From: Antarctobacter albus
GTDB taxonomy: Bacteria > Pseudomonadota > Alphaproteobacteria > Rhodobacterales > Rhodobacteraceae
Direction of reading: 5' to 3'
Assembly: GCF_900101505.1 (NCBI RefSeq)
Contig: NZ_FMZI01000002.1
Location: forward strand, 186,001-250,000
DNA length: 64,000 nt
The notes under the pieces were generated by a model. That model ran no database searches. It saw nothing but the letters and a program-made list of their open reading frames with translations, and was not told where the DNA came from. Of this stretch, positions 1 to 64,000 are shown piece by piece (positions within the stretch are counted from its first letter, which is position 1; the number at the start of each line of letters is the position of its first letter). A program made the translations under genes and the position numbers.

Positions 1-219
1 GCGCGGGTCGACAAGGGTGATCCGGGCACCGTCCAGCCGCCGCACCAGGCGGTTGGCCAGAGCCGTGCCGCCGGCGCCCGCGCCGATGATGACGATCTTT
101 GCTTTGGTGGCGGTCTGGGCCTGCGCCCGCTCGGCGGTGCCCGCCGCGGCCAAGGCACCCGCCCCGGCGGCCAGCGTAAGGAACCCCCGGCGCGAGGGCT
201 TGAAAGGTGATTCTGTCAT
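1..219 (-). CDS. Tat-exported FAD flavoprotein, sulfide:quinone oxidoreductase / flavocytochrome c type (partial, N-terminus only)
   Basis: Only the first 73 codons are in the window; the gene runs off the left edge. The protein begins with a twin-arginine signal (SRRGFLT near residues 9-15, then an Ala/Gly-rich stretch ending in AQA), so it is predicted to be exported folded. The mature part opens with a Rossmann FAD-binding motif, KIVIIGAGAGG, and an acidic strand end (ITLVDP), as in sulfide:quinone oxidoreductases and the flavoprotein of flavocytochrome c sulfide dehydrogenase. The ATG has a strong Shine-Dalgarno (GGAGGAG) 5 bases upstream. A DsrE-like gene lies just upstream on the same strand, which fits sulfide or sulfur handling. 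The exact subfamily cannot be decided from the N-terminus; another periplasmic FAD oxidoreductase is possible. Confidence 0.7.
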   Translation of the reverse strand, partial: MTESPFKPSRRGFLTLAAGAGALAAAGTAERAQAQTATKAKIVIIGAGAGGTALANRLVRRLDGARITLVDPR

Positions 220-272
220 GTAGCTCCTCCGAGACATGTGCGGGATTTTGAATACAACGGCATGCCGTGACA

Positions 273-286
273 TTGACTCAGGTCAA
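273..286. promoter_or_regulatory. FNR-type box upstream of the flavoprotein gene
   Basis: The sequence TTGACTCAGGTCAA is a perfect 5-4-5 dyad matching the alphaproteobacterial FnrL/FNR consensus TTGAY-N4-RTCAA. It lies 54 bases before the flavoprotein ATG and between that gene and the dsrE-like gene, both on the minus strand. That spacing suits activation under low oxygen. Binding is inferred from sequence only. Confidence 0.6.
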
Positions 287-383
287 GAAAGTTGAATGTG
301 TGAGGCTGGTTTTCGCGGGCAATCCGGTCATGAAAACGGGTCCGAACGGCAGGGTCCGGACCCGACCAGTGCAGGGCGCGGGT

Positions 384-824
384 TCAGTAGCTGGCCACGC
401 GGGCATTGGGCGCCATGATCGCGGCGGCCATCGTGCCGGGGTCGGCCACGGTCACGCCGTCCAGCAGAACCTCGGCGGTTGCGCCCTTGCCGGGCAGGTA
501 GATGGCGCAGACTTCGACCTTGGTGTTCGGCTTGGACATGATCATCTGCATCAGCCCCTGGGGCGACATGCCCTTGGGCGGCTGTGCTGCGGTGGCGCTG
601 TCGGGTGCGTCCTTCAGCGCGATGTCCGCGGCCGGACCGCAGAGCAGGACATGGGCGGATTTGCCCTGACCCAGGGCCTGCATGGTCAGCACCATCGCCA
701 TCAGTTGCGTCTGGGGCTCGGGCGCGGTCAGCACGGTGACCAGCGTAACGGGCGCCTCCTGGGCGGCAGCAGGCAAGCCGAGGGTGGCAACGGCCAGCAT
801 GGCCGCAGTGAAAAGGGTCTTCAT
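384..824 (-). CDS. Periplasmic DsrE-family protein
   Basis: A 146-residue protein with a Sec signal peptide (MKTLFTAAMLAVATLGLPAAAQ, cleavage after about residue 21). The mature part resembles the DsrE/DsrF-like fold: a strand and helix with a VLLCGPAAD motif, then a C-terminal segment with VEVCAIYLPGK. It holds two cysteines, one in each of those motifs. DsrE-like proteins carry or relay sulfur as thiol or persulfide; exported forms are often found beside sulfide-oxidising flavoproteins. The ATG follows a GGAGG Shine-Dalgarno. The gene lies between cydX and a sulfide-type flavoprotein on the same strand. I infer a role in periplasmic sulfur handling; the substrate is unknown. Confidence 0.65.
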   Translation of the reverse strand: MKTLFTAAMLAVATLGLPAAAQEAPVTLVTVLTAPEPQTQLMAMVLTMQALGQGKSAHVLLCGPAADIALKDAPDSATAAQPPKGMSPQGLMQMIMSKPNTKVEVCAIYLPGKGATAEVLLDGVTVADPGTMAAAIMAPNARVASY

Positions 825-855
825 GAGACCTCCTGTCGGGTTTGAGAGAGTGGGG

Positions 856-921
856 ACCGGGGCAGGCCGGGTTGACCCGCCCCGGTGGGGAAATCCGCCG
901 CCGGGACGATTGACGGCGGAT
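856..921 (-). terminator. Two GC hairpins after cydX, possible weak terminator
   Basis: Two inverted repeats follow the cydX stop on the minus strand. One pairs 914-921 with 893-900 (8 bp) and is followed by only three T. The other pairs 856-863 with 879-886 (8 bp) with an inner CGGG/CCCG pairing. Neither has a long T-tract, so partial termination or an mRNA 3' end is more likely than a strong stop. Confidence 0.3.
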
Positions 922-928
922 GTCTGGA

Positions 929-1066
929 TCAGTGGTCGTGGTCACCCACGGGGCAGTCGCCCTCTTCGGTGAAACAGGCGTCGGTGCGCAATTCCAGCCA
1001 CATCGCGTTCAACACGGCAAAGGCGGCGGCCAAAGGCAGGCCGAGAAGCCAGGCGAAATACCACAT
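929..1066 (-). CDS. cydX: Cytochrome bd oxidase small subunit CydX
   Basis: A 45-residue protein starting MWYFAWLLGLPLAAAFAVLN. It is one transmembrane helix followed by a short acidic, His/Asp-rich tail ending GDHDH. The MWYFAW-hydrophobic-NAMW pattern is typical of CydX/YbgT, which stabilises the heme cluster of cytochrome bd. It starts 12 bases after the cydB stop and is translated on the same strand, as in other cydABX operons. The start ATG is preceded by GGAG within GAAGGAGAAAACAC. The gene is short enough to be missed by automated callers, but family, position and length all agree. Confidence 0.9.
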   Translation of the reverse strand: MWYFAWLLGLPLAAAFAVLNAMWLELRTDACFTEEGDCPVGDHDH

Positions 1067-1078
1067 GTGTTTTCTCCT

Positions 1079-2242
1079 TCAGTAGACGGTGTCGGAATTG
1101 CCGGTGACGTCATCCTCGGTGACCTTGCCCCAGAGCACCCTGTAGACCCAGGCGGTGTACATGAGGATCAGCGGCATGAAGATTGCGGTGACCACCAGCA
1201 TGATGAACAGCGTCTGGTGCGAGCTGGAGGCGTCCCAGACCGTCAGCGAACTGTTCGGGTCCACGGTCGACGGCAGGATGAAGGGGAACATGGTCAGCCC
1301 GACAGAGGCGATGATCCCGGTGATCCCCAGCTTGGACCAGAGCAGAGTCGTGACCTCGCGGCCCGAGACCAGCCCGCGCAGGGTCAGGGCGATGCCGAGA
1401 AAGCCCATGAGTGGGGCAACCGCGATCCAGGGGCGTTCGGCATAGGCGGACAGCCAGCTGCCGCCATGCGTGACCTGTGAATAGAGCGGGTTGGACGGGC
1501 CGTTGGGTGTGACCTCGTTTGCAAAGGCAAAGCCGTCGATCCCCAGGGCCAGCCAGAGCCCCGCCAGCGCATAGCCCCCGGCCGCGACCATTCCGGCGAT
1601 CACGCCGAACCGGCGCGCGCGGGCGGCCACCAGCCCCTGGGTCTTGAGGTTCAGCCAGGCCGCGCCATGCATGAGCAGCATCGAGATCGAGACCACGCCC
1701 GCCAGCAGCGCGAAGGGACGCAGGAGGCCCAGGAACTTGACCGCGAAATTGCCGTCATACATCGGCATCAGGTCCTCGGTCAGGTGAAAGGGCACACCCA
1801 AGAGCACGTTGCCCACGGCCACGCCGAACAGCAGGGCCGGGACCGCTCCGCCCGCGAAAAGCGCCCAGTCCCAGCGCGCGCGCCAGGCCGCACCGTCGCG
1901 CTTGGAGCGGTACTTGAAGGCCACGGGCCGGACGATCAGCGCCGCCAGCACGACGAACATCGCCAGGTAGAAGCCCGAGAAGGAGACCGCGTAGAGCGGT
2001 GGCCAGGCGGCAAAGATCGCGCCGCCGCCCAGGATGAACCAGACCTGGTTGCCTTCCCAGACCGGACCCACGGTGTTGATGACAACGCGCCGTTCCACGT
2101 CGGTCTTCGCCACGAAGGGCAGCAGCGCGCCAACCCCCATGTCGAAGCCGTCGGTCAGGGCAAAGCCGATCAGCAGAACCCCCAGCAGCGCCCACCAGAT
2201 CACGCGCAGCGTGTCGAAGTCGATCATCTCGAACAGGATCAT
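1079..2242 (-). CDS. cydB: Cytochrome bd ubiquinol oxidase subunit II
   Basis: Predicted 387-residue integral membrane protein, the smaller catalytic subunit of the cytochrome bd quinol oxidase in the inner membrane. The N-terminus (MILFEMIDFDTLRVIWWALL, then GFALTDGFDMGVG) is the conserved CydB start, including the acidic DGFD segment. About eight or nine hydrophobic helices follow. The ATG at 2242 has a GGCGGAG Shine-Dalgarno; a GTG at 2251 overlapping the cydA stop is an alternative. It is tightly linked to cydA, implying translational coupling. Length matches the family. Confidence 0.95.
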   Translation of the reverse strand: MILFEMIDFDTLRVIWWALLGVLLIGFALTDGFDMGVGALLPFVAKTDVERRVVINTVGPVWEGNQVWFILGGGAIFAAWPPLYAVSFSGFYLAMFVVLAALIVRPVAFKYRSKRDGAAWRARWDWALFAGGAVPALLFGVAVGNVLLGVPFHLTEDLMPMYDGNFAVKFLGLLRPFALLAGVVSISMLLMHGAAWLNLKTQGLVAARARRFGVIAGMVAAGGYALAGLWLALGIDGFAFANEVTPNGPSNPLYSQVTHGGSWLSAYAERPWIAVAPLMGFLGIALTLRGLVSGREVTTLLWSKLGITGIIASVGLTMFPFILPSTVDPNSSLTVWDASSSHQTLFIMLVVTAIFMPLILMYTAWVYRVLWGKVTEDDVTGNSDTVY

Positions 2243-2247
2243 GTCTT

Positions 2248-3858
2248 TCACTCCGCCGGATTTGCAAAGGGACCCTGGCCGTCATGCGTGCGCAGACGGT
2301 GGATATGACGTTCCTGCCAGGCCTCGGTTTCGGCCACGTCCTGGAACGGACCCTTGCGGATGTATTTCACCATCAGGCTCATCTCGATCACGAAGAGCAC
2401 CGTGTAGAAGATCACGAAGCCCGCGAGCGAGATCAGCAGGTCGGCCACGCTCAGGTGACTGACCGAGAGCGCCGTCGGCAGCACCCCGTCCACGGTCCAG
2501 GGCTGACGGCCGAACTCGGCCACGAACCAGCCCAGCTCTGCCGCGATCCAGGGTGTCGGGATGATGGCGACCGCGGCATAAAGCGACCAGCGCGGGAACT
2601 GCATCCGCCGGAAAGAGGCCCGGTAGAAGAAATACAGCATCACCGCGATAAAGCTGAAGCCAAGCGCCACCATGATCCGGAAGGCCCAGAACAGCGGACC
2701 GACGCCCGGGACCGTGTCATTTGCGGCCTGCTTGATCTGCGCCTCCGTCGCCTCTCGGGGATCGTCGACATAGCGTTTCAGGAGAAGGGCAAAGCCCAGG
2801 TTCTCGGAATGCGCCTCGAAGGTGGCGCGCAGCTCTGGCGAGGTCGCGTCGCGTTCCGCGCGGATGGTCATCAGCGCGTCATAGGCGATCAGGCCGTCGC
2901 GGATGCGCAGCTCGGCCTCGTCCACCAGGTCGTTGATACCGGGGATCTCCTGCGTCAGGCTGCGGGTGCCGATCAGGCCCATGACCCAGGGGATTTCCAC
3001 GGCGTAATGGGTCTCGCGCGCCTCCTTGTCGGGAAATCCGATGGCGGTGAAGGGGGCGGGCGCCTCATGCGTCTCCCACATCGCCTCGATGGCGGCGAGC
3101 TTCATCTTTTGCGTGTGACTGGCCGAGTAGCCGGATTCGTCCCCCAGCACGACGACAGACAGCGCCGATGCGAGGCCAAAGGCCGAGGCCACGGCGATCG
3201 ACCGGCGGGCGAGGTCCTTGTGCCTCTCCTGCAGCAGGTAGAGCGCCGAGACGCCCATCACGAAGACGCTGGCCGTGACATAGCCCGCGCTGACGGTGTG
3301 GACGAACTTGGCCTGTGCCACCTCGTTGAAGACCACGTCGAAGAAGGAGGTCATCTCCATCCGCATGGTCTCGGGGTTGAAGGCGGCACCGACCGGGTTC
3401 TGCATCCAACCGTTGGCGATCAGGATCCAGAGCGCGGAGAAATTCGAACCGATGGCCACCAGCCAGGCGACAACCATGTGCTGCACCTTGCTGAGCTTGT
3501 CCCAGCCGAAGAAGAACAGCCCGACGAATGTCGCCTCCAGGAAGAAGGCCATGAGCCCCTCGATCGCCAGCGGCGCGCCGAAGATGTCGCCGACGTAGTG
3601 GCTGTAGTAGCTCCAGTTCATGCCGAACTGGAATTCCATCGTGATGCCGGTTGCGACGCCGAGGGCAAAGTTGATCCCGAACAGCATGCCCCAGAATTTC
3701 GTCATCTGCCGCCAGATGGGGCGGTTCGTCATGACGTAGACGGTCTCCATGATCGCGACGAGGATCGACAGGCCCAGCGTCAGCGGTACGAAGAGAAAGT
3801 GATACATGGCCGTCATCGCAAATTGCAGGCGCGACAGCTCGACCAGTCCGATCTCCAT
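2248..3858 (-). CDS. cydA: Cytochrome bd ubiquinol oxidase subunit I
   Basis: 536-residue catalytic subunit that oxidises quinol and reduces O2 to water at high affinity. The three heme ligands known from the family are present: His20 and His187 for the b595 and b558 hemes, and Met396 in FRIMVALG. Membrane acidic residues Glu100 and Glu108 are kept. The quinol-binding Q-loop region (residues about 240-310, with GYSASHTQKMK and GLIGTRS) is of the short type. First gene of cydABX, with an FNR box 86 bases upstream of the ATG, so low oxygen should raise expression. Bd oxidases resist sulfide and NO, which fits the sulfide-type and NsrR-type neighbours. Confidence 0.97.
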   Translation of the reverse strand: MEIGLVELSRLQFAMTAMYHFLFVPLTLGLSILVAIMETVYVMTNRPIWRQMTKFWGMLFGINFALGVATGITMEFQFGMNWSYYSHYVGDIFGAPLAIEGLMAFFLEATFVGLFFFGWDKLSKVQHMVVAWLVAIGSNFSALWILIANGWMQNPVGAAFNPETMRMEMTSFFDVVFNEVAQAKFVHTVSAGYVTASVFVMGVSALYLLQERHKDLARRSIAVASAFGLASALSVVVLGDESGYSASHTQKMKLAAIEAMWETHEAPAPFTAIGFPDKEARETHYAVEIPWVMGLIGTRSLTQEIPGINDLVDEAELRIRDGLIAYDALMTIRAERDATSPELRATFEAHSENLGFALLLKRYVDDPREATEAQIKQAANDTVPGVGPLFWAFRIMVALGFSFIAVMLYFFYRASFRRMQFPRWSLYAAVAIIPTPWIAAELGWFVAEFGRQPWTVDGVLPTALSVSHLSVADLLISLAGFVIFYTVLFVIEMSLMVKYIRKGPFQDVAETEAWQERHIHRLRTHDGQGPFANPAE

Positions 3859-3943
3859 GATTGGGCTCCCTTGAGCTTTGCAGGTAATTCCGCATCCATG
3901 ACACGGATTATCGGCAGTTATATTCCTTATGTGCTATGTGTTG

Positions 3944-3957
3944 TTGATCTGGATCAA
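3944..3957. promoter_or_regulatory. FNR box upstream of cydA
   Basis: TTGATCTGGATCAA is an exact match to the canonical FNR consensus TTGAT-N4-ATCAA. It lies in the 156-base gap between the cydC stop and the cydA start, so cydABX appears to have its own oxygen-responsive promoter besides read-through from cydDC. Confidence 0.75.
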
Positions 3958-4014
3958 AAGTCGTATCACAAAAGCGGAATAAATTCGAGGGAGCGCCGAG
4001 TACAAGAAACTGCC

Positions 4015-5661
4015 TCAGGTTGTTGCGGTCAGCGGCACAAGGCGGTCTGCCTGATCGGTTTCTTCCGGGCGGTGCGCTGCCATCAGGATCGCCGTCCGGG
4101 GCAGGGCCCTGCGCAGGCCGGTCAGGACGGCGCGTGCCGTGGCACTGTCCAGCCCCTCGGTCGGTTCATCCAGCAGCAAGAGCGCGGGGCGCCGCAACAA
4201 CGCGCGGGCCAGGACCAGCCGTCGGGCCTCGCCCCCGGACAGGCCGGCGCCACGAAAGCCCAGCCTTGTTTTCAGCCCGGCCCGGTCGGCCAGGGTCCGG
4301 TCCAGGTGGACTGCCTGCAGGGCCTGCCATAGCGCATCCTCCGTGGCCTCTGGTGCGGCAAGACGCAGGTTCTCTGCCACCGTGCCCGCGATCAGCGCAT
4401 GGCGCTGTGGCACCATCGCGATATGTTGGTGCAGGGTCTCGTCGGGCAGGTCGGAGACGGGATGCCCGCCATATGTCACGCGGCCCTTGTCGGGGAGCAG
4501 TTGCCCGGCGGCCATCAGCAGAAGGGTGCTCTTGCCCCAGCCGCTGGGACCGGTCAGGGCCAGTGATTCGCCGGGGCCAAGCAGCAGATCGAGGGGCGCA
4601 AACAGCGGGGTGCCGTCGCCGCGCCGATAGGTAACCTGTTCCAGGCGTAGGATCGGGGTGTCGAGCGTCGCTTCGCGCTTGCCCTCCGGGTGTGCGACAA
4701 GGGCCGGGGCGACGCGGCGGGCGGCGGGGATCATGCGCCCGATCTCTGTCAGGGCACGGCGCACCGGGGCGACGGTTTCCCCCAGCGCCAGCGCGACGAA
4801 GATGCCGATGGCGGCCTCTGCGGGGGTGATGGTTCCGGTCTGAGCCAGCGAGGCGCCCATCCCCAGTGCCAGCGCGGTGATGCCCGCGCCGGTCAGGTCC
4901 AGTCCCAGACCCATGCGCCGTTCCAGCCCGTCCAGCCTGTCCTGTGCCGTGGCATGGCGGGAGATGGCCTCGGCCACATGAGCGCGCGCGGCCTGAAGCT
5001 GGCCAAAGATGGTCAGGTCCTCGCGCGCGGTGACAAGGTCGATCATCCGGCTGCGCGTGGCCTGCATCGCGGCCTCGGCCCGGCGTGAGGACCTGCGCGC
5101 AAGCCTTTGCCCCACAAGGAAAACCAGGCTGGGCAGGATGGCATAGCCCAACCCGACCACCAGCGCGACCGCAGGATGCACCAGGACCCACAGTGCCAGC
5201 GCGGCCAGCGCGATGACCGCCATGCCGGCCAGCCCCGGCAGCAGCAGGCGCAGCGCCACGCCGTCCAGCGCGTCGATATCCGCCGTCACCCGGTTGATAA
5301 AGGCATTGGCGCGCAACCGTTCCAGCGCGCGATAGGGGCTGGTCAGTAATCCCTGCAACAGACGGACCCGCAGGCGGGACAGCGCGCGTAGGGTGGCATC
5401 ATGGGTCGCCAGCCGCTCGCCATAGCGCGCCGCCGTCCGCCCCAGCGCCAGGAAACGCACCATCGCCGAGGGGCCGAAGACGTTGAACACCGCACCGACC
5501 CCGGCAAGGCCTGCGGCCGCCGCGGCGGTGATGAACCAACCCGAGAGGCCCAGCAGAGCCACCCCCATCAAGAGCACCGTCACCGCCAGCGCAAAGCCGC
5601 GCAGGAAAGCGCGGCGCTCGCCTTGCAGCAGCAGGCGGGTGATGCGGAAGAGTGCCGTCAT
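4015..5661 (-). CDS. cydC: Heterodimeric ABC exporter subunit CydC
   Basis: 548-residue fused membrane and ATPase half-transporter. The N-terminal half (about residues 1-310) contains hydrophobic helices of the ABC exporter fold. The C-terminal ATPase has Walker A GPSGWGKST (371-379), signature LSGGEAR (474-480) and Walker B LLLLDEP (494-500). CydDC exports cysteine/glutathione thiols to the periplasm and is needed to assemble cytochrome bd. Its start overlaps the cydD stop by 4 bases (ATGA type), so the two are co-translated. It is placed immediately before cydA, the usual cydDCAB arrangement. Confidence 0.93.
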   Translation of the reverse strand: MTALFRITRLLLQGERRAFLRGFALAVTVLLMGVALLGLSGWFITAAAAAGLAGVGAVFNVFGPSAMVRFLALGRTAARYGERLATHDATLRALSRLRVRLLQGLLTSPYRALERLRANAFINRVTADIDALDGVALRLLLPGLAGMAVIALAALALWVLVHPAVALVVGLGYAILPSLVFLVGQRLARRSSRRAEAAMQATRSRMIDLVTAREDLTIFGQLQAARAHVAEAISRHATAQDRLDGLERRMGLGLDLTGAGITALALGMGASLAQTGTITPAEAAIGIFVALALGETVAPVRRALTEIGRMIPAARRVAPALVAHPEGKREATLDTPILRLEQVTYRRGDGTPLFAPLDLLLGPGESLALTGPSGWGKSTLLLMAAGQLLPDKGRVTYGGHPVSDLPDETLHQHIAMVPQRHALIAGTVAENLRLAAPEATEDALWQALQAVHLDRTLADRAGLKTRLGFRGAGLSGGEARRLVLARALLRRPALLLLDEPTEGLDSATARAVLTGLRRALPRTAILMAAHRPEETDQADRLVPLTATT

Positions 5662-7286
5662 GTACTGGCCTCCAGCACCAGGTTGCGCGCCATGCGCGAG
5701 GAGAGGCGCGGGTCATGGGTGGCCACGATCAGCGTGCCGCCCCGCGCGACAAAGCCCATCAACCCCTCGATCACGTCCCCGGCGGTTTGCGCGTCGAGAT
5801 CGGCGGTGGGTTCGTCGGCCAGCAGCACGTCCGGCGCCCCGTGCAGCGCCCGGGCCAGCATGACGCGCCGCGCCTCTCCGCCCGAAAGGCCCGCGCCGCG
5901 TTCGCCCAGGGGCGTCAGCGTGCCTCGGGGCAGGGCAGCGAGGACGGCGCCCAGCCGGGCACGGTCCAGCGTGTCCGGGTCCAGCGGGGCGCCGAAGGCG
6001 ATGTTGTGGCGCAATGAGCGGTTGAGGAAATGCGGGGCCTGCGGCATCCAGCCGATGCGCGACCGCCAGGCATCGGCGGTATCGTTTGTCAGCGTGCTCT
6101 CGCCAAGGTGGATCGCCCCGGTATCCGGGGCCTCCAACACGGCGAGCAGGCGCAAGAGAGTAGTCTTGCCCACGCCGCTGGGGCCGGTGATGGCGACACT
6201 CTCGCCCGGACCTATGGCCATGTCGGGCCAGGACAGCACACGGCCTTCGCGGGTCAGGGACAGGCCCTGCCAGCGCAGCCCGGCAAACCGGGGGGCAGTG
6301 TCATGCACCCCGCGCCCCAGCCTCTGCGGCCGGGTTTCCTCGCGCCAGTGGATCAGCTCATCCCTGACGGCATCGGCGGCGGCCTTGTCGTGCCAGGTGG
6401 TGGCAAGATCCCGCAAGGGTTGGAAAAACTCGGGCGCCAACAGCAGCAGGTAGAGCCCCGCGAAGGGCGCCAGAGGGGCGCCCCAGGTGCCCCAGGACAG
6501 CTCTCCCAGCAGGGAAAAGCCGACCCAGACCGCGATCATGGCGACGCCGAGGGCCGAAAACAGTTCCAGCACGGTAGAGGACAGGAAGGCGATCCGCAGC
6601 ACCGCCATCGTCCGATGGCGCAGCTCCTCCGAGGCCTCGGCGAACCCATCTACCACGGCGTCGCCCGCTCCGATCAGGCTCAGGTCGGAGAGGGCGGCCA
6701 GCCGGTCGGCCAGAAGGTCGCTCAGGGCGCCGATCTCTCCCATCTGGCGGGCGCTGGCCTCTTTCGCGGCCCAGCCGACCAGTGCCATGAAAAGGGGGAT
6801 CAGCGGACCCGCCATCAGCAACACAAGTGCCACGGCCCAACTGTGCCAGGCGGCGATGCCCAGGATAAGCAGCGGCACGACGGTCGCGCGCAGGCGGGCA
6901 GGGCGATAGCGCAGGGCATAGGGGCGCAGTGCCTCCAGCTTTTCGGTGAGCAGGGCAGCAATGGCCCCGGCGCCGCCGCTGCGCGATGGCGCGGCAGCGG
7001 CGGTTTCGACCGTCAGGATCTCCGCCCTCAGGGCGTCAATCTGGGCCGAGGCCGCGCCTGACAACATGCCCTGCGCTGCCATGTCCAGCAACCCGCGCAG
7101 GCCCGCCAGGGCCAGGAAACCCAGCGCGACCCAGAGCGGCGACAGCCCATCCGACCCGGTCAGCAGGTCGGCGAGCACGCGGGCGATCAGCACGGCCTGA
7201 ACCGGCCAGACCAGCGCCGCGCCCAGCGAAAGCATTGCGCCGATGCGGCTGGACCGCTCGGCCCTTGTCCTGGAATCCTGAGTCAT
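5658..7286 (-). CDS. cydD: Heterodimeric ABC exporter subunit CydD
   Basis: About 542 residues: six-helix exporter domain (about 1-310) and an ATPase domain with Walker A GPSGVGKTT (368-376), signature LSGGEAR (467-473) and Walker B VLLADEP (487-493). It pairs with CydC to form the thiol exporter required for bd oxidase maturation. Start is uncertain: ATG at 7286 is chosen, with GTG at 7292 in frame; neither has a clear Shine-Dalgarno. It is the first gene of the cydDCABX run, divergent from the NsrR-type regulator, with a near-consensus FNR box in the shared promoter region. Confidence 0.92.
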   Translation of the reverse strand: MTQDSRTRAERSSRIGAMLSLGAALVWPVQAVLIARVLADLLTGSDGLSPLWVALGFLALAGLRGLLDMAAQGMLSGAASAQIDALRAEILTVETAAAAPSRSGGAGAIAALLTEKLEALRPYALRYRPARLRATVVPLLILGIAAWHSWAVALVLLMAGPLIPLFMALVGWAAKEASARQMGEIGALSDLLADRLAALSDLSLIGAGDAVVDGFAEASEELRHRTMAVLRIAFLSSTVLELFSALGVAMIAVWVGFSLLGELSWGTWGAPLAPFAGLYLLLLAPEFFQPLRDLATTWHDKAAADAVRDELIHWREETRPQRLGRGVHDTAPRFAGLRWQGLSLTREGRVLSWPDMAIGPGESVAITGPSGVGKTTLLRLLAVLEAPDTGAIHLGESTLTNDTADAWRSRIGWMPQAPHFLNRSLRHNIAFGAPLDPDTLDRARLGAVLAALPRGTLTPLGERGAGLSGGEARRVMLARALHGAPDVLLADEPTADLDAQTAGDVIEGLMGFVARGGTLIVATHDPRLSSRMARNLVLEAST

Positions 7287-7342
7287 GCGCACGCATTTCG
7301 TACCGTTTCAGCCCGCCCTAGCGCATCAAAGAGGTGGAAGAC

Positions 7343-7356
7343 CTGATCTGGATCAA
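7343..7356. promoter_or_regulatory. Near-consensus FNR box between cydD and the NsrR-type regulator
   Basis: CTGATCTGGATCAA differs from the FNR consensus only at the first base. It lies 57 bases before the cydD start and 54 bases before the divergent regulator gene. It shares the CTGG spacer with the cydA site, so one FNR-type protein may control both halves of the cyd cluster. Confidence 0.5.
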
Positions 7357-7409
7357 GGAAATCCACATCACGGGTACGGAATAATGGGAAGGCAAGGACG
7401 AGAGACAAG

Positions 7410-7883
7410 ATGCGCCTGACCATACGAACCAATCTTGCCGCGCGCGTGCTGATGTATTGCGCCGTCAACGCCAGCGAGCTGGTGCGGACTTCGGATATTG
7501 CGCGTGACTGCAACGCTTCTCTCAACCACGTGGCGCGGGTGGTGCAGCAATTGCAGGCCGAGGGGTTCATCGAGACGCTGCGCGGGCGCGCGGGCGGGCT
7601 GCGACTGGCGAAACCGGCGGACCGGATTTCGATCGGGGCTGTGTTCCGCCTGTTCGAGACCGACATCCCCTTTGCCGAGTGTTTCGATCCGGACAACAAC
7701 ACCTGTCCGCTGACCGGCGTCTGCCGGTTGCGCAACTATGTCATCCGCGCGCTCGAGGCGTTCTACCATGAACTGGACATGGTGACGCTGGATGACCTGG
7801 TGCGTGGAAACTGCGGGCTTGTCGACCTGCTGTCGGCGGGGCCGCAGCTGCCGGAAAATTGTTCCCGGGCCGGCAGGGCCTGA
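7410..7883 (+). CDS. nsrR: Rrf2-family regulator, NsrR type
   Basis: 157 residues with an N-terminal winged helix-turn-helix beginning MRLTIRTNLAARVLMYCA, the usual NsrR/Rrf2 opening. Three clustered cysteines lie in CFDPDNNTCPLTGVC, the iron-sulfur ligand loop of NsrR/IscR-like proteins. The ECF...NTCP...CRL context is NsrR-like rather than IscR-like; NsrR senses nitric oxide and represses NO-detoxification or respiratory genes. It is divergent from cydD, and cytochrome bd is an NO-tolerant oxidase, so local control of cyd is plausible. The target genes are inferred, not shown. Confidence 0.75.
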   Translation: MRLTIRTNLAARVLMYCAVNASELVRTSDIARDCNASLNHVARVVQQLQAEGFIETLRGRAGGLRLAKPADRISIGAVFRLFETDIPFAECFDPDNNTCPLTGVCRLRNYVIRALEAFYHELDMVTLDDLVRGNCGLVDLLSAGPQLPENCSRAGRA

Positions 7884-7919
7884 GGGGGACCGGATCAGGG
7901 CCGGGCGTGTAATCGGCCC

Positions 7920-8423
7920 TCAGTGATCCAGCGTGCGCTTGAGCTCTCCGGTGTCGAGAACGGGCGAGGCGTCGAGATCCTCGGCGTCCAGCATCGCGGC
8001 AACCCGTTCCAGGCTGGAAACCAGCATGGATTGCTCCCAGTCCTCCATTGCGTCGAACTTGCGTACGAAGCGCTGTTGCAGTGGGTCGGGCGCCTCGTCC
8101 AGTGTCTGGCGGCCCTTGGGGGTGATGTGAATGTTGGTCTGGCGTCGATCCTGTTCGGATTTCTCACGGACGACCATGCCCTGGCGCACCAGCTTGTCCA
8201 CCAGCGAGGTCACGGTGGCCTGCGACACGCGCATCCGGACAGAGATTTCCTTGGCCGTCGCGTGGCTGCGTTCAGAGATGATCTGAAGGACCCGGAACTG
8301 TACCGCCGTGATGCCGGATGTCTGTTTCAACTCGCGCCCGTAAAGCTCGGTCGCGCGCAGGATTCGGCGGATTGCGATCAGGCAGGTATCGACGCGGTCC
8401 ATCAGTGTTCCATTGATTAGCAT
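7920..8423 (-). CDS. ectR: MarR-family regulator of ectoine genes (EctR type)
   Basis: 167 residues. The MarR winged-helix core spans about residues 30-130, with VSQATVTSLVDKL as recognition helix and the wing KSEQDRRQTNIHIT. It is divergent from ectA, the position of the EctR repressor that controls ectoine synthesis by osmolarity in other proteobacteria. The ATG at 8423 sits inside a palindrome (8415-8430), suggesting autoregulation. An in-frame ATG seven codons later (MDRVD) is an alternative start. The EctR assignment rests on family and location. Confidence 0.8.
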   Translation of the reverse strand: MLINGTLMDRVDTCLIAIRRILRATELYGRELKQTSGITAVQFRVLQIISERSHATAKEISVRMRVSQATVTSLVDKLVRQGMVVREKSEQDRRQTNIHITPKGRQTLDEAPDPLQQRFVRKFDAMEDWEQSMLVSSLERVAAMLDAEDLDASPVLDTGELKRTLDH

Positions 8424-8430
8424 GACTAAC
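8415..8430. promoter_or_regulatory. Candidate MarR/EctR operator over the regulator's own start codon
   Basis: GATTAG-CATG-ACTAAC forms an inverted repeat with core TTAG-N5-CTAA centred on the ectR start codon. MarR proteins bind short AT-rich dyads of this kind. Its place would let the regulator block its own expression; the ectA promoter lies on the other side, within 8431-8613. Confidence 0.4.
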
Positions 8431-8613
8431 GATATAGGTCTCTTGCGGGGTATTCAAGGCAATAGTGCTTTGCCATCCTAAGCTAAATAAGGCCGAATCG
8501 GGCGGGCATGAGGCCATATTTGGCGGAAATTGGATAAAAATTGCTTTGCCAGTTGAAATGTCAGTGGCGGCACGCTATTTCGACATCCAAAGCAAACGAG
8601 GAGACTTCATCCT

Positions 8614-9144
8614 ATGCAACATCCGCGCGATATCGCCCGTTCGTCCCTGCCCAGCCTGCGTGTACCCACCGCAGAAGACGGGGCGGCGATCTGGGAGCTG
8701 GTACGCTCGTGCAAGCCGCTCGACGAAAATTCGATGTACTGCAACCTGTTGCAGTGCGATCACTTCGCCGACACCTGCGTCGTTGCCGAACTGGATGGGG
8801 AGATCGTGGGCTGGGTTTCGGCCTACGTCCTGCCCAACGAGCCGGACACGCTGTTCGTCTGGCAGGTCGCCGTGTCCGACAAGGCGCGCGGCATGGGTCT
8901 TGGCGGGCTGATGCTCCAGACGATCCTGAACCGCGACGTCTGCGAGGACGTGACCCGCATGCAGACCACGATCACGGGTGACAATGACGCCTCCTGGGCG
9001 CTGTTCCGCAAGTTCGCGCGCCGCATGGGCCGCGGCCTGGACGTGCAGCCCTACTACACGCAGTCGCTGCACTTCAACAAACGGCACAAGACCGAGAACC
9101 TCGTGACCATCAAGGTGGCCGAAGAGATGGCGCAGGCGGCCTGA
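8614..9144 (+). CDS. ectA: L-2,4-diaminobutyrate N-gamma-acetyltransferase EctA
   Basis: 176-residue GNAT-fold acetyltransferase. It transfers acetyl from acetyl-CoA to 2,4-diaminobutyrate, the second ectoine-specific step. EctA hallmarks visible are LRVPTAEDGAAIWELV near the start, YCNLLQCDHFADTCVVAE, and the acetyl-CoA loop VSDKARGMGLGG. First gene of ectABC-ask, all on the plus strand. The start follows GAGGAG spaced about 10 bases. The 190-base region before it separates it from the divergent MarR gene and should hold an osmotically controlled promoter, though I could not pick a convincing -35/-10 pair. Confidence 0.95.
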   Translation: MQHPRDIARSSLPSLRVPTAEDGAAIWELVRSCKPLDENSMYCNLLQCDHFADTCVVAELDGEIVGWVSAYVLPNEPDTLFVWQVAVSDKARGMGLGGLMLQTILNRDVCEDVTRMQTTITGDNDASWALFRKFARRMGRGLDVQPYYTQSLHFNKRHKTENLVTIKVAEEMAQAA

Positions 9145-9191
9145 GCCCCGCGCCCTTCGCCCACATTCCTCACACAGAACGAGAGCACATA

Positions 9192-10478
9192 ATGTCTTCC
9201 CAGACCTTTCACCCGACGATCTTCAAACGACGGGAGTCGGAGGCGCGCAGCTATTGCCGCAGCTTCGACACCGTCTTCACCACCGCGCTCGGCTCGGAAA
9301 TGACCGACGCCGCTGGCCGGACCTACATCGACTTCCTGGCCGGCTGTTCCTCGCTGAACTACGGTCACAACGATCCCGACATGAAATGCGCGCTGATGAA
9401 CCATCTGTCGCAGAATGGGATTGCGCATGGCCTGGACATGCACACCGGCGAGAAGGCACGTTTCCTTGAGACCTTCGAGGAACTGATCCTCAAGCCGCGC
9501 GGCATGGACCACAAGGTCATGATGACAGGCCCGACCGGCACGAACGCGGTCGAGGCCGCGATCAAGCTGGCGCGCAAGGTGACCGGCCGGACCAACGTCA
9601 TCGCCTTTACCAACGGGTTCCACGGCATGACGATGGGCGCGCTGGCCGCGACCGGCAATGCCGGCAAGCGGAACGGCGGCGGCACACCGCTGTCGGGCAC
9701 CACGCATATGCCGTTCGAAGGCGCCTTTGGCGATGATGTCGACAGCCTCGACATCATCGAGCAGATGCTGGGCAACCCGTCTTCGGGCGTCGATGCACCG
9801 GCGGCCTTCATCATCGAACCCGTGCAGGGCGAGGGCGGCCTGAACGCCGCGTCGAAGGAGTTCATGCAGGGCATTGCACGCCTGGCCAAGGAACACGGCG
9901 CGCTGCTGATCGCCGATGACATCCAGGCGGGCTGTGGCCGGACCGGCACCTTCTTCTCCTTCGAGGAGATGGGCATCGAGCCGGACCTGATCCCGCTGGC
10001 CAAGTCGCTGAGCGGGATGGGCCTGCCCTTTGCCGCGCTGCTGATCAAGCCCGAGCTGGACATCTGGAAGCCCGCCGAACACAACGGCACCTTCCGCGGC
10101 AACACCCATGCCTTCGTGACCGCCCGGGTGGCTCTTGAAAAATTCTGGAGCGACGATGAATTCCAGAAGGACATCAAGCGCCGTGCCCAGACCGTGGAAC
10201 ACGGTCTGGAAACCATCGCCTCGATGATCCCGGACGCCAAGCTGAAGGGCCGCGGCATGATGCGCGGCGTGGACGTCGGGTCTGGTGACCTGGCGGCGGC
10301 GATCTGTGCCGAAGCCTTTGAAAACGGGCTGATCATCGAAACCTCGGGTGCCGAGGACGAGGTGGTCAAGGTCCTGGCCCCGCTGACCACACCGGACGAA
10401 ACCCTCAAGGATGGTCTGAACATCCTGATCGACGCGGCGCGTTCCGTGCTGTCGACCCAGAAGATTGCAGCGGAGTAA
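9192..10478 (+). CDS. ectB: Diaminobutyrate-2-oxoglutarate aminotransferase EctB
   Basis: 428-residue class III PLP aminotransferase making 2,4-diaminobutyrate from aspartate semialdehyde with glutamate as amino donor. Conserved elements are the cofactor-phosphate segment GPTGTNAVEAAIKLAR, the AD-DIQAGCGRTG stretch with the PLP-contacting aspartate, and the Schiff-base lysine in PLAKSLSG. The C-terminal part is of usual length. It is spaced 47 bases after ectA and 5 bases before ectC. Confidence 0.96.
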   Translation: MSSQTFHPTIFKRRESEARSYCRSFDTVFTTALGSEMTDAAGRTYIDFLAGCSSLNYGHNDPDMKCALMNHLSQNGIAHGLDMHTGEKARFLETFEELILKPRGMDHKVMMTGPTGTNAVEAAIKLARKVTGRTNVIAFTNGFHGMTMGALAATGNAGKRNGGGTPLSGTTHMPFEGAFGDDVDSLDIIEQMLGNPSSGVDAPAAFIIEPVQGEGGLNAASKEFMQGIARLAKEHGALLIADDIQAGCGRTGTFFSFEEMGIEPDLIPLAKSLSGMGLPFAALLIKPELDIWKPAEHNGTFRGNTHAFVTARVALEKFWSDDEFQKDIKRRAQTVEHGLETIASMIPDAKLKGRGMMRGVDVGSGDLAAAICAEAFENGLIIETSGAEDEVVKVLAPLTTPDETLKDGLNILIDAARSVLSTQKIAAE

Positions 10479-10483
10479 CAGTC

Positions 10484-10885
10484 ATGATCGTCAGAGATTT
10501 CGAAGAGATCAGCAAGAACGAACCCGGGCGCGTCGTCTCCGATGCACAATGGACCAGCGTGCGCATGCTGCTGGCCGATGACGGCATGGGCTTTTCGTTC
10601 CATGTCACCATCCTCGAAGCCGGTTCGGAGCATACGTTCCACTACAAGAACCACTTCGAGAGCGTGTATTGCATGCAGGGCAAGGGGTCGATCACCGACC
10701 TCAAGACCGGCGAGACCCACCAGATCAAGCCGGGCACCATGTATGCGCTGAACGAGCACGACAAGCACACGCTGCGGGCCGAGGAAGAACTCTGGATGGC
10801 CTGCTGCTTCAATCCGCCGGTGACCGGCAAGGAAGTGCACCGCGAAGATGGATCCTATGCCGCCCCCGAGGAGGTGGAGGCCTAA
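10484..10885 (+). CDS. ectC: L-ectoine synthase EctC
   Basis: 133-residue cupin that closes the ring of N-gamma-acetyl-diaminobutyrate to give ectoine. Starts MIVRDFEEI, the standard EctC opening. Metal-binding residues are expected in HYKNHFESVYCMQGKG and the later EHDKHTL segment. Directly follows ectB. No ectD hydroxylase is present in the window, so ectoine rather than hydroxyectoine is the local product. Confidence 0.96.
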   Translation: MIVRDFEEISKNEPGRVVSDAQWTSVRMLLADDGMGFSFHVTILEAGSEHTFHYKNHFESVYCMQGKGSITDLKTGETHQIKPGTMYALNEHDKHTLRAEEELWMACCFNPPVTGKEVHREDGSYAAPEEVEA

Positions 10886-10889
10886 ACAC

Positions 10890-12323
10890 ATGACCCACAC
10901 TGTTGAAAAGATCGGCGGGACAAGCATGTCCCGCCTCGCAGACCTGCGCGACACGCTTTTCCTCACGGATGGCGAGGCGCGTTATGGTCGTGTCTTTGTC
11001 GTTTCGGCCTTTGGTGGCATCACCAACCTGCTGCTGGAACACAAGAAAACCGGCGAGGACGGCGTCTATGCACGGTTCGCGAATGCCGAGGACGATCACG
11101 GCTGGCACGAGGCGCTGAGCCGCGTGAGCGACGCCATGATCGAGGCGCACGAGGCGGTGCTTGACCACCCCGGCGACATCGAGCAGGCGACCAACTTTGT
11201 CCAGGAGCGGATCGAGGGGGCACGCAACTGCCTGATCGACCTGCAGCGCCTGTGCTCCTACGGCCATTTCCGCCTGAACGCGCATCTGCTGCACATCCGC
11301 GAGCTGCTGTCCGGCCTCGGTGAGGCGCATTCGGCCCATGTGGCGGTTCTGCTGCTGCAACGTGCCGGCGTGAACGCGCGGCTGGTCGACCTGACCGGCT
11401 GGCGCGACGATGGCGAGGTGACGCTGCAGGAACGGCTGGACCGTGGCATGGAAGGGATCGACCCGGAAACCGAGATGCCCATCGTGACCGGCTATGCCCA
11501 GTGCCGCGAAGGCCTGATGCGAGAGTTCGACCGCGGCTATTCCGAGGTGACCTTTTCCGAGCTTGCCGCCCAGACCGGCGCGCGCGAGGCGATTATCCAC
11601 AAGGAATTCCACCTGTCGTCCGCCGATCCCAAGATCGTCGGCGAGGACAAGGTGCGCAAGCTGGGCCGGACCAACTACGACGTGGCCGACCAGATGGCGA
11701 ACCTCGGGATGGAGGCGATCCACCCTTCGGCGGCCAAGACGCTGCGCCAGGCGAATGTGCCGCTGCGCGTCACCAATGCCTTCGATCCGGGCGATCCGGG
11801 CACGTTGATCGACGACCAGCCGGCAGAGACGCCGGGGGTCGAGATTGTGACCGGCCTCGACGTGATCGCGCTGGAAGTGTTCGAACAGGACATGGTGGGG
11901 GTGAAGGGCTATGACGCCTCGATCCTCGACGCGCTGACCCGCCACAACGTGCGCATCGTGTCGAAGGTTTCGAACGCCAACACGGTGACGCACTACGTCG
12001 ACACCTCGTTGAAGTCGCTGCGCCGGGTCGAAGCCGACCTGGCCGAGCGGTATCCGCATGCCGAGATCAAAACGCGCAAGCTGTCGCTGGTCTCGGTCGT
12101 GGGCCGCGACCTCAGCGGTCTGTCGGTGCTGCAGCGCGGGCTGGAAAGCTTTGCCCAGGCGGGCATCTACTCGGTCGGCGCAAGCCAGGGGCCGCGCAAC
12201 GTGGACACCCAGTACATCCTGGAACGGGACGATATGGCCAAGGCCATCAAGAGCCTGCACGACGCTTTTTTCGATGAGGAGAAAGCGGCGGGTGATAAGG
12301 CGAAGGTCGCGCTGGTCGCCTGA
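10890..12323 (+). CDS. ask_ect: Ectoine-associated aspartate kinase
   Basis: 477-residue aspartokinase, phosphorylating aspartate to feed aspartate semialdehyde into ectoine synthesis. It opens with EKIGGTSMSR, the variant kinase motif of the Ask_Ect group. The kinase domain fills roughly the first 320 residues, and ACT-like regulatory segments follow, with a VSKVSNANTVTHYV stretch. It starts 4 bases after the ectC stop, so it is surely co-transcribed. Specialised kinases of this type escape the normal lysine/threonine feedback. A terminator follows 57 bases after the stop. Confidence 0.92.
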   Translation: MTHTVEKIGGTSMSRLADLRDTLFLTDGEARYGRVFVVSAFGGITNLLLEHKKTGEDGVYARFANAEDDHGWHEALSRVSDAMIEAHEAVLDHPGDIEQATNFVQERIEGARNCLIDLQRLCSYGHFRLNAHLLHIRELLSGLGEAHSAHVAVLLLQRAGVNARLVDLTGWRDDGEVTLQERLDRGMEGIDPETEMPIVTGYAQCREGLMREFDRGYSEVTFSELAAQTGAREAIIHKEFHLSSADPKIVGEDKVRKLGRTNYDVADQMANLGMEAIHPSAAKTLRQANVPLRVTNAFDPGDPGTLIDDQPAETPGVEIVTGLDVIALEVFEQDMVGVKGYDASILDALTRHNVRIVSKVSNANTVTHYVDTSLKSLRRVEADLAERYPHAEIKTRKLSLVSVVGRDLSGLSVLQRGLESFAQAGIYSVGASQGPRNVDTQYILERDDMAKAIKSLHDAFFDEEKAAGDKAKVALVA

Positions 12324-12379
12324 GGCACCAGACCGACCGACAATAGCGGCTGCGGACACGCGGCCCGACTGAAACAAAG

Positions 12380-12407
12380 GCCCGCCCTGCCAGGGGCGGG
12401 CTTTTTT
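12380..12407 (+). terminator. Rho-independent terminator of ectABC-ask
   Basis: A perfect 8-bp stem (GCCCGCCC at 12380-12387 with GGGCGGGC at 12394-12401), a six-base loop and a six-T run. It lies between the ask stop and the convergent cyclooxygenase-like gene. Confidence 0.85.
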
Positions 12408-12429
12408 GCTGGCCGTCGCCGAAGGCGGG

Positions 12430-14562
12430 TTACTCGCCCTGCCAGCCGGGGCGGGTCATGCCGATGAACGCCAGCGTCTCCGGCGCCTCGACGTTGCGCG
12501 CGATGATGTCGCGCAGCGATCCGCAGGCCCCGATCTGTTCCCAGCCGTAGCGGGTGAATGTGGGGTGTTCCATCTCCGGGTCATCGTCGAACCCGGGCGG
12601 CGGTGGAAAGACGTGTTCCGACAACAACGGGTTGGGCAGGGCCTGCGAAAAGGCATCCAGCGCGACGAAGGACAGGATGGTGCGGGGCAGGGGCGATCCG
12701 GGCACCCGGTCTTCGCAGAAGATCCCGGTGAAGAAATCGACCTCGTCGACCGAGCGGTAGGCGCGCGCCAACTGGGCGGCGACCGCGGGATCGCTGCTGA
12801 TCTCGTCGAACGCCTTTGCCGGGGCCTGCCCGAGGTAGCCGCGGTAGCGGTTGTACGGGGCCAGTTCGCAGATCCGTCCCTGTCGGACCGAATCCCACTC
12901 GATGTTCAACAGGGTGTCGTTGGTATTGCGCGGGCCAAGGCGGGCGGCGGGCTGGGCGCTCATGTCCTCGAACCCGCGTTTCAGGCCGGTCTGGATCAGC
13001 GGCAGGTTGTTCATGAAATAGCTGCGGCCTACCGGGTGTTCCGTCCCGCCCCAGGTGATCGCATCGGGGATCAGCGCGTGCCAGCGATAGAGCAGGCTGA
13101 ATTCCGTCGTGATCCAGTTGGCCTTGTTCCAGGGCGCGTGCCAGCAGACCGAGGGATCCGCCATGAGGTGCAGTGCGAAGGGCGCGATATGGTTGATGTA
13201 ATCCTCGACCACGATCTTGATGAACTGCACGACGACCACGTTGCGCGCGGTCTCGAACACGCGGGTGTCGTCCCAGTCCGGGTGCCGGGCGCCGATCTCG
13301 TGCGCCAGGCGGTTGTGTTCGCGCAGGAAAAGCGTGTTCATCATCGACACCTGCGGCACGGAATTGACCCGGTCGCCGCCCACGGCAAACAGCGCGTCGC
13401 GAAAGGCGCGGGCGCCCGCGGCGGTGGCCGGATCGTCCGAGGCGCAGGATTTCAGCAGGTCGGTCAGGCCCAGCGGTGGGTCCAGCCCCTCGAATTCCGG
13501 CCGGATCTCACCGTCGGCAAAGAGGAACTCGGGGAACTCCTCCCCTCCGATCCTCTGAGACCGCAGCATCCCCCGATGGGCATGGTCCGGGTCGGGAACC
13601 CGCAGGAGGCGGGTCTGTTCCGGGGTGCGGCCATAGAGAGGGCAAAGGTCGATTTCATGGTTCGAGGTGTTGCGCTTGCGTCGGTCCGGGTCCGGGGTGT
13701 CGCCGCCGATGCTTTCGGGCACCGTGCGCAGGAAACCGTCGGTCAGGTACTGCGCGAAACTGGGAAAGAGGCAGGTGGATTTCGGGCACAGCACCTGTGT
13801 CCCGTCCGGGCGTTCGAAGAGCGGTTTCAGACCTGCTTCGCCCTTCCATCCCGGCAGGCTGTCCTGGTCGATTTCGCTGACGCCCAGGTGACGGCCCGCC
13901 CAGGTCCTGTCCGTCAGGCTGGACCAGGAGGTATAGGGCGCCATCGTCGAAAAGGGATGTGGACGCGGGCGCGCCTGCATCACGATCCGGTTGATCAGCA
14001 GGGCGTTCAGCTTGCGGTGCAGGAACGGCACCGCCTCGACCAGCCGCGCGACCCAGGGGCGTGTCAGCTGCGACAGGGCCAGTTCCGCGATGCGTGCCAG
14101 CAGGCCGTTGATCCGCGCCGCCAGCCATTCGGACCGTTTCATTCCGGGGTAGAAGGGCAGGAAGACGGCGGAAAAGACGATATGCGGCAGGACGTGGTGC
14201 TGCCAGATGTCCTCGAGAATGAAGATGAACCAATAGCCGACCAGGAAATTCAGCGCCGTGAAGATCCACCAGCCGATGCGCAATTCGCGCCACATCAGCA
14301 CGATGCCGAACACGCCGCCCATGAAGATCGGCCCCAGCGTCCAGCGTTCCCAGTACTCCGGCACCCGGCAGAGCGCGCCAAGGATCGGGGTGCCCGGAAA
14401 CAGCGAAACCCAGGGAGAGGGATAGCCAAAGAGGTTCAGCAGCCCGCGATAGAACATCATCGCCCCCACCAGCAGGCAGGTCAGCTGCAGGAAGGTGCGG
14501 CGCCAGACCGCCCAGTCGATGCGAAATCCCTTGTGCGGTGCCCCCGCCGAGGCCGTGCCCAT
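12430..14562 (-). CDS. Membrane-anchored cyclooxygenase-like heme peroxidase (animal peroxidase superfamily)
   Basis: 710 residues. The first about 140 hold four hydrophobic segments (near 24-45, 74-91, 98-117, 124-138). Residues about 200-640 match the prostaglandin H synthase/fatty-acid dioxygenase group. LYRWHALIPD (491-500) aligns with the COX segment carrying the catalytic tyrosine and proximal heme histidine, giving Tyr492 and His495. REHNRLAHEI-GARHPDW (414-430), VVEDYINHI and VDEVDFFTGI also match. In the distal-heme segment, FAQYLTDGF (269-277), the usual histidine is Asp275. The family oxygenates unsaturated fatty acids through a heme-generated tyrosyl radical. ATG has an AAAGGGG Shine-Dalgarno. 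It is divergent from a diheme cytochrome and a catalase-like gene. Family is clear; substrate is unknown. Confidence 0.85.
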   Translation of the reverse strand: MGTASAGAPHKGFRIDWAVWRRTFLQLTCLLVGAMMFYRGLLNLFGYPSPWVSLFPGTPILGALCRVPEYWERWTLGPIFMGGVFGIVLMWRELRIGWWIFTALNFLVGYWFIFILEDIWQHHVLPHIVFSAVFLPFYPGMKRSEWLAARINGLLARIAELALSQLTRPWVARLVEAVPFLHRKLNALLINRIVMQARPRPHPFSTMAPYTSWSSLTDRTWAGRHLGVSEIDQDSLPGWKGEAGLKPLFERPDGTQVLCPKSTCLFPSFAQYLTDGFLRTVPESIGGDTPDPDRRKRNTSNHEIDLCPLYGRTPEQTRLLRVPDPDHAHRGMLRSQRIGGEEFPEFLFADGEIRPEFEGLDPPLGLTDLLKSCASDDPATAAGARAFRDALFAVGGDRVNSVPQVSMMNTLFLREHNRLAHEIGARHPDWDDTRVFETARNVVVVQFIKIVVEDYINHIAPFALHLMADPSVCWHAPWNKANWITTEFSLLYRWHALIPDAITWGGTEHPVGRSYFMNNLPLIQTGLKRGFEDMSAQPAARLGPRNTNDTLLNIEWDSVRQGRICELAPYNRYRGYLGQAPAKAFDEISSDPAVAAQLARAYRSVDEVDFFTGIFCEDRVPGSPLPRTILSFVALDAFSQALPNPLLSEHVFPPPPGFDDDPEMEHPTFTRYGWEQIGACGSLRDIIARNVEAPETLAFIGMTRPGWQGE

Positions 14563-14656
14563 AGCCGCGCCCCTTTCAATAAGACCTTCATTAATGACGC
14601 CAAGTGTGGCAGCTTTAAGGGGTTATGTTCAAATTTTTTCGCGCCAAAGATGTATC

Positions 14657-16042
14657 ATGAAAAAGCTGCTGCTCATCGTCTTCTTCGTCCTTCTGGGATC
14701 CGCGCTGTTCCTGGAATACAAGCGCCTGACCATAAAACCCTGGCCCGCCACGCATTTCGAGGACGTGGTGGAGCATTTCAAATACGGATCCATAGGGGCC
14801 GAGGTCGACGGCTTTCCCTATGCCATCTGGCGCGAACTGCCCACGATCTTTGCCGGGGAACTCCCGCTGGGGTACGCCGGGTTCGGCTTTCTCGGCGAAG
14901 AGGGCAGGGATCTTCCCATCGGTGTCTCCGTGCGTCGCATCGGGGTTGACCGGGTCGGGTTCAACTGTGCCACCTGCCATGTCTCGACCTACGAAATCGA
15001 CGGCGCGCGGCACCTGGTTCTGGGTGCGCCCAACAACGCGCTGGATATCCAGGCCTATATCCGGTTCCTGACCGGCGCCGCGCAGGACCCCCGGCTGACC
15101 CCCGACGCGGTGATCGAGGCGGCAGAGGCGAACGGGCGGCCGTTGGGCTGGTTTGACAGGCTGGTGCTGCGTCGCGTGGTCTTTCCCCGGCTGGCCGAGG
15201 AGGTCGCGACGCTGGAGTCCCGGCTGGCCTGGATGGACGGCCGTCCGCCGCACGGGCCGGGCCGCACGGATGCGGGCAATTTCTGGCGCGAACGCTGGGG
15301 GTTGAACCCGTCGGGCGACAGCCGTGTCGGGGTGGTCGATTTCCCCTCGGTCTGGAACCAGCGCTTGCGCACCGACGGCTGGTTTCACTGGGATGGCAAC
15401 AACCGGTCCCTGGACGAGCGCAACATCTCGGCGGCGCTGGCCGGAGGCGCGGCGGACTGGCTGCTGGAACGTCGGTCGATCGAGCGGGTCTCGGACTGGC
15501 TGATGGCGTTTCCGTCGCCGGACTGGCCCTTGCCCCTGGACGCGGACCGGGTGGCGCAGGGCCGCGCGATCTACGAGCGTGAGGGCTGCGACACCTGCCA
15601 CGATCCGGGCAGCCCCAGCCTGGGGCAGGTGACCTCCCTTGCGATCCTGGGCACGGATCCTCAGCGCACCGACCTGTTCGATGCGGAAATGGTGAGCTAT
15701 TTCAGCGACGTGGGCGAGAAGTACTCCTGGCGGTTCCACAACTACCGGACCACTGACGGCTACGCCAACATGCCGCTGGACGGGATCTGGATGCGGGCGC
15801 CTTACCTGCACAACGGCTCCGTCCCGACGCTGGCAGACCTGTTGTCGCCGCCAGACACGCGGCCCGTCACCTTCTTTCGCGGATGTACGGTGCTGGACAC
15901 GGACCGGGTCGGCTTCACCTGCGAGACCGGGTTCGAACTGGACACGACACTGACCGGCAACGGCAATGGCGGGCACCTCTGGGGCACGGATTTGCCCGAC
16001 GCGGAAAAGGCGCTGCTGCTCGATTATCTCAAGTCGCTCTGA
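14657..16042 (+). CDS. Membrane-anchored diheme c-type cytochrome, RoxA/MauG-like
   Basis: 461 residues starting MKKLLLIVFFVLLGSALFLEY, an uncleaved signal anchor or signal peptide, so the body is periplasmic. Two heme-c motifs are seen: CATCH at 104-108 and CDTCH at 311-315. A RAPYLHNGSVPTLADLL segment (about 380-395) is typical of the diheme peroxidase/MauG and rubber-oxygenase RoxA superfamily. Such diheme proteins can act as dioxygenases: Pseudomonas oleate 10S-dioxygenase and diol synthase are diheme cytochromes of this broad class. Its stop overlaps the start of the catalase-like gene, so both are translated together. I infer a redox or oxygenase partner of the neighbouring heme enzymes. 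Confidence 0.8.
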   Translation: MKKLLLIVFFVLLGSALFLEYKRLTIKPWPATHFEDVVEHFKYGSIGAEVDGFPYAIWRELPTIFAGELPLGYAGFGFLGEEGRDLPIGVSVRRIGVDRVGFNCATCHVSTYEIDGARHLVLGAPNNALDIQAYIRFLTGAAQDPRLTPDAVIEAAEANGRPLGWFDRLVLRRVVFPRLAEEVATLESRLAWMDGRPPHGPGRTDAGNFWRERWGLNPSGDSRVGVVDFPSVWNQRLRTDGWFHWDGNNRSLDERNISAALAGGAADWLLERRSIERVSDWLMAFPSPDWPLPLDADRVAQGRAIYEREGCDTCHDPGSPSLGQVTSLAILGTDPQRTDLFDAEMVSYFSDVGEKYSWRFHNYRTTDGYANMPLDGIWMRAPYLHNGSVPTLADLLSPPDTRPVTFFRGCTVLDTDRVGFTCETGFELDTTLTGNGNGGHLWGTDLPDAEKALLLDYLKSL

Positions 16043-17028
16043 TGGGGGATGAGCGCATTCCGGCGGGCGAGGCGGCAGAGATCCTGCACCTGACACGCGC
16101 AAATCTGCAGACGCTCTGGCGGCGGGATGACGTGGTGAAACGCGGACAGCATGCCAAGCATCACGCATTGTTGCAGGGCCGGTTCCGGGTGCGGCCGGAC
16201 CTGCCGCCGTCGCTGGCGCAGGGCGTGTTTCAGCCGGGGGCGGACCACGCCTGCCTGGTGCGCTTTTCCAATGGCGGCCAACAGGACGACCGGGCGCGCG
16301 ATGTGCGCGGCATGGCGATCAAGCTGCTGGATATACCGGGCCTGAAACTGCAGCCGGGGCAGGGACATATGTGCGAACAGGACTTCGTTCTGGTCGATCA
16401 CCCGGTCTACTTCTGCAAGGACATGGGGGACTACATGCCCTTCAACCGGCATTTCCTGCCGGTGCAGGCGCTGCGCAGCAAGGGGGGCGGCCCGCTGCGG
16501 CTGTGGCGTGCCTTGCGCGGGCTGACGATGCTGGGGCTCTTTCAACGGCCCGTTCTGCGGGCGGCGCGTGGCTTTGCCGGACGGCGCGTGGGCTCGTTGC
16601 TGGCGCTGACATATCACAGCACCACGCCCTACCGGCTGGGCGACCTGGCAGTAAAATACAAGGTCCAGGGGCAAGGGGCGCCAGCCGATCCGGTGCAGTC
16701 CCCGGACGGGTTGGGCAGGCGGCTCTGGCAGGCGCTGGACGCCGAGGAGGCGCGCATGACTTTTGGCGTGGTGATGCAGGACGATCCCACCCGCCAACCG
16801 GTCGAGGATGCGCGGGTCGACTGGGAAGCTGCCGGTGCGGCCTTCGTGCCCGTGGCCGAGATCGTGTTGCCCCGGCAAGAAGACAGCGCCGACCGGAGCG
16901 CCCGGGCCGAGGCCTTGCGGTTTTCGCCCTGGATGAGCCTGCCCGCGCATCGTCCGCTGGGTGCGATCAACCGTGCGAGGCGCGAGGTCTACCGCGTCAT
17001 GGCAGAGGCGCGCGGGCCACGCGCCTAG
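16042..17028 (+). CDS. Catalase-family heme protein (y4iL / allene-oxide-synthase-like)
   Basis: 328 residues, much shorter than true catalases (about 480 or more). Catalase-fold landmarks are QHAKHHALLQG with the distal histidine at 37, DVRGMAIKLLD, and EQDFVLVDHPVYF. The C-terminus carries FSPWMSLPAHRPLGAINRAR, characteristic of the small catalase-like subgroup represented by rhizobial y4iL. Relatives of this fold convert fatty-acid hydroperoxides (allene oxide synthase, hydroperoxide lyase types) rather than dismutating H2O2. No export signal is apparent. The ATG overlaps the diheme cytochrome stop (TGATG). Hydroperoxide processing downstream of the divergent cyclooxygenase-like enzyme is my inference. 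Confidence 0.75.
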   Translation: MGDERIPAGEAAEILHLTRANLQTLWRRDDVVKRGQHAKHHALLQGRFRVRPDLPPSLAQGVFQPGADHACLVRFSNGGQQDDRARDVRGMAIKLLDIPGLKLQPGQGHMCEQDFVLVDHPVYFCKDMGDYMPFNRHFLPVQALRSKGGGPLRLWRALRGLTMLGLFQRPVLRAARGFAGRRVGSLLALTYHSTTPYRLGDLAVKYKVQGQGAPADPVQSPDGLGRRLWQALDAEEARMTFGVVMQDDPTRQPVEDARVDWEAAGAAFVPVAEIVLPRQEDSADRSARAEALRFSPWMSLPAHRPLGAINRARREVYRVMAEARGPRA

Positions 17029-17639
17029 AACACGCCCGCCTCGCGCGCGGCCAGCGCCGCCTGCGTGCGATTGCTCACCTCCAGCTTGCGGTAGAGCGTC
17101 TTCATGTGCAGCTTGATCGTCGGTTCCGTCAGGCCCAGGTCGCGGGCGATCTCCTTGTTGGAAAACCCCTGTCCCAACCCCTTGAGCACGTCGAGTTCGC
17201 GCGGTGTGAGCTTTTGCGCCAAGGCTGGGCTGTCGCTGTTGTCGACCTGCGTCATGAAGTCGATCGGGGCGTATTTCTCGCCCATCGCCATGAAGCGCAC
17301 GGCGTTGACCAGTGATTTCGCGGGCAGCGTCTTGGGCACAAATCCTGCCGCGCCCAGTTCCAGCGCCTGTTCCGCGATCTCGCGCGTGGCCTGGCCCGAG
17401 ATCAGGGCGACGCGCTGGCCGCCTGCCATCTCCATCGCCTCGCGCAGGCTGTCCAGTCCCTGCATTCCGGGCATCTTGTAGTCCAGCAACACGAGGTCAT
17501 AGGCCTCGTCTTCCCTTATGCGCGTGCAGGCCTCGGGAAAGCTGGCGGCGGTGCCGATCTCGAACCCGTCGCTGGCCCCCAGGAAGGCAACCAGCGTGTC
17601 GCGCAGCAGGTCGTGATCGTCGGCAATCAGTATTCGCAT
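17025..17639 (-). CDS. NarL/FixJ-family response regulator
   Basis: 204 residues. The receiver domain starts MRILIADDHDLL with phospho-acceptor Asp53 in LVLLDYKMPG. The C-terminal LuxR helix-turn-helix covers about residues 140-200 (LTPRELDVLKGLGQGFSNKEIAR). The chosen ATG at 17639 gives the standard receiver start; an upstream extension to 17669 has no family support. It converges on the catalase-like gene (4-base overlap) and is divergent from the molybdopterin-fold protein and hybrid kinase, its likely partners. Confidence 0.88.
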   Translation of the reverse strand: MRILIADDHDLLRDTLVAFLGASDGFEIGTAASFPEACTRIREDEAYDLVLLDYKMPGMQGLDSLREAMEMAGGQRVALISGQATREIAEQALELGAAGFVPKTLPAKSLVNAVRFMAMGEKYAPIDFMTQVDNSDSPALAQKLTPRELDVLKGLGQGFSNKEIARDLGLTEPTIKLHMKTLYRKLEVSNRTQAALAAREAGVF

Positions 17640-17883
17640 GGGCTGAGTCCTCGCAGCGTGGAGGGCCAAGATAGGGTATGCCCGTAAGTGCGAAGTTAAG
17701 CGTCGCGTCGCCGGGGCGTGGACCGAAAAGACACGGTCCGGCGCTATGGGGAAAGGGGCGGCTCAGTGGCGCGAGGGCGGGCCAAATGCCTATCCCGACG
17801 GATAGGGCGCACATCCCAAATCGCACATGCTCTGTTAAAGGGTCTGTGCCAAGATCCATTTCAAAGCCCGAGGGACCCGATTC

Positions 17884-18405
17884 ATGATGACGTTTCCGAA
17901 TTTGCATGTCGCCAGCGCCGCCCTTGCCCTGACCATCGCCCTGGCAGGCGCCGCGTCGGCCGAACATCTGCCCGAACCCCACGGCCCCGTCATCCTGACG
18001 GTCGAGGGCGCGATTGCCCGCACCAATGGCGAAGGCAGGGCCCGGCTGGATCTGCAGATGTTGCGCGACATCGGCGAAACCACCATCACGACCGACACGA
18101 TCTGGACGGCCGGCACATCGGAATTCACCGGTGTCGCACTGGATGACCTGCTGGAGTACCTTGGCGCCGAAGGGGAGGAAATCGACGCCCGGGCGATCAA
18201 CGATTACGCGGTCACCGTACCTGTTGCGGACGCGGTCGAGGGCGGTCCGATCCTGGCCTATGCGATGGACGGCAAGACCATGTCGCGCCGGGACAAGGGG
18301 CCGCTCTGGCTGATTTATCCCTATGCCTCGTCCAGCACCTACCGGACAGAGGTCATCTATGCCCGCAGCATCTGGCAGCTTGACCGGATGACCGTCCGGG
18401 ATTGA
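17884..18405 (+). CDS. Exported molybdopterin-binding-fold protein without cysteine
   Basis: 173 residues with a Sec signal peptide ending near AASA (residue 26). The mature part matches the sulfite-oxidase-type fold: FTGVALDDLLEYLGA, then INDYAVTVPVAD, then SRRDKGPLWLIYPYA. The whole protein contains no cysteine, so it lacks the cysteine that ligates molybdenum in sulfite oxidase-type enzymes. It is probably not an enzyme. It is followed 34 bases later by a hybrid histidine kinase with a periplasmic domain, so a sensory or ligand-binding role for the kinase is likely. An ATG one codon later is equally possible as start. Confidence 0.7.
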   Translation: MMTFPNLHVASAALALTIALAGAASAEHLPEPHGPVILTVEGAIARTNGEGRARLDLQMLRDIGETTITTDTIWTAGTSEFTGVALDDLLEYLGAEGEEIDARAINDYAVTVPVADAVEGGPILAYAMDGKTMSRRDKGPLWLIYPYASSSTYRTEVIYARSIWQLDRMTVRD

Positions 18406-18439
18406 TCGGGACGGGGATGGACGCGCTGTCGGACAGGGC

Positions 18440-20938
18440 ATGAGCAGGCGCAACCGGTTCCGGCAGGGCGGGCGCGCGATCTTTTTCGGGGTCGCGCTGG
18501 TCTGCATGGTCGCCATCGGCTTTCTGGCGGTCGAGATCGTGCGCGAATTGCGGCTGCTGAACTCCGCCAATTCCGACAACGTGCAATGGACACTGTCGCA
18601 GGCAGAGGTCGAATTCCTGGAAATGCGCCACGCGCTGGACACCGCCCGGCGCCAGTCAGAGCCCGACCTCGACCGGCTGATCGAGGAATTCGACATCTTC
18701 TACAGCCGGATTTCGACGCTGGACTCCGGCGCCTTGTACGAATCGCTGCGGGATATTCCGGAATTCGCAGACCCGATGCAGCGCATCCGGCAGACACTGG
18801 ACGACCTGGTGCCGCTGATCGACGGACCCCGGGCCGACCTGGCCGCAGGTCTGCCGCGCATCGAATCCGCCCTCGCCGAAAGCCGCGCCGACCTGCGCGA
18901 TCTCGCGACCTCCGGCCTGTACCATTTCGCGCGTCAGTCCGATTCACAGCGGATCTCGGTCGCCGTCACGTTGTCGCGGCTGGGCCTGCTGACGGCGGTC
19001 CTGGTCATGGTGCTGGTCTTTCTGCTGCGCCACGCACAGAACGCCTCGCGCCAGACCGAACGGCGCGGGCATGAGTTGGCCGCCGCCTATACCCGGCTGA
19101 ACACCATTCTCGACACCTCGCTGGACGCGGTGCTGGTGGCCGACCTGAGGGGCGACATTCAGCAGTTCAACCCCGCAGCCGAGCGGATTTTCAAGTACGA
19201 CGCGCAGCAGGTCATCGGGCGCAACATCGGTGGGTTGATCGTGCCCGACCACCTGCGCGACGCGCATGAGGCTGGCATGGCGCGGATGCGTGCCGGAGGA
19301 GAGCGGCGGGTGATCGGCCGGGGTCGCGTGCGGCTGGACGCGATGCGCAGCACCGGAGAGGTGTTCCCGGCGGAACTGGCGCTGGAGACCGCCCATACCG
19401 GCAGCGAAGAGATCATCATCGGGTTCCTGCGCGACATCTCGCACCGGGTCACGTCCGAGAACGAGCTGGTCGAGGCCCGCGACAAGGCGCTGGCCGGGGA
19501 AAAGGCCAAGGCGGATTTCCTGGCCATGATGACGCATGAGATCCGCACGCCTTTGAACGGCGTGCTGGGCAACCTGTCGCTGCTGGAGGAAACCACACTG
19601 ACCCCGGTCCAGTCGCGCTATGTCCACAACATGGCCGTTTCGGGCAAGTTGTTGATGTCGCATGTGGATGCGGTCCTGGACATCGCGCGGTTCGAATCCG
19701 GCGCCACCGGCCTGCGGGCCGAGGTCGTCGATCCTGGCCGCCTGGTCCAGGACATCCTCGACAGCCAGACCAGCGCGGCCGAGGCCAATGGCAACCGCCT
19801 GCACTGGGCCTGGACGGGACCGGTTGCGGACTGGATCCGCGTCGATGCCTCACGCCTGCAGCAGGTGCTGGTGAATCTGGTCGGCAATGCGATCAAGTTC
19901 ACCCGAAACGGGGATGTCCAGGTCGAGCTCGAACAGGGTGAGCCTGTCGATCCGACCGGGGGCGAGCCGGGGTTCTGGCTGGACATCCGCATCATCGACA
20001 CCGGGGTCGGCATTGCCGAGGCAGATCTCGACAGGGTCTTCGAGGACTTCCAGACCAGCGGCTGCACGCAGGACCAGGGCCTGCCGGGCACCGGTCTGGG
20101 GCTGGGGATCGCGCGGCGCTTCGTTCAGGCGATGGGGGGTGAAATCGGGGCCGAAAGCACCCCGGGCGAGGGCAGTGTCTTCTGGCTGCGCCTGCCTGTA
20201 CGGGCCGCGCAACCGCCGCGCAGCAAGGGTCGGGTCGGAACAGGGGCCAGCCCCGCAGGACCACGCAGCATCCTTCTGGTCGAAGACAACGAGATCAACC
20301 TGCAACTGGCGCGCGACATGCTGCGCCTGATGGGCCACGGGGTCAGCGTTGCCCGCAACGGCCAGGAGGGGGTCGCCGCCGCCGAGGTTCACCGCTTTGA
20401 CCTGATCCTGATGGACATCCGGATGCCGGTGATGGATGGGCTGGCCGCGACCCGGGCGATCCGCGAAGGGCAGGGCCCAAACCGTGACGCACCCATCGTG
20501 GCACTGTCTGCCAATGTCCTGCCCCAGGCCAAGGACCGTTTTATCGCGGGCGGCATGTCGGATTTCCTGGGCAAGCCGCTGATGAAAGAGGAACTGTCGC
20601 AGGTCATTGCGCGCTTCTGTTCCGACGCGGCGCGGGAAGAGGTTCCACCGCCCGCCCTGGCGCTGGACGACCCGCTGGCGGCCCTCAAGGCGCGCTACCT
20701 CGAGGAAACCCACGCGCTCTTTGACTGGCTTGCAACGAAGCCCGAGGCCTGGACCGAGATCGCGGATCGCGCACACCGCATCGCGGGCAGCGCGGCGGCC
20801 TTCGGGCATCCCGACCTGCGCATGGCGCTGCTGTCGGTCGAAACCGCGGCAGAGGCCGAGGATGCCCAAGCCCTTGCGCTGGCGGTGGATGAGGCCCGCC
20901 AAGCCTGGGAGGCCGCGCCGGCCCCCTGCGTCGCCTGA
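18440..20938 (+). CDS. Hybrid sensor histidine kinase with PAS, receiver and Hpt domains
   Basis: 832 residues. Transmembrane helices at about 12-33 and 175-197 enclose a periplasmic helical domain. A PAS domain follows (about 220-335), then the dimerisation/phosphoacceptor domain with His366 in MMTHEIRTPLNG. The ATPase domain has the N-box around Asn483, and the G-boxes near 520 and 550. The receiver has Asp659 in LILMDIRMPVMDG. A C-terminal Hpt domain carries His779 in HRIAGSAAAFG. This gives a full His-Asp-His phosphorelay that can end on the divergent LuxR-type regulator. Its input is probably the upstream exported protein. The start has no strong Shine-Dalgarno. Confidence 0.92.
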   Translation: MSRRNRFRQGGRAIFFGVALVCMVAIGFLAVEIVRELRLLNSANSDNVQWTLSQAEVEFLEMRHALDTARRQSEPDLDRLIEEFDIFYSRISTLDSGALYESLRDIPEFADPMQRIRQTLDDLVPLIDGPRADLAAGLPRIESALAESRADLRDLATSGLYHFARQSDSQRISVAVTLSRLGLLTAVLVMVLVFLLRHAQNASRQTERRGHELAAAYTRLNTILDTSLDAVLVADLRGDIQQFNPAAERIFKYDAQQVIGRNIGGLIVPDHLRDAHEAGMARMRAGGERRVIGRGRVRLDAMRSTGEVFPAELALETAHTGSEEIIIGFLRDISHRVTSENELVEARDKALAGEKAKADFLAMMTHEIRTPLNGVLGNLSLLEETTLTPVQSRYVHNMAVSGKLLMSHVDAVLDIARFESGATGLRAEVVDPGRLVQDILDSQTSAAEANGNRLHWAWTGPVADWIRVDASRLQQVLVNLVGNAIKFTRNGDVQVELEQGEPVDPTGGEPGFWLDIRIIDTGVGIAEADLDRVFEDFQTSGCTQDQGLPGTGLGLGIARRFVQAMGGEIGAESTPGEGSVFWLRLPVRAAQPPRSKGRVGTGASPAGPRSILLVEDNEINLQLARDMLRLMGHGVSVARNGQEGVAAAEVHRFDLILMDIRMPVMDGLAATRAIREGQGPNRDAPIVALSANVLPQAKDRFIAGGMSDFLGKPLMKEELSQVIARFCSDAAREEVPPPALALDDPLAALKARYLEETHALFDWLATKPEAWTEIADRAHRIAGSAAAFGHPDLRMALLSVETAAEAEDAQALALAVDEARQAWEAAPAPCVA

Positions 20939-21015
20939 TCCGCAACGCTCGACGCGGGCGCCGTTTCGGCGCAGAAAGGCGCGACGAGAAACAGCCAAGA
21001 CGGGGACAAAAGCCC

Positions 21016-21741
21016 ATGAACATCGCCTGCTGGTCCGGACCGCGCAATCTGTCGACCGCGATGATGTATGCCTTTGGGGCCCGGGACGACTGTGGCGTCT
21101 GGGATGAACCCTTTTACGCGGCTTACCTGTCCCGTACCGGGATCGCGCATCCGATGGGGGCAGAGATCATCGCCGCCGGCATCCCCGACCCGGCAGAGGT
21201 CGCCCGGCGGTGTGCCGCCCCCGCGCCGGGCGGGCAGGCGCATTTCTATCTCAAGCTGATGACCCATCACCACCTGCAGGGCGACAGCCTCGACTGGGCC
21301 AGCGAGGCGGCGCATGTCTTCCTGATCCGTCACCCGGCCCGCGTGTTGGCCAGCTATGCCGCCAAGCGCGAGAATCCGACCCTTGCGGACATCGGCTTTG
21401 CCCAGCAATGCGCGATCTTCGACGCGGTCCGCGCCCGCGGCTGGCGCTATGCGGTGATCGACAGCCACGATATTCGGCACGCGCCGGAGGCGGCCCTTGG
21501 CACGCTCTGCGCGGCCATCGGGCTGGACTTCGATCCGGCGATGCTGGCCTGGCCCGCGGGCGGCCACGCCGATGACGGCGTCTGGGCAAGCCATTGGTAC
21601 GACGCGGTGCACCGGTCCACCGGCTTTGCCGGGGCCGAAGGGCCACTGCCCGCCGTGGCCCCGGAGCTGGCGGCCGTGCATGACGCCGCCCTGCCGCATT
21701 ATCAGCGAATGCAGGCCGAAACCCTGCGCACAAGCGCCTGA
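21016..21741 (+). CDS. Sulfotransferase-family protein
   Basis: 241 residues. The N-terminal [16 protein letters not shown] resembles the PAPS 5'-phosphosulfate loop, and [18 protein letters not shown] resembles the 3'-phosphate-binding arginine/serine segment, both typical of the sulfotransferase fold. The substrate cannot be inferred. It is monocistronic-looking, between the kinase gene and tig, with 100 bases to tig. Some homologues are only annotated as hypothetical, so the biochemical role is open. Confidence 0.6.
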
Positions 21742-21841
21742 AAGCGGCTTGCGCGCGGGCGCCGCGGGCAATAGAAGGTGCCAAATTCGCCGACCAGACG
21801 CGCCCCGGTTTCCGGGGCGCTTGAATTCCGAGGGAAGAGAC

Positions 21842-23167
21842 ATGCAGGTCACCGAGACGCTGAACGAAGGCCTCAAGCGCGGCTACGCCATCACCGTGAC
21901 GGCGTCCGAGCTGGACGAGAAAGTCACCGAAAAGCTGAAAGAAGCGCAGCCCGACATCGAGATGAAGGGTTTCCGCAAGGGCAAGGTCCCCATGCCGCTG
22001 CTGAAAAAGCAGTTCGGCCAGCGCGTGCTGGGCGAGACCATGCAGGAAGTCATCGACGGTGCGATGAACCAGCACTTCGAGGACTCGGGCGATCGCCCGG
22101 CGCTGCAGCCCGAGGTCAAGATGACCAACGAGGACTGGAAAGAAGGCGACGACATCCACGTCGAGATGACCTACGAAGCCCTGCCCGAGGTCCCCGAGTT
22201 CGACGCCTCCGGCATCGTGCTGGAGCGGCTGGTGGTCAAGGCCGACGACGCCGCCGTTGACGAGGCGCTGGAATCGCTGGCCTCCTCGGCTCAGGACTTC
22301 GAGGACAAGGACGGCGCGGCCGAGGACGGCGACCAGGTGGTCATCGACTTCGTCGGCAAGGTCGACGGCGAGGCCTTCGAAGGCGGCGCCGCCGAGGACT
22401 ACCCGCTGGCGCTGGGCTCCGGCTCGTTCATTCCCGGCTTCGAAGAGCAGCTGGTCGGTGTCTCCGCCGGTGACGAGAAGGCTGTCGAGGTTAAATTCCC
22501 CGAGGAATACGGCGCCGAACACCTGGCCGGCAAGGACGCGGTCTTTGACGTGACCGTCAAGGCCGTCAAGGCGCCCAAGGCCGCCGAGATCAACGACGAG
22601 ATGGCCCAGAAGTTCGGTGCCGAAGATCTCGACAGCCTGAAGAACCAGATCCGTGAGCGGCTCGAGGCCGAATACGCCGGCGCCGCGCGCCAGGTGATGA
22701 AGCGCGCCCTGCTGGACAAGCTGGACGAGCTGGTCTCCTTCGAGCTGCCGCCGACCCTGGTCGAGGCCGAGGCCGGCCAGATCGCGCACCAGCTGTGGCA
22801 CGAGGAAAACCCCGACGTCCACGACCACAACCATGACAAGATCGAGCCGACCGAAGAGCACACCAAGCTGGCCGAGCGCCGCGTGCGCCTTGGCCTGCTG
22901 CTGGCCGAGCTGGGCCAGAAAGCCGAGGTCGAGGTTTCCGAAGCCGAGATGACCCAGGCGATCATGAACCAGGCCCGCCAGTACCCGGGCCAGGAGCGTG
23001 AGTTCTTCGAATACGTTCGCCAGAACCCGCAGATGCAACAGCAGCTGCGCGCGCCGATCTTCGAGGACAAGGTTGTCGACCACATCGTCGAACAGGCCCA
23101 GGTGTCCGAGAAGGAAATCACCAAGGACGAGCTGCAGAAAGCCGTCGAGGCGCTGGACGACGAGTGA
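21842..23167 (+). CDS. tig: Trigger factor, ribosome-associated chaperone and prolyl isomerase
   Basis: 441 residues. The N-terminal ribosome-binding domain carries [17 protein letters not shown] (about 40-57), the trigger-factor signature loop that docks on protein L23. The FKBP-type isomerase domain (about 150-240) includes [19 protein letters not shown]. The C-terminal helical chaperone domain is rich in Glu/Lys/Gln. It folds nascent chains in the cytoplasm. The ATG is preceded by AGGGAAGAG. A strong terminator follows. Confidence 0.97.
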
Positions 23168-23191
23168 TCGTCAGGCCTATGTGAAGTATGG

Positions 23192-23219
23192 AAAAGCCGC
23201 CTCTCGGGGCGGCTTTTTT
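23192..23219 (+). terminator. Rho-independent terminator of tig
   Basis: A 10-bp stem (23192-23201 with 23208-23217) with loop TCTCGG and a T-run to 23219, starting 25 bases after the tig stop. Confidence 0.85.
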
Positions 23220-23327
23220 CTTGGTTGGACCTAATTTGGCGCGGCGGTGAACGCAGACCACTGTTTCCCGGACCGCGTGTTGAAGCGCGGTCAGGGGAGG
23301 TCCGTATGCGATCTCTTCCTTCGGAGA

Positions 23328-23732
23328 CTACTGCTGCTCCTGGATCGACTGGAGGTAGTAGACGAGCGAAAGGATGCGACCGCGCGCGACCATTTCCTCG
23401 GTCTCTCCGCGCTGGCTGGTTGCAGAGGCCCGGAAACGTTCGCCCCAGATGGGCATTGCGCCGCCATGCGCCCGGACGTCGCGGCCATCGATCAGTTTCA
23501 GCGTGTTGTAGAACGGAAAATCCCCGCCGCCCGTTCGCTCGGTGATCGTGGTCAGGCTGGGCGTATGGATTTCGAGAATGCCGGCAAGGGGGCCGTCGCC
23601 CTTGCCTGACTCTCCGTGGCAGCCTGCACAAGCCGCCATGTACTCCCGCTCTCCGGCCGCGATATCAGGATCTTGCGCATGCACGGGGGCGGCGACGAGA
23701 AAAGCACAAACAGTCGCGTAAAGAACCTTCAT
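23328..23732 (-). CDS. Small periplasmic monoheme cytochrome c
   Basis: 134 residues. Signal peptide MKVLYATVCAFLVAAPVHA, then one class-I heme motif CAGCH at 35-39, and a probable axial methionine in GGAMPIWGE. The upstream in-frame extension is discarded because the signal peptide begins at the ATG at 23732, which has a GAGGAG Shine-Dalgarno. The likely role is electron transfer in the periplasm. A perfect FNR-type dyad lies about 100 bases upstream, so expression is probably low-oxygen induced like cyd. Convergent with tig. Confidence 0.82.
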   Translation of the reverse strand: MKVLYATVCAFLVAAPVHAQDPDIAAGEREYMAACAGCHGESGKGDGPLAGILEIHTPSLTTITERTGGGDFPFYNTLKLIDGRDVRAHGGAMPIWGERFRASATSQRGETEEMVARGRILSLVYYLQSIQEQQ

Positions 23733-23828
23733 TTTGGAACTCCTCTCCCTAGGTGAGGACTCGATCTCGTTGCCCCTCCAACTGGTCCTCACGATCCCGA
23801 TCATAGCCGGAACGGTCCAAGATCCTGA

Positions 23829-23842
23829 TTGACCTAGGTCAA
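23829..23842. promoter_or_regulatory. FNR-type box upstream of the cytochrome c gene
   Basis: TTGACCTAGGTCAA is a perfect dyad of the TTGAY-N4-RTCAA type, identical in half-sites to the box before the flavoprotein gene at the left end. It lies 97 bases before the cytochrome c ATG. The homospermidine synthase gene ends 120 bases to the right, reading toward it. Confidence 0.6.
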
Positions 23843-23870
23843 ACCCGCTGAACCACGGGAAAAGGGGGCC

Positions 23871-23891
23871 CGGAGGCGCTGGACGCCTCCG
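23871..23891 (-). terminator. Hairpin after homospermidine synthase, possible terminator
   Basis: An 8-bp perfect stem (CGGAGGCG at 23871-23878 with 23884-23891) lies 71 bases past the gene's stop. On the minus strand it is followed by GGGCCCCC then TTTTCCC rather than an immediate T-tract, so support is weak. Confidence 0.3.
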
Positions 23892-23961
23892 AAACCTCCC
23901 CGAGTCCTGCCATGCGGCAAGCCCACAAGATGTGTGTGGCGTCGCCCGGCCCGGGGGCGGA

Positions 23962-25383
23962 TCAGCTGGCGAGGACGTTCCGGAACAGCCAGGGATCGCT
24001 TTCGTCGATGTCCTCGGGGAAATGCTCCCAGCGGTCCTGCAGCGGGGTCCAGTCCGTGTAATGCGCCTCGACCGGGCCGAGGTAGGGGCGCTGGACCTCC
24101 AGGCACCGCGCGTGGTCGATCTCGTCGGTTTCGACGATGCCGGCGTTCGGGTTCTCCAGCGCCCAGACCATGCCCGCCAGCACGGCAGAAGTCACCTGCA
24201 GGCCGGTGGCGTTCTGGTAAGGGGCAAGGTCGCGTGCCTCGTCGTTGGAGAGGCGCGAGCCGAACCAGAGCGCGTTTTTCTCGTGCCCAAAGAGCAGCAC
24301 GCCCAGCTCGTCGATGCCCTCGACGATCTCATCCTCGGTCAGGATGTGGTGTTTCACCTGCTGCTGGCCCGATCCGAACATCTCGTGCAGCGACAGCACC
24401 GCGTCGTCGCAGGGGTGATAGGCATAGTGGCAGGTCGGACGGAACTCCGGGTGGGCGCCTTCGCCCACGGTGTAATAGTCCGAGATCGAGATTGCCTCGT
24501 TATGGGTCACCAGGAACCCGAACTGCGGCCCCGGCGTGGGGCACCAGGTGTGGACGCGGGTGATGGCGCCGGGCCGTTCCAGCCAGATCCCGGCCTGGCA
24601 GCCGCTGTCCTGGCGGTGGCCGTTTTCGGGGAACCAGGTCTCATGCGTGCCCCAGCCCAGTTCGGCCGGCTGGAACCCCTCGGCGATGAAGCCCTCGACC
24701 GACCAGGTGTTGACGAAGACATTGCGCGGGCGGGGCAGGCGGCGGGCCTGGGTGTCACGCTCGGCGATGTGGACGCCCTTGACGCCCAGAGACATCATGA
24801 GCCTGGCCCAGCCCTCGCGGTCCGTCGGCGGGGTCGCGTCGCGGCCCGTGTCCCTGGCCAGCGTCAAAAGCGCCTCCTTGACGAACCAGCTGACCATGCC
24901 GGGGTTGGCGCCACAGCAGCTGACCGCCGTGGTGCCGCCGGGGTTGCGGGCCTTTTCGTCCCGCATGGCCTGGCGCAGGGCATAGTTGGTGCGCGCGGCA
25001 TTGTCCGTAGTGCCAAAATAGTAGCCCGCCCAGGGTTCGACCACGGTGTCGATGTAGGGCACGCCGATCTCGCGGCAGAATTTCATCAGGTCCAGCGAAG
25101 ATGTGTCGACCGAGAGGTTGACGCAAAAGCCCTTGCCGTCCGGGAACAGCCCGCCCAGCACCTCTTGGTAGTTGTCGGGTGTCAGCGCCACCTGAAGGTG
25201 GTTCAGCTTGTGCTGGCGCAGGAAATTGGCCTGGCCGGCGTCCGGTTCGATCACGGTCAGCTTGTCGGCGTCATAGTCGAAATGGCGTTCGATCAGGGGC
25301 CAGACGCCCTTGCCGATCGAGCCGAAGCCGATGATGACGATGGGGCCGTCGATGCGGCCGTAGACGGGGTGTTCCTGGGTCAC
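23962..25383 (-). CDS. hss: Homospermidine synthase
   Basis: 473 residues. NAD-dependent enzyme joining two putrescine units (or putrescine and spermidine) into homospermidine, a characteristic alphaproteobacterial polyamine. The Rossmann motif IIGFGSIGKG is at 17-26, followed by an acidic strand end (LTVIEPD). The catalytic-domain segments CCGANPGMVSWF and WCPTPGPQFGFLVTHNEA fit the family, as does length (about 470-480). A GTG start at 25383 is chosen because AAGGAG lies 5 bases upstream; the longer reading frame upstream has no family similarity. The agmatinase-like gene at 36621 could supply putrescine. Confidence 0.92.
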   Translation of the reverse strand: MTQEHPVYGRIDGPIVIIGFGSIGKGVWPLIERHFDYDADKLTVIEPDAGQANFLRQHKLNHLQVALTPDNYQEVLGGLFPDGKGFCVNLSVDTSSLDLMKFCREIGVPYIDTVVEPWAGYYFGTTDNAARTNYALRQAMRDEKARNPGGTTAVSCCGANPGMVSWFVKEALLTLARDTGRDATPPTDREGWARLMMSLGVKGVHIAERDTQARRLPRPRNVFVNTWSVEGFIAEGFQPAELGWGTHETWFPENGHRQDSGCQAGIWLERPGAITRVHTWCPTPGPQFGFLVTHNEAISISDYYTVGEGAHPEFRPTCHYAYHPCDDAVLSLHEMFGSGQQQVKHHILTEDEIVEGIDELGVLLFGHEKNALWFGSRLSNDEARDLAPYQNATGLQVTSAVLAGMVWALENPNAGIVETDEIDHARCLEVQRPYLGPVEAHYTDWTPLQDRWEHFPEDIDESDPWLFRNVLAS

Positions 25384-25508
25384 GGGGATCTCCTTGGTCG
25401 TTGCCCCATGTTTAGGCGCCCCCCGGTCCCAAGGCAAACCCGGCGGGGCGGCTTGGCACGAAAGTCTCCCCGGCCCGGGGGCAACTTTCCGCGCCAGCCG
25501 CGGTGGCC

Positions 25509-25877
25509 TCAGCCGATGACCCGATGGCCCCGGCCCTGCAGGCAGCGGATCACGACATTGCGCCGCTCTGCGCTCAACTCCTCTTCGGCGGCCGCGACCC
25601 CGGCCAGCGCGCCAAAGGCGGCACCCCCGACCGCGCCGCCCAGGCGGTCGTCCTCTTCGTCCAGCGCCCCGATGAGGGCGCCAGCCGCGGCACCTGTCAG
25701 GGCGCCGTCCTTGTGTGCGCCGTTGCGGTAGGCATGGGCGGCATCCTTGCACTGCGCCAGGTCGGTGTCGAACATGGCGTTGCGCGGCCCGTCCAGCGTG
25801 TAGGCGCGGTCCATCGGGGCAGTGCAGGCAGCCAGGGCCACCAGCGGCAGAATGAGCAGGGTACGATCAATTTTCAT
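25509..25877 (-). CDS. Glycine-zipper lipoprotein
   Basis: 122 residues. The signal sequence ends in the lipobox LAAC (cysteine near residue 18), so the protein should be lipidated. A Gly/Ala-rich double glycine-zipper (about residues 58-97: GALTGAAAGALIGAL then GGAVGGAAFGALAG) is of the kind that inserts in or packs against membranes. The C-terminal part has one cysteine. ATG at 25877 has GAGGAC upstream; a TTG at 25883 is the alternative. No specific function can be given; outer-membrane or stress-related lipoproteins share this layout. Confidence 0.7.
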   Translation of the reverse strand: MKIDRTLLILPLVALAACTAPMDRAYTLDGPRNAMFDTDLAQCKDAAHAYRNGAHKDGALTGAAAGALIGALDEEDDRLGGAVGGAAFGALAGVAAAEEELSAERRNVVIRCLQGRGHRVIG

Positions 25878-26001
25878 CTTCAATGTCCTCGTGTGGGCGC
25901 GACTTGGTGCGCGCGGCTCCGAGGAGATAGCCGTAGAGTGATCGCCGGAATATTGCCGGGAACGGCATGGAGATCATGCCTTTTCGCATGTTTCGGAAAC
26001 G

Positions 26002-26032
26002 AAAAACCGCGCGGGCCTGGACCGCGCGGTTT
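26002..26032 (-). terminator. Rho-independent terminator of phoX
   Basis: An 11-bp stem (26022-26032 with 26004-26014) followed on the minus strand by five T. It starts 22 bases after the phoX stop codon. Confidence 0.8.
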
Positions 26033-26054
26033 CCTGTCACTCAGGGGAGGGCGT

Positions 26055-27935
26055 TCAGCCGATGGTCGCGCCGTCTTCGCGCCAGACGGCGATGACCGAG
26101 GAGCGCGGCTTGCCGGCGCCGTCGGGCCAGGACCCGCCCGGGTGCTGGATGCCGACAAAGGCGACCTTGCGGTCCTCGGACCAGCACAGGCCGGTCACTT
26201 CGGCGCCGTAGGGGGCGGTCAGGAAGCGGGCGATTTCACCCGTGTCCGTGTTGCCGACCAGCATCTGGTTGTTGCCCATGCCGGCAAAGTCACCCTCGTT
26301 GCTGTAATCGCCGTCGGTCTGGATCCAGAGCAGACCCTTGGTGTCGAAGGCCATGCCGTCGGGCGAGTTGAACATGTTGCCCGGGGTGACATTGGCGGAG
26401 CCGCCGTAGGCGTTGTCATAGACCTCGGGGTTGCCCGCCATGACATAGAGATCCCAGGCAAAGGCCTCTGCGCCGTGGTCGTCGCCTTCGGGCGTCCAGC
26501 GCACGATCTGACCGTAGTTGTTGGTCTCACGCGGGTTCGGGCCGCCGACCGGGGTTTCGTCGCCACCGGCGTTCGGCTTGATGCCGCGGTTCTTGTTGTT
26601 GGTCAGGGCGCAATAGGCCTCGGCCTTCAGCGGGTGGGCGGCGATCCATTCCGGGCGGTCCATCGTGGTGGCGCCGACCTTGGAGCCGGCGATGCGCGCG
26701 TGGACGAGGATTTCCTCGATCGGCATGCCGGTGGTTTCCGGGGTCAGTGCCAGCCATTCGCCGGTCTGGTCGTCGTTGAACTTGGCGACATACAGCGTGC
26801 CGTCCGACAGCAGGCCGTCGGTGGGCTCACCCTCGGCCCAGGTGCCGTTCGAGACGTATTTGTACATGAATTCGCCGCGCTCGTCGTCGCCCATGTAGAC
26901 GACGATCCGGCCGTCGGCGGCCTGCACCATTGCCGCGTTCTCGTGCTTGAACCGGCCCAGGGCGGTGTGCTTGACCGGCGTGCTGGTCGGGTCGGCGGGG
27001 TCGATTTCCGTCACCCAGCCGTGGCGGTGGGGTTCGTTCGGCTCTTTCGACAGGTCGTAACGCGGGTCGAACTGTTCGTAGGCATAGCGGCCTTCGCCAC
27101 CGATGCCGTAGCGCTTGAAACCCTCGGTCGCGTCGTACTCGCCGGTCGCACCGAAGTAGCCGTTGAAGTTTTCTTCGCAGGTCAGGTAGGTGTTCCACAG
27201 CGTGCGGCCCGAGCCACAGTTGTTCATCGTGCCCAGCGGAGTCATGCCCTCGGGGTCGGCGCTGGTCTTGACCAGGTCGGAGCCGGCGGCGGGACCATCC
27301 ATGACCATCTGGGTGTCATGGTGAATGCGGCGGTTGAAGGGGCTGTCCTTGACCACGGCAAAACCGTCGCCGCTGTCGGCCACTTCCATCACGGTCACAC
27401 CCTGCATGTGCTTGAGAAGCTGCACTTCCTCGGCGCTTTTCGGCATGCCTTCGCTGGCGGCGGGCAGGTTGATCTTGGGGTTCACGTATTCCGAGTTCAC
27501 CGCGATGACCTGCTTGCCGTCGATGGAGAAAAGCTCCATCCCGTCGGTGTTCTCGCCAAAGACCTTGTCGGCCATGTCGGCGGGCACGCCGGTTTCCGGC
27601 GAATAAGCGCCATCGGCCTCGGACCACAGGGCATCGCCCCAGCGCACCAGCGGCTTCCACTGGTAGCCGGCGGGCACGTGGATGTCGAAATCGGTGGCGA
27701 TGTCGATCGGCTCGAAATCGAAGGCGGCGGCCTGTGCGCGGGCCGAGGTGGCCGAGCTCAGGACACCGGCGCCGAAGACGGCAGCGCCCGAACCGAAGGC
27801 CAGCGCACCGCCGAGGAAACCGCGGCGCGAGATGGCGCGTTCGACAACGGCATCAAAATCGGTCTGGGCAGGGCGCGGGTCGCGCATCTCGTCGAAATCG
27901 TCCCAGGACAGATCGACAATGTCAGATTTCTTCAT
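26055..27935 (-). CDS. phoX: PhoX-family phosphatase (DUF839), Tat-exported
   Basis: 626 residues. A long N-region precedes the Tat motif SRRGFLGG (36-43) and a hydrophobic Ala-rich stretch, the usual PhoX signal. The body has PhoX landmarks such as NNCGSGRTLWNTYLTCEENF, a RYGWV-like HGWVTEIDP segment, and NSPDGMAFD. PhoX enzymes are calcium/iron-dependent monophosphatases that release phosphate in the periplasm and are common in marine bacteria. The ATG at 27935 was chosen for the signal start. A Pho-box-like sequence lies about 98 bases upstream and a terminator follows. Substrate specificity is not visible. Confidence 0.88.
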   Translation of the reverse strand: MKKSDIVDLSWDDFDEMRDPRPAQTDFDAVVERAISRRGFLGGALAFGSGAAVFGAGVLSSATSARAQAAAFDFEPIDIATDFDIHVPAGYQWKPLVRWGDALWSEADGAYSPETGVPADMADKVFGENTDGMELFSIDGKQVIAVNSEYVNPKINLPAASEGMPKSAEEVQLLKHMQGVTVMEVADSGDGFAVVKDSPFNRRIHHDTQMVMDGPAAGSDLVKTSADPEGMTPLGTMNNCGSGRTLWNTYLTCEENFNGYFGATGEYDATEGFKRYGIGGEGRYAYEQFDPRYDLSKEPNEPHRHGWVTEIDPADPTSTPVKHTALGRFKHENAAMVQAADGRIVVYMGDDERGEFMYKYVSNGTWAEGEPTDGLLSDGTLYVAKFNDDQTGEWLALTPETTGMPIEEILVHARIAGSKVGATTMDRPEWIAAHPLKAEAYCALTNNKNRGIKPNAGGDETPVGGPNPRETNNYGQIVRWTPEGDDHGAEAFAWDLYVMAGNPEVYDNAYGGSANVTPGNMFNSPDGMAFDTKGLLWIQTDGDYSNEGDFAGMGNNQMLVGNTDTGEIARFLTAPYGAEVTGLCWSEDRKVAFVGIQHPGGSWPDGAGKPRSSVIAVWREDGATIG

Positions 27936-28032
27936 GGCTGGCCTCATATCAGCTTGCATACTTGGCAAAGCCGCCCGCGTGTTGCGGCGGCTTCCAACAG
28001 GCGTAGATGTGATCCGGCAACGTGAAACGGGC

Positions 28033-28050
28033 GTTACGGTTTTATGAAGT
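28033..28050 (-). promoter_or_regulatory. Candidate Pho box for phoX
   Basis: On the minus strand ACTTCATAAAACCGTAAC matches 13 of 18 positions of a PhoB box (CTGTCAT-AAAW-CTGTCAY). Its left half is weak at its first three bases. It lies about 98 bases before the phoX ATG, a plausible activator position. Phosphate control is therefore likely but not proved. Confidence 0.4.
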
Positions 28051-28087
28051 TTATATGTATTGGTGTGGCAAGGTGCTGATAAACATG

Positions 28088-28119
28088 AAAAAACCGCGCC
28101 GGATGGATCCGGCGCGGTT
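28088..28119 (-). terminator. Rho-independent terminator of rpsF-rpsR-rplI
   Basis: A 12-bp perfect stem (28108-28119 with 28092-28103), loop of four, and six T on the minus strand. It starts 30 bases beyond the rplI stop. Confidence 0.88.
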
Positions 28120-28148
28120 GATTTTTCGTCCTGCGAAAGGTCGCTGGA

Positions 28149-28775
28149 TCAGTCGTCGTCGCCTTCGGCGGCCTCGTCCGAACGGGCGGGGGCTGCATCG
28201 CCCTCGTCGTCGTCGGATGCGGCGCTGCCGATGTCGTCGAACAGCTGGCTGACCTCGAATTCGGCCTGTGCCTCTTCCTCGGCGGCCAGGTCCTGGATCG
28301 ACTTGCCCGATTCCTGCAGTTCGGCCTCTTCGGGCGAACGTGCGACGTTCAGGGTGATGACGACCATGACTTCGGGGTGCAGGTGCACCTCGACTTCGTG
28401 CAGGCCCAGTTCCTTGATCGGCTGGCGGATGATCACCTGCTTGCGGTCGATCGAGTAGCCGTTTTCGGTGGCCACGTTCGACGCGTCACGGGTGGTGACC
28501 GAGCCGTAGAGGTTGCCGCCGTCCGATGCCGAGCGAATCACGACGAACTTCTGTCCGTCCAGACGCTCGCCCAGGGCTTCGGCCTCTTTGCGGGTCTCGA
28601 GGTTGCGTGCCTCGAGTTGGGCTTTCTGCTCTTCGAACTGGGCGATGTTCTCTTTCGAGGCGGTCAGCGCCTTGCCCTGAAGCAGCAGGTAGTTGCGTGC
28701 GAAACCGGGCTTGACGTCGACGACGTCGCCCATCTGGCCCAGCTTGGCCACACGTTCGAGAAGGATGACTTGCAT
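28149..28775 (-). CDS. rplI: 50S ribosomal protein L9
   Basis: 208 residues. Starts [31 protein letters not shown], the L9 rRNA-binding N-domain signature, followed by the long linker helix and C-domain ([15 protein letters not shown]). It is longer than the roughly 150-residue E. coli form because of an acidic Asp/Glu-rich tail over the last about 45 residues, common in Rhodobacteraceae. Last gene of rpsF-rpsR-rplI. Confidence 0.97.
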
Positions 28776-28787
28776 GATGCGGACTCC

Positions 28788-29015
28788 TTACTTCACGGCG
28801 TAGGGCAGCAGGGCGAGGAAGCGGGCGCGCTTGATGGCGCGGGCCAGTTCACGCTGCTTCTTGGCCGAGACGGCGGTGATGCGCGAGGGCACGATCTTGC
28901 CGCGTTCGCTGATGTAGCGCTGCAGCAGACGGGTGTCCTTGTAGTCGATCTTGGGTGCGTTGTCGCCCGAGAAGGGGCAGACCTTGCGGCGGCGGAAAAA
29001 CGGTTTTGCAGCCAT
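28788..29015 (-). CDS. rpsR: 30S ribosomal protein S18
   Basis: 75 residues. Contains the S18 core [38 protein letters not shown] and the basic [18 protein letters not shown] end. It lies 23 bases downstream of rpsF and 12 before rplI, in the conserved S6-S18-L9 operon. S18 binds S6 on the small subunit platform. Confidence 0.97.
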
Positions 29016-29038
29016 GAGTTATCTCCTCTTCTTCAGGT

Positions 29039-29401
29039 TCAGTCGCGGTTCCGGCGCTCACGGCGGCCGTCGCGCTCGTCACGTTTCTGCATCTGGATCG
29101 AGGGGCCTTCGTCGTGGCCGTCGACCTTGATGGTGAGAACGCGCATGACGTCGTCGTGCAGGCGCATCAGGCGTTCCATTTCCTGAACGGCCGTCGCGGG
29201 TGCGTCGGTCTTGAGGAAGGCGTAGTGGCCCTTGCGGTTCTTGTTGATCTTGTAGGCCATCGTCTTGACGCCCCAGTACTCGCTTTCGACGACCTTGCCG
29301 CCGTTGTCCGCGAGGACGGTGCTGAAATGTTCGACAAGGCCTTCGGCCTGCGCGTTGGACAGATCCTGACGCGAGATGAATACATGCTCGTAAAGCGGCA
29401 T
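29039..29401 (-). CDS. rpsF: 30S ribosomal protein S6
   Basis: 120 residues starting MPLYEHVFISRQDLS, the usual S6 opening, with WGVKTMAYKINKNRKGHYAF as the central signature. The C-terminus is charged (KRDERDGRRERRNRD). The upstream in-frame extension is rejected as it is not conserved S6 sequence. First gene of the rpsF-rpsR-rplI operon. Confidence 0.96.
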   Translation of the reverse strand: MPLYEHVFISRQDLSNAQAEGLVEHFSTVLADNGGKVVESEYWGVKTMAYKINKNRKGHYAFLKTDAPATAVQEMERLMRLHDDVMRVLTIKVDGHDEGPSIQMQKRDERDGRRERRNRD

Positions 29402-29509
29402 GTGCACTCCATTTCTATCATGGCGCATTTCATAGGGCAGGGGCCTGGTCCCTTCGCGCCCTGCCCACGAGAGACTGCGCGGGTAAACGTCGTTGCGAAG
29501 AGAGCGCTC

Positions 29510-29537
29510 CGTATACACGGATCGGCGCGTGGCGCAA
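29510..29537 (-). promoter_or_regulatory. Putative sigma-70 promoter for rpsF-rpsR-rplI
   Basis: On the minus strand TTGCGC, a 16-base spacer and TATACG lie about 109 bases before rpsF. This fits a moderate housekeeping promoter with a long leader that could hold S6:S18 autoregulatory structure. Confidence 0.4.
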
Positions 29538-29596
29538 GAGGGCGCGCGGTCCCCGGAATTCCCCCTTGGTGCCGCATTCCGGGCACAATCGCACGG

Positions 29597-29612
29597 TTAA
29601 CCTGCCATTAAC
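29597..29612 (+). promoter_or_regulatory. Full CtrA box upstream of a small membrane protein gene
   Basis: TTAA-CCTGCCA-TTAAC is an exact match to the CtrA consensus TTAA-N7-TTAAC. It lies 20 bases before the ATG at 29633, overlapping the expected promoter, a position that could repress or activate. Confidence 0.5.
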
Positions 29613-29632
29613 CAACAACCGGAGCGATACCC

Positions 29633-29875
29633 ATGGCCCTGACAGACTTCAACGCCTCCCATGCGCTTGGGTCCACCTTTTCCCTGCCGCGCCTGCCCGA
29701 AGGCCTGCTGCGCCGGATAGGGGGGGCCGTACTGGCGCTGGTCGCCTACCTGATGTGGATCGCGCCGATGGGTCTGGATGCGCCGATCCTGGTGCCGTTC
29801 AAGCTGGGCCTGTCCTGCCTCATGTTGAGCGCGGCGCTTGGCATGTCGCTGCGCCTGCGCGGCGAGGACGGCTGA
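29633..29875 (+). CDS. Small two-helix membrane protein, function unknown
   Basis: 80 residues. Two hydrophobic segments are seen, about 30-45 (AVLALVAYLMWIAPMG) and 53-72 (LVPFKLGLSCLMLSAALGMSL), joined by a short loop, with a basic N-terminal part. The ATG follows CGGAGCG. I do not recognise the family. A perfect CtrA site just upstream and divergent location from rpsF suggest separate, possibly cell-cycle-linked control. Confidence 0.6.
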   Translation: MALTDFNASHALGSTFSLPRLPEGLLRRIGGAVLALVAYLMWIAPMGLDAPILVPFKLGLSCLMLSAALGMSLRLRGEDG

Positions 29876-29969
29876 TCCCAGCGGCTCAGTCCCGCCCCCT
29901 CAGGTGATTGCGCAACCCTCCGCGGGCTAGTAAGGCAGGCGGACGCAATTTCACGGTGAGGAGAGGGGC

Positions 29970-30911
29970 ATGAGCCGCGCATTCATCTTTCCCGGGCAGG
30001 GGGCACAGACCATCGGCATGGGCCGCGACCTGGCCGAGGCCTATCCGGCGGCCCGCGCCGTCTTTGACGAGGTCGACGAGGCGCTTGGGGAAAAGCTCTC
30101 GGCGCTGATCTGGGACGGCGAGATCGAGACCCTGACCCTCACCCAGAACGCCCAGCCGGCGCTGATGGCCACCTCAATGGCGGCCATGCGCGCGCTCGAG
30201 GCCGAAGGCGTGGGCATCGACAAGGCGGCCTTTGTCGCCGGTCACTCGCTGGGGGAGTATTCCGCGCTGACCGCCGCCGGTGCGCTGACCGTCGCCGATG
30301 CGGCCCGCCTGCTGCGCAAGCGCGGGCAGGCCATGCAGGCCGCCGTTCCGGTGGGCGAGGGCGCGATGGCGGCTTTGCTGGGGCTGGACCTGGACGCCGT
30401 GCGCAAGGTGGCCGAAGAGGCCGCGCAGGGCGATGTCGTCGCCGCTGCCAATGACAACGATCCCGGCCAGGTGGTGATTTCCGGCCAGAAGGCTGCCGTC
30501 GAACGTGCCGTCGAGATCGCCAAAGGGGCGGGCGCCAAGCGCGCCGTCATGCTGCCCGTCTCCGCCCCGTTCCACTGCGCCCTGATGCAACCCGCCGCCG
30601 AGGAAATGGCAGCGGCACTGGCCGAGGTCACGATCCAGGCGCCCGCCGTTCCGGTGGTTTCGAACGTCGAGGCGGCGCCGGTGAACGATCCCGACCGCAT
30701 CCGTGCCCTGCTGGAGGCGCAGATCTGTGGCGCGGTCCGCTGGCGCGAATCCGTCGCCCGCATGGTCGAGGACGGGGTCGAGGAGTTCTGGGAAATCGGC
30801 GCGGGCAAGGCCTTGTCAGGCATGGTGCGACGCATCCACCGCCCCGCGACGGTGCGCAACATCGGCACGCCGGCGGATGTGACCGCCGCCGTCGAGGCCG
30901 CGCAGGGCTGA
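29970..30911 (+). CDS. fabD: Malonyl-CoA:ACP transacylase
   Basis: 313 residues. Starts with FIFPGQGAQTIGMG; the nucleophile serine is in GHSLGEYSA, and the catalytic histidine is expected in PVSAPFHC. It loads malonyl groups onto acyl carrier protein for fatty-acid synthesis. It leads fabD-fabG-acpP, the three on one strand. The Shine-Dalgarno is GAGGAGAGG. Confidence 0.97.
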   Translation: MSRAFIFPGQGAQTIGMGRDLAEAYPAARAVFDEVDEALGEKLSALIWDGEIETLTLTQNAQPALMATSMAAMRALEAEGVGIDKAAFVAGHSLGEYSALTAAGALTVADAARLLRKRGQAMQAAVPVGEGAMAALLGLDLDAVRKVAEEAAQGDVVAAANDNDPGQVVISGQKAAVERAVEIAKGAGAKRAVMLPVSAPFHCALMQPAAEEMAAALAEVTIQAPAVPVVSNVEAAPVNDPDRIRALLEAQICGAVRWRESVARMVEDGVEEFWEIGAGKALSGMVRRIHRPATVRNIGTPADVTAAVEAAQG

Positions 30912-30946
30912 GGCCCTGACAAAGGAATGACAGAGAGGAAGCAAGC

Positions 30947-31684
30947 ATGTTCGATCTGACGGGAAAATCCGCGCTGATCACCGGGGCCTCGGGCGGCATC
31001 GGCGGGGCCATTGCCAAGGCGCTGCACGGCGCTGGCGCCAACGTGGGCCTGTCGGGCACCCGTGTAGAGCCGCTGGAGGCGCTGGCCGCCGAGCTGGGTG
31101 AGCGCGCCTTCGTGCTGCCCTGCAAGCTGGATGATGCCGAGGCCGTCGCCGCGCTGCCGAAACAGGCCGCCGAGGCGATGGGCAGCGTCGACATCCTGGT
31201 GAACAACGCCGGGATCACCCGTGACAACCTGTTCATGCGCATGTCGGATGACGAATGGCAAAGCGTGCTGGACGTGAACCTGACGGCGACCTTCAAGCTC
31301 TGCAAAGGTGTGCTGCGCGGCATGATGAAGTCGCGCTGGGGCCGGATCGTGAACATTTCCTCCGTCGTGGGGGCCACCGGCAACCCCGGGCAGGGCAACT
31401 ATGCCGCCGCCAAGGCGGGCATGGTGGGCATGTCCAAGTCGCTGGCCTACGAGGTCGCCAGCCGCGGCATCACCGTGAATGCCGTCGCCCCCGGTTTCAT
31501 CGAGACCGCGATGACCGACAAGCTGACCGATGACCAGAAAAGCGCCATCCTGACCCAGATTCCCACCGGCCGCATGGGCACGCCCGAAGAGATCGCCGCC
31601 GGCGTGCTCTACCTGGCCAGCCCCGAGGCGGCTTACGTCACGGGAACCACGTTGCACGTCAACGGCGGCATGGCCATGTTGTAG
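30947..31684 (+). CDS. fabG: 3-oxoacyl-ACP reductase
   Basis: 245-residue short-chain dehydrogenase. NADPH-binding motif TGASGGIGGAIA, the NNAG motif, and the catalytic Ser-Tyr-Lys set (ISSVVGATGNPGQGNYAAAKAG). It reduces beta-ketoacyl-ACP in elongation. It follows fabD by 35 bases and precedes acpP by 216, matching a common fab order. Confidence 0.96.
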   Translation: MFDLTGKSALITGASGGIGGAIAKALHGAGANVGLSGTRVEPLEALAAELGERAFVLPCKLDDAEAVAALPKQAAEAMGSVDILVNNAGITRDNLFMRMSDDEWQSVLDVNLTATFKLCKGVLRGMMKSRWGRIVNISSVVGATGNPGQGNYAAAKAGMVGMSKSLAYEVASRGITVNAVAPGFIETAMTDKLTDDQKSAILTQIPTGRMGTPEEIAAGVLYLASPEAAYVTGTTLHVNGGMAML

Positions 31685-31721
31685 GCGCCAGAGCCTGTTG
31701 CACTGCGGCGTGGGAAAGCGT

Positions 31722-31749
31722 TTGCCATCCCCGTCGCCTGTGCTATAGG
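31722..31749 (+). promoter_or_regulatory. Putative sigma-70 promoter for acpP
   Basis: TTGCCA (5 of 6 to the -35 consensus), a 16-base spacer and TATAGG. It lies in the 216-base fabG-acpP gap, about 150 bases upstream of acpP, and would allow the separate strong expression acyl carrier protein needs. Confidence 0.5.
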
Positions 31750-31900
31750 CCGCGCAGATTTCCGGACGGTTGCGTGCCATCGTACGCAGCCGGCCCACCC
31801 GGGATGCCGGGGGATCGAGCCGCCCGTCAGGGCAAAAAGACGCCACGCCACGGGCAGGGCAGAATGGGCGACATGCCCGACAGACTTGTGAGGAAGAGAC

Positions 31901-32134
31901 ATGAGCGACATCGCAGATCGCGTGAAGAAGATTGTGGTCGAGCACCTGAGCGTCGAAGAAGAGAAAGTGACGGAATCGGCTTCCTTCATCGACGATCTGG
32001 GCGCCGACAGCCTGGACACCGTGGAACTGGTGATGGCCTTCGAAGAAGAGTTCGGCATCGAGATCCCCGACGACGCGGCCGAAACCATCCAGACCTTCGG
32101 CGACGCGGTCAAGTTCATCTCGGACGCGCAGTAA
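31901..32134 (+). CDS. acpP: Acyl carrier protein
   Basis: 77-residue acidic protein. Serine 37 in [13 protein letters not shown] is the 4'-phosphopantetheine attachment site. The sequence [16 protein letters not shown] is the standard opening. Carries growing acyl chains in fatty-acid synthesis. Good Shine-Dalgarno (GAGGAAGAG) and a terminator shortly downstream. Confidence 0.98.
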
Positions 32135-32166
32135 GCCGCTCTTTTCACCTGTTCGGGTGAGGATGG

Positions 32167-32197
32167 AACGGCGTGCCTTCGGGGCGCGCCGTTTTTT
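32167..32197 (+). terminator. Rho-independent terminator of acpP
   Basis: An 11-bp stem with one G-T pair (32167-32177 with 32183-32193), loop TTCGG, and six T. Starts 33 bases after the acpP stop. Confidence 0.88.
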
Positions 32198-32238
32198 CTG
32201 TTCCCGGTTTCCGTTCCCGTCACGACAGGGGCCGCCCC

Positions 32239-33147
32239 GTGCTCTTCATCACGATCTGGCCGCTCTTTGCCCTGATCTGCCTGGGCTATGTCCTGGCCCG
32301 CAAGGGGTTTCCGGACGCGGGTTTCTGGCCCGCGGCGGAACGGATCAACTATTTCCTGCTGTTCCCGGCGCTGCTGGTCTCCAGCCTCGTCGATGCGCCG
32401 CTGGGCGATCCGCAGATCCTGCGGCTGGGAGCGGCGGCGCTGGTGGTGATCCTGCTGGCAGCGGTTGGGCTTGCGCTGGCCCGGAGGCTCTTTCCGGCGC
32501 CGGCGGCCCGGTTCGGTCCCGCGTTGCAGGGGACGGTCCGGTTCAATACCTATCTCGGGCTGGCCGTCACGGCGAGCCTTGCCGGTGACGTCGGTATCGA
32601 GAGGGCGGCGGTCTACCTGGCGATCTGCGTGCCCGTGGTCAACGTGCTTTCGATCATGGCGCTGAGCGAACGCGAGGTGCTGGGCCGTCCCGGCGCCCTG
32701 GTCCGGACGATGCTGAAGAACCCGTTGATTCTGGCCTGTCTTGCCGGGATCACGCTGGCGCTGCTGGGCCTGGGTCTTCCCTATGGTCTCGGCACGTTCA
32801 TGGAGCTACTGGCGCGGGGCAGCCTGCCGCTGGGCCTGCTCTGCGTCGGCGCCGCGCTGCAGCCCCGTGCCCTGGGGCGGGACGGGCTGGTGGTGGGCGG
32901 AAACGCCGCGCTGCGCCTTCTTGGGATGCCGATGCTGGCGGCTGGCGTGGCGCTGGTCTTTGGCCTGGACGGCGTCGAGGCGCTGGTCCTGGTGGTCTTT
33001 TCCGCCATCCCCACGGCGCCCACGGCCTATGTGCTGACGCGGCAATTGGGCGGGGACGGAACGCTGATGGCGGGTCTGGTCACGGCGCAGACGCTGGCCG
33101 CCATCGTCACGATTCCGCTGGTCCTGCTGGTGCTGGGCTACGGCTGA
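32239..33147 (+). CDS. AEC-family (auxin efflux carrier-like) transporter
   Basis: 302 residues, nearly all hydrophobic, with about ten transmembrane helices in two five-helix halves, the fold of the AEC family and relatives of bile-acid/Na symporters. A typical segment is SAIPTAPTAYVLTRQLGGD near the C-terminus. Bacterial members move dicarboxylates, malonate or similar acids, but the substrate here is unknown. GTG at 32239 is chosen since VLFITIWPLFALICLGYVLA is the family-like start; the Shine-Dalgarno is weak. Its stop lies 5 bases from the convergent mazG stop. Confidence 0.78.
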   Translation: MLFITIWPLFALICLGYVLARKGFPDAGFWPAAERINYFLLFPALLVSSLVDAPLGDPQILRLGAAALVVILLAAVGLALARRLFPAPAARFGPALQGTVRFNTYLGLAVTASLAGDVGIERAAVYLAICVPVVNVLSIMALSEREVLGRPGALVRTMLKNPLILACLAGITLALLGLGLPYGLGTFMELLARGSLPLGLLCVGAALQPRALGRDGLVVGGNAALRLLGMPMLAAGVALVFGLDGVEALVLVVFSAIPTAPTAYVLTRQLGGDGTLMAGLVTAQTLAAIVTIPLVLLVLGYG

Positions 33148-33151
33148 GCGC

Positions 33152-33964
33152 TCAGCCCTTCTGCGCCTTTTCCACCGCCTTTGCCGCGTCCCAGAGCGCA
33201 TCCATTTCTTGCAGGTCGCTGTCCTCGGGCCGGCGCCCCTGTTCTGCCAGGGCGGCCTCGATGGCGCCGAACCGGCGGGTGAACTTGGCATTCGCGGCCC
33301 GCAAGGCCGCCTCGGGGTCGATCCCCATGTGCCGCCCGAGGTTGGCCATGACGAACAGCAGATCGCCGAATTCCTCGAAGCGATGCGCCGCGTCCTCGGC
33401 CTGCCGCAACTCGTCCATCTCTTCGGCGACCTTGTCCATGACCTCGTCCGTGGTGGGCCAGTCGAACCCCACGCGCGCCGCCCGTTTCTGCAGTTTGACC
33501 GCGCGCAACAGCGCCGGCAGACCCAGCGCCACACCGTCCAGAACGCCGCTTTCGGCCTTGGCGGCGCGCTCGGCGGCCTTGATCGTCTCCCAGTCGCGGG
33601 TCTGCTGGTCGGCGCTCTTGTCCCGGCTCTCGTCACCAAAGACATGCGGATGCCGCGCCACCATCTTTTCCGACATGCCGTCGGCCACCTCGTCGAAGGT
33701 GAAGAGCCCGGCCTCATCGGCCATTTGCGCATGAAAGACCGACTGGAAAAGCAGGTCTCCCAGCTCTCCCTTCAGCTCGTCCCAGGATTCGCGCTCGATC
33801 GCGTCCGAAACCTCGTAGGCCTCTTCGATCGTGTAGGGCGCGATTGTGGCGAAGGTCTGCTCCAGGTCCCAGGGACAGCCCGTTTCGGGATCGCGCAGCC
33901 GCCGCATGATTTCCAGCAGGCGGGGCATCCCGCCCCTCGGGTCATGGATCAGGTCGTCGCTCAT
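33152..33964 (-). CDS. mazG: Nucleoside triphosphate pyrophosphohydrolase
   Basis: 270 residues with two MazG repeats. The first has CPWDLEQTFATIAPYTIEEAYEV and ELKGELGDLLFQSVFHA, with the metal-binding EExxE...ExxD pattern. The second has EEMDELRQAEDAAHRFEEFGDLLF. It hydrolyses NTPs to NMP and pyrophosphate, cleaning nucleotide pools. ATG at 33964 gives the normal length; the upstream codons lack similarity. Confidence 0.93.
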   Translation of the reverse strand: MSDDLIHDPRGGMPRLLEIMRRLRDPETGCPWDLEQTFATIAPYTIEEAYEVSDAIERESWDELKGELGDLLFQSVFHAQMADEAGLFTFDEVADGMSEKMVARHPHVFGDESRDKSADQQTRDWETIKAAERAAKAESGVLDGVALGLPALLRAVKLQKRAARVGFDWPTTDEVMDKVAEEMDELRQAEDAAHRFEEFGDLLFVMANLGRHMGIDPEAALRAANAKFTRRFGAIEAALAEQGRRPEDSDLQEMDALWDAAKAVEKAQKG

Positions 33965-34029
33965 TGCATCCGCTCCGGCTTTGGCCTCTATGTCCCCGAC
34001 ATGCGGGAACACGACAGGGGAGTCCAGTC

Positions 34030-35187
34030 ATGGCGGTGGTGAACAGGATCGCAGGATTTGCCGAGGAAATGACCGGGTGGCGGCGCCATCTGCACATGTT
34101 TCCCGAGCTGTGCCTGCAATGCCACGAGACGGCGCGCTTTGTCGTCGCCCGGCTGCGTGACATGGGCATCACCGAGATCCACGAGGGCATTGCGACAAGC
34201 GGCGTTGTGGCGGTCATCGAAGGGCAGGGACCGGGACCCGTGACCGGCCTGCGCGCAGACATGGACGCCCTGCCCATGCAGGAAGAGACCGGCGCCCAAT
34301 GGGCCAGCACCGTGCCGGGCCGGATGCATGCCTGCGGCCATGACGGTCATACGGCCATGTTGCTTGGCGCCGCGAAATACCTGTCTGAAACGCGCCGCTT
34401 CGCTGGCCGTGTCGTGCTGATCTTTCAACCGGCCGAGGAAAGCGTTGGCGGCGGGCGGATCATGGTCGAGGAAGGGATCATGGACCGGTTCGGCGTCGAG
34501 GAGGTCTACGCCCTGCACACCGACCCCTTTGGTGAGCTGGGAGAGTTCCGGACCTGTCCCGGGCCGATCATGGGATCGGTGGATGATTTCACCCTGCGCA
34601 TTCGCGGGCAGGGCGGCCACGCCGCCTATCCCCAGACCTGCCGTGACCCGATGCCCGCCGCGCTGGCCATCGGCCAGGCGCTGCAGACCGTGGTTTCGCG
34701 CAACACCGATCCGCTGGGGTCGCTTGTGGTCTCGCTGACCATGGTCCATGGCGGCACAGCCTCCAACATCATCCCCGAGGAGGTCACGCTGGGCGGCACC
34801 GTCCGAAGCCTCACCCCGCAGGTGCGCGACATGGCCGAAGACCGCATTCGCCGGATCGCGACCCGCGTCGCCGAGGGCTACGATGTCGAGGCGCTGCTGG
34901 ACTACCGGCGCAGCTACCCGCCGACCATCAACCACGATGAGCAGACACGCTTTGCGGTGGATATCGCGCGCGAGGTCTCTTCGCGCGTCGTCGACGACCT
35001 GCCGCCGGAAATGGGGGCAGAGGATTTCTCCTACATGCTCGAGGCGCGGCCGGGCGCCTTTCTCTTCCTCGGACAGGGGATCGGCCCGTCTGCGCATCAT
35101 CCGGCCTTCGACTTCAACGATGCGGTGGCCCCCATCGGCGCCAGTTTCTTTGCCCGGCTGATCGAGAAACGCCACGCCCTCGGGTAA
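34030..35187 (+). CDS. M20 family amidohydrolase (hippurate hydrolase-like), copy 1
   Basis: 385-residue M20D peptidase/amidohydrolase that removes an acyl group from an N-acyl amino acid or related amide. The metal-binding residues are in MHACGHDGHTAML, QPAEES, and the final SAHHPAFDFND segment. The position usually reading HN-P before the dimerisation domain is HTDPFG here, a divergence from copy 2. It is divergent from mazG (66-base gap) and 168 bases before a second paralogue, with an inverted repeat between them. The substrate is unknown. Confidence 0.85.
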   Translation: MAVVNRIAGFAEEMTGWRRHLHMFPELCLQCHETARFVVARLRDMGITEIHEGIATSGVVAVIEGQGPGPVTGLRADMDALPMQEETGAQWASTVPGRMHACGHDGHTAMLLGAAKYLSETRRFAGRVVLIFQPAEESVGGGRIMVEEGIMDRFGVEEVYALHTDPFGELGEFRTCPGPIMGSVDDFTLRIRGQGGHAAYPQTCRDPMPAALAIGQALQTVVSRNTDPLGSLVVSLTMVHGGTASNIIPEEVTLGGTVRSLTPQVRDMAEDRIRRIATRVAEGYDVEALLDYRRSYPPTINHDEQTRFAVDIAREVSSRVVDDLPPEMGAEDFSYMLEARPGAFLFLGQGIGPSAHHPAFDFNDAVAPIGASFFARLIEKRHALG

Positions 35188-35202
35188 GCGGTCCGCCATT
35201 TT

Positions 35203-35266
35203 GGGGTATTTTGACCAAGAAGAAGGGGGGCGCGCGCCAATGGTTTCTTCTTGGTCGAAATACCCC
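35203..35266. repeat. 22-bp inverted repeat, paired copies of the AAATACC intergenic element
   Basis: Positions 35203-35224 pair with 35245-35266 with a single mismatch, separated by 20 bases. Each arm contains the CTTCTTGGTC-AAATACCCC core found singly in other gaps of this window, so this looks like two head-to-head copies. It begins 15 bases after the amidohydrolase stop and may act as a terminator or mRNA 3' stabiliser. Confidence 0.7.
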
Positions 35267-35354
35267 GAGGCAACCTCGGCAAGGCGCGTTTCCCTTCGGC
35301 CCCTTTTCAATACCGCGCCAAGCAGGCAGTCTGATGCCCAAAGGAGACCCGCCC

Positions 35355-36518
35355 ATGCCCATCGTCAATTCCATCGCCGCGCTCGAACCCGAGATGACCG
35401 CCTGGCGGCGTCACCTGCATCAGCACCCGGAACTGGGACTGGACTGTTACAAGACCGCGGAATTCGTGGTGGACAAGCTCAAGGGCTTCGGCATCACCGA
35501 GATCCATACCGGTATCGCGCGCACCGGCGTTGTCGCCATCATCGAAGGGCAGGGGCCGGGGCGCACGATCGGGCTGCGCGCCGACATGGATGCCCTGCCG
35601 ATGGAGGATCTCTCGGGGACGGACCATGCCTCGACGGTGCCGGGCATGGCCCATACCTGTGGCCATGACGGGCATACGACCATGCTGCTGGGCGCGGCGA
35701 AATACTTGGCCGAGACGCGCAATTTCTCGGGCAAGGTGGCGCTGATCTTCCAGCCCGCCGAGGAAAACGAGGGCGGCGGGCGCATCATGGTCGAAGAGGG
35801 CATGATGGACCGGTTCGGCATCGACGAGGTCTATGGCATCCACAACATGCCCGGAGGAGCGGTGGGGCATATGCACACCAACCGCGGCGCGCTGCTGGCG
35901 GGGGTGGACGAGTTCACGATCAAGATCACCGGGCAGGGCGGGCATGGTGCCATGCCCTTCCAGACCCGCGACCCCGTGGTCTGTGCCGCCTCGATGGTTC
36001 AGGCGCTGCAGACCATCGTCAGCCGGAACGTCGACGCGCTGGACCGGCTGGTGGTCAGCGTCACCCAGATCCACACCGGCAGCGCCATGAACATCGTGCC
36101 GGAAACCGCCCTGCTGAACGGTACCGTCCGCTATTTCGACAAGGACGTGCAGGCGGTGGTCAAGACCCGCATGGGTGAGATCGCCGAGTTCCAGGCCAGG
36201 AGCTTCGGCATGAGCGCCGAACTGGACTACGTCGAAGGCTATCCACCGACGATCAACCACCCGGAGCAGGCGGAATTCGCGGCAGGGGTCGCGCGCGAGG
36301 TCGTCGGCGCCGAGGCCGTCGACCTGGACTCGCCGCCGATCATGCCGGGCGAGGATTTCTCCTACATGCTGGAGGCCCGGCCCGGGGCCTATCTCTTCCT
36401 GGGCCAGGGAGACACGCCGGTCTGCCACCACCCACAGTACGATTTCAACGACCAGATAGCGCCGGTGGGGGCCAGCTTTTTCGCCCGCCTCGTGGAAAAG
36501 GCCTTGCCGCTGGGCTGA
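35355..36518 (+). CDS. M20 family amidohydrolase (hippurate hydrolase-like), copy 2
   Basis: 387 residues, clearly paralogous to the gene before it. Metal site motifs: HTCGHDGHTTML, QPAEENEGGG, IHNMPGG and the final CHHPQYDFND. The dimerisation domain begins near GVDEFTIKITGQGGHGAMP. ATG at 35355 has a clear AAGGAG Shine-Dalgarno, whereas the upstream frame runs through the repeat and is not coding. Followed by a further repeat copy and an agmatinase-like gene. It may act on N-acylated amino acids or polyamine-type amides; this is inference. Confidence 0.87.
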   Translation: MPIVNSIAALEPEMTAWRRHLHQHPELGLDCYKTAEFVVDKLKGFGITEIHTGIARTGVVAIIEGQGPGRTIGLRADMDALPMEDLSGTDHASTVPGMAHTCGHDGHTTMLLGAAKYLAETRNFSGKVALIFQPAEENEGGGRIMVEEGMMDRFGIDEVYGIHNMPGGAVGHMHTNRGALLAGVDEFTIKITGQGGHGAMPFQTRDPVVCAASMVQALQTIVSRNVDALDRLVVSVTQIHTGSAMNIVPETALLNGTVRYFDKDVQAVVKTRMGEIAEFQARSFGMSAELDYVEGYPPTINHPEQAEFAAGVAREVVGAEAVDLDSPPIMPGEDFSYMLEARPGAYLFLGQGDTPVCHHPQYDFNDQIAPVGASFFARLVEKALPLG

Positions 36519-36527
36519 CCCTGCGTG

Positions 36528-36594
36528 TTTCCTTGGGCCAAAATACCTCCGGGGTGAGTGCGCGCCTGGCGCACAGAGGGGGCTGCGTCCCCTT
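36528..36594. repeat. Intergenic AAATACCTC-GGGG repeat, copy B
   Basis: CCTTGGGCC-AAAATACCTCC-GGGG is followed by two small hairpins, GTGCGC/GCGCAC (36558-36574) and GGGG/CCCC (36579-36592). It starts 10 bases after the amidohydrolase stop and ends 26 bases before the next ATG. Confidence 0.65.
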
Positions 36595-36620
36595 TCCCCG
36601 CCATCAACAGGATCAATCGT

Positions 36621-37586
36621 ATGAGCCTTGAAGACGCCAAGCGCCAGATCGACCACGCCTTTACCCGCGAGGACCTCAAGGGACCGTCCTTCGAGAACGT
36701 CTTTGCCGGCGCGCCCTCTTTCCTGCGCCGCAAATATACCAAGGACCTGGCGGGTGTGGACATCGCCGTGACGGGCCTGCCCTTCGACCAGGCGGTGACC
36801 AACCGGCCCGGGACGCGGCTGGGGCCGCGCGCGATCCGCGAAGCCTCGCTGCTGCAGCCCTGCGATGCGCCCTACGGCTGGGGCTATGACGTGTTGTCCG
36901 AGTTCGCCATCGCGGACTACGGCGACATGGCTTTCGACTATGCCATGCCCTCGGAGGTGCCGGCGAAGATCGCGCAACATGTGGGCGGCATCCTGGACGC
37001 GGGGGCGGCCTGTGTCGTGCTGGGCGGCGATCACTCGGTCACGCATGGTTGCCTGCGCGCCCATGCCGAGAAACACGGGCCGCTGAGCGTGATCCAGTTC
37101 GATGCCCATACGGACACCTGGGCCGACGACGATGCCACGCGGGTCGATCACGGGACCTTCATGTACAAGGCCGCGAAAGAGGGGGTCGTGGTGCCGGAAC
37201 GCTCGGTCCAGATCGGCATTCGGACGGACAATCCGGATACCCTGGGCTTCAACATCCTGGACGCGCGGCAGGTGCACCGGGACGGGCCCGAGCGGATCGC
37301 CGAGCGGGTACACGAGATCGTGGGCGCCCAGCCCTGTTACATCACCTTCGACATCGACGCCCTGGACCCGGCCTTTGCGCCGGGCACCGGCACGCCGGTC
37401 TGGGGAGGGCTCAGCAGCCACCAGGCCGCGGTGATCCTGCGCCACCTGGCGGGCATCGACATGAAAGGCGGCGACGTGGTCGAGGTCTCTCCGCCCTTCG
37501 ATACCACCGGGGCAACGGCGGTGGCGGCGGCGCATGTCGGCATGGAGCTGCTGTGTCTCTGGGGTTGGACGCGGCGGGCACGGTGA
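36621..37586 (+). CDS. speB: Agmatinase-like ureohydrolase
   Basis: 321-residue arginase/agmatinase-fold enzyme. The binuclear manganese site is carried by GGDHSV, DAHTDT and DIDALDPAFAPGTGTP. Agmatinase cleaves agmatine to putrescine and urea. Related ureohydrolases act on guanidinobutyrate or other guanidines, so substrate is not certain. The ATG at 36621 has weak Shine-Dalgarno (CAGGAT); the longer upstream frame overlaps a repeat and was dropped. Putrescine would feed homospermidine synthase elsewhere in the window. Confidence 0.85.
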   Translation: MSLEDAKRQIDHAFTREDLKGPSFENVFAGAPSFLRRKYTKDLAGVDIAVTGLPFDQAVTNRPGTRLGPRAIREASLLQPCDAPYGWGYDVLSEFAIADYGDMAFDYAMPSEVPAKIAQHVGGILDAGAACVVLGGDHSVTHGCLRAHAEKHGPLSVIQFDAHTDTWADDDATRVDHGTFMYKAAKEGVVVPERSVQIGIRTDNPDTLGFNILDARQVHRDGPERIAERVHEIVGAQPCYITFDIDALDPAFAPGTGTPVWGGLSSHQAAVILRHLAGIDMKGGDVVEVSPPFDTTGATAVAAAHVGMELLCLWGWTRRAR

Positions 37587-37679
37587 CGTGACGGGTTGTT
37601 GCGAAACCTTGGCTTTCAGAATCGGGTGGGGGCGTGGCATGCCCCCTGCCAGGGGTTAATCCGGAGATAGAGACAGCAG

Positions 37680-38078
37680 GTGCGCTTGGTATTCCTCATT
37701 CTTTTGCTTGTGATCCTGGGCGGGCTGGCCTGGATCCGCCTGGCTCCTTCGGACCCGGCGGTCTGGCACGTCGATCCCAAGGTGACGGCCGACCAGGACC
37801 TGGCCGCGGGGGTGCGCCGGCGCATCGCTGCGGGCGACGACGGTTTTGCCCGTCTGCACGCGATCATCCTTGAAACCCCCCGGACAGAGGTCCTGGCGGG
37901 CAGTGTCGCGGAGGGGCAGGTCACCTATATCACGCGCTCCTTGTGGATGGGGTTCCCGGATTACACCACCGTGCGCCAGAACGGCGACGTGCTCGAGCTT
38001 TGGGCGCGGGCGCGGTTCGGGCAGTCGGACCTGGGCGTGAACCGGGCGCGGGTGGATGACTGGCTGGGCCGGTTGTAG
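37680..38078 (+). CDS. DUF1499 family membrane-anchored protein
   Basis: 132 residues. An N-terminal hydrophobic anchor (MRLVFLILLLVILGGLAWI) precedes the segment RLAPSDPAVWHVDP and later TYITRSLWMGFPDYTTV, both typical of DUF1499. Function unknown; the family occurs widely in alphaproteobacteria as a lipid/membrane-associated domain. It starts with GTG at 37680 and has no close Shine-Dalgarno, so the start is uncertain. Confidence 0.75.
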   Translation: MRLVFLILLLVILGGLAWIRLAPSDPAVWHVDPKVTADQDLAAGVRRRIAAGDDGFARLHAIILETPRTEVLAGSVAEGQVTYITRSLWMGFPDYTTVRQNGDVLELWARARFGQSDLGVNRARVDDWLGRL

Positions 38079-38268
38079 GCCCGAGTCCGCACGGTTTTCG
38101 GCGCAGGTCTGACGGCGCTTGTCCCGGCGGCGCCGGGACCACGCCGCGCCCGCCGTCCCGTCGACGGCGGGTGCCGTGTGGCATTCGCTTGCGGTGTCGC
38201 CGGTGAACAGGCCCGGCGCCTGTGCGCGGCGGCTTGACGGCCCGCGCGGGATGGGCAATGCATCCCGG

Positions 38269-39318
38269 ATGATCCCGACAGAGCGACTCCAACAGATCAA
38301 GGAACGGCTGGAATACGTCGAGGCCCGCATGTCCGCGGGAGAGGGCGATATTGCCGCGCTGGGCCGTGAATATGCCGAACTGCGCCCCGTGGTCAGCCAG
38401 ATCGCCGAATGGGAGCGGCTGGTGGCCGAGATCGCCGAGGCGGAGGCGCTGCTGGCCGATCCCGAGATGAAGGCCCTGGCCGAGGAAGAATTGCCGGACC
38501 TGCGCGCGCGCCTCCCCGAGGCCGAGCACGCGGTCCAGCTGGCGCTCTTGCCACGCGATGCGGCCGATGCGCGGCCCGCCATGCTGGAGATCCGCCCCGG
38601 CACCGGCGGTGACGAGGCGGCGCTGTTCGCGGGTGACCTGGCGCGCATGTACCAGCGCTATGCCGAGGCCAAGGGCTGGCGCTGGGAAGTGGTCGAGGAG
38701 CAGCTCTCGGAACTGGGCGGCGTGCGCGAACTGGTGGTGCGGATCGCCGGAGAGGGCGTCTTTGCCCGGCTGAAATACGAAAGCGGCGTGCATCGGGTGC
38801 AACGTGTGCCCGAGACGGAATCGGGCGGGCGCATCCATACTTCTGCCGCCACCGTTGCCGTGCTGCCCGAGGCCGAAGAGGTCGACATCCGGATCGACGC
38901 GAATGACCTGCGCATCGACACGATGCGCTCGTCCGGGGCGGGCGGCCAGCACGTCAACACCACGGATTCGGCGGTGCGCATCACCCATATCCCCACCGGC
39001 ATCGTGGTCACGAGCTCGGAGAAAAGCCAGCACCGCAACCGCGAGATCGCCATGCAGGTGCTGCGCGCGCGGTTGTTCGACCAGCAGCGCCAGCAGGCCG
39101 ACGCGGAACGCTCTGCCGACCGCAAGGCGCAGGTGGGCTCTGGCGACCGGTCCGAACGCATCCGAACCTACAACTTCCCGCAGGGCCGCCTGACCGACCA
39201 CCGTATCGGGCTGACGCTGTACCGGCTGGAGCAGGTCATGGCCGGCGACCTGGACGAGATCGTCGATGCCTTGACCGCCCATGCCCAGGCCGCGCAACTG
39301 GCCGAGATGGAGGGCTGA
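38269..39318 (+). CDS. prfA: Peptide chain release factor 1
   Basis: 349 residues. Recognises UAA/UAG codons and triggers release of the nascent chain. The GGQ motif is at 225-227 ([10 protein letters not shown]), and the [16 protein letters not shown] and [14 protein letters not shown] stretches are class-I release-factor landmarks. The ATG at 38269 gives the standard [18 protein letters not shown] start; the upstream frame is not conserved. Next gene is prmC, its methyltransferase. Confidence 0.97.
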
Positions 39319-39322
39319 GGCC

Positions 39323-40171
39323 TTGGCACGCGGATCCGATCTGCTGGCACGCGCCACCGCGCGACTGGTCGTGGCAGAGGTGCCGGACCCGGGGCGCGAT
39401 GCCCGGCGGCTGATGGCACATGTGCTCAAGGTGCCGCCCGGGCGCTTGACGCTGTTCCTGCCGGAACCCGTCGACCCTGAACTGGAGGTGGTCTTCCTGA
39501 CCCTGGTCGAACGCCGCGCCGACCGCGTGCCGGTCAGCCACCTGGTCGGGCGCCGGGCCTTCTACGGGCGCGATTTCCTGGTCACCCCCGAGGCGCTGGA
39601 TCCGCGCCCCGAGACGGAAACCCTGATCGAGGTGGCCCTGACCGAACCTTTTGCCACGGTGCTGGATCTTGGCACCGGGTCTGGCTGCATCCTGCTGACG
39701 TTGCTGGCGGAACGCGAAGGCACGGTGGGCCTGGGCACTGATCTCAGCCCGCCGGCGCTGAACGTGGCCTATTGGAACCGCAACGCCCTGGGGCTGGAGG
39801 CGCGGGCGGACCTGCGTGAGGGCAGCTGGTACGAGGCGCTGACACCGGCGGACGGCGAGTTCGACCTCGTGGTGTCGAACCCGCCCTATATCGCGGTGAA
39901 CGAGATGCCCTTTCTCGCCCCCGAGGTACGCGAACACGAACCGCGCCTGGCCCTCACCGACGAGGGCGACGGGCTGAGCGCCTATCGGGCCATCCTGGCG
40001 GGACTGAACGGCGTGCTGGCGCCCGGCGGGCGGCTGATCGTGGAAATCGGCGCGGCCCAGGGCATGGCGGTGTCGAAACTGTTCACGCAGGCCGGTCTGC
40101 GCGGCGTGCGGGTGATCCCGGACCTTGCGGGGCGCGACAGGGTGGTGTTGGGGACACGCAGCCCCGGATAA
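39323..40171 (+). CDS. prmC: Release factor glutamine methyltransferase
   Basis: About 282 residues. Methylates the glutamine of the GGQ motif in release factors, using SAM. Landmarks are VLDLGTGSGCILL (SAM binding) and VVSNPPYI (catalytic NPPY). It starts in the gap right after prfA: a TTG at 39323 is chosen, 9 bases after GGAGG, since an ATG at 39281 would overlap prfA by 38 bases. The start is uncertain. Confidence 0.93.
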   Translation: MARGSDLLARATARLVVAEVPDPGRDARRLMAHVLKVPPGRLTLFLPEPVDPELEVVFLTLVERRADRVPVSHLVGRRAFYGRDFLVTPEALDPRPETETLIEVALTEPFATVLDLGTGSGCILLTLLAEREGTVGLGTDLSPPALNVAYWNRNALGLEARADLREGSWYEALTPADGEFDLVVSNPPYIAVNEMPFLAPEVREHEPRLALTDEGDGLSAYRAILAGLNGVLAPGGRLIVEIGAAQGMAVSKLFTQAGLRGVRVIPDLAGRDRVVLGTRSPG

Positions 40172-40250
40172 CGACATTTTCCTGCCGAATATGACGGTTT
40201 TTCGGCATTTTGACTTGTCTCCGCGCGGGCCATATGCATATTCATGGACA

Positions 40251-40289
40251 GTTGATCAGTCGAATGGCCTTCGGCCAATCCCGATCAAC
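40251..40289 (+). other. Stem-loop in the leader of the DUF4167 gene
   Basis: Outer arms GTTGATC (40251-40257) and GATCAAC (40283-40289), with inner stem TGGCC-TTC-GGCCA (40265-40277), form a two-part hairpin about 95 bases before the gene start. There is no T-tract, so it is more likely a leader structure than a terminator. A TTGACT hexamer at 40210 may mark the promoter. Confidence 0.45.
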
Positions 40290-40383
40290 GACAAGCCAAC
40301 ATGAAGGTGACCCTACCGGATTGGCGCAGGATGCGCCGTAACCTGTCACCAAGCCGTCGAAATAAGGCTGGAAACCAGACAAC

Positions 40384-41181
40384 ATGCGTTCTTCCAAATC
40401 CCGCTCGCGGAACAAGAACAACCGCAACCGCAACTCGCTGGGCAACGTCGTCAACCGTGTGTTCGACAGCAACGGCCCCGAGGGCAAGGTGCGCGGTACG
40501 CCGCAGCAGATCATAGACAAATACAATCAATTGGCCCGCGACTCCGCACTTGGCAACGACCGCGTGGCAACCGAAAACTTTCAGCAGCACGCAGAACACT
40601 ACCTCCGGATGTTGGGAGAGGCGCAGCGCGAACAGGAACAGCGCCGCGAACAGCAGGAACGGGAAAACCGCGACCGCCAGGCGCAGCGCGACCGCGACCG
40701 CCAGCAGCGCGACGGGGGCGAGGCCGACAAGAGCGACCGCCCCGAGAAATCCGACAGGCCCGAGCGTACGGACAAGCCTGAAAAGGCCGACAAGCCCGCC
40801 CGCAAGGAGCGCGCGCCCCAGCAACAGCCTGAAACCGCCTCTATGGACTCCGACGTGGTCGATTTCGGTGCCGAGGACGACGGGCCCGGCCTGGTCGATA
40901 CACCCGAGTCGCGTGCCGAGGCACAGCCCGAGGTAAAGACCCCGGCCAGGGAACCCGCCAAGGCGCCCGACCCCGAGAAGGCAGCCGAACCTGCCAAGGC
41001 ACCGGAAGAGGCCGCCCCCGCCGAGGAGGCGCCCGCCAAGGCCGAGGAAAAGCCCAAGAAGCCGCGCGCTCCGCGCAAACCCCGCAAAAAGCCCGAGCCC
41101 AAAGCCGCAGAGGCCGATGACGCCCCCGCCGCGAGCGCCCCGGCCGAGGGCGACAGCTCGACCCCGGACGCCGCCGAGTAA
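40384..41181 (+). CDS. DUF4167 domain protein, basic N-terminus and disordered tail
   Basis: 265 residues. The first about 80 (MRSSKSRSRNKNNRNRNSLG, then GNDRVATENFQQHAEHYLRM) match DUF4167, an alphaproteobacterial domain. It is rich in Arg and Asn at the start, which suggests nucleic-acid binding. The rest is low complexity: Arg/Gln/Glu/Asp-rich, then Lys/Pro/Ala/Glu-rich with repeated PEKADKPxR-type segments. Function is not established. In alphaproteobacteria it often lies next to prfA-prmC, as here. Convergent with rsmA. Confidence 0.85.
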   Translation: MRSSKSRSRNKNNRNRNSLGNVVNRVFDSNGPEGKVRGTPQQIIDKYNQLARDSALGNDRVATENFQQHAEHYLRMLGEAQREQEQRREQQERENRDRQAQRDRDRQQRDGGEADKSDRPEKSDRPERTDKPEKADKPARKERAPQQQPETASMDSDVVDFGAEDDGPGLVDTPESRAEAQPEVKTPAREPAKAPDPEKAAEPAKAPEEAAPAEEAPAKAEEKPKKPRAPRKPRKKPEPKAAEADDAPAASAPAEGDSSTPDAAE

Positions 41182-41198
41182 GATCGGCGCCGGGGCGC

Positions 41199-42041
41199 TC
41201 AGCCCGCGGCGAGACTGCGGGCCAGCGCGCAGAAGGCTTCCAGCGGAACACGTTCGGCGCGTTCCGTCGGCGCGATGCCTGCTGCGGCCAGGTGATCCTC
41301 GATCTGCGGCGACAGTCCCTTCAGCGCCGCACGCAGCATCTTGCGCCGCTGGTTGAAGGCCGCAGCAACCACCCGTTCCAGCACCTTCGCATCTGCCTCG
41401 AACCGCGGCGCGGGCAGGGCGGTCAAATGCACCACGGCCGAGCTGACCTTGGGCGGCGGGGTAAAGGCCCCCGGCGGAAGAGTCAGGGCGATGCGCGCGT
41501 CGCAGCGCCATTGCGCCAACAGGGCAAGGCGGCCATAGGCCTTTGAGCCCGGCTCTGCCACGATGCGTTCGGCGACTTCCTTCTGGAACATCAGCGTGAG
41601 CGATTTCCAGGCCGGTGGCCAATCGCGCGGCGTCAGCCAGCGCACCAGCAGTTCCGTGCCGACGTTGTAGGGCAGGTTGGCGCAGATCGCATAGGGCGCG
41701 ACCAGATGCGCCGAGGGGTCGATCTCCAGCGCGTCGCCCTCGATCACCTCCAGGCGCCCGGGATAGGCGGCCGCGATCTCCCCCAGCGCGGGCAGGCAGC
41801 GTGCATCCTTTTCCACCGCCAGCACCTTGCGGGCGCCCTCGGCCAGCAGGCCACGGGTCAACCCGCCGGGACCGGGGCCAACCTCCAGCACGTCGGTTTC
41901 GCTCAGGTCGCCCGCCACCCGGGCGATCCGCGCCGTCAGGTTCAGGTCTAGCAGAAAGTTCTGCCCCAGCGACTTGCGCGCCGAAAGCTGGTGCTGCGCG
42001 ATCACCTCGCGCAAGGGGGGAAGGTCGTCGATCCGGCTCAT
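41199..42041 (-). CDS. rsmA: 16S rRNA adenine dimethyltransferase
   Basis: 280 residues. SAM enzyme that dimethylates two adenines near the 16S rRNA 3' end. Motifs: [29 protein letters not shown] (SAM site), and [12 protein letters not shown] (NLPY catalytic motif). ATG at 42041 fits the family; the upstream frame runs through a repeat. It lies at the end of the minus-strand lpt-surA-pdxA run. Confidence 0.96.
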
Positions 42042-42043
42042 GT

Positions 42044-42104
42044 CTTCTTTGGTTTTCCAAATACCTCGGGGGAATTGGCCGAAGGCCAAGGGGGCAGAGC
42101 CCCA
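42044..42104. repeat. Intergenic AAATACCTC-GGGG repeat, copy C
   Basis: CTTCTTTGG...CCAAATACCTCGGGGG is followed by hairpins TTGGCC-GAA-GGCCAA (42075-42089) and GGGGC/GCCCC (42091-42103). It lies between the pdxA stop and rsmA start, so it sits in the leader of rsmA inside the operon. Confidence 0.65.
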
Positions 42105-42112
42105 ATCGCCGG

Positions 42113-43075
42113 TCAGGCGGTGCTCAACCGTGCCGCCATGCGCAATGCCGCCAGTGTCGACGAGGGGTTGGCGAGGCCCTTGCCCGCGATGTCGAAGGCG
42201 GTGCCATGGTCGGGCGAGGTGCGCACGAAAGGCAGGCCCAGGGTGACGTTCACGCCCTCGTCGAAATCCAGTGTCTTGATCGGGATCAGCGCCTGGTCGT
42301 GGTACATGCAGATCGCCGCGTCATAGCCCGCGCGGGCGCGCTCGTGGAACATGGTGTCCCCAGGCAGGGGGCCGCGCAGGTCCATGCCCTCGGCCCGCAG
42401 GCGATCCAGGACCGGGGCGATCACTGCGGCGTCCTCCTTGCCCATGCGCCCGCCTTCGCCGGCATGGGGGTTCAGGCCGGCAACGGCGAGCCGTGGCTTG
42501 GCGATGCCGAACTGGGACACCAGCGCCGCGTGGGTGATGCGGATGCGCCGTTCCAGCAGCCCGGGCGTCAGGGCGGCGGGCACATCGGCGATGGCGATAT
42601 GGATCGTCACCGGCACGACGCGCAGCCGGTCCGATGCCAGCATCATGACCACCTCGTCGGCGCCGGCCAGATGGGCCAGGAACTCGGTATGGCCGGGAAA
42701 GGCGAACCCGGCGCCCTCGGCCAGGGCCTGCTTGTGAATGGGCAACGTGCAAAGCGCAGAGGCCTTGCCGGACTGCACCAGCCGCACGCCTTCTTCGATG
42801 GCATGGATCACGCCGGCGGCATGAGCCGCCTGCGGCGTGCCCGGAACGCGCGGGCCGGGCATTGCGATCGGCCAGACCGGCAGGCCCGCGGCGCAGCGCT
42901 CCACCGCCTCGGCTGGGTCCTGCAGCACAACGTGGGGCACCTTGCCCGGCAGGTGGGCGGGGTCCCCGATCCAGAAGAACGGAAGGTCCGTGCCCAGGGC
43001 CGTCCAGGCGGCTTCGGCCAGTTCGGGGCCAATACCTGCCGGTTCGCCACAGCTCAGCGCGACGGGGCGGCTCAT
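42113..43075 (-). CDS. pdxA: 4-hydroxythreonine-4-phosphate dehydrogenase
   Basis: 320 residues. NAD-dependent step of pyridoxal phosphate synthesis. Markers are [12 protein letters not shown] near the start, [23 protein letters not shown], and [14 protein letters not shown] with a metal-binding histidine. Its ATG overlaps the surA stop by 4 bases, implying coupled translation; pdxA-rsmA linkage is common in proteobacteria. Confidence 0.95.
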
Positions 43076-44295
43076 CTCTCGACGATGAGGGCGTCTGCGC
43101 GCAGCTGCGACAGGTAGCCGTCGGCCAGCTTGGCCAGCCGCTGGTTGCGCAGGCCCACGGTGATCTGGGTCCGGTCCACGTCTTCCTGGATCTCTGCCGA
43201 ACGTCCGCAGAGCATCAGGAAAACCAGCGTCTGCCCGCCCGACCGGGTCAGCGTGGTCGAAACCTCGCCCGGGTCCAGCTTGGACAGTTCCAGGGCGATG
43301 TCGGTGGGCAGGTCGGCCACCGGCAGCGTGCCGCGTTCCAGCACCTCGGGCGGCTGTCCCTTGGCGATGCCATAAAGATCGTCGCAGCGGTCGACGCGGC
43401 CCTCGATCTCGCGCGCCTTGGCCAGGGTCTCGGCAGACCGTCCGCCGGGCATGTAGTAGGCGGCATATTCCACCGCGCTGACCTTGGCCGGGGTATAGCC
43501 GGTTTCCTGCACGTCGCGCATCTGGAACAGCGCGATGGCGCCGTCCAGCGGGATCGGGGCGGTCACTTCGCCCGGGGCAAGGCCCAGCAGCAGCGGTTGC
43601 AGCGGCGGCGGCAGCTCGGAGAGGTCACGCCAGGGCAGGCGGCCGCCGTCCTGGCGCGTGGCGGTCGCGGAATACTGGCGGGCCTCGGCGGCAAAGGCGC
43701 CAAAGCTCTTGATCTGGGAAATCCGCTCGGCGCGGGCGCGCACCGCGTCTTCCTCGCCGGGGCGGACGGGCATGATGATCTCGGAGAGCAGCACGCGCAC
43801 GGTGCTGCCGGTGCCCTGCTGCGACAGGGCGCGGTCGATCTCGTCCTCGGAGACGGTGGCGCGGGCGCCGAACCGCGCCTGCACCAACTGCCGCCAGCTG
43901 AGGCCGGAGTGGACGAAGTCGCGGAAGGTCTGCTCGGCCACACCCTCGGCGCCAAGCGCGGCGACGAACTGGTCTCGGGTCATGCCGGCGCGGCCGGCGA
44001 ATTCCGTCATGCCATCGAGGATTTCCTCGTCGGTCGGACGGATGCCGCTGTCGCGGGCGGCCTGCAGGCGCAGGCGGTCATCGACCAGCTGTTCGCGGGC
44101 CAGCTTGTCCAGGTCGCCCGGGGCGCTCAGGACCTGCAGCATGCGCTTGCGCTGCTGCAGTTCGTAGTTGGTGATGACGCTGTCGTTTACCTGTATCGCC
44201 GGGGCAAAGAGGTTTTGCGCGGCCAGCGGCGCCGGTGCCGTGGCAAGCGTCAGGACCGCGAGAAACGGTGCGAGCAGACGGGTCAGAACGAACAT
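43072..44295 (-). CDS. surA: SurA-like periplasmic peptidyl-prolyl isomerase
   Basis: 407 residues. Signal peptide of about 27 residues (MFVLTRLLAPFLAVLTLATAPAPLAAQ), then the SurA N-domain (IQVNDSVITNYELQQRKRML). A parvulin-type domain lies near residues 170-280, with GEVTAPIPLDGAIALFQM. It chaperones outer-membrane proteins, including LptD, encoded just upstream. ATG at 44295 overlaps the end of lptD by 13 bases. Confidence 0.85.
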   Translation of the reverse strand: MFVLTRLLAPFLAVLTLATAPAPLAAQNLFAPAIQVNDSVITNYELQQRKRMLQVLSAPGDLDKLAREQLVDDRLRLQAARDSGIRPTDEEILDGMTEFAGRAGMTRDQFVAALGAEGVAEQTFRDFVHSGLSWRQLVQARFGARATVSEDEIDRALSQQGTGSTVRVLLSEIIMPVRPGEEDAVRARAERISQIKSFGAFAAEARQYSATATRQDGGRLPWRDLSELPPPLQPLLLGLAPGEVTAPIPLDGAIALFQMRDVQETGYTPAKVSAVEYAAYYMPGGRSAETLAKAREIEGRVDRCDDLYGIAKGQPPEVLERGTLPVADLPTDIALELSKLDPGEVSTTLTRSGGQTLVFLMLCGRSAEIQEDVDRTQITVGLRNQRLAKLADGYLSQLRADALIVER

Positions 44296-46454
44296 GTGCG
44301 GCGGTACTCCTTGCCACTGTTGCCGGCGCCGAACCCTGTCAGCGCGATGGTCAGATCGAAATCGGTGGACGGTTCGACAATGGAGGAAGAGGCGTAGTCC
44401 CGCGTCACCTGGAAGTCCACCTGGATGCATTCGTTGCGGTATTGCAGCCCAAGCCCGACCCGGTCAACCCGCTGGTCGGCCAGATCGTAGCGGGCCTCGC
44501 TGGAGGTGGACCAGTGACGGTTCAATTGATAGCGACCGTCGAAGGTCCATTCCGACTGTGTCTGGTCGCGATCCTCGTCCGCATCCGGGACCAGCAGCAG
44601 GTAGGAGGCCCCCAGGTCCATGCGGGTGGTCGACCAGCCGGCGCGGGCCTCGGCCTTGGAGAAACTGCCGTCATGGTCCAGCAGCCCGCGCGCCGAGAGC
44701 GTCAGACCAAGCGGATTGGAAAAGCGCCCGGCGATCAGCAGGTCTGAGGTGGTGCCGGTCAGCCCGGATGAGCGCGAGAAATCCGTATCGGCGGTTTCGC
44801 GCCAGATCCTGCCAAAGGTCAGCGCGGCGGACCATCCGTCCGGGGCCTGGTGCAGCCAGCGCACCCCGGCGGCCAGCGTCGCACCGTGTTCGCGCCGGTC
44901 GCTGGCGGGAAAGCGCGACAGGGACAGCAGGTTGGCCTCGTCGAACTCGACCCGGGTGCTTTCGTCGTTTGGGTTGCGCAGCCGTTCGCCGCCGACCCAG
45001 CCGAACTGCAGCACGGGTTCCAGCAGGGTGCGCCCGCCGGCGGGGTCCTGGCGCTGCATCGGATAGCGGAATTCCGCCGCGATGCCGGGTATGGCGCGGC
45101 TGACCTCGGCGTCCGAGGTCACGTCCTGTTCGGTCAGGTAGTGATCCACCCAAAGATGCGTCGACAGGCCGGCGCGGATTCCGCCGGGCAGGGTCCAGCG
45201 GTTGCGCCAGCTCATCTCGGCGTTAATGCGCGTCACGTCGCGGCCATCGACCTCGTCGTCGGCATCGGGGCCGTCGGTATCGTTCTTCGACTGCCGCAGG
45301 TGGCCGTGGGTTTCGGCGGCCAGGCGGAGCTCTCCGCCGACGAGCCCGGGAAAGAACCGGCGTTCCAGCCGGTAGTCCGCGATAAAGCGCGGCTGGGTCG
45401 AATTGCTCTCGAAGTCGCGCAGCGTCTGGTAGTTCCGGACACTGGTCTGCATGAAGCTGTCGTAGGTGATCCGGGACAGCGAAAGGTCGCTGGCCAACCT
45501 GTCCTTGTCGTCCAGCCCGTAGTCGTAGAGATAGGAATCGTCCGAGATCGACTTGAGGTTGAACGACAGCTTGTAGTCCCGCGGGAGGCGGAAATTGCCG
45601 TTGGCAAAGAGGTATCCGCGCGGACCGTCATCCATCAGAGTGTCGGACGTCAGCCCGCCCAGCAGCGTCAGCTGGCCGCTGCGGTAGGCCCGCCGATAGC
45701 GGAATTCCAGCGTCCGCGTCTTGGGCGACAGGTAGGGGGTCAGGGTAAGGTCCTGATGACGCCCGATCGGAATGAAGTAGGGCGTCTTGATGCCAAGGCC
45801 GAGGCGCGAGCTGCTGTGGATCGTCGGGATCAGGAAGCCGCGGGCGCGCTCCAGCGTCGGGTCGGGCAGGCGCAGCCGGGGAAAGTAGAAGACCGGCACG
45901 TCCAGCACGCGCAACTGCGCGTCGTCAAAGTACATCTGGCGTTCCAGCTGGTCATGCACGACCCGCGAGGCGCGGATCTGCCACAGCGGCACGCGGTTCT
46001 TGCCGCAGACCTGGCACGAGGTGACGGCGACGCGGCTCAGCTGGGTGAAACGGCCCTCGACCCGGCGCGCCTCGACAGAGGCCAGTTGCAGCTGCTGGTC
46101 CAGGACCATGCGCGCCCCGGACAACAAGCCGTTGCGAAAGCCCTGGTCCATTTCGGCATAGGTGGCGGTGATGACATTGCCGTCGGCGTCGATGATCCGG
46201 ATCGGTCCGTCGATCACAAGCTGGTCGGTGGACTGGTCATAGACGATGCGCTGTGCCGTCAGCCGCAGCCCGTCATGAAAGGCCTCGACATTGCCGGTGG
46301 CCACGAGTCGGCTGTCCGCCTCGACATAGACGTTGTCCGCGACCAGCATCGCCGGGTCCGCCATGTCTTCGCCGTTGTCCTGGGCGCCGGCGGGCAGGGC
46401 CAGAAAGGTGAGGGCCGCAAGGAGACGGGCCAGGCATGTCAGCACGCGTGTCAT
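44283..46454 (-). CDS. lptD: LPS-assembly outer membrane protein LptD
   Basis: 723 residues. Signal peptide (about 24 residues, ending PAGAQ), then an OstA-type beta-jellyroll (VYVEADSRLVATGNVEAFHDGLRLTAQRI), then a large beta-barrel rich in alternating aromatic strands. The last residue is Phe, as in barrel proteins recognised by Bam. It inserts lipopolysaccharide in the outer leaflet. It overlaps lptG by 4 bases and precedes its chaperone surA. Confidence 0.94.
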   Translation of the reverse strand: MTRVLTCLARLLAALTFLALPAGAQDNGEDMADPAMLVADNVYVEADSRLVATGNVEAFHDGLRLTAQRIVYDQSTDQLVIDGPIRIIDADGNVITATYAEMDQGFRNGLLSGARMVLDQQLQLASVEARRVEGRFTQLSRVAVTSCQVCGKNRVPLWQIRASRVVHDQLERQMYFDDAQLRVLDVPVFYFPRLRLPDPTLERARGFLIPTIHSSSRLGLGIKTPYFIPIGRHQDLTLTPYLSPKTRTLEFRYRRAYRSGQLTLLGGLTSDTLMDDGPRGYLFANGNFRLPRDYKLSFNLKSISDDSYLYDYGLDDKDRLASDLSLSRITYDSFMQTSVRNYQTLRDFESNSTQPRFIADYRLERRFFPGLVGGELRLAAETHGHLRQSKNDTDGPDADDEVDGRDVTRINAEMSWRNRWTLPGGIRAGLSTHLWVDHYLTEQDVTSDAEVSRAIPGIAAEFRYPMQRQDPAGGRTLLEPVLQFGWVGGERLRNPNDESTRVEFDEANLLSLSRFPASDRREHGATLAAGVRWLHQAPDGWSAALTFGRIWRETADTDFSRSSGLTGTTSDLLIAGRFSNPLGLTLSARGLLDHDGSFSKAEARAGWSTTRMDLGASYLLLVPDADEDRDQTQSEWTFDGRYQLNRHWSTSSEARYDLADQRVDRVGLGLQYRNECIQVDFQVTRDYASSSIVEPSTDFDLTIALTGFGAGNSGKEYRRTCSF

Positions 46455-47545
46455 CCGTCCTCCATATGCAAGACCAACCCCATTGCAAGGAGAACGGATG
46501 CAACCGGTGGCACCCAGGCAGCAACAAGTGGTGCCAGTTGACCGTTTTCCCCCATGATCTGGGCGAAACTTCGCACATAATACAGACCGAATCCAAGCAG
46601 GACCGCCGAGAGGATCGCGATTCCCGTCCGTCCGAGGCGCGTGGGCCGCATGGTGAAGGCCGCGCCGATCAGGGTCATCGCCACCAGAAACAGCGGGCGT
46701 GACAGTTCCATGTGCATCCAGACGATGTAGCGGCGCGCGGAAAAGCCCGAGGATTCAAGGCCCTGGATAAAGGCGGGCAGATCCCAGATCGCCACCGCCG
46801 AAGGTTTGCCGAACCGGTCGCGGATGCTGTCCTGGGTCAGGGTCGAGGGCAGGCGCAACTCGTCGTGCAGCTTGGCGCCGGACTCGGGGTTCAGGCCCGC
46901 GGTCAGCGGCCAGGCCTTGGCATCGTTCAGCACCCAGTAGCCATCCGACAAGTGTGCGCGATCAGCCTGAATGCGGGTCGCAGGACCGCCGCCCGGGGCA
47001 TAGACCACAATCGAGACGTCAAAGAGCAGGGTCGCCTCGGCATTGGCGCGCGCGGCATGGATCACGGCCTGGCCCTCGTCGCCGCCCTGGCGCAGCCACA
47101 GACCCTCGGGGCCGATGGACAGGGCAGAGGCGCTGCCGCTCTCATAGGTCTCGCGCAGCTCCGTATAGCGTTTCGAGGTCGCCGAAACGATAGGGTTCAG
47201 CAGGCCCACCACCAGCCCGCCGATCAGCAGGGCCACCACCACCGGCGCCATGAGCGCGGTCACTCCGGACCGTCCGCTGGCCCGCGTTACCACCAGCTCC
47301 GACGAACGTGCAAGGCCTAGGAACAGCGCCACGGTCGAGAGTATCATCACCAGCGGCACGATCTCGTAGATGCCGCTGGGCAGTTTCATCAGCGTCACTT
47401 GCACCACCTGGCCAAAGCTGACGCTGTCGTCGAAACGGCGCATTTCCTCGATCAGGTCCAGGAGGCCCTGGAACAGGGCGAAGATCCCGAAGACCGTCAG
47501 GAACATCCAGAGGTAGCGCCGGGCAAAGTAGAAATGCAGGGTCAT
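46451..47545 (-). CDS. lptG: LPS export ABC transporter permease LptG
   Basis: 364 residues. Membrane permease of the LptB2FG complex that extracts lipopolysaccharide from the inner membrane. It has about six helices, three at each end, around a periplasmic jellyroll domain. The start (MTLHFYFARRYLWMFLTVF) is typical of LptG; the upstream frame was dropped. It overlaps lptF by 4 bases at its start and lptD by 4 at its end. Confidence 0.93.
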   Translation of the reverse strand: MTLHFYFARRYLWMFLTVFGIFALFQGLLDLIEEMRRFDDSVSFGQVVQVTLMKLPSGIYEIVPLVMILSTVALFLGLARSSELVVTRASGRSGVTALMAPVVVALLIGGLVVGLLNPIVSATSKRYTELRETYESGSASALSIGPEGLWLRQGGDEGQAVIHAARANAEATLLFDVSIVVYAPGGGPATRIQADRAHLSDGYWVLNDAKAWPLTAGLNPESGAKLHDELRLPSTLTQDSIRDRFGKPSAVAIWDLPAFIQGLESSGFSARRYIVWMHMELSRPLFLVAMTLIGAAFTMRPTRLGRTGIAILSAVLLGFGLYYVRSFAQIMGENGQLAPLVAAWVPPVASVLLAMGLVLHMEDG

Positions 47546-48678
47546 GCGGCGGCCTCCTGGCTGGGCGCGCGCCTGCGCCTTGGCCGGTAGGTCCGCGATG
47601 CCTGCCATAGCAGGACCCAGACGACGGACAGCCCGATGACACTGGGCAGGTAGACCAGCGGCCAGATCGTGTGATCTGCGCGCACCGGGTCCGTCACCAG
47701 GCTTTCGACCAGTTTGACCAGCACCAGAAGGCCGATGGCAAAGACGATCTGCCGGGTCACGCCAAAGCGCGAATACCCACCCACCATCAGCGCCGCGTAG
47801 CCGATCAGCGGCGCAACCATGACTAGCAGCGCCAACTGGAACCGCAGGTGGCCTTCCTCGACCGCCTCTCCGGGCGTGTCGCGGGCCTCTTCGGCCGCGG
47901 CGATCGGCTGGGTGATCAGCTCCCAGGTGGGCATGTAGTTCAGGCGCCGGCTGTTCGGTCGCCCGGCGATCACCAGTTCCGAGACGTCATAGACCAGGTC
48001 GCTGAAATTCGTGGTCGAAAGGCGGCGGCTTTCCAGGTTCATCGTCTGGGCCATGCCCGACAGCATGACCAGCTTTGGCCCTTCCTCGTCGTTGATCAGG
48101 TAGGCCTGTTCCGAGGTGTAGGTCACGTCGCGCCCGGGCGTGCGACGGTCGGACAGGACGACATCGCGCAATTCGCCCTGTTCCGTGATGTCGCGGATGT
48201 AGAAGGTCACGCCATCCACCGGGTGCAGGAAGACGCCGTCGCGCAGCAGGCGCGCGCTGACCGATCCCGACAGCGCCTTTTCGCGGATGCGCAACTGTTC
48301 CAGCGATTTCGGCACCAGAAGATGCGTCAGCACCGACATCATCAGCGCCACGATGATCCCGAAGATCAGCACCGGCCGGGCCAGCCGCCAGGGGGAATAG
48401 CCGGTTGCCTGCACCACAGTCAGCTCGCTGTCGGAACTCAGCCGGTTGGTGACATAGACCGCCGCCGCGAAACTGGCCAAGGGCAGAACCTGGGCGATCA
48501 CCGCCGGCAGCGACAGGGCGGTGAACTCCATCACCACGCGCACCGAATGGCCGTCGGAAATCAACTGGTCAAAGACCGCAACAGCCTTGTTCACCCAGTA
48601 CACAGCCACAAGGACTAGGGCGAAAAAGCCGAACACCACCATCAGTTGCGACAGGACATATCTGTCGAATCTCTGCAA
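47542..48678 (-). CDS. lptF: LPS export ABC transporter permease LptF
   Basis: About 378 residues with the YjgP/YjgQ fold: helices near the N-terminus, a periplasmic domain, three C-terminal helices. The TTG at 48678 is chosen because LQRFDRYVLSQLMVVFGFF is the conserved opening and the preceding reading frame has no similarity. An AG-rich GGGGGGACC stretch lies before it. First gene of lptF-lptG-lptD-surA-pdxA-rsmA and divergent from pepA. Confidence 0.9.
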   Translation of the reverse strand: MQRFDRYVLSQLMVVFGFFALVLVAVYWVNKAVAVFDQLISDGHSVRVVMEFTALSLPAVIAQVLPLASFAAAVYVTNRLSSDSELTVVQATGYSPWRLARPVLIFGIIVALMMSVLTHLLVPKSLEQLRIREKALSGSVSARLLRDGVFLHPVDGVTFYIRDITEQGELRDVVLSDRRTPGRDVTYTSEQAYLINDEEGPKLVMLSGMAQTMNLESRRLSTTNFSDLVYDVSELVIAGRPNSRRLNYMPTWELITQPIAAAEEARDTPGEAVEEGHLRFQLALLVMVAPLIGYAALMVGGYSRFGVTRQIVFAIGLLVLVKLVESLVTDPVRADHTIWPLVYLPSVIGLSVVWVLLWQASRTYRPRRRRAPSQEAAA

Positions 48679-48813
48679 AGGCTTGGTCCCCCCAGACCCG
48701 TCCAATGGCGGCACGCTACCCCATCGCGCGGAATTGGGAAAGGTGGCTCTGGTCAACCGGGGCGGGCGGCGTTACCTCTCGTGGGCGGAACTCAGCTCAG
48801 GAGAAAACGACCC

Positions 48814-50277
48814 ATGACCGATCTGCGCGCGATCAGCTTTGCCGAAGTGGCCCTGGACGGGCTTGAGCAGGCGGAGGGCCGTCTTGCCGTCCTCGTCACG
48901 CCCGAGGGCACGCTCAGCCCCGGCGCGCGGCGCCTGAACCGCCTGACCAAGGGGGCCCTGGGGCGCGCGGTCGAAAGCGAGGCCTGGGGCAAGCTCTCTG
49001 CCGGCGAGGCGTTGAGCCTGGCCTGGCCCGCGGGTCTGTCCGCCGAAGGAGTCGAGATCGTCAAGCTGGCCCGCCGCCCCTCGGTGGCGGAGGCGCGCAA
49101 GGCCGGGGCCACGATGGCCAGGGCCGCAGGCAAGTCGGCGCTGACCGTCCTGGTCGAGGTGACGCGCCTGCCCGAAGAAATCGCGCTGGGCCTGGCGCTG
49201 CGCGGCTACGCCTTCACCGCGCGCAAATCCGAACCCGCCGAGGTGCCCGCCGCCGCGGTCATCATGGTCAAGGCCCCCGAAGAGGCCGAGGCCGCCCATG
49301 CCGCCGCCCGCGCCGTGGCCGAGGGCATCGCCTTTACACGCGACCTGGTCTCGGAACCGGCCAACGTGCTGACCACCATCGAATTCGCCGCCCGGCTGGA
49401 GGCCCTGCGCGAGATCGGGCTGGAGGTCGAGGTGCTGGAGGAAGACCAGCTTGAAAAGCTGGGGATGGGGGCACTGCTGGGGGTCGGCATGGGGTCGGCC
49501 ATGCCCTCCAAGGTCGTGACCATGCGCTGGAAAGGGGCCGAGGGCGCGCCGCTGGCCCTGATCGGCAAGGGTGTCGTCTTCGACACCGGCGGCATCAGCC
49601 TCAAGCCCGCGCAGGGCATGGAGGATATGACGATGGACATGGGCGGCGCGGGCACCGTCTCGGGCGTGATGAAAACGCTGGCCCTGCGCAAGGCCAAGGC
49701 GCATGTGGTCGGCATGGTCGGCCTGGTCGAGAACATGCCCTCGCACATGGCACAGCGCCCCGGCGACATCGTCACCTCGATGAAGGGAGACACGATCGAG
49801 GTCATCAACACCGATGCCGAGGGCCGGCTGGTGCTGGCGGACGTGATGTGGCACGCGCAGGAGGCGGAAAAACCCGCCGCGATGATCGACCTGGCCACGC
49901 TGACCGGTGCCTGCATTGTCGCGCTGGGTCACGAGAATGCCGGTGTCTTCTCCAATGACGACGGGCTGGCGGGCGATTTCCTCAAGGCCGCGCAGGCCGA
50001 GGGCGAAGGCGCCTGGCGCCTGCCGCTGGGCCAGGCCTATGACGACATGCTGAAAAGCCAGAAGGCCGACATCAAGAACGTCGGCGGCCGTCCGGCGGGC
50101 GCGATCACCGCGGCCCAGTTCCTGCAGCGCTTCGTCCAGGAGGGCACGCCCTGGATCCATCTCGACATCGCGGGCGTGGCGCAGGTCAGCAAGGACACCG
50201 ACCTGTCGCCCAAGGGCGCAACCGGCTGGGGCGTGATGGCGCTGGACCGCCTGGTACGCAACCGTTTCGAGGGCTGA
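48814..50277 (+). CDS. pepA: Leucyl aminopeptidase
   Basis: 487 residues, M17 family with two catalytic metals. The signature NTDAEGRLVLAD is present, with GKGVVFDTGGISLKPAQGMEDM and the final GGRPAGAITAAQFLQRF. It removes N-terminal residues in protein turnover; some PepA proteins also bind DNA. ATG at 48814 has AGGAGA upstream. Divergent from lptF by 135 bases, followed by holC. Confidence 0.95.
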   Translation: MTDLRAISFAEVALDGLEQAEGRLAVLVTPEGTLSPGARRLNRLTKGALGRAVESEAWGKLSAGEALSLAWPAGLSAEGVEIVKLARRPSVAEARKAGATMARAAGKSALTVLVEVTRLPEEIALGLALRGYAFTARKSEPAEVPAAAVIMVKAPEEAEAAHAAARAVAEGIAFTRDLVSEPANVLTTIEFAARLEALREIGLEVEVLEEDQLEKLGMGALLGVGMGSAMPSKVVTMRWKGAEGAPLALIGKGVVFDTGGISLKPAQGMEDMTMDMGGAGTVSGVMKTLALRKAKAHVVGMVGLVENMPSHMAQRPGDIVTSMKGDTIEVINTDAEGRLVLADVMWHAQEAEKPAAMIDLATLTGACIVALGHENAGVFSNDDGLAGDFLKAAQAEGEGAWRLPLGQAYDDMLKSQKADIKNVGGRPAGAITAAQFLQRFVQEGTPWIHLDIAGVAQVSKDTDLSPKGATGWGVMALDRLVRNRFEG

Positions 50278-50315
50278 GGATGCGGCGCGCCGGTCGCCGT
50301 GTGGCGGGCGTGCCC

Positions 50316-50380
50316 CTTCTTTGGTTTGACAAATACCTCGGGGGAGTCTGCCCTTGGCAGACGGGGGCGGCGCCCCCATC
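50316..50380. repeat. Intergenic AAATACCTC-GGGG repeat, copy D
   Basis: CTTCTTTGGTTTGACAAATACCTCGGGGG is followed by GTCTGCC-CTT-GGCAGAC (50346-50362) and GGGGGC-GGC-GCCCCC (50363-50377). The clearest copy: core plus two good hairpins, between the pepA stop and holC start. Confidence 0.7.
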
Positions 50381-50407
50381 CCCCGGCCCGCAACCCGGAG
50401 CACCCGC

Positions 50408-50866
50408 ATGGGAGAGGCGTTCTTCTACCACCTGACCCGCCGCCCGCTGGAGGCGGTTCTGCCGGACCTGCTGGAGAAATCCCTGGCCCGGGGCTGGCGT
50501 GTTTCCGTGCGCGGCACGCAGGCACAAAGGATGGACTGGCTGGATCAGAAGCTCTGGTTGGGTCCGGAAGAGGGGTTCCTGCCGCATGGGCTGGCCGGTG
50601 GCCCGCATGACGCGGATCAGCCGGTGCTGCTGACGCTGGATGCAAAATCCGCCAATGACCCCGGCTGCCTGATGTGCATCGATGGCGCCGAGGTGGCGCC
50701 GGAGGAGGTCACGGCCCTGGACCGGGTCTGTGTTCTTTTCGACGGCCACGACGGGGCCGCTTTGCAGCGCGCGCGCGACCAGTGGCGCAGCCTGACCGGC
50801 GCGGGCTGCAAGGCGCAGTACTGGTCCGAGGAATCCGGCCGTTGGGAAAAGAAGGCCGAGAGCTGA
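50408..50866 (+). CDS. holC: DNA polymerase III chi subunit
   Basis: 152 residues. Family-like opening FFYHLTRRPLEAVLPDLLEKSLARGWRV, and later QPVLLT and DGHDGAALQRAR. Chi links the clamp loader to single-stranded DNA-binding protein at the replication fork. pepA-holC adjacency is common in proteobacteria. The longer upstream frame overlaps a repeat and is not used. Convergent with the protease gene. Confidence 0.9.
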   Translation: MGEAFFYHLTRRPLEAVLPDLLEKSLARGWRVSVRGTQAQRMDWLDQKLWLGPEEGFLPHGLAGGPHDADQPVLLTLDAKSANDPGCLMCIDGAEVAPEEVTALDRVCVLFDGHDGAALQRARDQWRSLTGAGCKAQYWSEESGRWEKKAES

Positions 50867-50872
50867 GCGTGA

Positions 50873-51454
50873 TCAGCGCTGCAGGACCAGCTTGCCGCCG
50901 GTGATCTGCAGGCTGGCGAAGCGGTCGAGATAGCTCATCCCCAAGAGTGAATTCTGCATCTCGCCGCCGTTCACGTAGGCTGGCACGCGGGTGTCGGTGA
51001 AGGGGCCGATGGCAACCTCGTCCAGTGTCACGCGCGCCGTGCGGACCACGCCGTTTGCGGTCATGGCCTCGGTCAGGAAATGCAGGTTCTGGTCGTCGAT
51101 GCCCGCGCGCCGCGCCGCGTCGCGTGTCAGCACCATCGAGGTGGCGCCGGTATCGACGACGAAACGCACCGGTGCGCCGTTCACCTGCAGGTTGACGTAG
51201 TAATGTCCGTCGGGCGCGCGCGGCAGTTCGATCCGCCCCTCGCTGGCAGTGACCATCTGTTGCGGCTGCACGGTCTGGCGAATGTCCTGCCAGAGGCCAT
51301 AGATCGCAACGACGCCGACAAAGATAAGCGCCCATGCGGCCATGTATTGCAGCGACTTGTTCAGGTTGTTCCGGTTCTGCACAAAGAACCAGCCCGCGAT
51401 CACGCTGCTCAGCAGCACGAGGTAGATGAGATTGCCGATCTGGTCGCCCGACAT
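50873..51454 (-). CDS. Membrane-anchored retropepsin-like aspartic protease (TIGR02281 type)
   Basis: 193 residues. Two N-terminal hydrophobic segments (about 8-24 and 39-53) anchor the protein, followed by a retroviral-type protease domain with the catalytic motif VVDTGATSMVL (about residues 98-108) and NSLLGMSYLDRF. It is expected to work as a dimer in the periplasm. Targets unknown. It lies between holC and marC. Confidence 0.85.
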   Translation of the reverse strand: MSGDQIGNLIYLVLLSSVIAGWFFVQNRNNLNKSLQYMAAWALIFVGVVAIYGLWQDIRQTVQPQQMVTASEGRIELPRAPDGHYYVNLQVNGAPVRFVVDTGATSMVLTRDAARRAGIDDQNLHFLTEAMTANGVVRTARVTLDEVAIGPFTDTRVPAYVNGGEMQNSLLGMSYLDRFASLQITGGKLVLQR

Positions 51455-51512
51455 GGCTGGCCTCCGATGGTCTGCCCCTGAAAGATAGGCATTCCGCGCC
51501 CGAGGTACAGGG

Positions 51513-52133
51513 TCAGACCGGGGCGAGCCCGAAATTGCGCAGCCCGTCCAGCACGAATTGCACCGACAGCGCGGCCAGAAGCATTCCCAGCAGACGCGTG
51601 ACCACGTTGATCCCGATCCGGCCGAGCGCGCGCTCTATCATGCCCGCGGTCAGGAACAACAGCAGCACCAACAACAGGACCGCGGCCATGACACCCAGCA
51701 CACCGGCCATCGCCAGCGCATCCTCTGCCGCGCCGGCCAGCAGGATCATCGAGGCGATGGCCCCCGGACCGGCGATCAGCGGAATGGCGAGGGGAAAGAC
51801 CGAAGGGTCGGGGAATTCCTCCTCGTCGGCCTTGTCCTCGCGCCGCTTGGTGCGGCGTTCGAACAACATGTCCAGTGCGGTGATGAAAAGCAGGATGCCG
51901 CCCGCGATGCGGAAGGCGGGCATGGAAATCCCGATGAAGCCCAGCACCGCCTCGCCGAAGAAGGCAAACAGCGTCAGCAGGCCAAAGGCGATGATGCAGG
52001 CCCGGTAGGCCACCGCGCGCCGGTGCCGCGCATCCGCGCCCTGCGTCAGCGCGATGAACATCGGCGTCAGCCCGATCGGGTCGATCACCACGAAGACGGT
52101 GAAGAAGGCGCTGATGAGAAAGGCAGTGTCCAT
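51513..52133 (-). CDS. MarC family integral membrane protein
   Basis: 206 residues with about six transmembrane helices. Typical features are FVVIDPIGLTPMFIALTQGAD at the start, and LAIPLIAGPGAIASMILL in the middle. MarC proteins have no settled function; once proposed as antibiotic-resistance proteins, this was not confirmed. A cytoplasmic Lys/Arg/Glu-rich loop (RRTKRREDKADEEE) lies near residue 75. Confidence 0.9.
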   Translation of the reverse strand: MDTAFLISAFFTVFVVIDPIGLTPMFIALTQGADARHRRAVAYRACIIAFGLLTLFAFFGEAVLGFIGISMPAFRIAGGILLFITALDMLFERRTKRREDKADEEEFPDPSVFPLAIPLIAGPGAIASMILLAGAAEDALAMAGVLGVMAAVLLLVLLLFLTAGMIERALGRIGINVVTRLLGMLLAALSVQFVLDGLRNFGLAPV

Positions 52134-52187
52134 GACCTTCGGGCTAGTCGCTCGGGCAGCGCTTGTCTAGCTTCTCCAAAGAGGCGG

Positions 52188-54038
52188 TCAGGCGCTTTCC
52201 GCCGTATCCAGTTTTTCCAGCGCCTTTTCCCAGAGTCCCTCGGCCTTGTGCAGCCCGTCCATGACCTCGGCGTATTTCTTGTTCCAGGTCTCCAGTTCAC
52301 CCAGGCGACTGTCTTCGTAGAGCGAGGGATCGGCCAGCTTTTTCGCCAGCTTTTCGCGCATGTCCTCCAGCTTGCCGACGCGGTCCTCGCATTTGCGGAC
52401 CTCGGCGCGCAGGTCGAGGATCTGGTCGCGCGAGGGGCGTTTGGGCTTTTCGACGGGCTTGGCCGGTTTCGCGGGCGCATCGCGCGACAAGAGCATGGCG
52501 CGATAGGCGTCGAGATCGTCCTCGTAGGGTTTCACCGTGCCGTCGCCCACCAGCCACAGCCGGTCGGCCACCATCGACAGGAGGTGCATGTCGTGGCTGA
52601 CCAGGATCACCGCGCCGGAATAGGCGGTCAGCGCCTCGACCAGCGCCTCGCGCGATTCAATGTCGAGGTGGTTGGTCGGTTCGTCCAGGATCAGCAGGTG
52701 CGGCGCGTCGAGCGTTGCCAGGAGCAGCGACAGGCGCGCCTTCTGGCCGCCTGACAGCCGCCCGACCACTGTTTCCGCCTGCGCGGCCATCAGGCCGAAG
52801 CTGGCCAGTTGGGCGCGGAGTTTCGCCGGCGGCGTGCCGGGACGTTCCCGTTGCAGGTGCTGGATCGGCGTTTCGTCCAGATGCAGTTCATCCACTTGGT
52901 GCTGGGCAAAGTACCCGATGCGCAGCTTGGACGAGCGGCTCATGTGGCCGTCCATCAGCGGCAGGCGGTCGGAGAGGAGCTTCGACAGGGTCGATTTGCC
53001 CTGGCCGTTCTTGCCCAGGAGCGCGATCCGGTCGTCCTGGTCGATGCGCAGGTTCAGGCGGCTCAGCACCGGCTTGCCGTCATAGCCGGTCACGCCGCCC
53101 TCGATGTTGATGATCGGCGGCGAAAGCTCATCGGGCTGGGCAAAGGTGAAGACCCGCTTGGCGGCCTCCTCGGGCGCGGTGATCATGTCCATGCGCTCGA
53201 TCATCTTGAGGCGGGACTGGGCCTGTTTCGCCTTCGAGGCCTTGGCACGGAAACGGTCGACGAAGCTTTGCAGGTGGGCGCGGCGCTGGTCCTGCTTTTT
53301 TGCCATCGCGGCGGCCTGGGCGCGTTTTTCGGCGCGCAGCTTGGCAAAGCCATCGTAGGGCGTGCCATAGTAGGTCAGCTTGCGGTCCTCGAGGTGCAGG
53401 ATGCTGCCCACGGCGCGGTTCAGCAGACCCCGGTCGTGGGAAATCACGATGACCGTGTGCGGGTATCTTGCGAGGTAGGATTCGAGCCAGAGCGCGCCTT
53501 CGAGATCGAGGTAGTTCGTCGGTTCGTCGAGCAGCAGCAGGTCGGGCTGGGCGAACAGAACACCGGCCAGCGCCACGCGCATCCGCCAACCGCCCGAAAA
53601 GGCAGAGCAGGGCTGTTTCTGCTGCGCGTCGTCAAAGCCCAACCCGCGCAGGATGGTCGAGGCGCGGGCTTCGGCGCTCCATGCGTCGATGTCGGCCAGC
53701 CGGGTCTGCACCTCTGCGATGCGGTGCGCGTCGGTGGCGGTTTCCGCCTCGGCCATCAGGGCGGCGCGTTCTGTATCCGCTTCCAGCACCGTGTCGATCA
53801 GCGAGGTCTCGGACGAGGGGACCTCCTGGCTGACGCCGCCGATGCGGGCGCGCGAGGGCAGGGAGATTTCGCCGTTGTCGAGCGTCAGTTCCCCCCGGAT
53901 CAGGCGAAAGAGCGTGGTCTTGCCCGCACCGTTCGGACCGACGAGGCCGACCTTGTGGCCCTCGGGGATGGTGGCGGAGGCGTCCTCGAAGAGCGGGCGG
54001 CCCTCGACGGAATAGGAGATGGAGTCGATCCTGAGCAT
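52188..54038 (-). CDS. ABC-F family ATPase (Uup/YheS-like)
   Basis: 616 residues with two ABC domains and no membrane part. Walker A is GPNGAGKTT in the first and GKNGQGKST in the second. Both signature motifs are seen ([13 protein letters not shown] and [12 protein letters not shown]), as are [13 protein letters not shown] and [13 protein letters not shown]. The interdomain linker is rich in basic residues. A coiled-coil C-terminal domain (about 530-616) is Uup/YheS-like. Such proteins bind ribosomes at the E site. Short gap to marC (54 bases). Confidence 0.9.
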
Positions 54039-54220
54039 GGCGGGGCTGTAGCAGAGGCTGCGGGAAGGGGCCAGAGCCCGTCTTGGGGAAGGCTGTGCAA
54101 GGCCGCTCTCCGCCTTGGCGACAGATCCATGACAGGGCTTTTCAAGATGCGGGGGGCGTGCTAGGCGCCAGCGCAGAATTCGGCCGGGCGAACCGGCCCC
54201 GAACCGCGAGGAAGACAGAC

Positions 54221-54643
54221 ATGGCCACCGAACGCACCCTTTCGATCATCAAACCCGACGCCACCAAGCGCAACCTGACCGGCAAGATCAACGCCAAGTT
54301 CGAAGATGCCGGCCTGCGCATCATCGCGCAGAAGCGCATCCAGCTGACCAAGGCGCAGGCCGGCCAGTTCTACGCCGTGCACGCCGAGCGTCCCTTCTAC
54401 GACGAACTGTGCGAATTCATGGCCTCCGAGCCGGTTGTCGTTCAGGTTCTGGAAGGCGAAGGCGCCATCCTGAAGAACCGCGAAGTCATGGGCGCGACCA
54501 ACCCCGCCGATGCGGCACCGGGCACCATCCGCGCCGAGTTCGCGGAATCCGTGGGTGAAAACTCGGTCCACGGCTCCGACGCGCCGGAAACCGCCAAGGA
54601 AGAGATCGCCTTCTTCTTCTCGGGTCTCGAACTGGTCGGCTAA
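54221..54643 (+). CDS. ndk: Nucleoside diphosphate kinase
   Basis: 140 residues. Transfers the terminal phosphate between nucleotides. Starts [18 protein letters not shown]; the phosphorylated histidine is in [12 protein letters not shown]. Full length. The start is set at 54221 by similarity and GAGGAAGACAGAC upstream. Divergent from the ABC-F gene, with a terminator downstream. Confidence 0.97.
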
Positions 54644-54667
54644 GCCGTCATCGAGCTCTGAAATGCG

Positions 54668-54702
54668 ATGCCGTCTCCGGGGCTCCGGGGGCGGCATTTT
54701 TT
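54668..54702 (+). terminator. Rho-independent terminator of ndk
   Basis: Outer arms ATGCCG (54668-54673) and CGGCAT (54692-54697), an inner GC stem with G-T pairs, then six T. Starts 25 bases after the ndk stop. Confidence 0.75.
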
Positions 54703-54729
54703 CGTTCGGATGTCGCGGGCGTTGCGGGA

Positions 54730-55062
54730 TCAGCGGCGTTCGATCACGCCGATCTCGTTCAGGATGCGGTCGAGTGCGGTTTGCGGTGTGGCGGTCGTCT
54801 GTGCCTTGAGCGCGTCGAACTGGACGCGCAGGGCGTCCTTTTCCGCGCCCTTGCAGTCGTTCCAGGGGCGGCCCTGAAGGGCCATGTGCAGGACGTAGTA
54901 GCCGATGAAATGCGGACGTTCGCCAGAGATCAGCAGCTTGCGGTAGGCCTCATGCGCGCCGAGTGCGCGCAGGGTTTCGGCGTCGGGGATGCCCGCAGCG
55001 GTGCAGGCCCTTTCGAAGGCGGGGCCGAGATTGCGGATGGTGCTGATTGCCGTGCCGCTCAT
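54730..55062 (-). CDS. Stand-alone TfoX C-terminal-domain protein
   Basis: 110 residues matching the TfoX C-terminal domain: IRNLGPAFERACTAAGIPDAETLRALGAHEAYRKL and MALQGRPWNDC. The N-terminal TfoX domain of Sxy/TfoX competence activators is absent. Such isolated C-domains have a helix-hairpin-helix look and unknown function. The ATG at 55062 overlaps the stop of the upstream isocitrate-lyase-like gene by 4 bases, so it is translated from the same mRNA. Confidence 0.75.
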   Translation of the reverse strand: MSGTAISTIRNLGPAFERACTAAGIPDAETLRALGAHEAYRKLLISGERPHFIGYYVLHMALQGRPWNDCKGAEKDALRVQFDALKAQTTATPQTALDRILNEIGVIERR

Positions 55063-55859
55063 GTCAGCATGGGATTGACGGTGGCAAAGGGCAGGGCGTC
55101 GGCCAGCGGGTCGAACTGACCCTTGGTGAACATCGCCTGTCCGGCGTCGTGGATCGTGCGCCATGTCGCCCTTGCCAGCGCCGAGCCGAGCGAAAGGCGC
55201 GCCACGCCCAGGGCGGCGAACTCTGCGCGGGAGAATTGCGCGAAGGGGCCGGACACCAGCGCGTTGAAGGGCAGGCCGGTGGCCTTGACCAGCCGCCCGA
55301 GCGCCTCCATCGAGGGCGGACCGGGGACATAGACGGCGTCAGCGCCCGCGGCCTCGAAAGCCTGGATACGGCGCGTGGCCTCTGCCTCGTCATAGTGGCC
55401 GGTCAGGAGGCCGTCGGCGCGGGCCACCAACATGAAATCGCGGGGCAGGGCGCGTGCGGCGGATGCGGCGGCGCGGATGCGCTCTGCTGCAAGCGGCGCG
55501 TCATAGGGCGCGTCATCCGGCAGGGCCGTGTCCTCGATGCAGATGCCCGCAAGGCCGGCCTCGGCGGCAAGGCGCACGGTTTCGGCGCAGGTCTCTGGCG
55601 CCTCGCCAAAACCGTTCTCGAAATCGCCGGACACGGGGACATTGACAGCGGCCACGAGGTCCTGCGCGTGGGCCAGCGCCTCGTCCCGGGTAAGCGTGCC
55701 CATGTCCGGTCGTCCGAGGGTAAAGGCATGGGCGGCAGAGGAGGTGGCGATGGCCTGCGCCCCAAGGGCCACCAGCATCTTGGCCGAGCCCGCGTCCCAG
55801 GCATTCGCGAGAATGAAGGGATCTCCGGGGCGGTGCATCTGTCGGAAGCTGTCAGGCAT
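55059..55859 (-). CDS. Isocitrate lyase/PEP mutase superfamily protein
   Basis: 266-residue TIM-barrel protein: ANAWDAGSAKMLVALGAQAIATSS near the start, DFENGFG, CIEDTALP and LVARADGLLTGHYDEA. The metal-binding acidic residues of the superfamily are visible. The family includes phosphoenolpyruvate mutase, oxaloacetate decarboxylase-like and methylisocitrate lyase-like enzymes; the specific reaction is unclear, as the lyase signature KKCGH is absent. It overlaps the aminotransferase by 8 bases and the TfoX-C gene by 4. Confidence 0.8.
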   Translation of the reverse strand: MPDSFRQMHRPGDPFILANAWDAGSAKMLVALGAQAIATSSAAHAFTLGRPDMGTLTRDEALAHAQDLVAAVNVPVSGDFENGFGEAPETCAETVRLAAEAGLAGICIEDTALPDDAPYDAPLAAERIRAAASAARALPRDFMLVARADGLLTGHYDEAEATRRIQAFEAAGADAVYVPGPPSMEALGRLVKATGLPFNALVSGPFAQFSRAEFAALGVARLSLGSALARATWRTIHDAGQAMFTKGQFDPLADALPFATVNPMLT

Positions 55860-57042
55860 GGGCGCGGGCCTTGGTTTCGGCAAAGCTGCACAGCGTGTGC
55901 AGCGCCTCTGCCAGTCGGTCATCGGCCACGGTCAGCGCCACGCGGACATGCCCGGCGGCGGACTTGCCGAAGCTTTCCCCCGGCATGACCGCGATGCGGT
56001 GATCGTCGAGCAGAGCCTCGGCAAAGTCGCGGCCCGAGAGACCCGTCGCACGGATGTCGAGCATGAGGTACATGGCGCCCTGCGCGGGGATGGCCTTGAC
56101 CGTGTTCTGCCCCTCGATCACCGACAGGGCGAGGTCGCGGCGGCGGCGGAAGGGTTCGGCGATCTGTTGTTCGAGTCCGGCGCCCTGTTCCAGCGCAAAG
56201 AGCGCGCCGTCCTGGATGTAGCCGGGCACGCCGTAGGTGGTGGCGGTGGCAAGGTCGATCAGCCGGTCGATGGCCTCTGTCGGGCCGACGAGCCAGCCGG
56301 CGCGGGACCCCGTCATGGCGTGGCTTTTCGACATGGAGCCGACAATCAGCGTGCGGTCCAGCATGCCCGGAAGGCTGCGCGGGCTGACGTGGGCGCCTTG
56401 CCAGACCTGGGTGTCGTAGACCTCGTCCGAGATCAGCCAGAGGTCGTTGTCCGTGCAGGCCTGGGCGATCTCTTTGAGCGTTTCCTGGGGGTAGACCATG
56501 CCGGTGGGGTTGTTGGGTGTGTTGACCAGCAGGCTTTTGGCGTTTGTGTCGCGGGCGGCGGCCTGAATGGCTTCGCCGCGCGGCAGGAACGCGTCGGCGG
56601 CCCGCGTGGCAACGGGCACCGCGCGGCCCGAGGCGGCGCGGATCGTGCCGGGGTAGGTGGCGTAATAGGGGTCGATGTAGAGCGCGGCATCTCCGGGCGT
56701 CAGCACGGCCATGTGCGCCGCGAAGAGCGCCGCCTGCCCGCCGGGGGTGATGAGCACATTGTCGGGCGTGGTGGGCACGCCGGTGCGCTGGGTGATGCGG
56801 CTGGCCACCGCCTCGCGCAGGGCGGAGACGCCGGGGACCATCGCGTAACCCGTGTGGCCGCCGCGGGCGGCGTCATGAATCGCCTGCAGGATCGCGGGAT
56901 CGGTGCCGATGTCATGTTCACCGATGGTCAGTTCGGTCACAGGCTCGCCCGCGGCGACGAGCGCGCGGGCGCGGTAGAACACCTCCCAGCCGTCGGAGCC
57001 GCCTTCGTTGAGCGTGGTGATACGGGAAGAGAGCTGGGGCAT
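55852..57042 (-). CDS. Class I/II PLP-dependent aminotransferase
   Basis: 396-residue fold-type I aminotransferase. The PLP-binding lysine is in SMSKSHAMTGSRAGWLVG. Other landmarks: TPGGQAALFAAHMAVL, NTPNNPTGMVYP and ISDEVYDTQVW. It transfers amino groups with unknown substrate preference; related proteins act on aspartate or aromatic amino acids. ATG at 57042 follows GAAAGGACAAC. First gene of a coupled three-gene operon and divergent from the GTA cluster. Confidence 0.9.
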   Translation of the reverse strand: MPQLSSRITTLNEGGSDGWEVFYRARALVAAGEPVTELTIGEHDIGTDPAILQAIHDAARGGHTGYAMVPGVSALREAVASRITQRTGVPTTPDNVLITPGGQAALFAAHMAVLTPGDAALYIDPYYATYPGTIRAASGRAVPVATRAADAFLPRGEAIQAAARDTNAKSLLVNTPNNPTGMVYPQETLKEIAQACTDNDLWLISDEVYDTQVWQGAHVSPRSLPGMLDRTLIVGSMSKSHAMTGSRAGWLVGPTEAIDRLIDLATATTYGVPGYIQDGALFALEQGAGLEQQIAEPFRRRRDLALSVIEGQNTVKAIPAQGAMYLMLDIRATGLSGRDFAEALLDDHRIAVMPGESFGKSAAGHVRVALTVADDRLAEALHTLCSFAETKARAHA

Positions 57043-57165
57043 GTTGTTGTCCTTTCGTGGAAATGTCTTGCCAGAGCCGTCACGGCGCGGCAAGCCGCTT
57101 CTCCCGGCGTTAATTCCGGGTTCATAATCGTAAATGAAATCAATTATTTGCGCCCGCTCCCCCGA

Positions 57166-57194
57166 TTGACCCAGCGCGCGGTCGACCGTATGGT
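57166..57194 (+). promoter_or_regulatory. Putative sigma-70 promoter ahead of the GTA cluster
   Basis: TTGACC, 17 bases, TATGGT. It agrees at 5 of 6 and 4 of 6 positions with the consensus. Predicted transcription would begin near 57201, about 107 bases before the g1 ATG, reading into the hairpin at 57224-57256. A weaker CtrA-like sequence (TTAA-N7-TTCAT) lies at 57110-57125. Confidence 0.45.
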
Positions 57195-57223
57195 TTCAGA
57201 CATGCTGGACGAGGTACGGCAGG

Positions 57224-57256
57224 CGGCCCCCGGGGGAACCCCTTGGGGCCGTTTTT
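57224..57256 (+). terminator. Terminator-like hairpin in the GTA leader
   Basis: CGGCCCC (57224-57230) pairs with GGGGCCG (57245-57251), followed by five T and C. It lies between the putative promoter and g1. Since no gene on the plus strand ends here, it could be an attenuator for the GTA genes. Confidence 0.5.
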
Positions 57257-57307
57257 CGTGCCCTGCCACCCAGGAGGGGCAACCTACAGGCAAAAAAGGT
57301 GTCGAGC

Positions 57308-57682
57308 ATGAGCAGTGCAGAGCAGAAACAAGAAGAACCGCGCATCGTCATCATCGCCAGCGAGCGGTGCGAGCGACTGCGCAGGCAGCGTGACCGGGCA
57401 ACGGCCACGATCGCGGAGCTCGTCGATCAGATCGGCGAACTGCAGGACAGGGCGAAAAGAGGGGATATCGCGAAGAAGTCCGAGGCGAGCAGCGCCCTGG
57501 GCGAGTTGAGGTACTGGCTGCGCGCAGCCCGGGAAACGGAGTTGGAACTTGAAGAGATCATCCGAAAGGAAGAGGGAATCAGCGACGTCTACGGACTCGA
57601 CCTCGAGGCGGCCCGACTTGCGGTCGGGTGCCGCCTGGATAGCCTCCGGGCCTGCTGTATTGAAGGACAGGTTCCTGGATGA
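57308..57682 (+). CDS. GTA small terminase-like protein (g1)
   Basis: 124 residues, highly charged and predicted mostly helical, with coiled-coil-like stretches (RCERLRRQRDRATATIAELV). It sits directly before the large terminase, the position of RcGTA g1, the TerS homologue that gives GTA packaging low sequence specificity. The ATG at 57308 has AGGTG 6 bases upstream; a GTG at 57299 is an alternative. Identification is mainly by position, size and character. Confidence 0.7.
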   Translation: MSSAEQKQEEPRIVIIASERCERLRRQRDRATATIAELVDQIGELQDRAKRGDIAKKSEASSALGELRYWLRAARETELELEEIIRKEEGISDVYGLDLEAARLAVGCRLDSLRACCIEGQVPG

Positions 57683-57683
57683 A

Positions 57684-58961
57684 ATGACCGAGGGGGAGCG
57701 CATGGCGCTCCCCTACCTGTTCGAGTTCTGGGCCCATGCGCACCAGTTGCCGCCCGAGGGAGACTGGCGCAGCTGGGTGATCCTGGGCGGGCGCGGCGCG
57801 GGCAAGACCCGCGCCGGGTCGGAATGGGTGCGGGCGCAGGTCGAGGGGGCCAAGCCGCTGGACAAGGGCCGGTGCAGGCGCATCGCGCTGATCGGCGAGA
57901 CCTACGACCAGGCGCGCGAGGTGATGATCTATGGCGACAGCGGGATCATGAATTGCACGCCGCCGGACCGGAAACCGAAATACGTCTCGACCCGGCGGAC
58001 GCTGGTCTGGCCGAACGGCGCCGAGGCGATGGTGTTTTCGGCACAGGACCCGGAGGCGCTGCGCGGGCCGCAGTTCGATGGCGCCTGGGCGGATGAATTC
58101 GCCAAGTGGAAGAAGGCACAGGATGTCTGGGACATGTTGCAGTTCGGGTTGCGGCTGGGCGAGGCGCCCCGGGTTTGCGTGACGACGACGCCGCGCAACG
58201 TGGGCGTGCTGAAGGCGTTGCTGGAGCTGCCCTCGACCGTATCGACCCACGCCCGGACCGAGGCCAACCAGGCGCACCTGGCCGAGACATTCCTGGAGGA
58301 AGTGCGGGCTCGGTACGAGGGGCAGTCGCTGGGCTTGCAGGAGTTGGACGGTGTGTTGCTGGACCAGGTGGATGGCGCGCTCTGGACGCGGGAGATGCTG
58401 GATGGCGCGCGCGCCGGGCGGCTGCCCGACATGGACCGGGTCGTGGTGGCGGTGGATCCGCCGGCGGGGGCCGGGGCGCGGGCCGATGCCTGCGGGATCG
58501 TCGTGGCCGGGCTGGTCGACAGCGACGACCCGCGCGCGCGGCGGGCCTATGTGCTGGAGGATGCCTCTGTCCAGGGATTGTCACCCGTCGGCTGGGCGAC
58601 GACGGCCATCGAGGCGGCGGCCCGTTGGCAGGCCGACCGGGTGGTGGCCGAGGTCAACCAGGGCGGCGCGATGGTGGAGGCCACCTTGCGGCAGGTCGAT
58701 CCCTTTGTCGCTTACAAGGCGGTGCATGCCTCGCAGGGGAAATCGCTGAGGGCCGAGCCGGTGGCGGCGCTGTACGAGCAGGGGCGAGTGAAGCACGCGG
58801 TCGGGCTGGCAGAGCTGGAGGCGCAGATGTGCATGATGACGCCGGAAGGCTACCTGGGGTCGGGCAGTCCGGACCGGGTGGATGCACTGGTCTGGGCGCT
58901 GAGCGAGCTGATGCTGGGTATTCGTCCGGTGAAACGCGCGCCGCAGGTGCGGGTGTTGTGA
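57684..58961 (+). CDS. GTA large terminase (g2)
   Basis: About 425 residues. Walker A GGRGAGKT at 35-42 and acidic Walker B in FDGAWADEFAKW drive DNA packaging. The C-terminal nuclease domain has acidic residues in VVVAVDPPAGAG and DRVDALVWALSE. The opening LPYLFEFWAHAHQLPPEGDWRSW matches the GTA/lambdoid DUF2155-type terminases. The ATG at 57684 begins one base after the g1 stop; an upstream in-frame TTG is possible. In GTA it packages random host DNA by headful filling. Confidence 0.9.
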   Translation: MTEGERMALPYLFEFWAHAHQLPPEGDWRSWVILGGRGAGKTRAGSEWVRAQVEGAKPLDKGRCRRIALIGETYDQAREVMIYGDSGIMNCTPPDRKPKYVSTRRTLVWPNGAEAMVFSAQDPEALRGPQFDGAWADEFAKWKKAQDVWDMLQFGLRLGEAPRVCVTTTPRNVGVLKALLELPSTVSTHARTEANQAHLAETFLEEVRARYEGQSLGLQELDGVLLDQVDGALWTREMLDGARAGRLPDMDRVVVAVDPPAGAGARADACGIVVAGLVDSDDPRARRAYVLEDASVQGLSPVGWATTAIEAAARWQADRVVAEVNQGGAMVEATLRQVDPFVAYKAVHASQGKSLRAEPVAALYEQGRVKHAVGLAELEAQMCMMTPEGYLGSGSPDRVDALVWALSELMLGIRPVKRAPQVRVL

Positions 58962-59320
58962 CCCTGGCGGCGGGGCGAATCCTCCCTGTGGAGTGTGGCA
59001 TGCGGATGCATTGATCCGCGTCCGGCGGAATTTGGGCCTGTCGGAGCGAGGGGCCAGCCCCTCGCGCTCCCCGGAGGTATTTTCCGCCCAAAGAAACATG
59101 GGGGCGGCGCCCATGTTGCGGTGTTGCGCATCGCCCGGACGGTGGTGTGACGCGGCCTTAAGGCGGTTTTCCTAGATTGCCTCAAGAGACGCGGAGGTGG
59201 GCAGCCTCCGGGCCAGTTCAGAAGACGGAACAGACCGGTAGCGCGCGGATCGGCGGTTCGCGCGGACGGGACGGGTGCGGGCCGCGGGGCGCGCCGCCCT
59301 GGGAAAAGGAGCGACTTGGC
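58962..59320. other. 359-base gap between g2 and g3
   Basis: No gene is supported here on either strand. It contains repeat copy E at 59046-59115 and then a T-poor GC-rich region leading to the g3 Shine-Dalgarno AAGGAG (59306). The gap is much wider than the other joins in the cluster. Confidence 0.7.
59046..59115 (-). repeat. Intergenic AAATACCTC-GGGG repeat, copy E (reverse orientation)
   Basis: On the minus strand TTTCTTTGGGCGGAAAATACCTCCGGGG is followed by GCGAGGGG-CTGG-CCCCTCGC (59046-59065), a perfect 8-bp stem. An extra palindromic CATGGG/CCCATG pair lies at 59097-59115. It is the only copy seen inside the GTA genes. Confidence 0.7.
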
Positions 59321-60520
59321 ATGGTATTCGATTTTCTGCGGCGGGGCGGACAGGGTGACGAGGTGCAGGGCGCGCCCCAGGCCAAGGCCTCGGCGACGGG
59401 GCGCCTGGTGGCACATCTGAACGGGGGGCGCGTGGCCTGGAGCCCGCGCGATACCGTGTCGTTGACCAAGCAGGCCTTTACCGGCAACCCGGTGGGGTTT
59501 CGCGCGGTCAAGCTGATCGCCGAGGCGGCGGCGGCGCTGCCTCTGGTCCTGCAGGACAATGCGACGCGATTTGCCGAGCATCCGATCCTAAAGCTGGTGG
59601 CGGCACCGAATCCGGCCCAGGGGCGGGCCGAGCTGTTCGAGGCGCTCTATGGTCAGCTGCTGCTGTCCGGAGACGGCTATGTCGAGGCGGTGGCGGGCGA
59701 AAGCGGGCTGCCCTTTGAGCTGCACGTGTTGCGCAGCGACCGGATGAGCGTGGTGCCCGGTGCCGATGGCTGGCCGGTGGCCTATGAATACGCGGTTGGT
59801 GGGCGCAAGCACCGCTTTGGCGTGACGGGGCCGGTCTCACCGATCTGCCATGTGAAGGCCTTTCATCCGCAGGATGATCATTATGGCTTGTCACCCTTGC
59901 AGGCGGCGGCGCAGGCGGTGGATGTGCACAATGCGGCCTCGCGCTGGTCGAAGGGATTGCTGGACAATGCGGCGCGGCCCTCGGGTGCGATCGTCTGGAC
60001 GGGATCGGACGGGCAGGGCCACCTGAGCCCGGAACAGTTCGAGCGCCTGCAATCCGAGATGGAGATGCACCACCAGGGCGCACGCAATGCCGGGCGGCCT
60101 ATGCTTCTGGAAGGCGGACTGGACTGGAAGCCGATGGGTTTTTCGCCTTCGGACATGGAGTTCCAGAAGACCAAGGAGGCGGCGGCGCGCGAGATCGCCG
60201 TGGCCTTTGGCGTGCCGCCCATGATGCTGGGGATCCCAGGCGAGGCGACCTATGCCAACTACGCCGAGGCGCACCGGGCCTTCTATCGACAGACGGTGCT
60301 GCCGCTGGCGACCAAGGTTGCGGCAAGTGTCGGGCGCTGGCTGTCGTCCTGGAGCGGCGAGGACGTGGTCCTGGCGCCCGACCTGGACCAGGTGCCGGCG
60401 CTGGCGACCGAGCGCGATGCGCAGTGGAACCGGGTGGCGCAGGCCGATTTCCTGACCCGCGCCGAAAAGCGCCGGATGCTGGGCCTGCCCGCCGAGGCGG
60501 AGGAGGACATCAGTGACTGA
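59321..60520 (+). CDS. GTA portal protein (g3)
   Basis: 399 residues of the HK97-type portal family. Seen are NPVGFRAVKLIAEAAAALPL, the HPILKLVAAPNPAQGRAELFEALYG segment, and FGVPPMMLGIPGEATYANYAEAHRAFY near the C-terminus. It forms the ring through which DNA enters the capsid. The start at 59321 follows AAGGAG; the longer frame upstream includes no family similarity. It overlaps g3.5 by 8 bases. Confidence 0.93.
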   Translation: MVFDFLRRGGQGDEVQGAPQAKASATGRLVAHLNGGRVAWSPRDTVSLTKQAFTGNPVGFRAVKLIAEAAAALPLVLQDNATRFAEHPILKLVAAPNPAQGRAELFEALYGQLLLSGDGYVEAVAGESGLPFELHVLRSDRMSVVPGADGWPVAYEYAVGGRKHRFGVTGPVSPICHVKAFHPQDDHYGLSPLQAAAQAVDVHNAASRWSKGLLDNAARPSGAIVWTGSDGQGHLSPEQFERLQSEMEMHHQGARNAGRPMLLEGGLDWKPMGFSPSDMEFQKTKEAAAREIAVAFGVPPMMLGIPGEATYANYAEAHRAFYRQTVLPLATKVAASVGRWLSSWSGEDVVLAPDLDQVPALATERDAQWNRVAQADFLTRAEKRRMLGLPAEAEEDISD

Positions 60521-60740
60521 CCTGCGTTCGCGACACGAGGCTTTTGCCTGTGCGCCGGGATTGCGCCTGGAGGCGCATGAACGGGTGAGCAAGTTGCAGT
60601 TCGATGCGCTGACGGACCGTTTCGAACGGTTGGAGGCCCTGATCGAGCGGTTGGAGCGGCGGCTGTGGCTGACGGTCTACGGGGTAGCGGGGGCGATCCT
60701 TGCGGATCTGTTCCAGGGCTTTCTGAACGCGGCGCCCTGA
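60513..60740 (+). CDS. GTA small protein g3.5
   Basis: 75 residues: charged helical N-terminal part (LQFDALTDRFERLEALIERLERR) then a hydrophobic segment (LWLTVYGVAGAILADLFQGF) likely to span the membrane. Size and position match RcGTA g3.5, of unknown function. GTG at 60513 has GGAGGAGG upstream. Confidence 0.75.
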   Translation: MTDLRSRHEAFACAPGLRLEAHERVSKLQFDALTDRFERLEALIERLERRLWLTVYGVAGAILADLFQGFLNAAP

Positions 60741-60774
60741 GAGGCCGGACCGCGAACCTAGCAGAGGGATCGAG

Positions 60775-61314
60775 ATGGAACTTGAGCATAAATTCTGCCG
60801 CTTCGACGCGGATGTGACCGTCGAGGGGCGTGACATCGAGGGCTATGCCTCATTGTTCGGCGCCTGCGACCAGGGCGGCGACGTGGTGGCCAGGGGGGCC
60901 TATGCACGGTCGCTGAAACGGCTGGCGGGCGAAGGGCGCGCGGTCAAGATGTTGTGGCAGCACGACCCGGCCCAGCCCATCGGTATCTGGCAGGAAGTGC
61001 GTGAGGATGAGCGCGGTCTCTACGTCAAGGGGCGCCTGCTGGACAGCGTTGAACGTGGCCGCGAGGCGGCGGCGCTGATCGAGGCGGGTGCCATCGACGG
61101 GTTGTCGATCGGCTATCGCACGCTGAAGGCCACGAAGAATGACAAGGGCCATCGGGTCCTGACGGAACTGGAGCTTTGGGAAGTGTCGCTGGTGACCTTT
61201 CCGATGTTGCCCAGTGCGCGGGTCGCGTCCAAGGGGGAGACCCCCGACGACATCGCCCTGCGCGATCTGGCGGAGGCCCTTGAGGGCATGCGCCGCAACC
61301 TGGCGGGCGGCTGA
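60775..61314 (+). CDS. GTA prohead protease (g4)
   Basis: 179 residues of the HK97-type prohead protease family. Typical parts are IEGYASLFGACDQGGDVVARGAYARSL, KMLWQHDPAQPIG, and AIDGLSIGYRT, with the catalytic His and Ser. It cleaves the capsid precursor during maturation. Followed by the capsid gene after 65 bases. Confidence 0.92.
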   Translation: MELEHKFCRFDADVTVEGRDIEGYASLFGACDQGGDVVARGAYARSLKRLAGEGRAVKMLWQHDPAQPIGIWQEVREDERGLYVKGRLLDSVERGREAAALIEAGAIDGLSIGYRTLKATKNDKGHRVLTELELWEVSLVTFPMLPSARVASKGETPDDIALRDLAEALEGMRRNLAGG

Positions 61315-61379
61315 CGCGCGTCACTCACGACACTGCCCTCGAGCAGCAGAGCGGCAGGGCAATCACGAAGGAACGAAGG

Positions 61380-62561
61380 ATGAGCGACACCGGGACCAAG
61401 TCTCGGACCGGGGAAGATCTGTCTCCGGTCGCCCGGGTGAGTGCCGCGATGGCGGGACTGATCGGGGACTACAAGGCCCTGCAGGCCGACCTTGAAGAGA
61501 AGCTTCAGAAACAGGAAGAGCGACTGACCATGCTGGATCACAAGACCGCGAAAGCGAACCGTCCGGCGCTTTCGACCCGTACCGAGGTCGAGGCCCCCCA
61601 CCTGAAGGCGTTCGACGCCTACCTGCGCACCGGCGACGACGATGCCCTGCGCGGCCTTGAGCTGGAAGGCAAGGCCATGTCCACCGCGATCAATTCGGAC
61701 GGCGGGTTCCTGGTGGATCCCGACACCGCGCAGACCATCAAGTCCAAGCTGGACTCCAAGGTCTCGATCCGTGCGATTTCCAGCGTGGTGAATGTCGAGG
61801 CCTCGTCCTTTGACGTGCTGATCGACCAGAACGATACCGGCGCCGGCTGGGCCAACGAGACCTCGTCGACCGCCGAGACCGGGACCCCCACGATCGAGCG
61901 GATCTCGATCCCGCTCTACGAGCTGAACGCGATGCCCAAGGTGTCGCAACGCCTGCTGGACGACAGCGCCTTCGACGTTGAAAGCTGGCTGGCGGCGCGG
62001 ATCGCAGACAAGTTCGTGCGGGCCGAGGCGGCAGCCTTCGTCAACGGCGACGGTATCGACAAGCCGACCGGCTTTCTGACCCATCCGACGGTCGAGAACG
62101 ACAGCTGGACCTGGGGCAACCTGGGGTACAAGGCATCGGGGTCGGCGAGCGACCTGGGCAATGGTGATGTGCTGATCGACGTGACCTATGCACTGGATTC
62201 GCGCTATCGCGCCAATGCGAGCTTCGTGATGAACTCGAAGACCGCCGCGGCGATCCGCAAGCTCAAGGACAATGACGGGCGTCACCTGTGGAACGACGGG
62301 CTTGCTGCCGGTGAACCTGCCCGCCTGCTGGGCTACCCTGTCCTGATCGTCGAGGACATGCCCGATGTCGAGGCCGACGCTTACCCGATCGCCTTTGGTG
62401 ACTTCGGGTCCGGCTATACCGTTGCCGAGCGTCCGGACCTGCGTGTGTTGCGCGACCCCTTCAGCGCCAAGCCGCACGTCCTGTTCTATGCCACCAAGCG
62501 CGTGGGCGGCGATGTGAGCGATTTCGCGGCCATCAAGCTGCTGCGCGTCGCGGTCAGCTGA
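61380..62561 (+). CDS. GTA major capsid protein (g5)
   Basis: 393 residues of HK97 fold. The N-terminal about 100 residues are a charged coiled-coil scaffold (LEEKLQKQEERLTML), usually removed by the prohead protease. The mature part has FLVDPDTAQTIKSKL, DDSAFDVESWLAARIADKF and the C-terminal IAFGDFGSGYTVAERP. The Shine-Dalgarno is AAGGAACGAAGG before the ATG. Confidence 0.95.
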   Translation: MSDTGTKSRTGEDLSPVARVSAAMAGLIGDYKALQADLEEKLQKQEERLTMLDHKTAKANRPALSTRTEVEAPHLKAFDAYLRTGDDDALRGLELEGKAMSTAINSDGGFLVDPDTAQTIKSKLDSKVSIRAISSVVNVEASSFDVLIDQNDTGAGWANETSSTAETGTPTIERISIPLYELNAMPKVSQRLLDDSAFDVESWLAARIADKFVRAEAAAFVNGDGIDKPTGFLTHPTVENDSWTWGNLGYKASGSASDLGNGDVLIDVTYALDSRYRANASFVMNSKTAAAIRKLKDNDGRHLWNDGLAAGEPARLLGYPVLIVEDMPDVEADAYPIAFGDFGSGYTVAERPDLRVLRDPFSAKPHVLFYATKRVGGDVSDFAAIKLLRVAVS

Positions 62562-62582
62562 GCCAGGCCATGAGATGGGGGG

Positions 62583-62598
62583 CGGGCCCTTGGGCCCG
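62583..62598 (+). other. Hairpin after the capsid gene
   Basis: CGGGCCC-TT-GGGCCCG is a compact GC stem 21 bases past the capsid stop, followed by a TC-rich stretch rather than T only. It may set an mRNA end or stabilise the abundant capsid message. It sits in the 156-base gap before g6. Confidence 0.4.
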
Positions 62599-62717
62599 TC
62601 TCTCTGGGGCGCGCGCCTGTTCATGTTGTCCAGCTACCCCTCCGCCCGTGCAGCCTGGGCGGCGCGCGCCCAACCGCCTGGCGGACTAGGGATGGTCGAG
62701 GATTTCGGAGAAGAAGC

Positions 62718-63311
62718 ATGATGTTGGTGGAAGAAACCCAGGTGCCGGAGGCGGCGCTTCCGATTGGTGCCTTGAAGGACCATCTGCTGCTGGGCAGCGG
62801 TTTTACCGAGAGCGATTTGCAGGATCCGGTTCTGGTCTCGTTCCTGCGTGCGGCCTTGGCCGCCATCGAAGGACGGACGAGCAAGGCGCTGATCAGCCGG
62901 GGTTTTCTGATGACGCTGGATCGCTGGGCATCCTGTGAGGGACAGCGGTTGCCGGTGGCGCCGGTACAGGCGGTCACGGAGGTGACAGTTGTCGATGCCT
63001 ACGGTTCGGCAACCACCATCGATCCTGGTGCCTACCGGCTGCAGAAGGATGCCTTTGAGCCGAGGCTTCGGCCCGCCGGGACAAGTCTTCCGGGTGTTCC
63101 CACGGGCGGATCGGTGGAGATCCGTTTCGACGCGGGATACGGGGCGACGTTCGACGCAGTTCCGGCGGACCTGAGACAGGCGGTCCTGATGTTGGCAGCG
63201 CACTACTACGAGTATCGCAGCGATACGGCGCTGAGCCAGGGATGCATGCCCTTTGGCGTGACGAGCCTGATAGCCCGCTACCGCCCGGTACGCATGGGGC
63301 TGGGCGCATGA
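62718..63311 (+). CDS. GTA head-tail adaptor (g6)
   Basis: 197 residues, matching the phage DNA-packaging/connector protein family gp6: PIGALKDHLLLGSGF, RAALAAIEGRTSKALI, and LRQAVLMLAAHYYEYR. It bridges the portal and the tail. Its stop overlaps the g7 ATG by 4 bases. The first ATG follows a GGAG site. Confidence 0.85.
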   Translation: MMLVEETQVPEAALPIGALKDHLLLGSGFTESDLQDPVLVSFLRAALAAIEGRTSKALISRGFLMTLDRWASCEGQRLPVAPVQAVTEVTVVDAYGSATTIDPGAYRLQKDAFEPRLRPAGTSLPGVPTGGSVEIRFDAGYGATFDAVPADLRQAVLMLAAHYYEYRSDTALSQGCMPFGVTSLIARYRPVRMGLGA

Positions 63312-63643
63312 GCCGCAGGGTAAACAGGCGCTTGGTTCTGGAGGCGCCGCAGCGTGTCGGCGACGGAGCCGGTGGGTTCGAGGAAACCTGGACCGCGCTG
63401 GGCACGCTCTGGGCCGAGGTCAAGCCTCGGACCGGGCGGCTGGCCCGAGGCGAGACCGGTGAGATTTCCATCGGCGGGTTCAAGATCACGGTGCGTGGCG
63501 CACCGCAGGGGCATTCCGATCGTCCTGGGCCAGGACAACGATTCCGCATGGGCACGCGGCTGTTCCGGATCGAGTCGGTGACCGAGCAGGAGCCTTCGGG
63601 TCTCTACCTGATTTGCGAATGCCAGGAGGAGCTTTCGGCATGA
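63308..63643 (+). CDS. GTA head closure protein (g7)
   Basis: 111 residues of the SPP1 gp16-like head-completion family (RLVLEAPQRVGDGAGGFEETWTALGTLWAEVKP; RIESVTEQEPSGLYLICECQEE). It seals the connector after packaging. Start at 63308 and stop overlaps g8 by 4 bases, so translation is coupled. Confidence 0.85.
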   Translation: MSRRVNRRLVLEAPQRVGDGAGGFEETWTALGTLWAEVKPRTGRLARGETGEISIGGFKITVRGAPQGHSDRPGPGQRFRMGTRLFRIESVTEQEPSGLYLICECQEELSA

Positions 63644-64000
63644 GTTACGCGGTTGCGAGCGCCTTGCAGGCCTCTGTCTTTACCCGTCTTCAGGGAGACG
63701 CGGCGCTGAGTGCGCTGGTGGGGGCCGACATCTACGATGCGCTGCCCACGGGCAACTTGCCACCGATCTATGTCGCGCTGGGTCCTGAGACGGCGAGGGA
63801 CGCGGGAGACCAAAGCGGGTCGGGAGCCTGGCACAGGTTCGTGGTGTCGGTGGTGACGTCCAAGTCGGGCTTTCAAACCGCCAAGGATGCAGCGGCAGCG
63901 ATCAGCGATGCACTGCACGGTGCCGACCTGATGCTAGCCCGGGGCCGCTTGGTCGGCCTGTGGTTCGAGAAGGCAAAGGCCAAGCGCGAGAGCCGTGGCT
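63640..64000 (+). CDS. GTA tail terminator-like DUF3168 protein (g8), partial
   Basis: The first 120 codons: MSYAVASALQASVFTRLQGD, then YVALGPETARDAG and GAWHRFVVSVVTSKSGF, a DUF3168 pattern. Members act as tail terminators that link tail tube and connector. The gene is cut by the window's right edge. ATG overlaps the g7 stop. Confidence 0.85.
   Translation, partial: MSYAVASALQASVFTRLQGDAALSALVGADIYDALPTGNLPPIYVALGPETARDAGDQSGSGAWHRFVVSVVTSKSGFQTAKDAAAAISDALHGADLMLARGRLVGLWFEKAKAKRESRG

Follow-up and report, generated by a model that had tools for sequence, protein, structure and literature searches.

The window analysed here, a 64,000-nucleotide stretch of Antarctobacter albus DNA, contains a locus of three neighbouring genes for putative heme proteins, termed PX, DH and CAT. 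The features of the locus are as follows.

12430..14562, minus strand: PX, 710 aa, a cyclooxygenase-like heme protein, predicted to be tethered to the membrane, from the bacterial 10S-DOX clade
14143..14514, minus strand: PX residues 17-140, a predicted four-helix membrane domain (AF2 secondary structure and alignment)
14563..14656, no strand: PX-DH gap, 94 bp between divergent start codons
14657..16042, plus strand: DH, a diheme c-type cytochrome of the RoxA-like / NF040606 family, 461 aa
16042..17028, plus strand: CAT, a small catalase-fold protein, 328 aa

The 94-bp gap is presumed to be the promoter region, and the start codon of CAT and the stop codon of DH have one base in common. The original prediction, made from the letters of the window, had described this divergent pair and this overlap, together with a cyclooxygenase-like heme peroxidase carrying Tyr492 and His495, a diheme cytochrome c with CATCH, CDTCH and LHNGS motifs, and a short catalase-fold protein. 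All of these descriptions held.

The cyclooxygenase-like protein and its predicted membrane domain

PX matches PF03098 (An_peroxidase) at 124.6 bits, against a cut-off of 25, and PGHS-1 with an E of 3.4e-46. Comparing a predicted structure with COX had been proposed in the original prediction as a check; our AF2 model has a pLDDT of 89.2, and its best 35 Foldseek matches are all COX-2 or COX-1 (TMt 0.79-0.84). Among the 50 matches listed, other peroxidases reach at most 0.68, MPO at most 0.62 and alpha-DOX at most 0.59. The predicted structure of PX is closest to cyclooxygenase, and a plant-type alpha-dioxygenase was ruled out as its identity by fold and sequence.

Tyr455, Tyr492 and His495 of PX correspond to Tyr348, Tyr385 and His388 of COX; Gln271 was also located. 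The distal His207 of COX was sought by alignment and is absent from PX, its position being occupied by Asp275. This substitution had escaped the original prediction. The distal Asp rules out both a classical peroxidase and a true cyclooxygenase as the identity of PX. It lies within the motif TD[GS]F and replaces the distal His in 59/59 readable PX rows, and the Tyr of YxxH and the proximal His are kept in the same number; the 60 rows, of which one was incomplete and unread, were picked by likeness to the window PX and include near-duplicates. A TDSF site has been published for the Nostoc 10S-DOX (accessible portion of PMC13049297).

In a phylogenetic tree of PX, 44 of the 53 rows form a 100/100 group that includes the window PX and the cyanobacterial orthologs L210 and L212, which stand in for the Nostoc punctiforme protein B2J5P4. 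The midpoint root of this tree is a drawing aid only; near-duplicates (L003, L010, L016, L018-L020, L022, L023, L031, L032, L090 and L091) and fragments (L035, L040, L046 and two pieces of L213) were left out. L210 and L212 are 542 aa long and have F143, Y305, T310, Y342, G469, I483, A487 and Q490, in a numbering that agrees with that published for B2J5P4. The window PX is 35% identical to them. As placed by motif on the translation, it keeps two substrate-site residues (A637 and Q640, for A487 and Q490 of B2J5P4) and changes two others (Thr310 to Ala460, Ile483 to Val633). To judge from these sequences, PX groups with the Nostoc-type linoleate 10S-dioxygenase clade, which is rare (4/385 class genomes at E<=1e-20). 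According to the available parts of papers that cite Brash et al. 2014 (J Biol Chem 289:13101), B2J5P4 is a characterised linoleate/oleate 10S-dioxygenase (PMC13049297), and its published partner is a catalase-related 10S-hydroperoxide lyase (PMC13049297, PMC9410191, PMC9579011).

The predicted four-helix N-terminal membrane domain of PX had likewise been missed by the original prediction. Its helices are placed by AF2 at residues 17-45, 76-91, 95-114 and 120-133, and it carries the motif LEDIWQHHVLPH, an HHxxxH formed by H122, H123 and H127. HHxxxH and DH are present or absent together: the motif occurs in 7/7 DH-linked membrane PX and in 0/6 DH-less membrane PX, the broken membrane-type PX of L035 being left out, and on the tree this pattern corresponds to roughly one joint loss (or gain) rather than to 13 independent cases. 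A predicted four-helix PX domain whose HHxxxH motif appears to track DH linkage is new here.

The catalase-fold and diheme partners

CAT scores 27.4 bits against Pfam Catalase, barely above the cut-off of 25. Its fold is weakly assigned as well: in a low-confidence model (pLDDT 58.9), the best Foldseek matches are 3e4y/3e4w, a solved catalase-related protein, with 3e4y ranked 1st and 1u5u 38th. No signal peptide is evident by eye. H37 is invariant in the alignment of the CAT family and sits in the distal-His column of catalase; it is preceded by Gln36, and Asp119 lies at the distal-Asn position. A Thr before the distal His and a distal Asn, the pattern of five cyanobacterial partners, were sought in CAT and are absent. 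The predicted pocket of CAT (Gln-His, Asp) is unlike both the catalase and the cyanobacterial type, and identity to the cyanobacterial partners is 24-27%. Because the distal site differs from that of those partners, the product chemistry may differ too. The original prediction had envisaged a rearranged oxylipin; rearrangement to an allene oxide gains no support here, since the nearest characterised function is that of a lyase and the distal site of CAT is unlike either. R313 and Y317 (R-x3-Y), presumably the heme ligand motif, are invariant in the family alignment and shared by the cyanobacterial partners; they do not line up with the Tyr of true catalases, and in this region the model stays under pLDDT 50. 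A loss of the proximal Tyr, suspected from the C-terminal alignment, was dropped, given the R-x3-Y motif conserved there.

The catalase-type fold of CAT could be taken to mean that the locus serves peroxide defence, with DH (as a cytochrome c peroxidase-like protein), CAT and PX destroying H2O2 and lipid peroxides and making no defined oxylipin. Genes of KatG size matching PF00141 come immediately after PX in L012 and L013 (in the latter by gene-start likeness) and 2.3 kb downstream of it in L025, as such a function might lead one to expect. However, the whole PX clade lacks the classical distal His while keeping the cyclooxygenase Tyr, a PX relative that shares this site has been published as a fatty-acid dioxygenase (accessible portion of PMC13049297), and CAT has Asp in place of the catalase distal Asn. 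We consider a role in defence quite unlikely.

DH scores 60.8 bits against RoxA-like_Cyt-c (cut-off 26.7) and 169.4 bits against NCBIfam NF040606 (cut-off 150); the distant DH of Paracoccus yeei, at 127.3 bits, falls below the latter cut-off. An N-terminal hydrophobic stretch is followed by CATCH at 104 (C104-H108), CDTCH at 311 (C311-H315) and LHNGS at 384. A rubber oxygenase was rejected as the identity of DH, whose scores for RoxA, RoxB and RoxC (48.6, 45.7 and 52.0 bits) are set against cut-offs of 1000, 900 and 900. H244-W245 of DH align with F301-W302 of RoxA, in a stretch that scores 1.8 bits, and H440 aligns with H641.

These residues bear on the proposal that DH is a second oxygenase or isomerase in the style of the P. 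aeruginosa oleate diol synthase, with CAT as a safety valve for leaked hydroperoxide. Both the 10S-DOX and the 7,10-diol synthase of P. aeruginosa belong to the RoxA-related diheme proteins (accessible sections of PMC4496055), and DH retains the His of the second heme as well as the Trp between the hemes (W245, opposite W302 of RoxA). Against the proposal, DH has Gly opposite F317, which is essential in RoxA, and His opposite F301, where the Pseudomonas pair has Gln; both positions lie within the 1.8-bit stretch. The argument from F317 and F301 is weak because that stretch scores so little. The polar heme-pocket pattern of FadCcp (F301Q and others) is ascribed to PA2077/PA2078 by description; at F301, DH has H244, again in the 1.8-bit stretch. 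Further, the heme motifs are 207 residues apart in DH, versus 245/235 in the Pseudomonas pair as described in the available text. We regard this proposal as possible but doubtful.

Recurrence of the three genes in other genomes

The complete PX-DH-CAT triad is present in the genome of the window and at L002, L003, L004, L005 and L245. L002 and L003 appear identical to genomes of the window's genus (G005 and G004), and thus are not independent; L245 has the same three-gene layout in a different alphaproteobacterial family. Partial or distant versions with other gene orders occur in Ramlibacter, where CAT is a remnant, and on plasmids of Paracoccus yeei. A DH at least 60% identical is found in 5 of 48 PX genomes and adjoins PX in all five; indeed, every DH homolog of at least 60% and every CAT homolog of at least 56% identity in the 48 genomes is located at PX. 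The PX loci were found with peptide patterns from the window PX, a scan that favours close kin.

PX is clustered with CAT at 6 of the 48 genome loci: in L002-L005 DH lies between the two, in L015 a single other gene does, and in L038 they are adjacent. L011 holds a remnant. The same clustering is found at 5 of 8 cyanobacterial loci examined, one with PX in two pieces, and in at least 7 of 12 PX-bearing plasmid records, by coordinates; in both L210 and L212, a CAT gene lies directly downstream of PX. Such clusters are found in three phyla. Given these, and the catalase-related lyase of the Nostoc dioxygenase, PX-CAT is a known kind of tandem. HlyD/AcrB, FAD oxidases and regulators also recur at PX loci, chiefly within groups of related loci.

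At 41 of the 48 PX loci, neither DH nor CAT is present in the flanks examined, some of which are short, and in the family survey no DH or CAT match turned up in the other four genomes that carry a close PX (51-59%). A universal three-gene system was rejected in view of these 41 loci and the rarity of the PX clade. The seven regions with CAT homologs examined from PX genomes (L214-L220) all hold them away from PX, and one CAT homolog is beside an epoxide hydrolase. In an Acidobacteria genome with a PX-CAT pair, two DH homologs (45% and 40%) are found on a different contig that has no PX. At two loci, some 2 kb separate DH relatives from alpha-dioxygenase-type genes, and DH relatives also occur near genes annotated patatin-like.

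Within the window's own genus, the triad site is variable, and three genomes have no PF03098 match. An accessory locus of this kind, and the majority of PX loci that lack both partners, would be compatible with genes of unrelated function that are neighbours by chance or hitch-hiking. That explanation is very improbable in view of the triad in another family (L245), the other gene orders in Ramlibacter and P. yeei, and the confinement of close DH and CAT homologs to PX loci; since other genomes hold the same genes together, the neighbourhood seen in the window is more than chance. The original prediction had made DH the third member of one pathway and had held that homologues in unrelated contexts would speak against it. 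Such contexts are found, at the 41 loci and for stray CAT and DH genes, yet triads recur; the membership of DH is favoured by its place at PX in five genomes, by the layout of L245 and by the DH relatives near alpha-dioxygenase-type genes, but not by those same 41 loci. The parts that the prediction had given to DH, electron partner or oxygenase, gain no clear support.

A proposed oxygenation module and its known relatives

We propose, with a probability of roughly two in three, that the locus is a fatty-acid oxygenation module in which PX makes a hydroperoxide that CAT and/or DH convert. From their relatives we infer that PX dioxygenates fatty acids and that CAT uses the hydroperoxide. PX would be anchored in the inner membrane by its four helices and by COX-type membrane-binding helices, would draw an unsaturated acyl chain from the bilayer, and, with a radical formed on Tyr492, would add O2; the product would be a hydroperoxide, as it is for its relative, the Nostoc 10S-dioxygenase. 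CAT may then turn this hydroperoxide over by lyase- or isomerase-type heme chemistry. The membrane dioxygenase feeding a catalase-fold enzyme that the original prediction put forward gains support from the 10S-DOX clade, the lyase partner and the PX-CAT clusters of three phyla. An oleate- or vaccenate-like 10/12-hydroperoxide is a speculative choice of substrate and regiochemistry.

The topology of the proteins and the role of DH in the pathway are likewise speculative. DH, periplasmic and anchored, could act on the same oxidised lipids from the opposite membrane face; alternatively, electrons could pass between it and PX, for which the HHxxxH site in the membrane domain is a conceivable place. 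DH (periplasmic) and CAT (with no signal seen) probably lie on opposite sides of the membrane, which counts against a module. An unlikely, more elaborate arrangement would turn this separation into a trans-membrane oxylipin machine, with cytoplasm-facing PX, His-bearing helices, periplasmic DH and CAT on the inner face. The four-helix domain might then bind heme or quinone and wire PX to DH; DH would prime PX, drain it or process its hydroperoxide; and CAT, with a new specificity in its Gln-His/Asp distal site, would finish the product on the inner face.

The oxygenation module, if such it is, makes several matters testable: the use of a COX-like enzyme by bacteria, the function of the cyclooxygenase fold without its distal His, and what NF040606 diheme proteins do. 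The available portions of the literature examined hold one characterised bacterial COX-like dioxygenase of the Asp-distal clade. A literature search, covering listings and the accessible parts of PMC4496055, PMC4420034, PMC13049297, PMC9410191, PMC9579011 and PMC11941309, found no description of a PX-DH-CAT module, which the original 2014 Nostoc paper may still mention. Our results suggest that members of the Asp-distal clade repeatedly have another heme enzyme as partner, one that could act on hydroperoxide (a catalase-fold protein, a P450, perhaps KatG); they also point to one branch with both a membrane domain and a diheme protein at its side.

By structure and by sequence alike, the catalytic domain of PX is matched best by mammalian cyclooxygenases; PX differs in its distal site (His207 to Asp275) and its extra membrane domain, and gives no sign of endoperoxide formation. 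A small catalase fold is shared with CAT by coral allene oxide synthase / catalase-related hydroperoxide lyase and by the 33-kDa catalase-related protein of M. avium (3e4y); the coral enzymes are fused to a lipoxygenase, whereas CAT is encoded at the locus of a COX-like enzyme. A fungal counterpart is the linoleate diol synthase of the PpoA type. It too couples a dioxygenase of the peroxidase-cyclooxygenase superfamily to another heme enzyme by which the hydroperoxide is converted, but there both reside in a single chain, the second being a P450, and the distal residue is His (accessible portion of PMC13049297). In the available sections of PMC4496055, P. aeruginosa PA2077/PA2078 are, like DH, RoxA-related diheme c-type proteins, and share with the present locus tandem genes and fatty-acid hydroperoxide chemistry; both enzymes of the pair are diheme, with no COX-like or catalase-like member, and they differ from DH in heme spacing and, by weak alignment, in heme-pocket residues.

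The Nostoc B2J5P4 system pairs a COX-like heme dioxygenase from the clade of PX, which shares the distal Asp, Tyr385/His388 and DAFxQA, with a small catalase-fold partner encoded nearby. It lacks the four-helix N-terminal membrane domain of PX and a diheme cytochrome gene between PX and CAT, and its type of partner has a Thr-His/Asn distal site in place of Gln-His/Asp. What appears new here, from the sequences, is the linkage of a RoxA-like DH to this known PX-CAT kind of tandem.

The three genes and their genomic site

The original prediction placed the gene for a COX-like heme peroxidase (PX) divergent from that for a diheme cytochrome c (DH) over 94 bases, with the DH stop overlapping the start of a gene for a short catalase-fold protein (CAT). 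The sequence bears out this layout: 94 bp separates the start codons of PX and DH, and one base is common to the DH stop and the CAT start codon.

12430-14562, minus strand: PX, 710 residues
14657-16042, plus strand: DH, 461 residues
16042-17028, plus strand: CAT, 328 residues

Apparent ectoine biosynthesis genes and their aspartokinase lie 5' of this triad, and 3' of it is an apparent LuxR-type response regulator gene whose end abuts CAT (all named by eye). The stretch past the aspartokinase gene (12324-17028) varies in three same-genus genomes (G001-G003), all lacking the triad; it is an accessory site. A PF03098 match occurs in three of the six genomes searched from this genus, the window's own included. 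Among named relatives Mameliella comes closest, with a PX that is 96% identical.

A COX-like peroxidase related to a cyanobacterial dioxygenase

PX contains an An_peroxidase domain (Pfam, 124.6 bits), and prostaglandin synthases are its best matches in a sequence search of the PDB (E = 3.4e-46; plant alpha-dioxygenase, 2e-8). The proposed likeness to COX is upheld by an AF2 model built from 40 family rows (pLDDT 89.2, pTM 0.80), for which the closest Foldseek matches, rows 1-35, are all COX-1 or COX-2 chains (TMt 0.79-0.84). Among the 50 matches listed, other peroxidases follow (8s6c, 0.65; 6erc, 0.68), with alpha-DOX at no more than 0.59 and MPO at no more than 0.62. Alignment places Tyr492 at COX Tyr385 and His495 at COX His388. 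The distal-His position (Asp275) is Asp in 59 of 60 aligned PX rows, which were picked by likeness to the window PX, near-duplicates included; the remaining row is incomplete. Because rows with this Asp span Alpha-, Beta- and Gammaproteobacteria, Actinomycetota, Acidobacteriota and Cyanobacteriota, it is not a product of local decay.

The same distal-Asp site (F143-TDSF) is reported for the Nostoc punctiforme linoleate 10S-dioxygenase in a 2026 review (PMC13049297). According to that review, the enzyme converts oleic and linoleic acids to 10S-hydroperoxides, and its linoleate product can be converted by a specific, catalase-related hydroperoxide lyase encoded by a separate gene. Two cyanobacterial proteins (L210, L212) have the length of the Nostoc enzyme (542 aa) and agree with its published numbering at 8/8 residues checked. 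They are 35% identical to the window PX, and in a 53-row tree all three fall within one group of 44 rows (support 100/100).

In the AF2 model, PX residues 1-140 form four predicted helices (17-45, 76-91, 95-114 and 120-133). Flanking charges (+3 ahead of helix 1; 0, 0 and -2 for the three loops; +2 following helix 4) give mild support to a cytoplasmic location of the catalytic domain. We compared 48 loci from genomes in which PX was found by peptide patterns, a scan that favours close kin. PX is alignable from residue 22 or earlier in 11 (L002-L011, L028), L035 holds a broken membrane-type PX, and in the others the match starts at residue 139 or later, a few partial starts being uncertain. The motif LED[IV]WxHHVLPH opens helix 4 in all seven DH-adjacent membrane-type PX (window, L002-L005, L011, L245), and its histidines are absent from all six unbroken DH-less ones (L006-L010, L028). 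In those six genomes CAT had no match, and DH just two, both partial and weak (E near 4e-4 and 6e-4). The catalytic-domain tree places the DH-less and window groups as sisters; L011 and L245 fall outside this pair, and PX without the membrane domain branch between. The simplest explanation is that the His motif, DH and CAT were lost together once; as a single event, this association is suggestive rather than statistical.

The diheme cytochrome and the catalase-fold protein

DH passes the NF040606 cut-off (169.4 versus 150 bits) and has a RoxA-like C-terminal domain. Its scores fall far under the cut-offs for RoxA, RoxB and RoxC, and a rubber oxygenase identity was rejected on that ground. DH retains the Trp located between the hemes of RoxA (W245) and the His of the second heme (H440); distal F301 and F317 are apparently His and Gly, in an alignment stretch of just 1.8 bits (RoxA and P. 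aeruginosa comparisons follow PMC4496055). DH relatives also occur near alpha-dioxygenase homologs:

L227, 8641-14114: DH relative at a distance of some 2 kb from a full-length plant fatty-acid alpha-dioxygenase homolog (sequence search; E = 1.7e-106, rice alpha-DOX)
L086, 4046-10379: DH relative and alpha-dioxygenase-like protein at similar distance (by eye)

On rhizobial plasmids, DH relatives lie close to GMC oxidoreductase and patatin-like-annotated genes (one of the latter under the Pfam cut-off). These neighbours support a role for the DH family in lipid oxidation independently of PX. Genes for an FAD protein and for an alpha/beta hydrolase also lie in L086. On the symbiotic plasmid pNGR234a (L080:6107-13961), a catalase-family gene sits amid diheme cytochrome genes, followed by a patatin-like-annotated gene; no PX lies within the stretch read.

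CAT scores barely above the Pfam Catalase cut-off (27.4 versus 25 bits). Foldseek with its weak model (pLDDT 58.9) placed the M. avium 33-kDa catalase-related protein first (3e4y/3e4w), then catalases, with chanoclavine synthase (9jdc) at rank 10 and coral allene oxide synthase (1u5u) at rank 38. All seven rows of an alignment share distal His37 and Arg313-x3-Tyr317. Catalases use Arg-x3-Tyr as heme-ligand motif, and we therefore take the CAT copy as the putative equivalent, though the alignment does not overlay the two. Cyanobacterial catalase-fold partners of PX read Thr-His at the distal site, whereas CAT has Gln36 before its His; Asp119 aligns with Asn of five such partners and four catalases. 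These two differences in the pocket distinguish the window type, and for this reason CAT was not assigned as a 10S-hydroperoxide lyase. It is placed instead as a relative that likely acts on hydroperoxides. In Methylobacterium (L088:7968-10329), a CAT homolog adjoins an epoxide hydrolase-annotated gene, possibly another lipid-oxidation context.

Linkage across genomes and comparison with known systems

The expectation that the three families co-occur held in part: PX-CAT clustering recurs and, in the 48 genomes compared, DH of at least 60% identity always lies at PX (5/5), but 41 of the 48 loci lack both partners in the fetched flanks, which are short in some. The full triad is present in four (L002-L005). 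Ramlibacter L011 has PX, DH and a CAT remnant (residues ~49-184 gone, frame broken), PX and CAT adjoin in L038, and in L015 CAT lies 1.3 kb from PX on the opposite strand with a hydrolase gene between. Searched whole, 11 of the 48 genomes have a DH match (the five at least 60% identical all at PX) and 15 a CAT match (four at least 56% identical, all at PX; L015 and L038 are further linked cases). Seven fetched regions with more distant CAT homologs (L214-L220) hold no PX, and two DH homologs of the L038 genome (45%, 40%) lie away from PX (L221).

A class survey found the PX clade in 4/385 genomes: the window genome, a complete triad in G800 (PX 54%, DH 65%, CAT 41% identity), PX alone within the 13 kb read in G773, and a weak PX match in G647. 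In the window's family (248 genomes), four besides the window genome carry close PX (51-59%), with no DH or CAT match. Among 12 plasmid PX records, the regions of six of which were read, at least seven have CAT beside PX by coordinates (four Paracoccus yeei, two Ruegeria, one Methylobacterium); the P. yeei records also carry a DH of greater divergence, their genes running DH-CAT-PX. PX matches occur in 15/292 Cyanobacteriota genomes, part of them distant only. CAT is directly downstream in five of eight cyanobacterial loci fetched, one with PX split in two pieces, and is absent at another cyanobacterial locus, L043. Other features near PX are as follows.

L011, 13500-14000: CAT remnant behind PX and DH, Ramlibacter sp. 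WS9
L011, 7352-8962: second PX, without membrane domain, upstream, Ramlibacter sp. WS9
L084, 6730-9647: PX and same-strand P450, rhizobial plasmid (Pfam p450, 38.7 bits)
L085, 6697-9599: PX and same-strand P450, rhizobial plasmid (20.7 bits, under the 22.8 cut-off; annotated P450)
L039, 10001-12902: PX and same-strand P450, Solirubrobacterales MAG (24.3 bits)
L012, 11751-13940: PF00141 peroxidase gene, KatG size, directly downstream of PX
L013, 7967-10156: the same, by likeness of gene start
L025, 5812-7998: PF00141 peroxidase gene, KatG size, 2.3 kb downstream of PX

The PX and P450 genes are directly adjacent in all three P450 loci (heme motifs GHHECLG, GLHSCFG). They look like the fungal dioxygenase-P450 fusions in unfused form, and could bear on how those fusions arose.

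What PX, DH and CAT each do, and to which fatty acid, is inferred. The literature searched contained no description of a system with DH, a His-bearing PX membrane domain and an altered CAT pocket. Systems of the PX-CAT kind are known, and these three features make the locus a variant of them.
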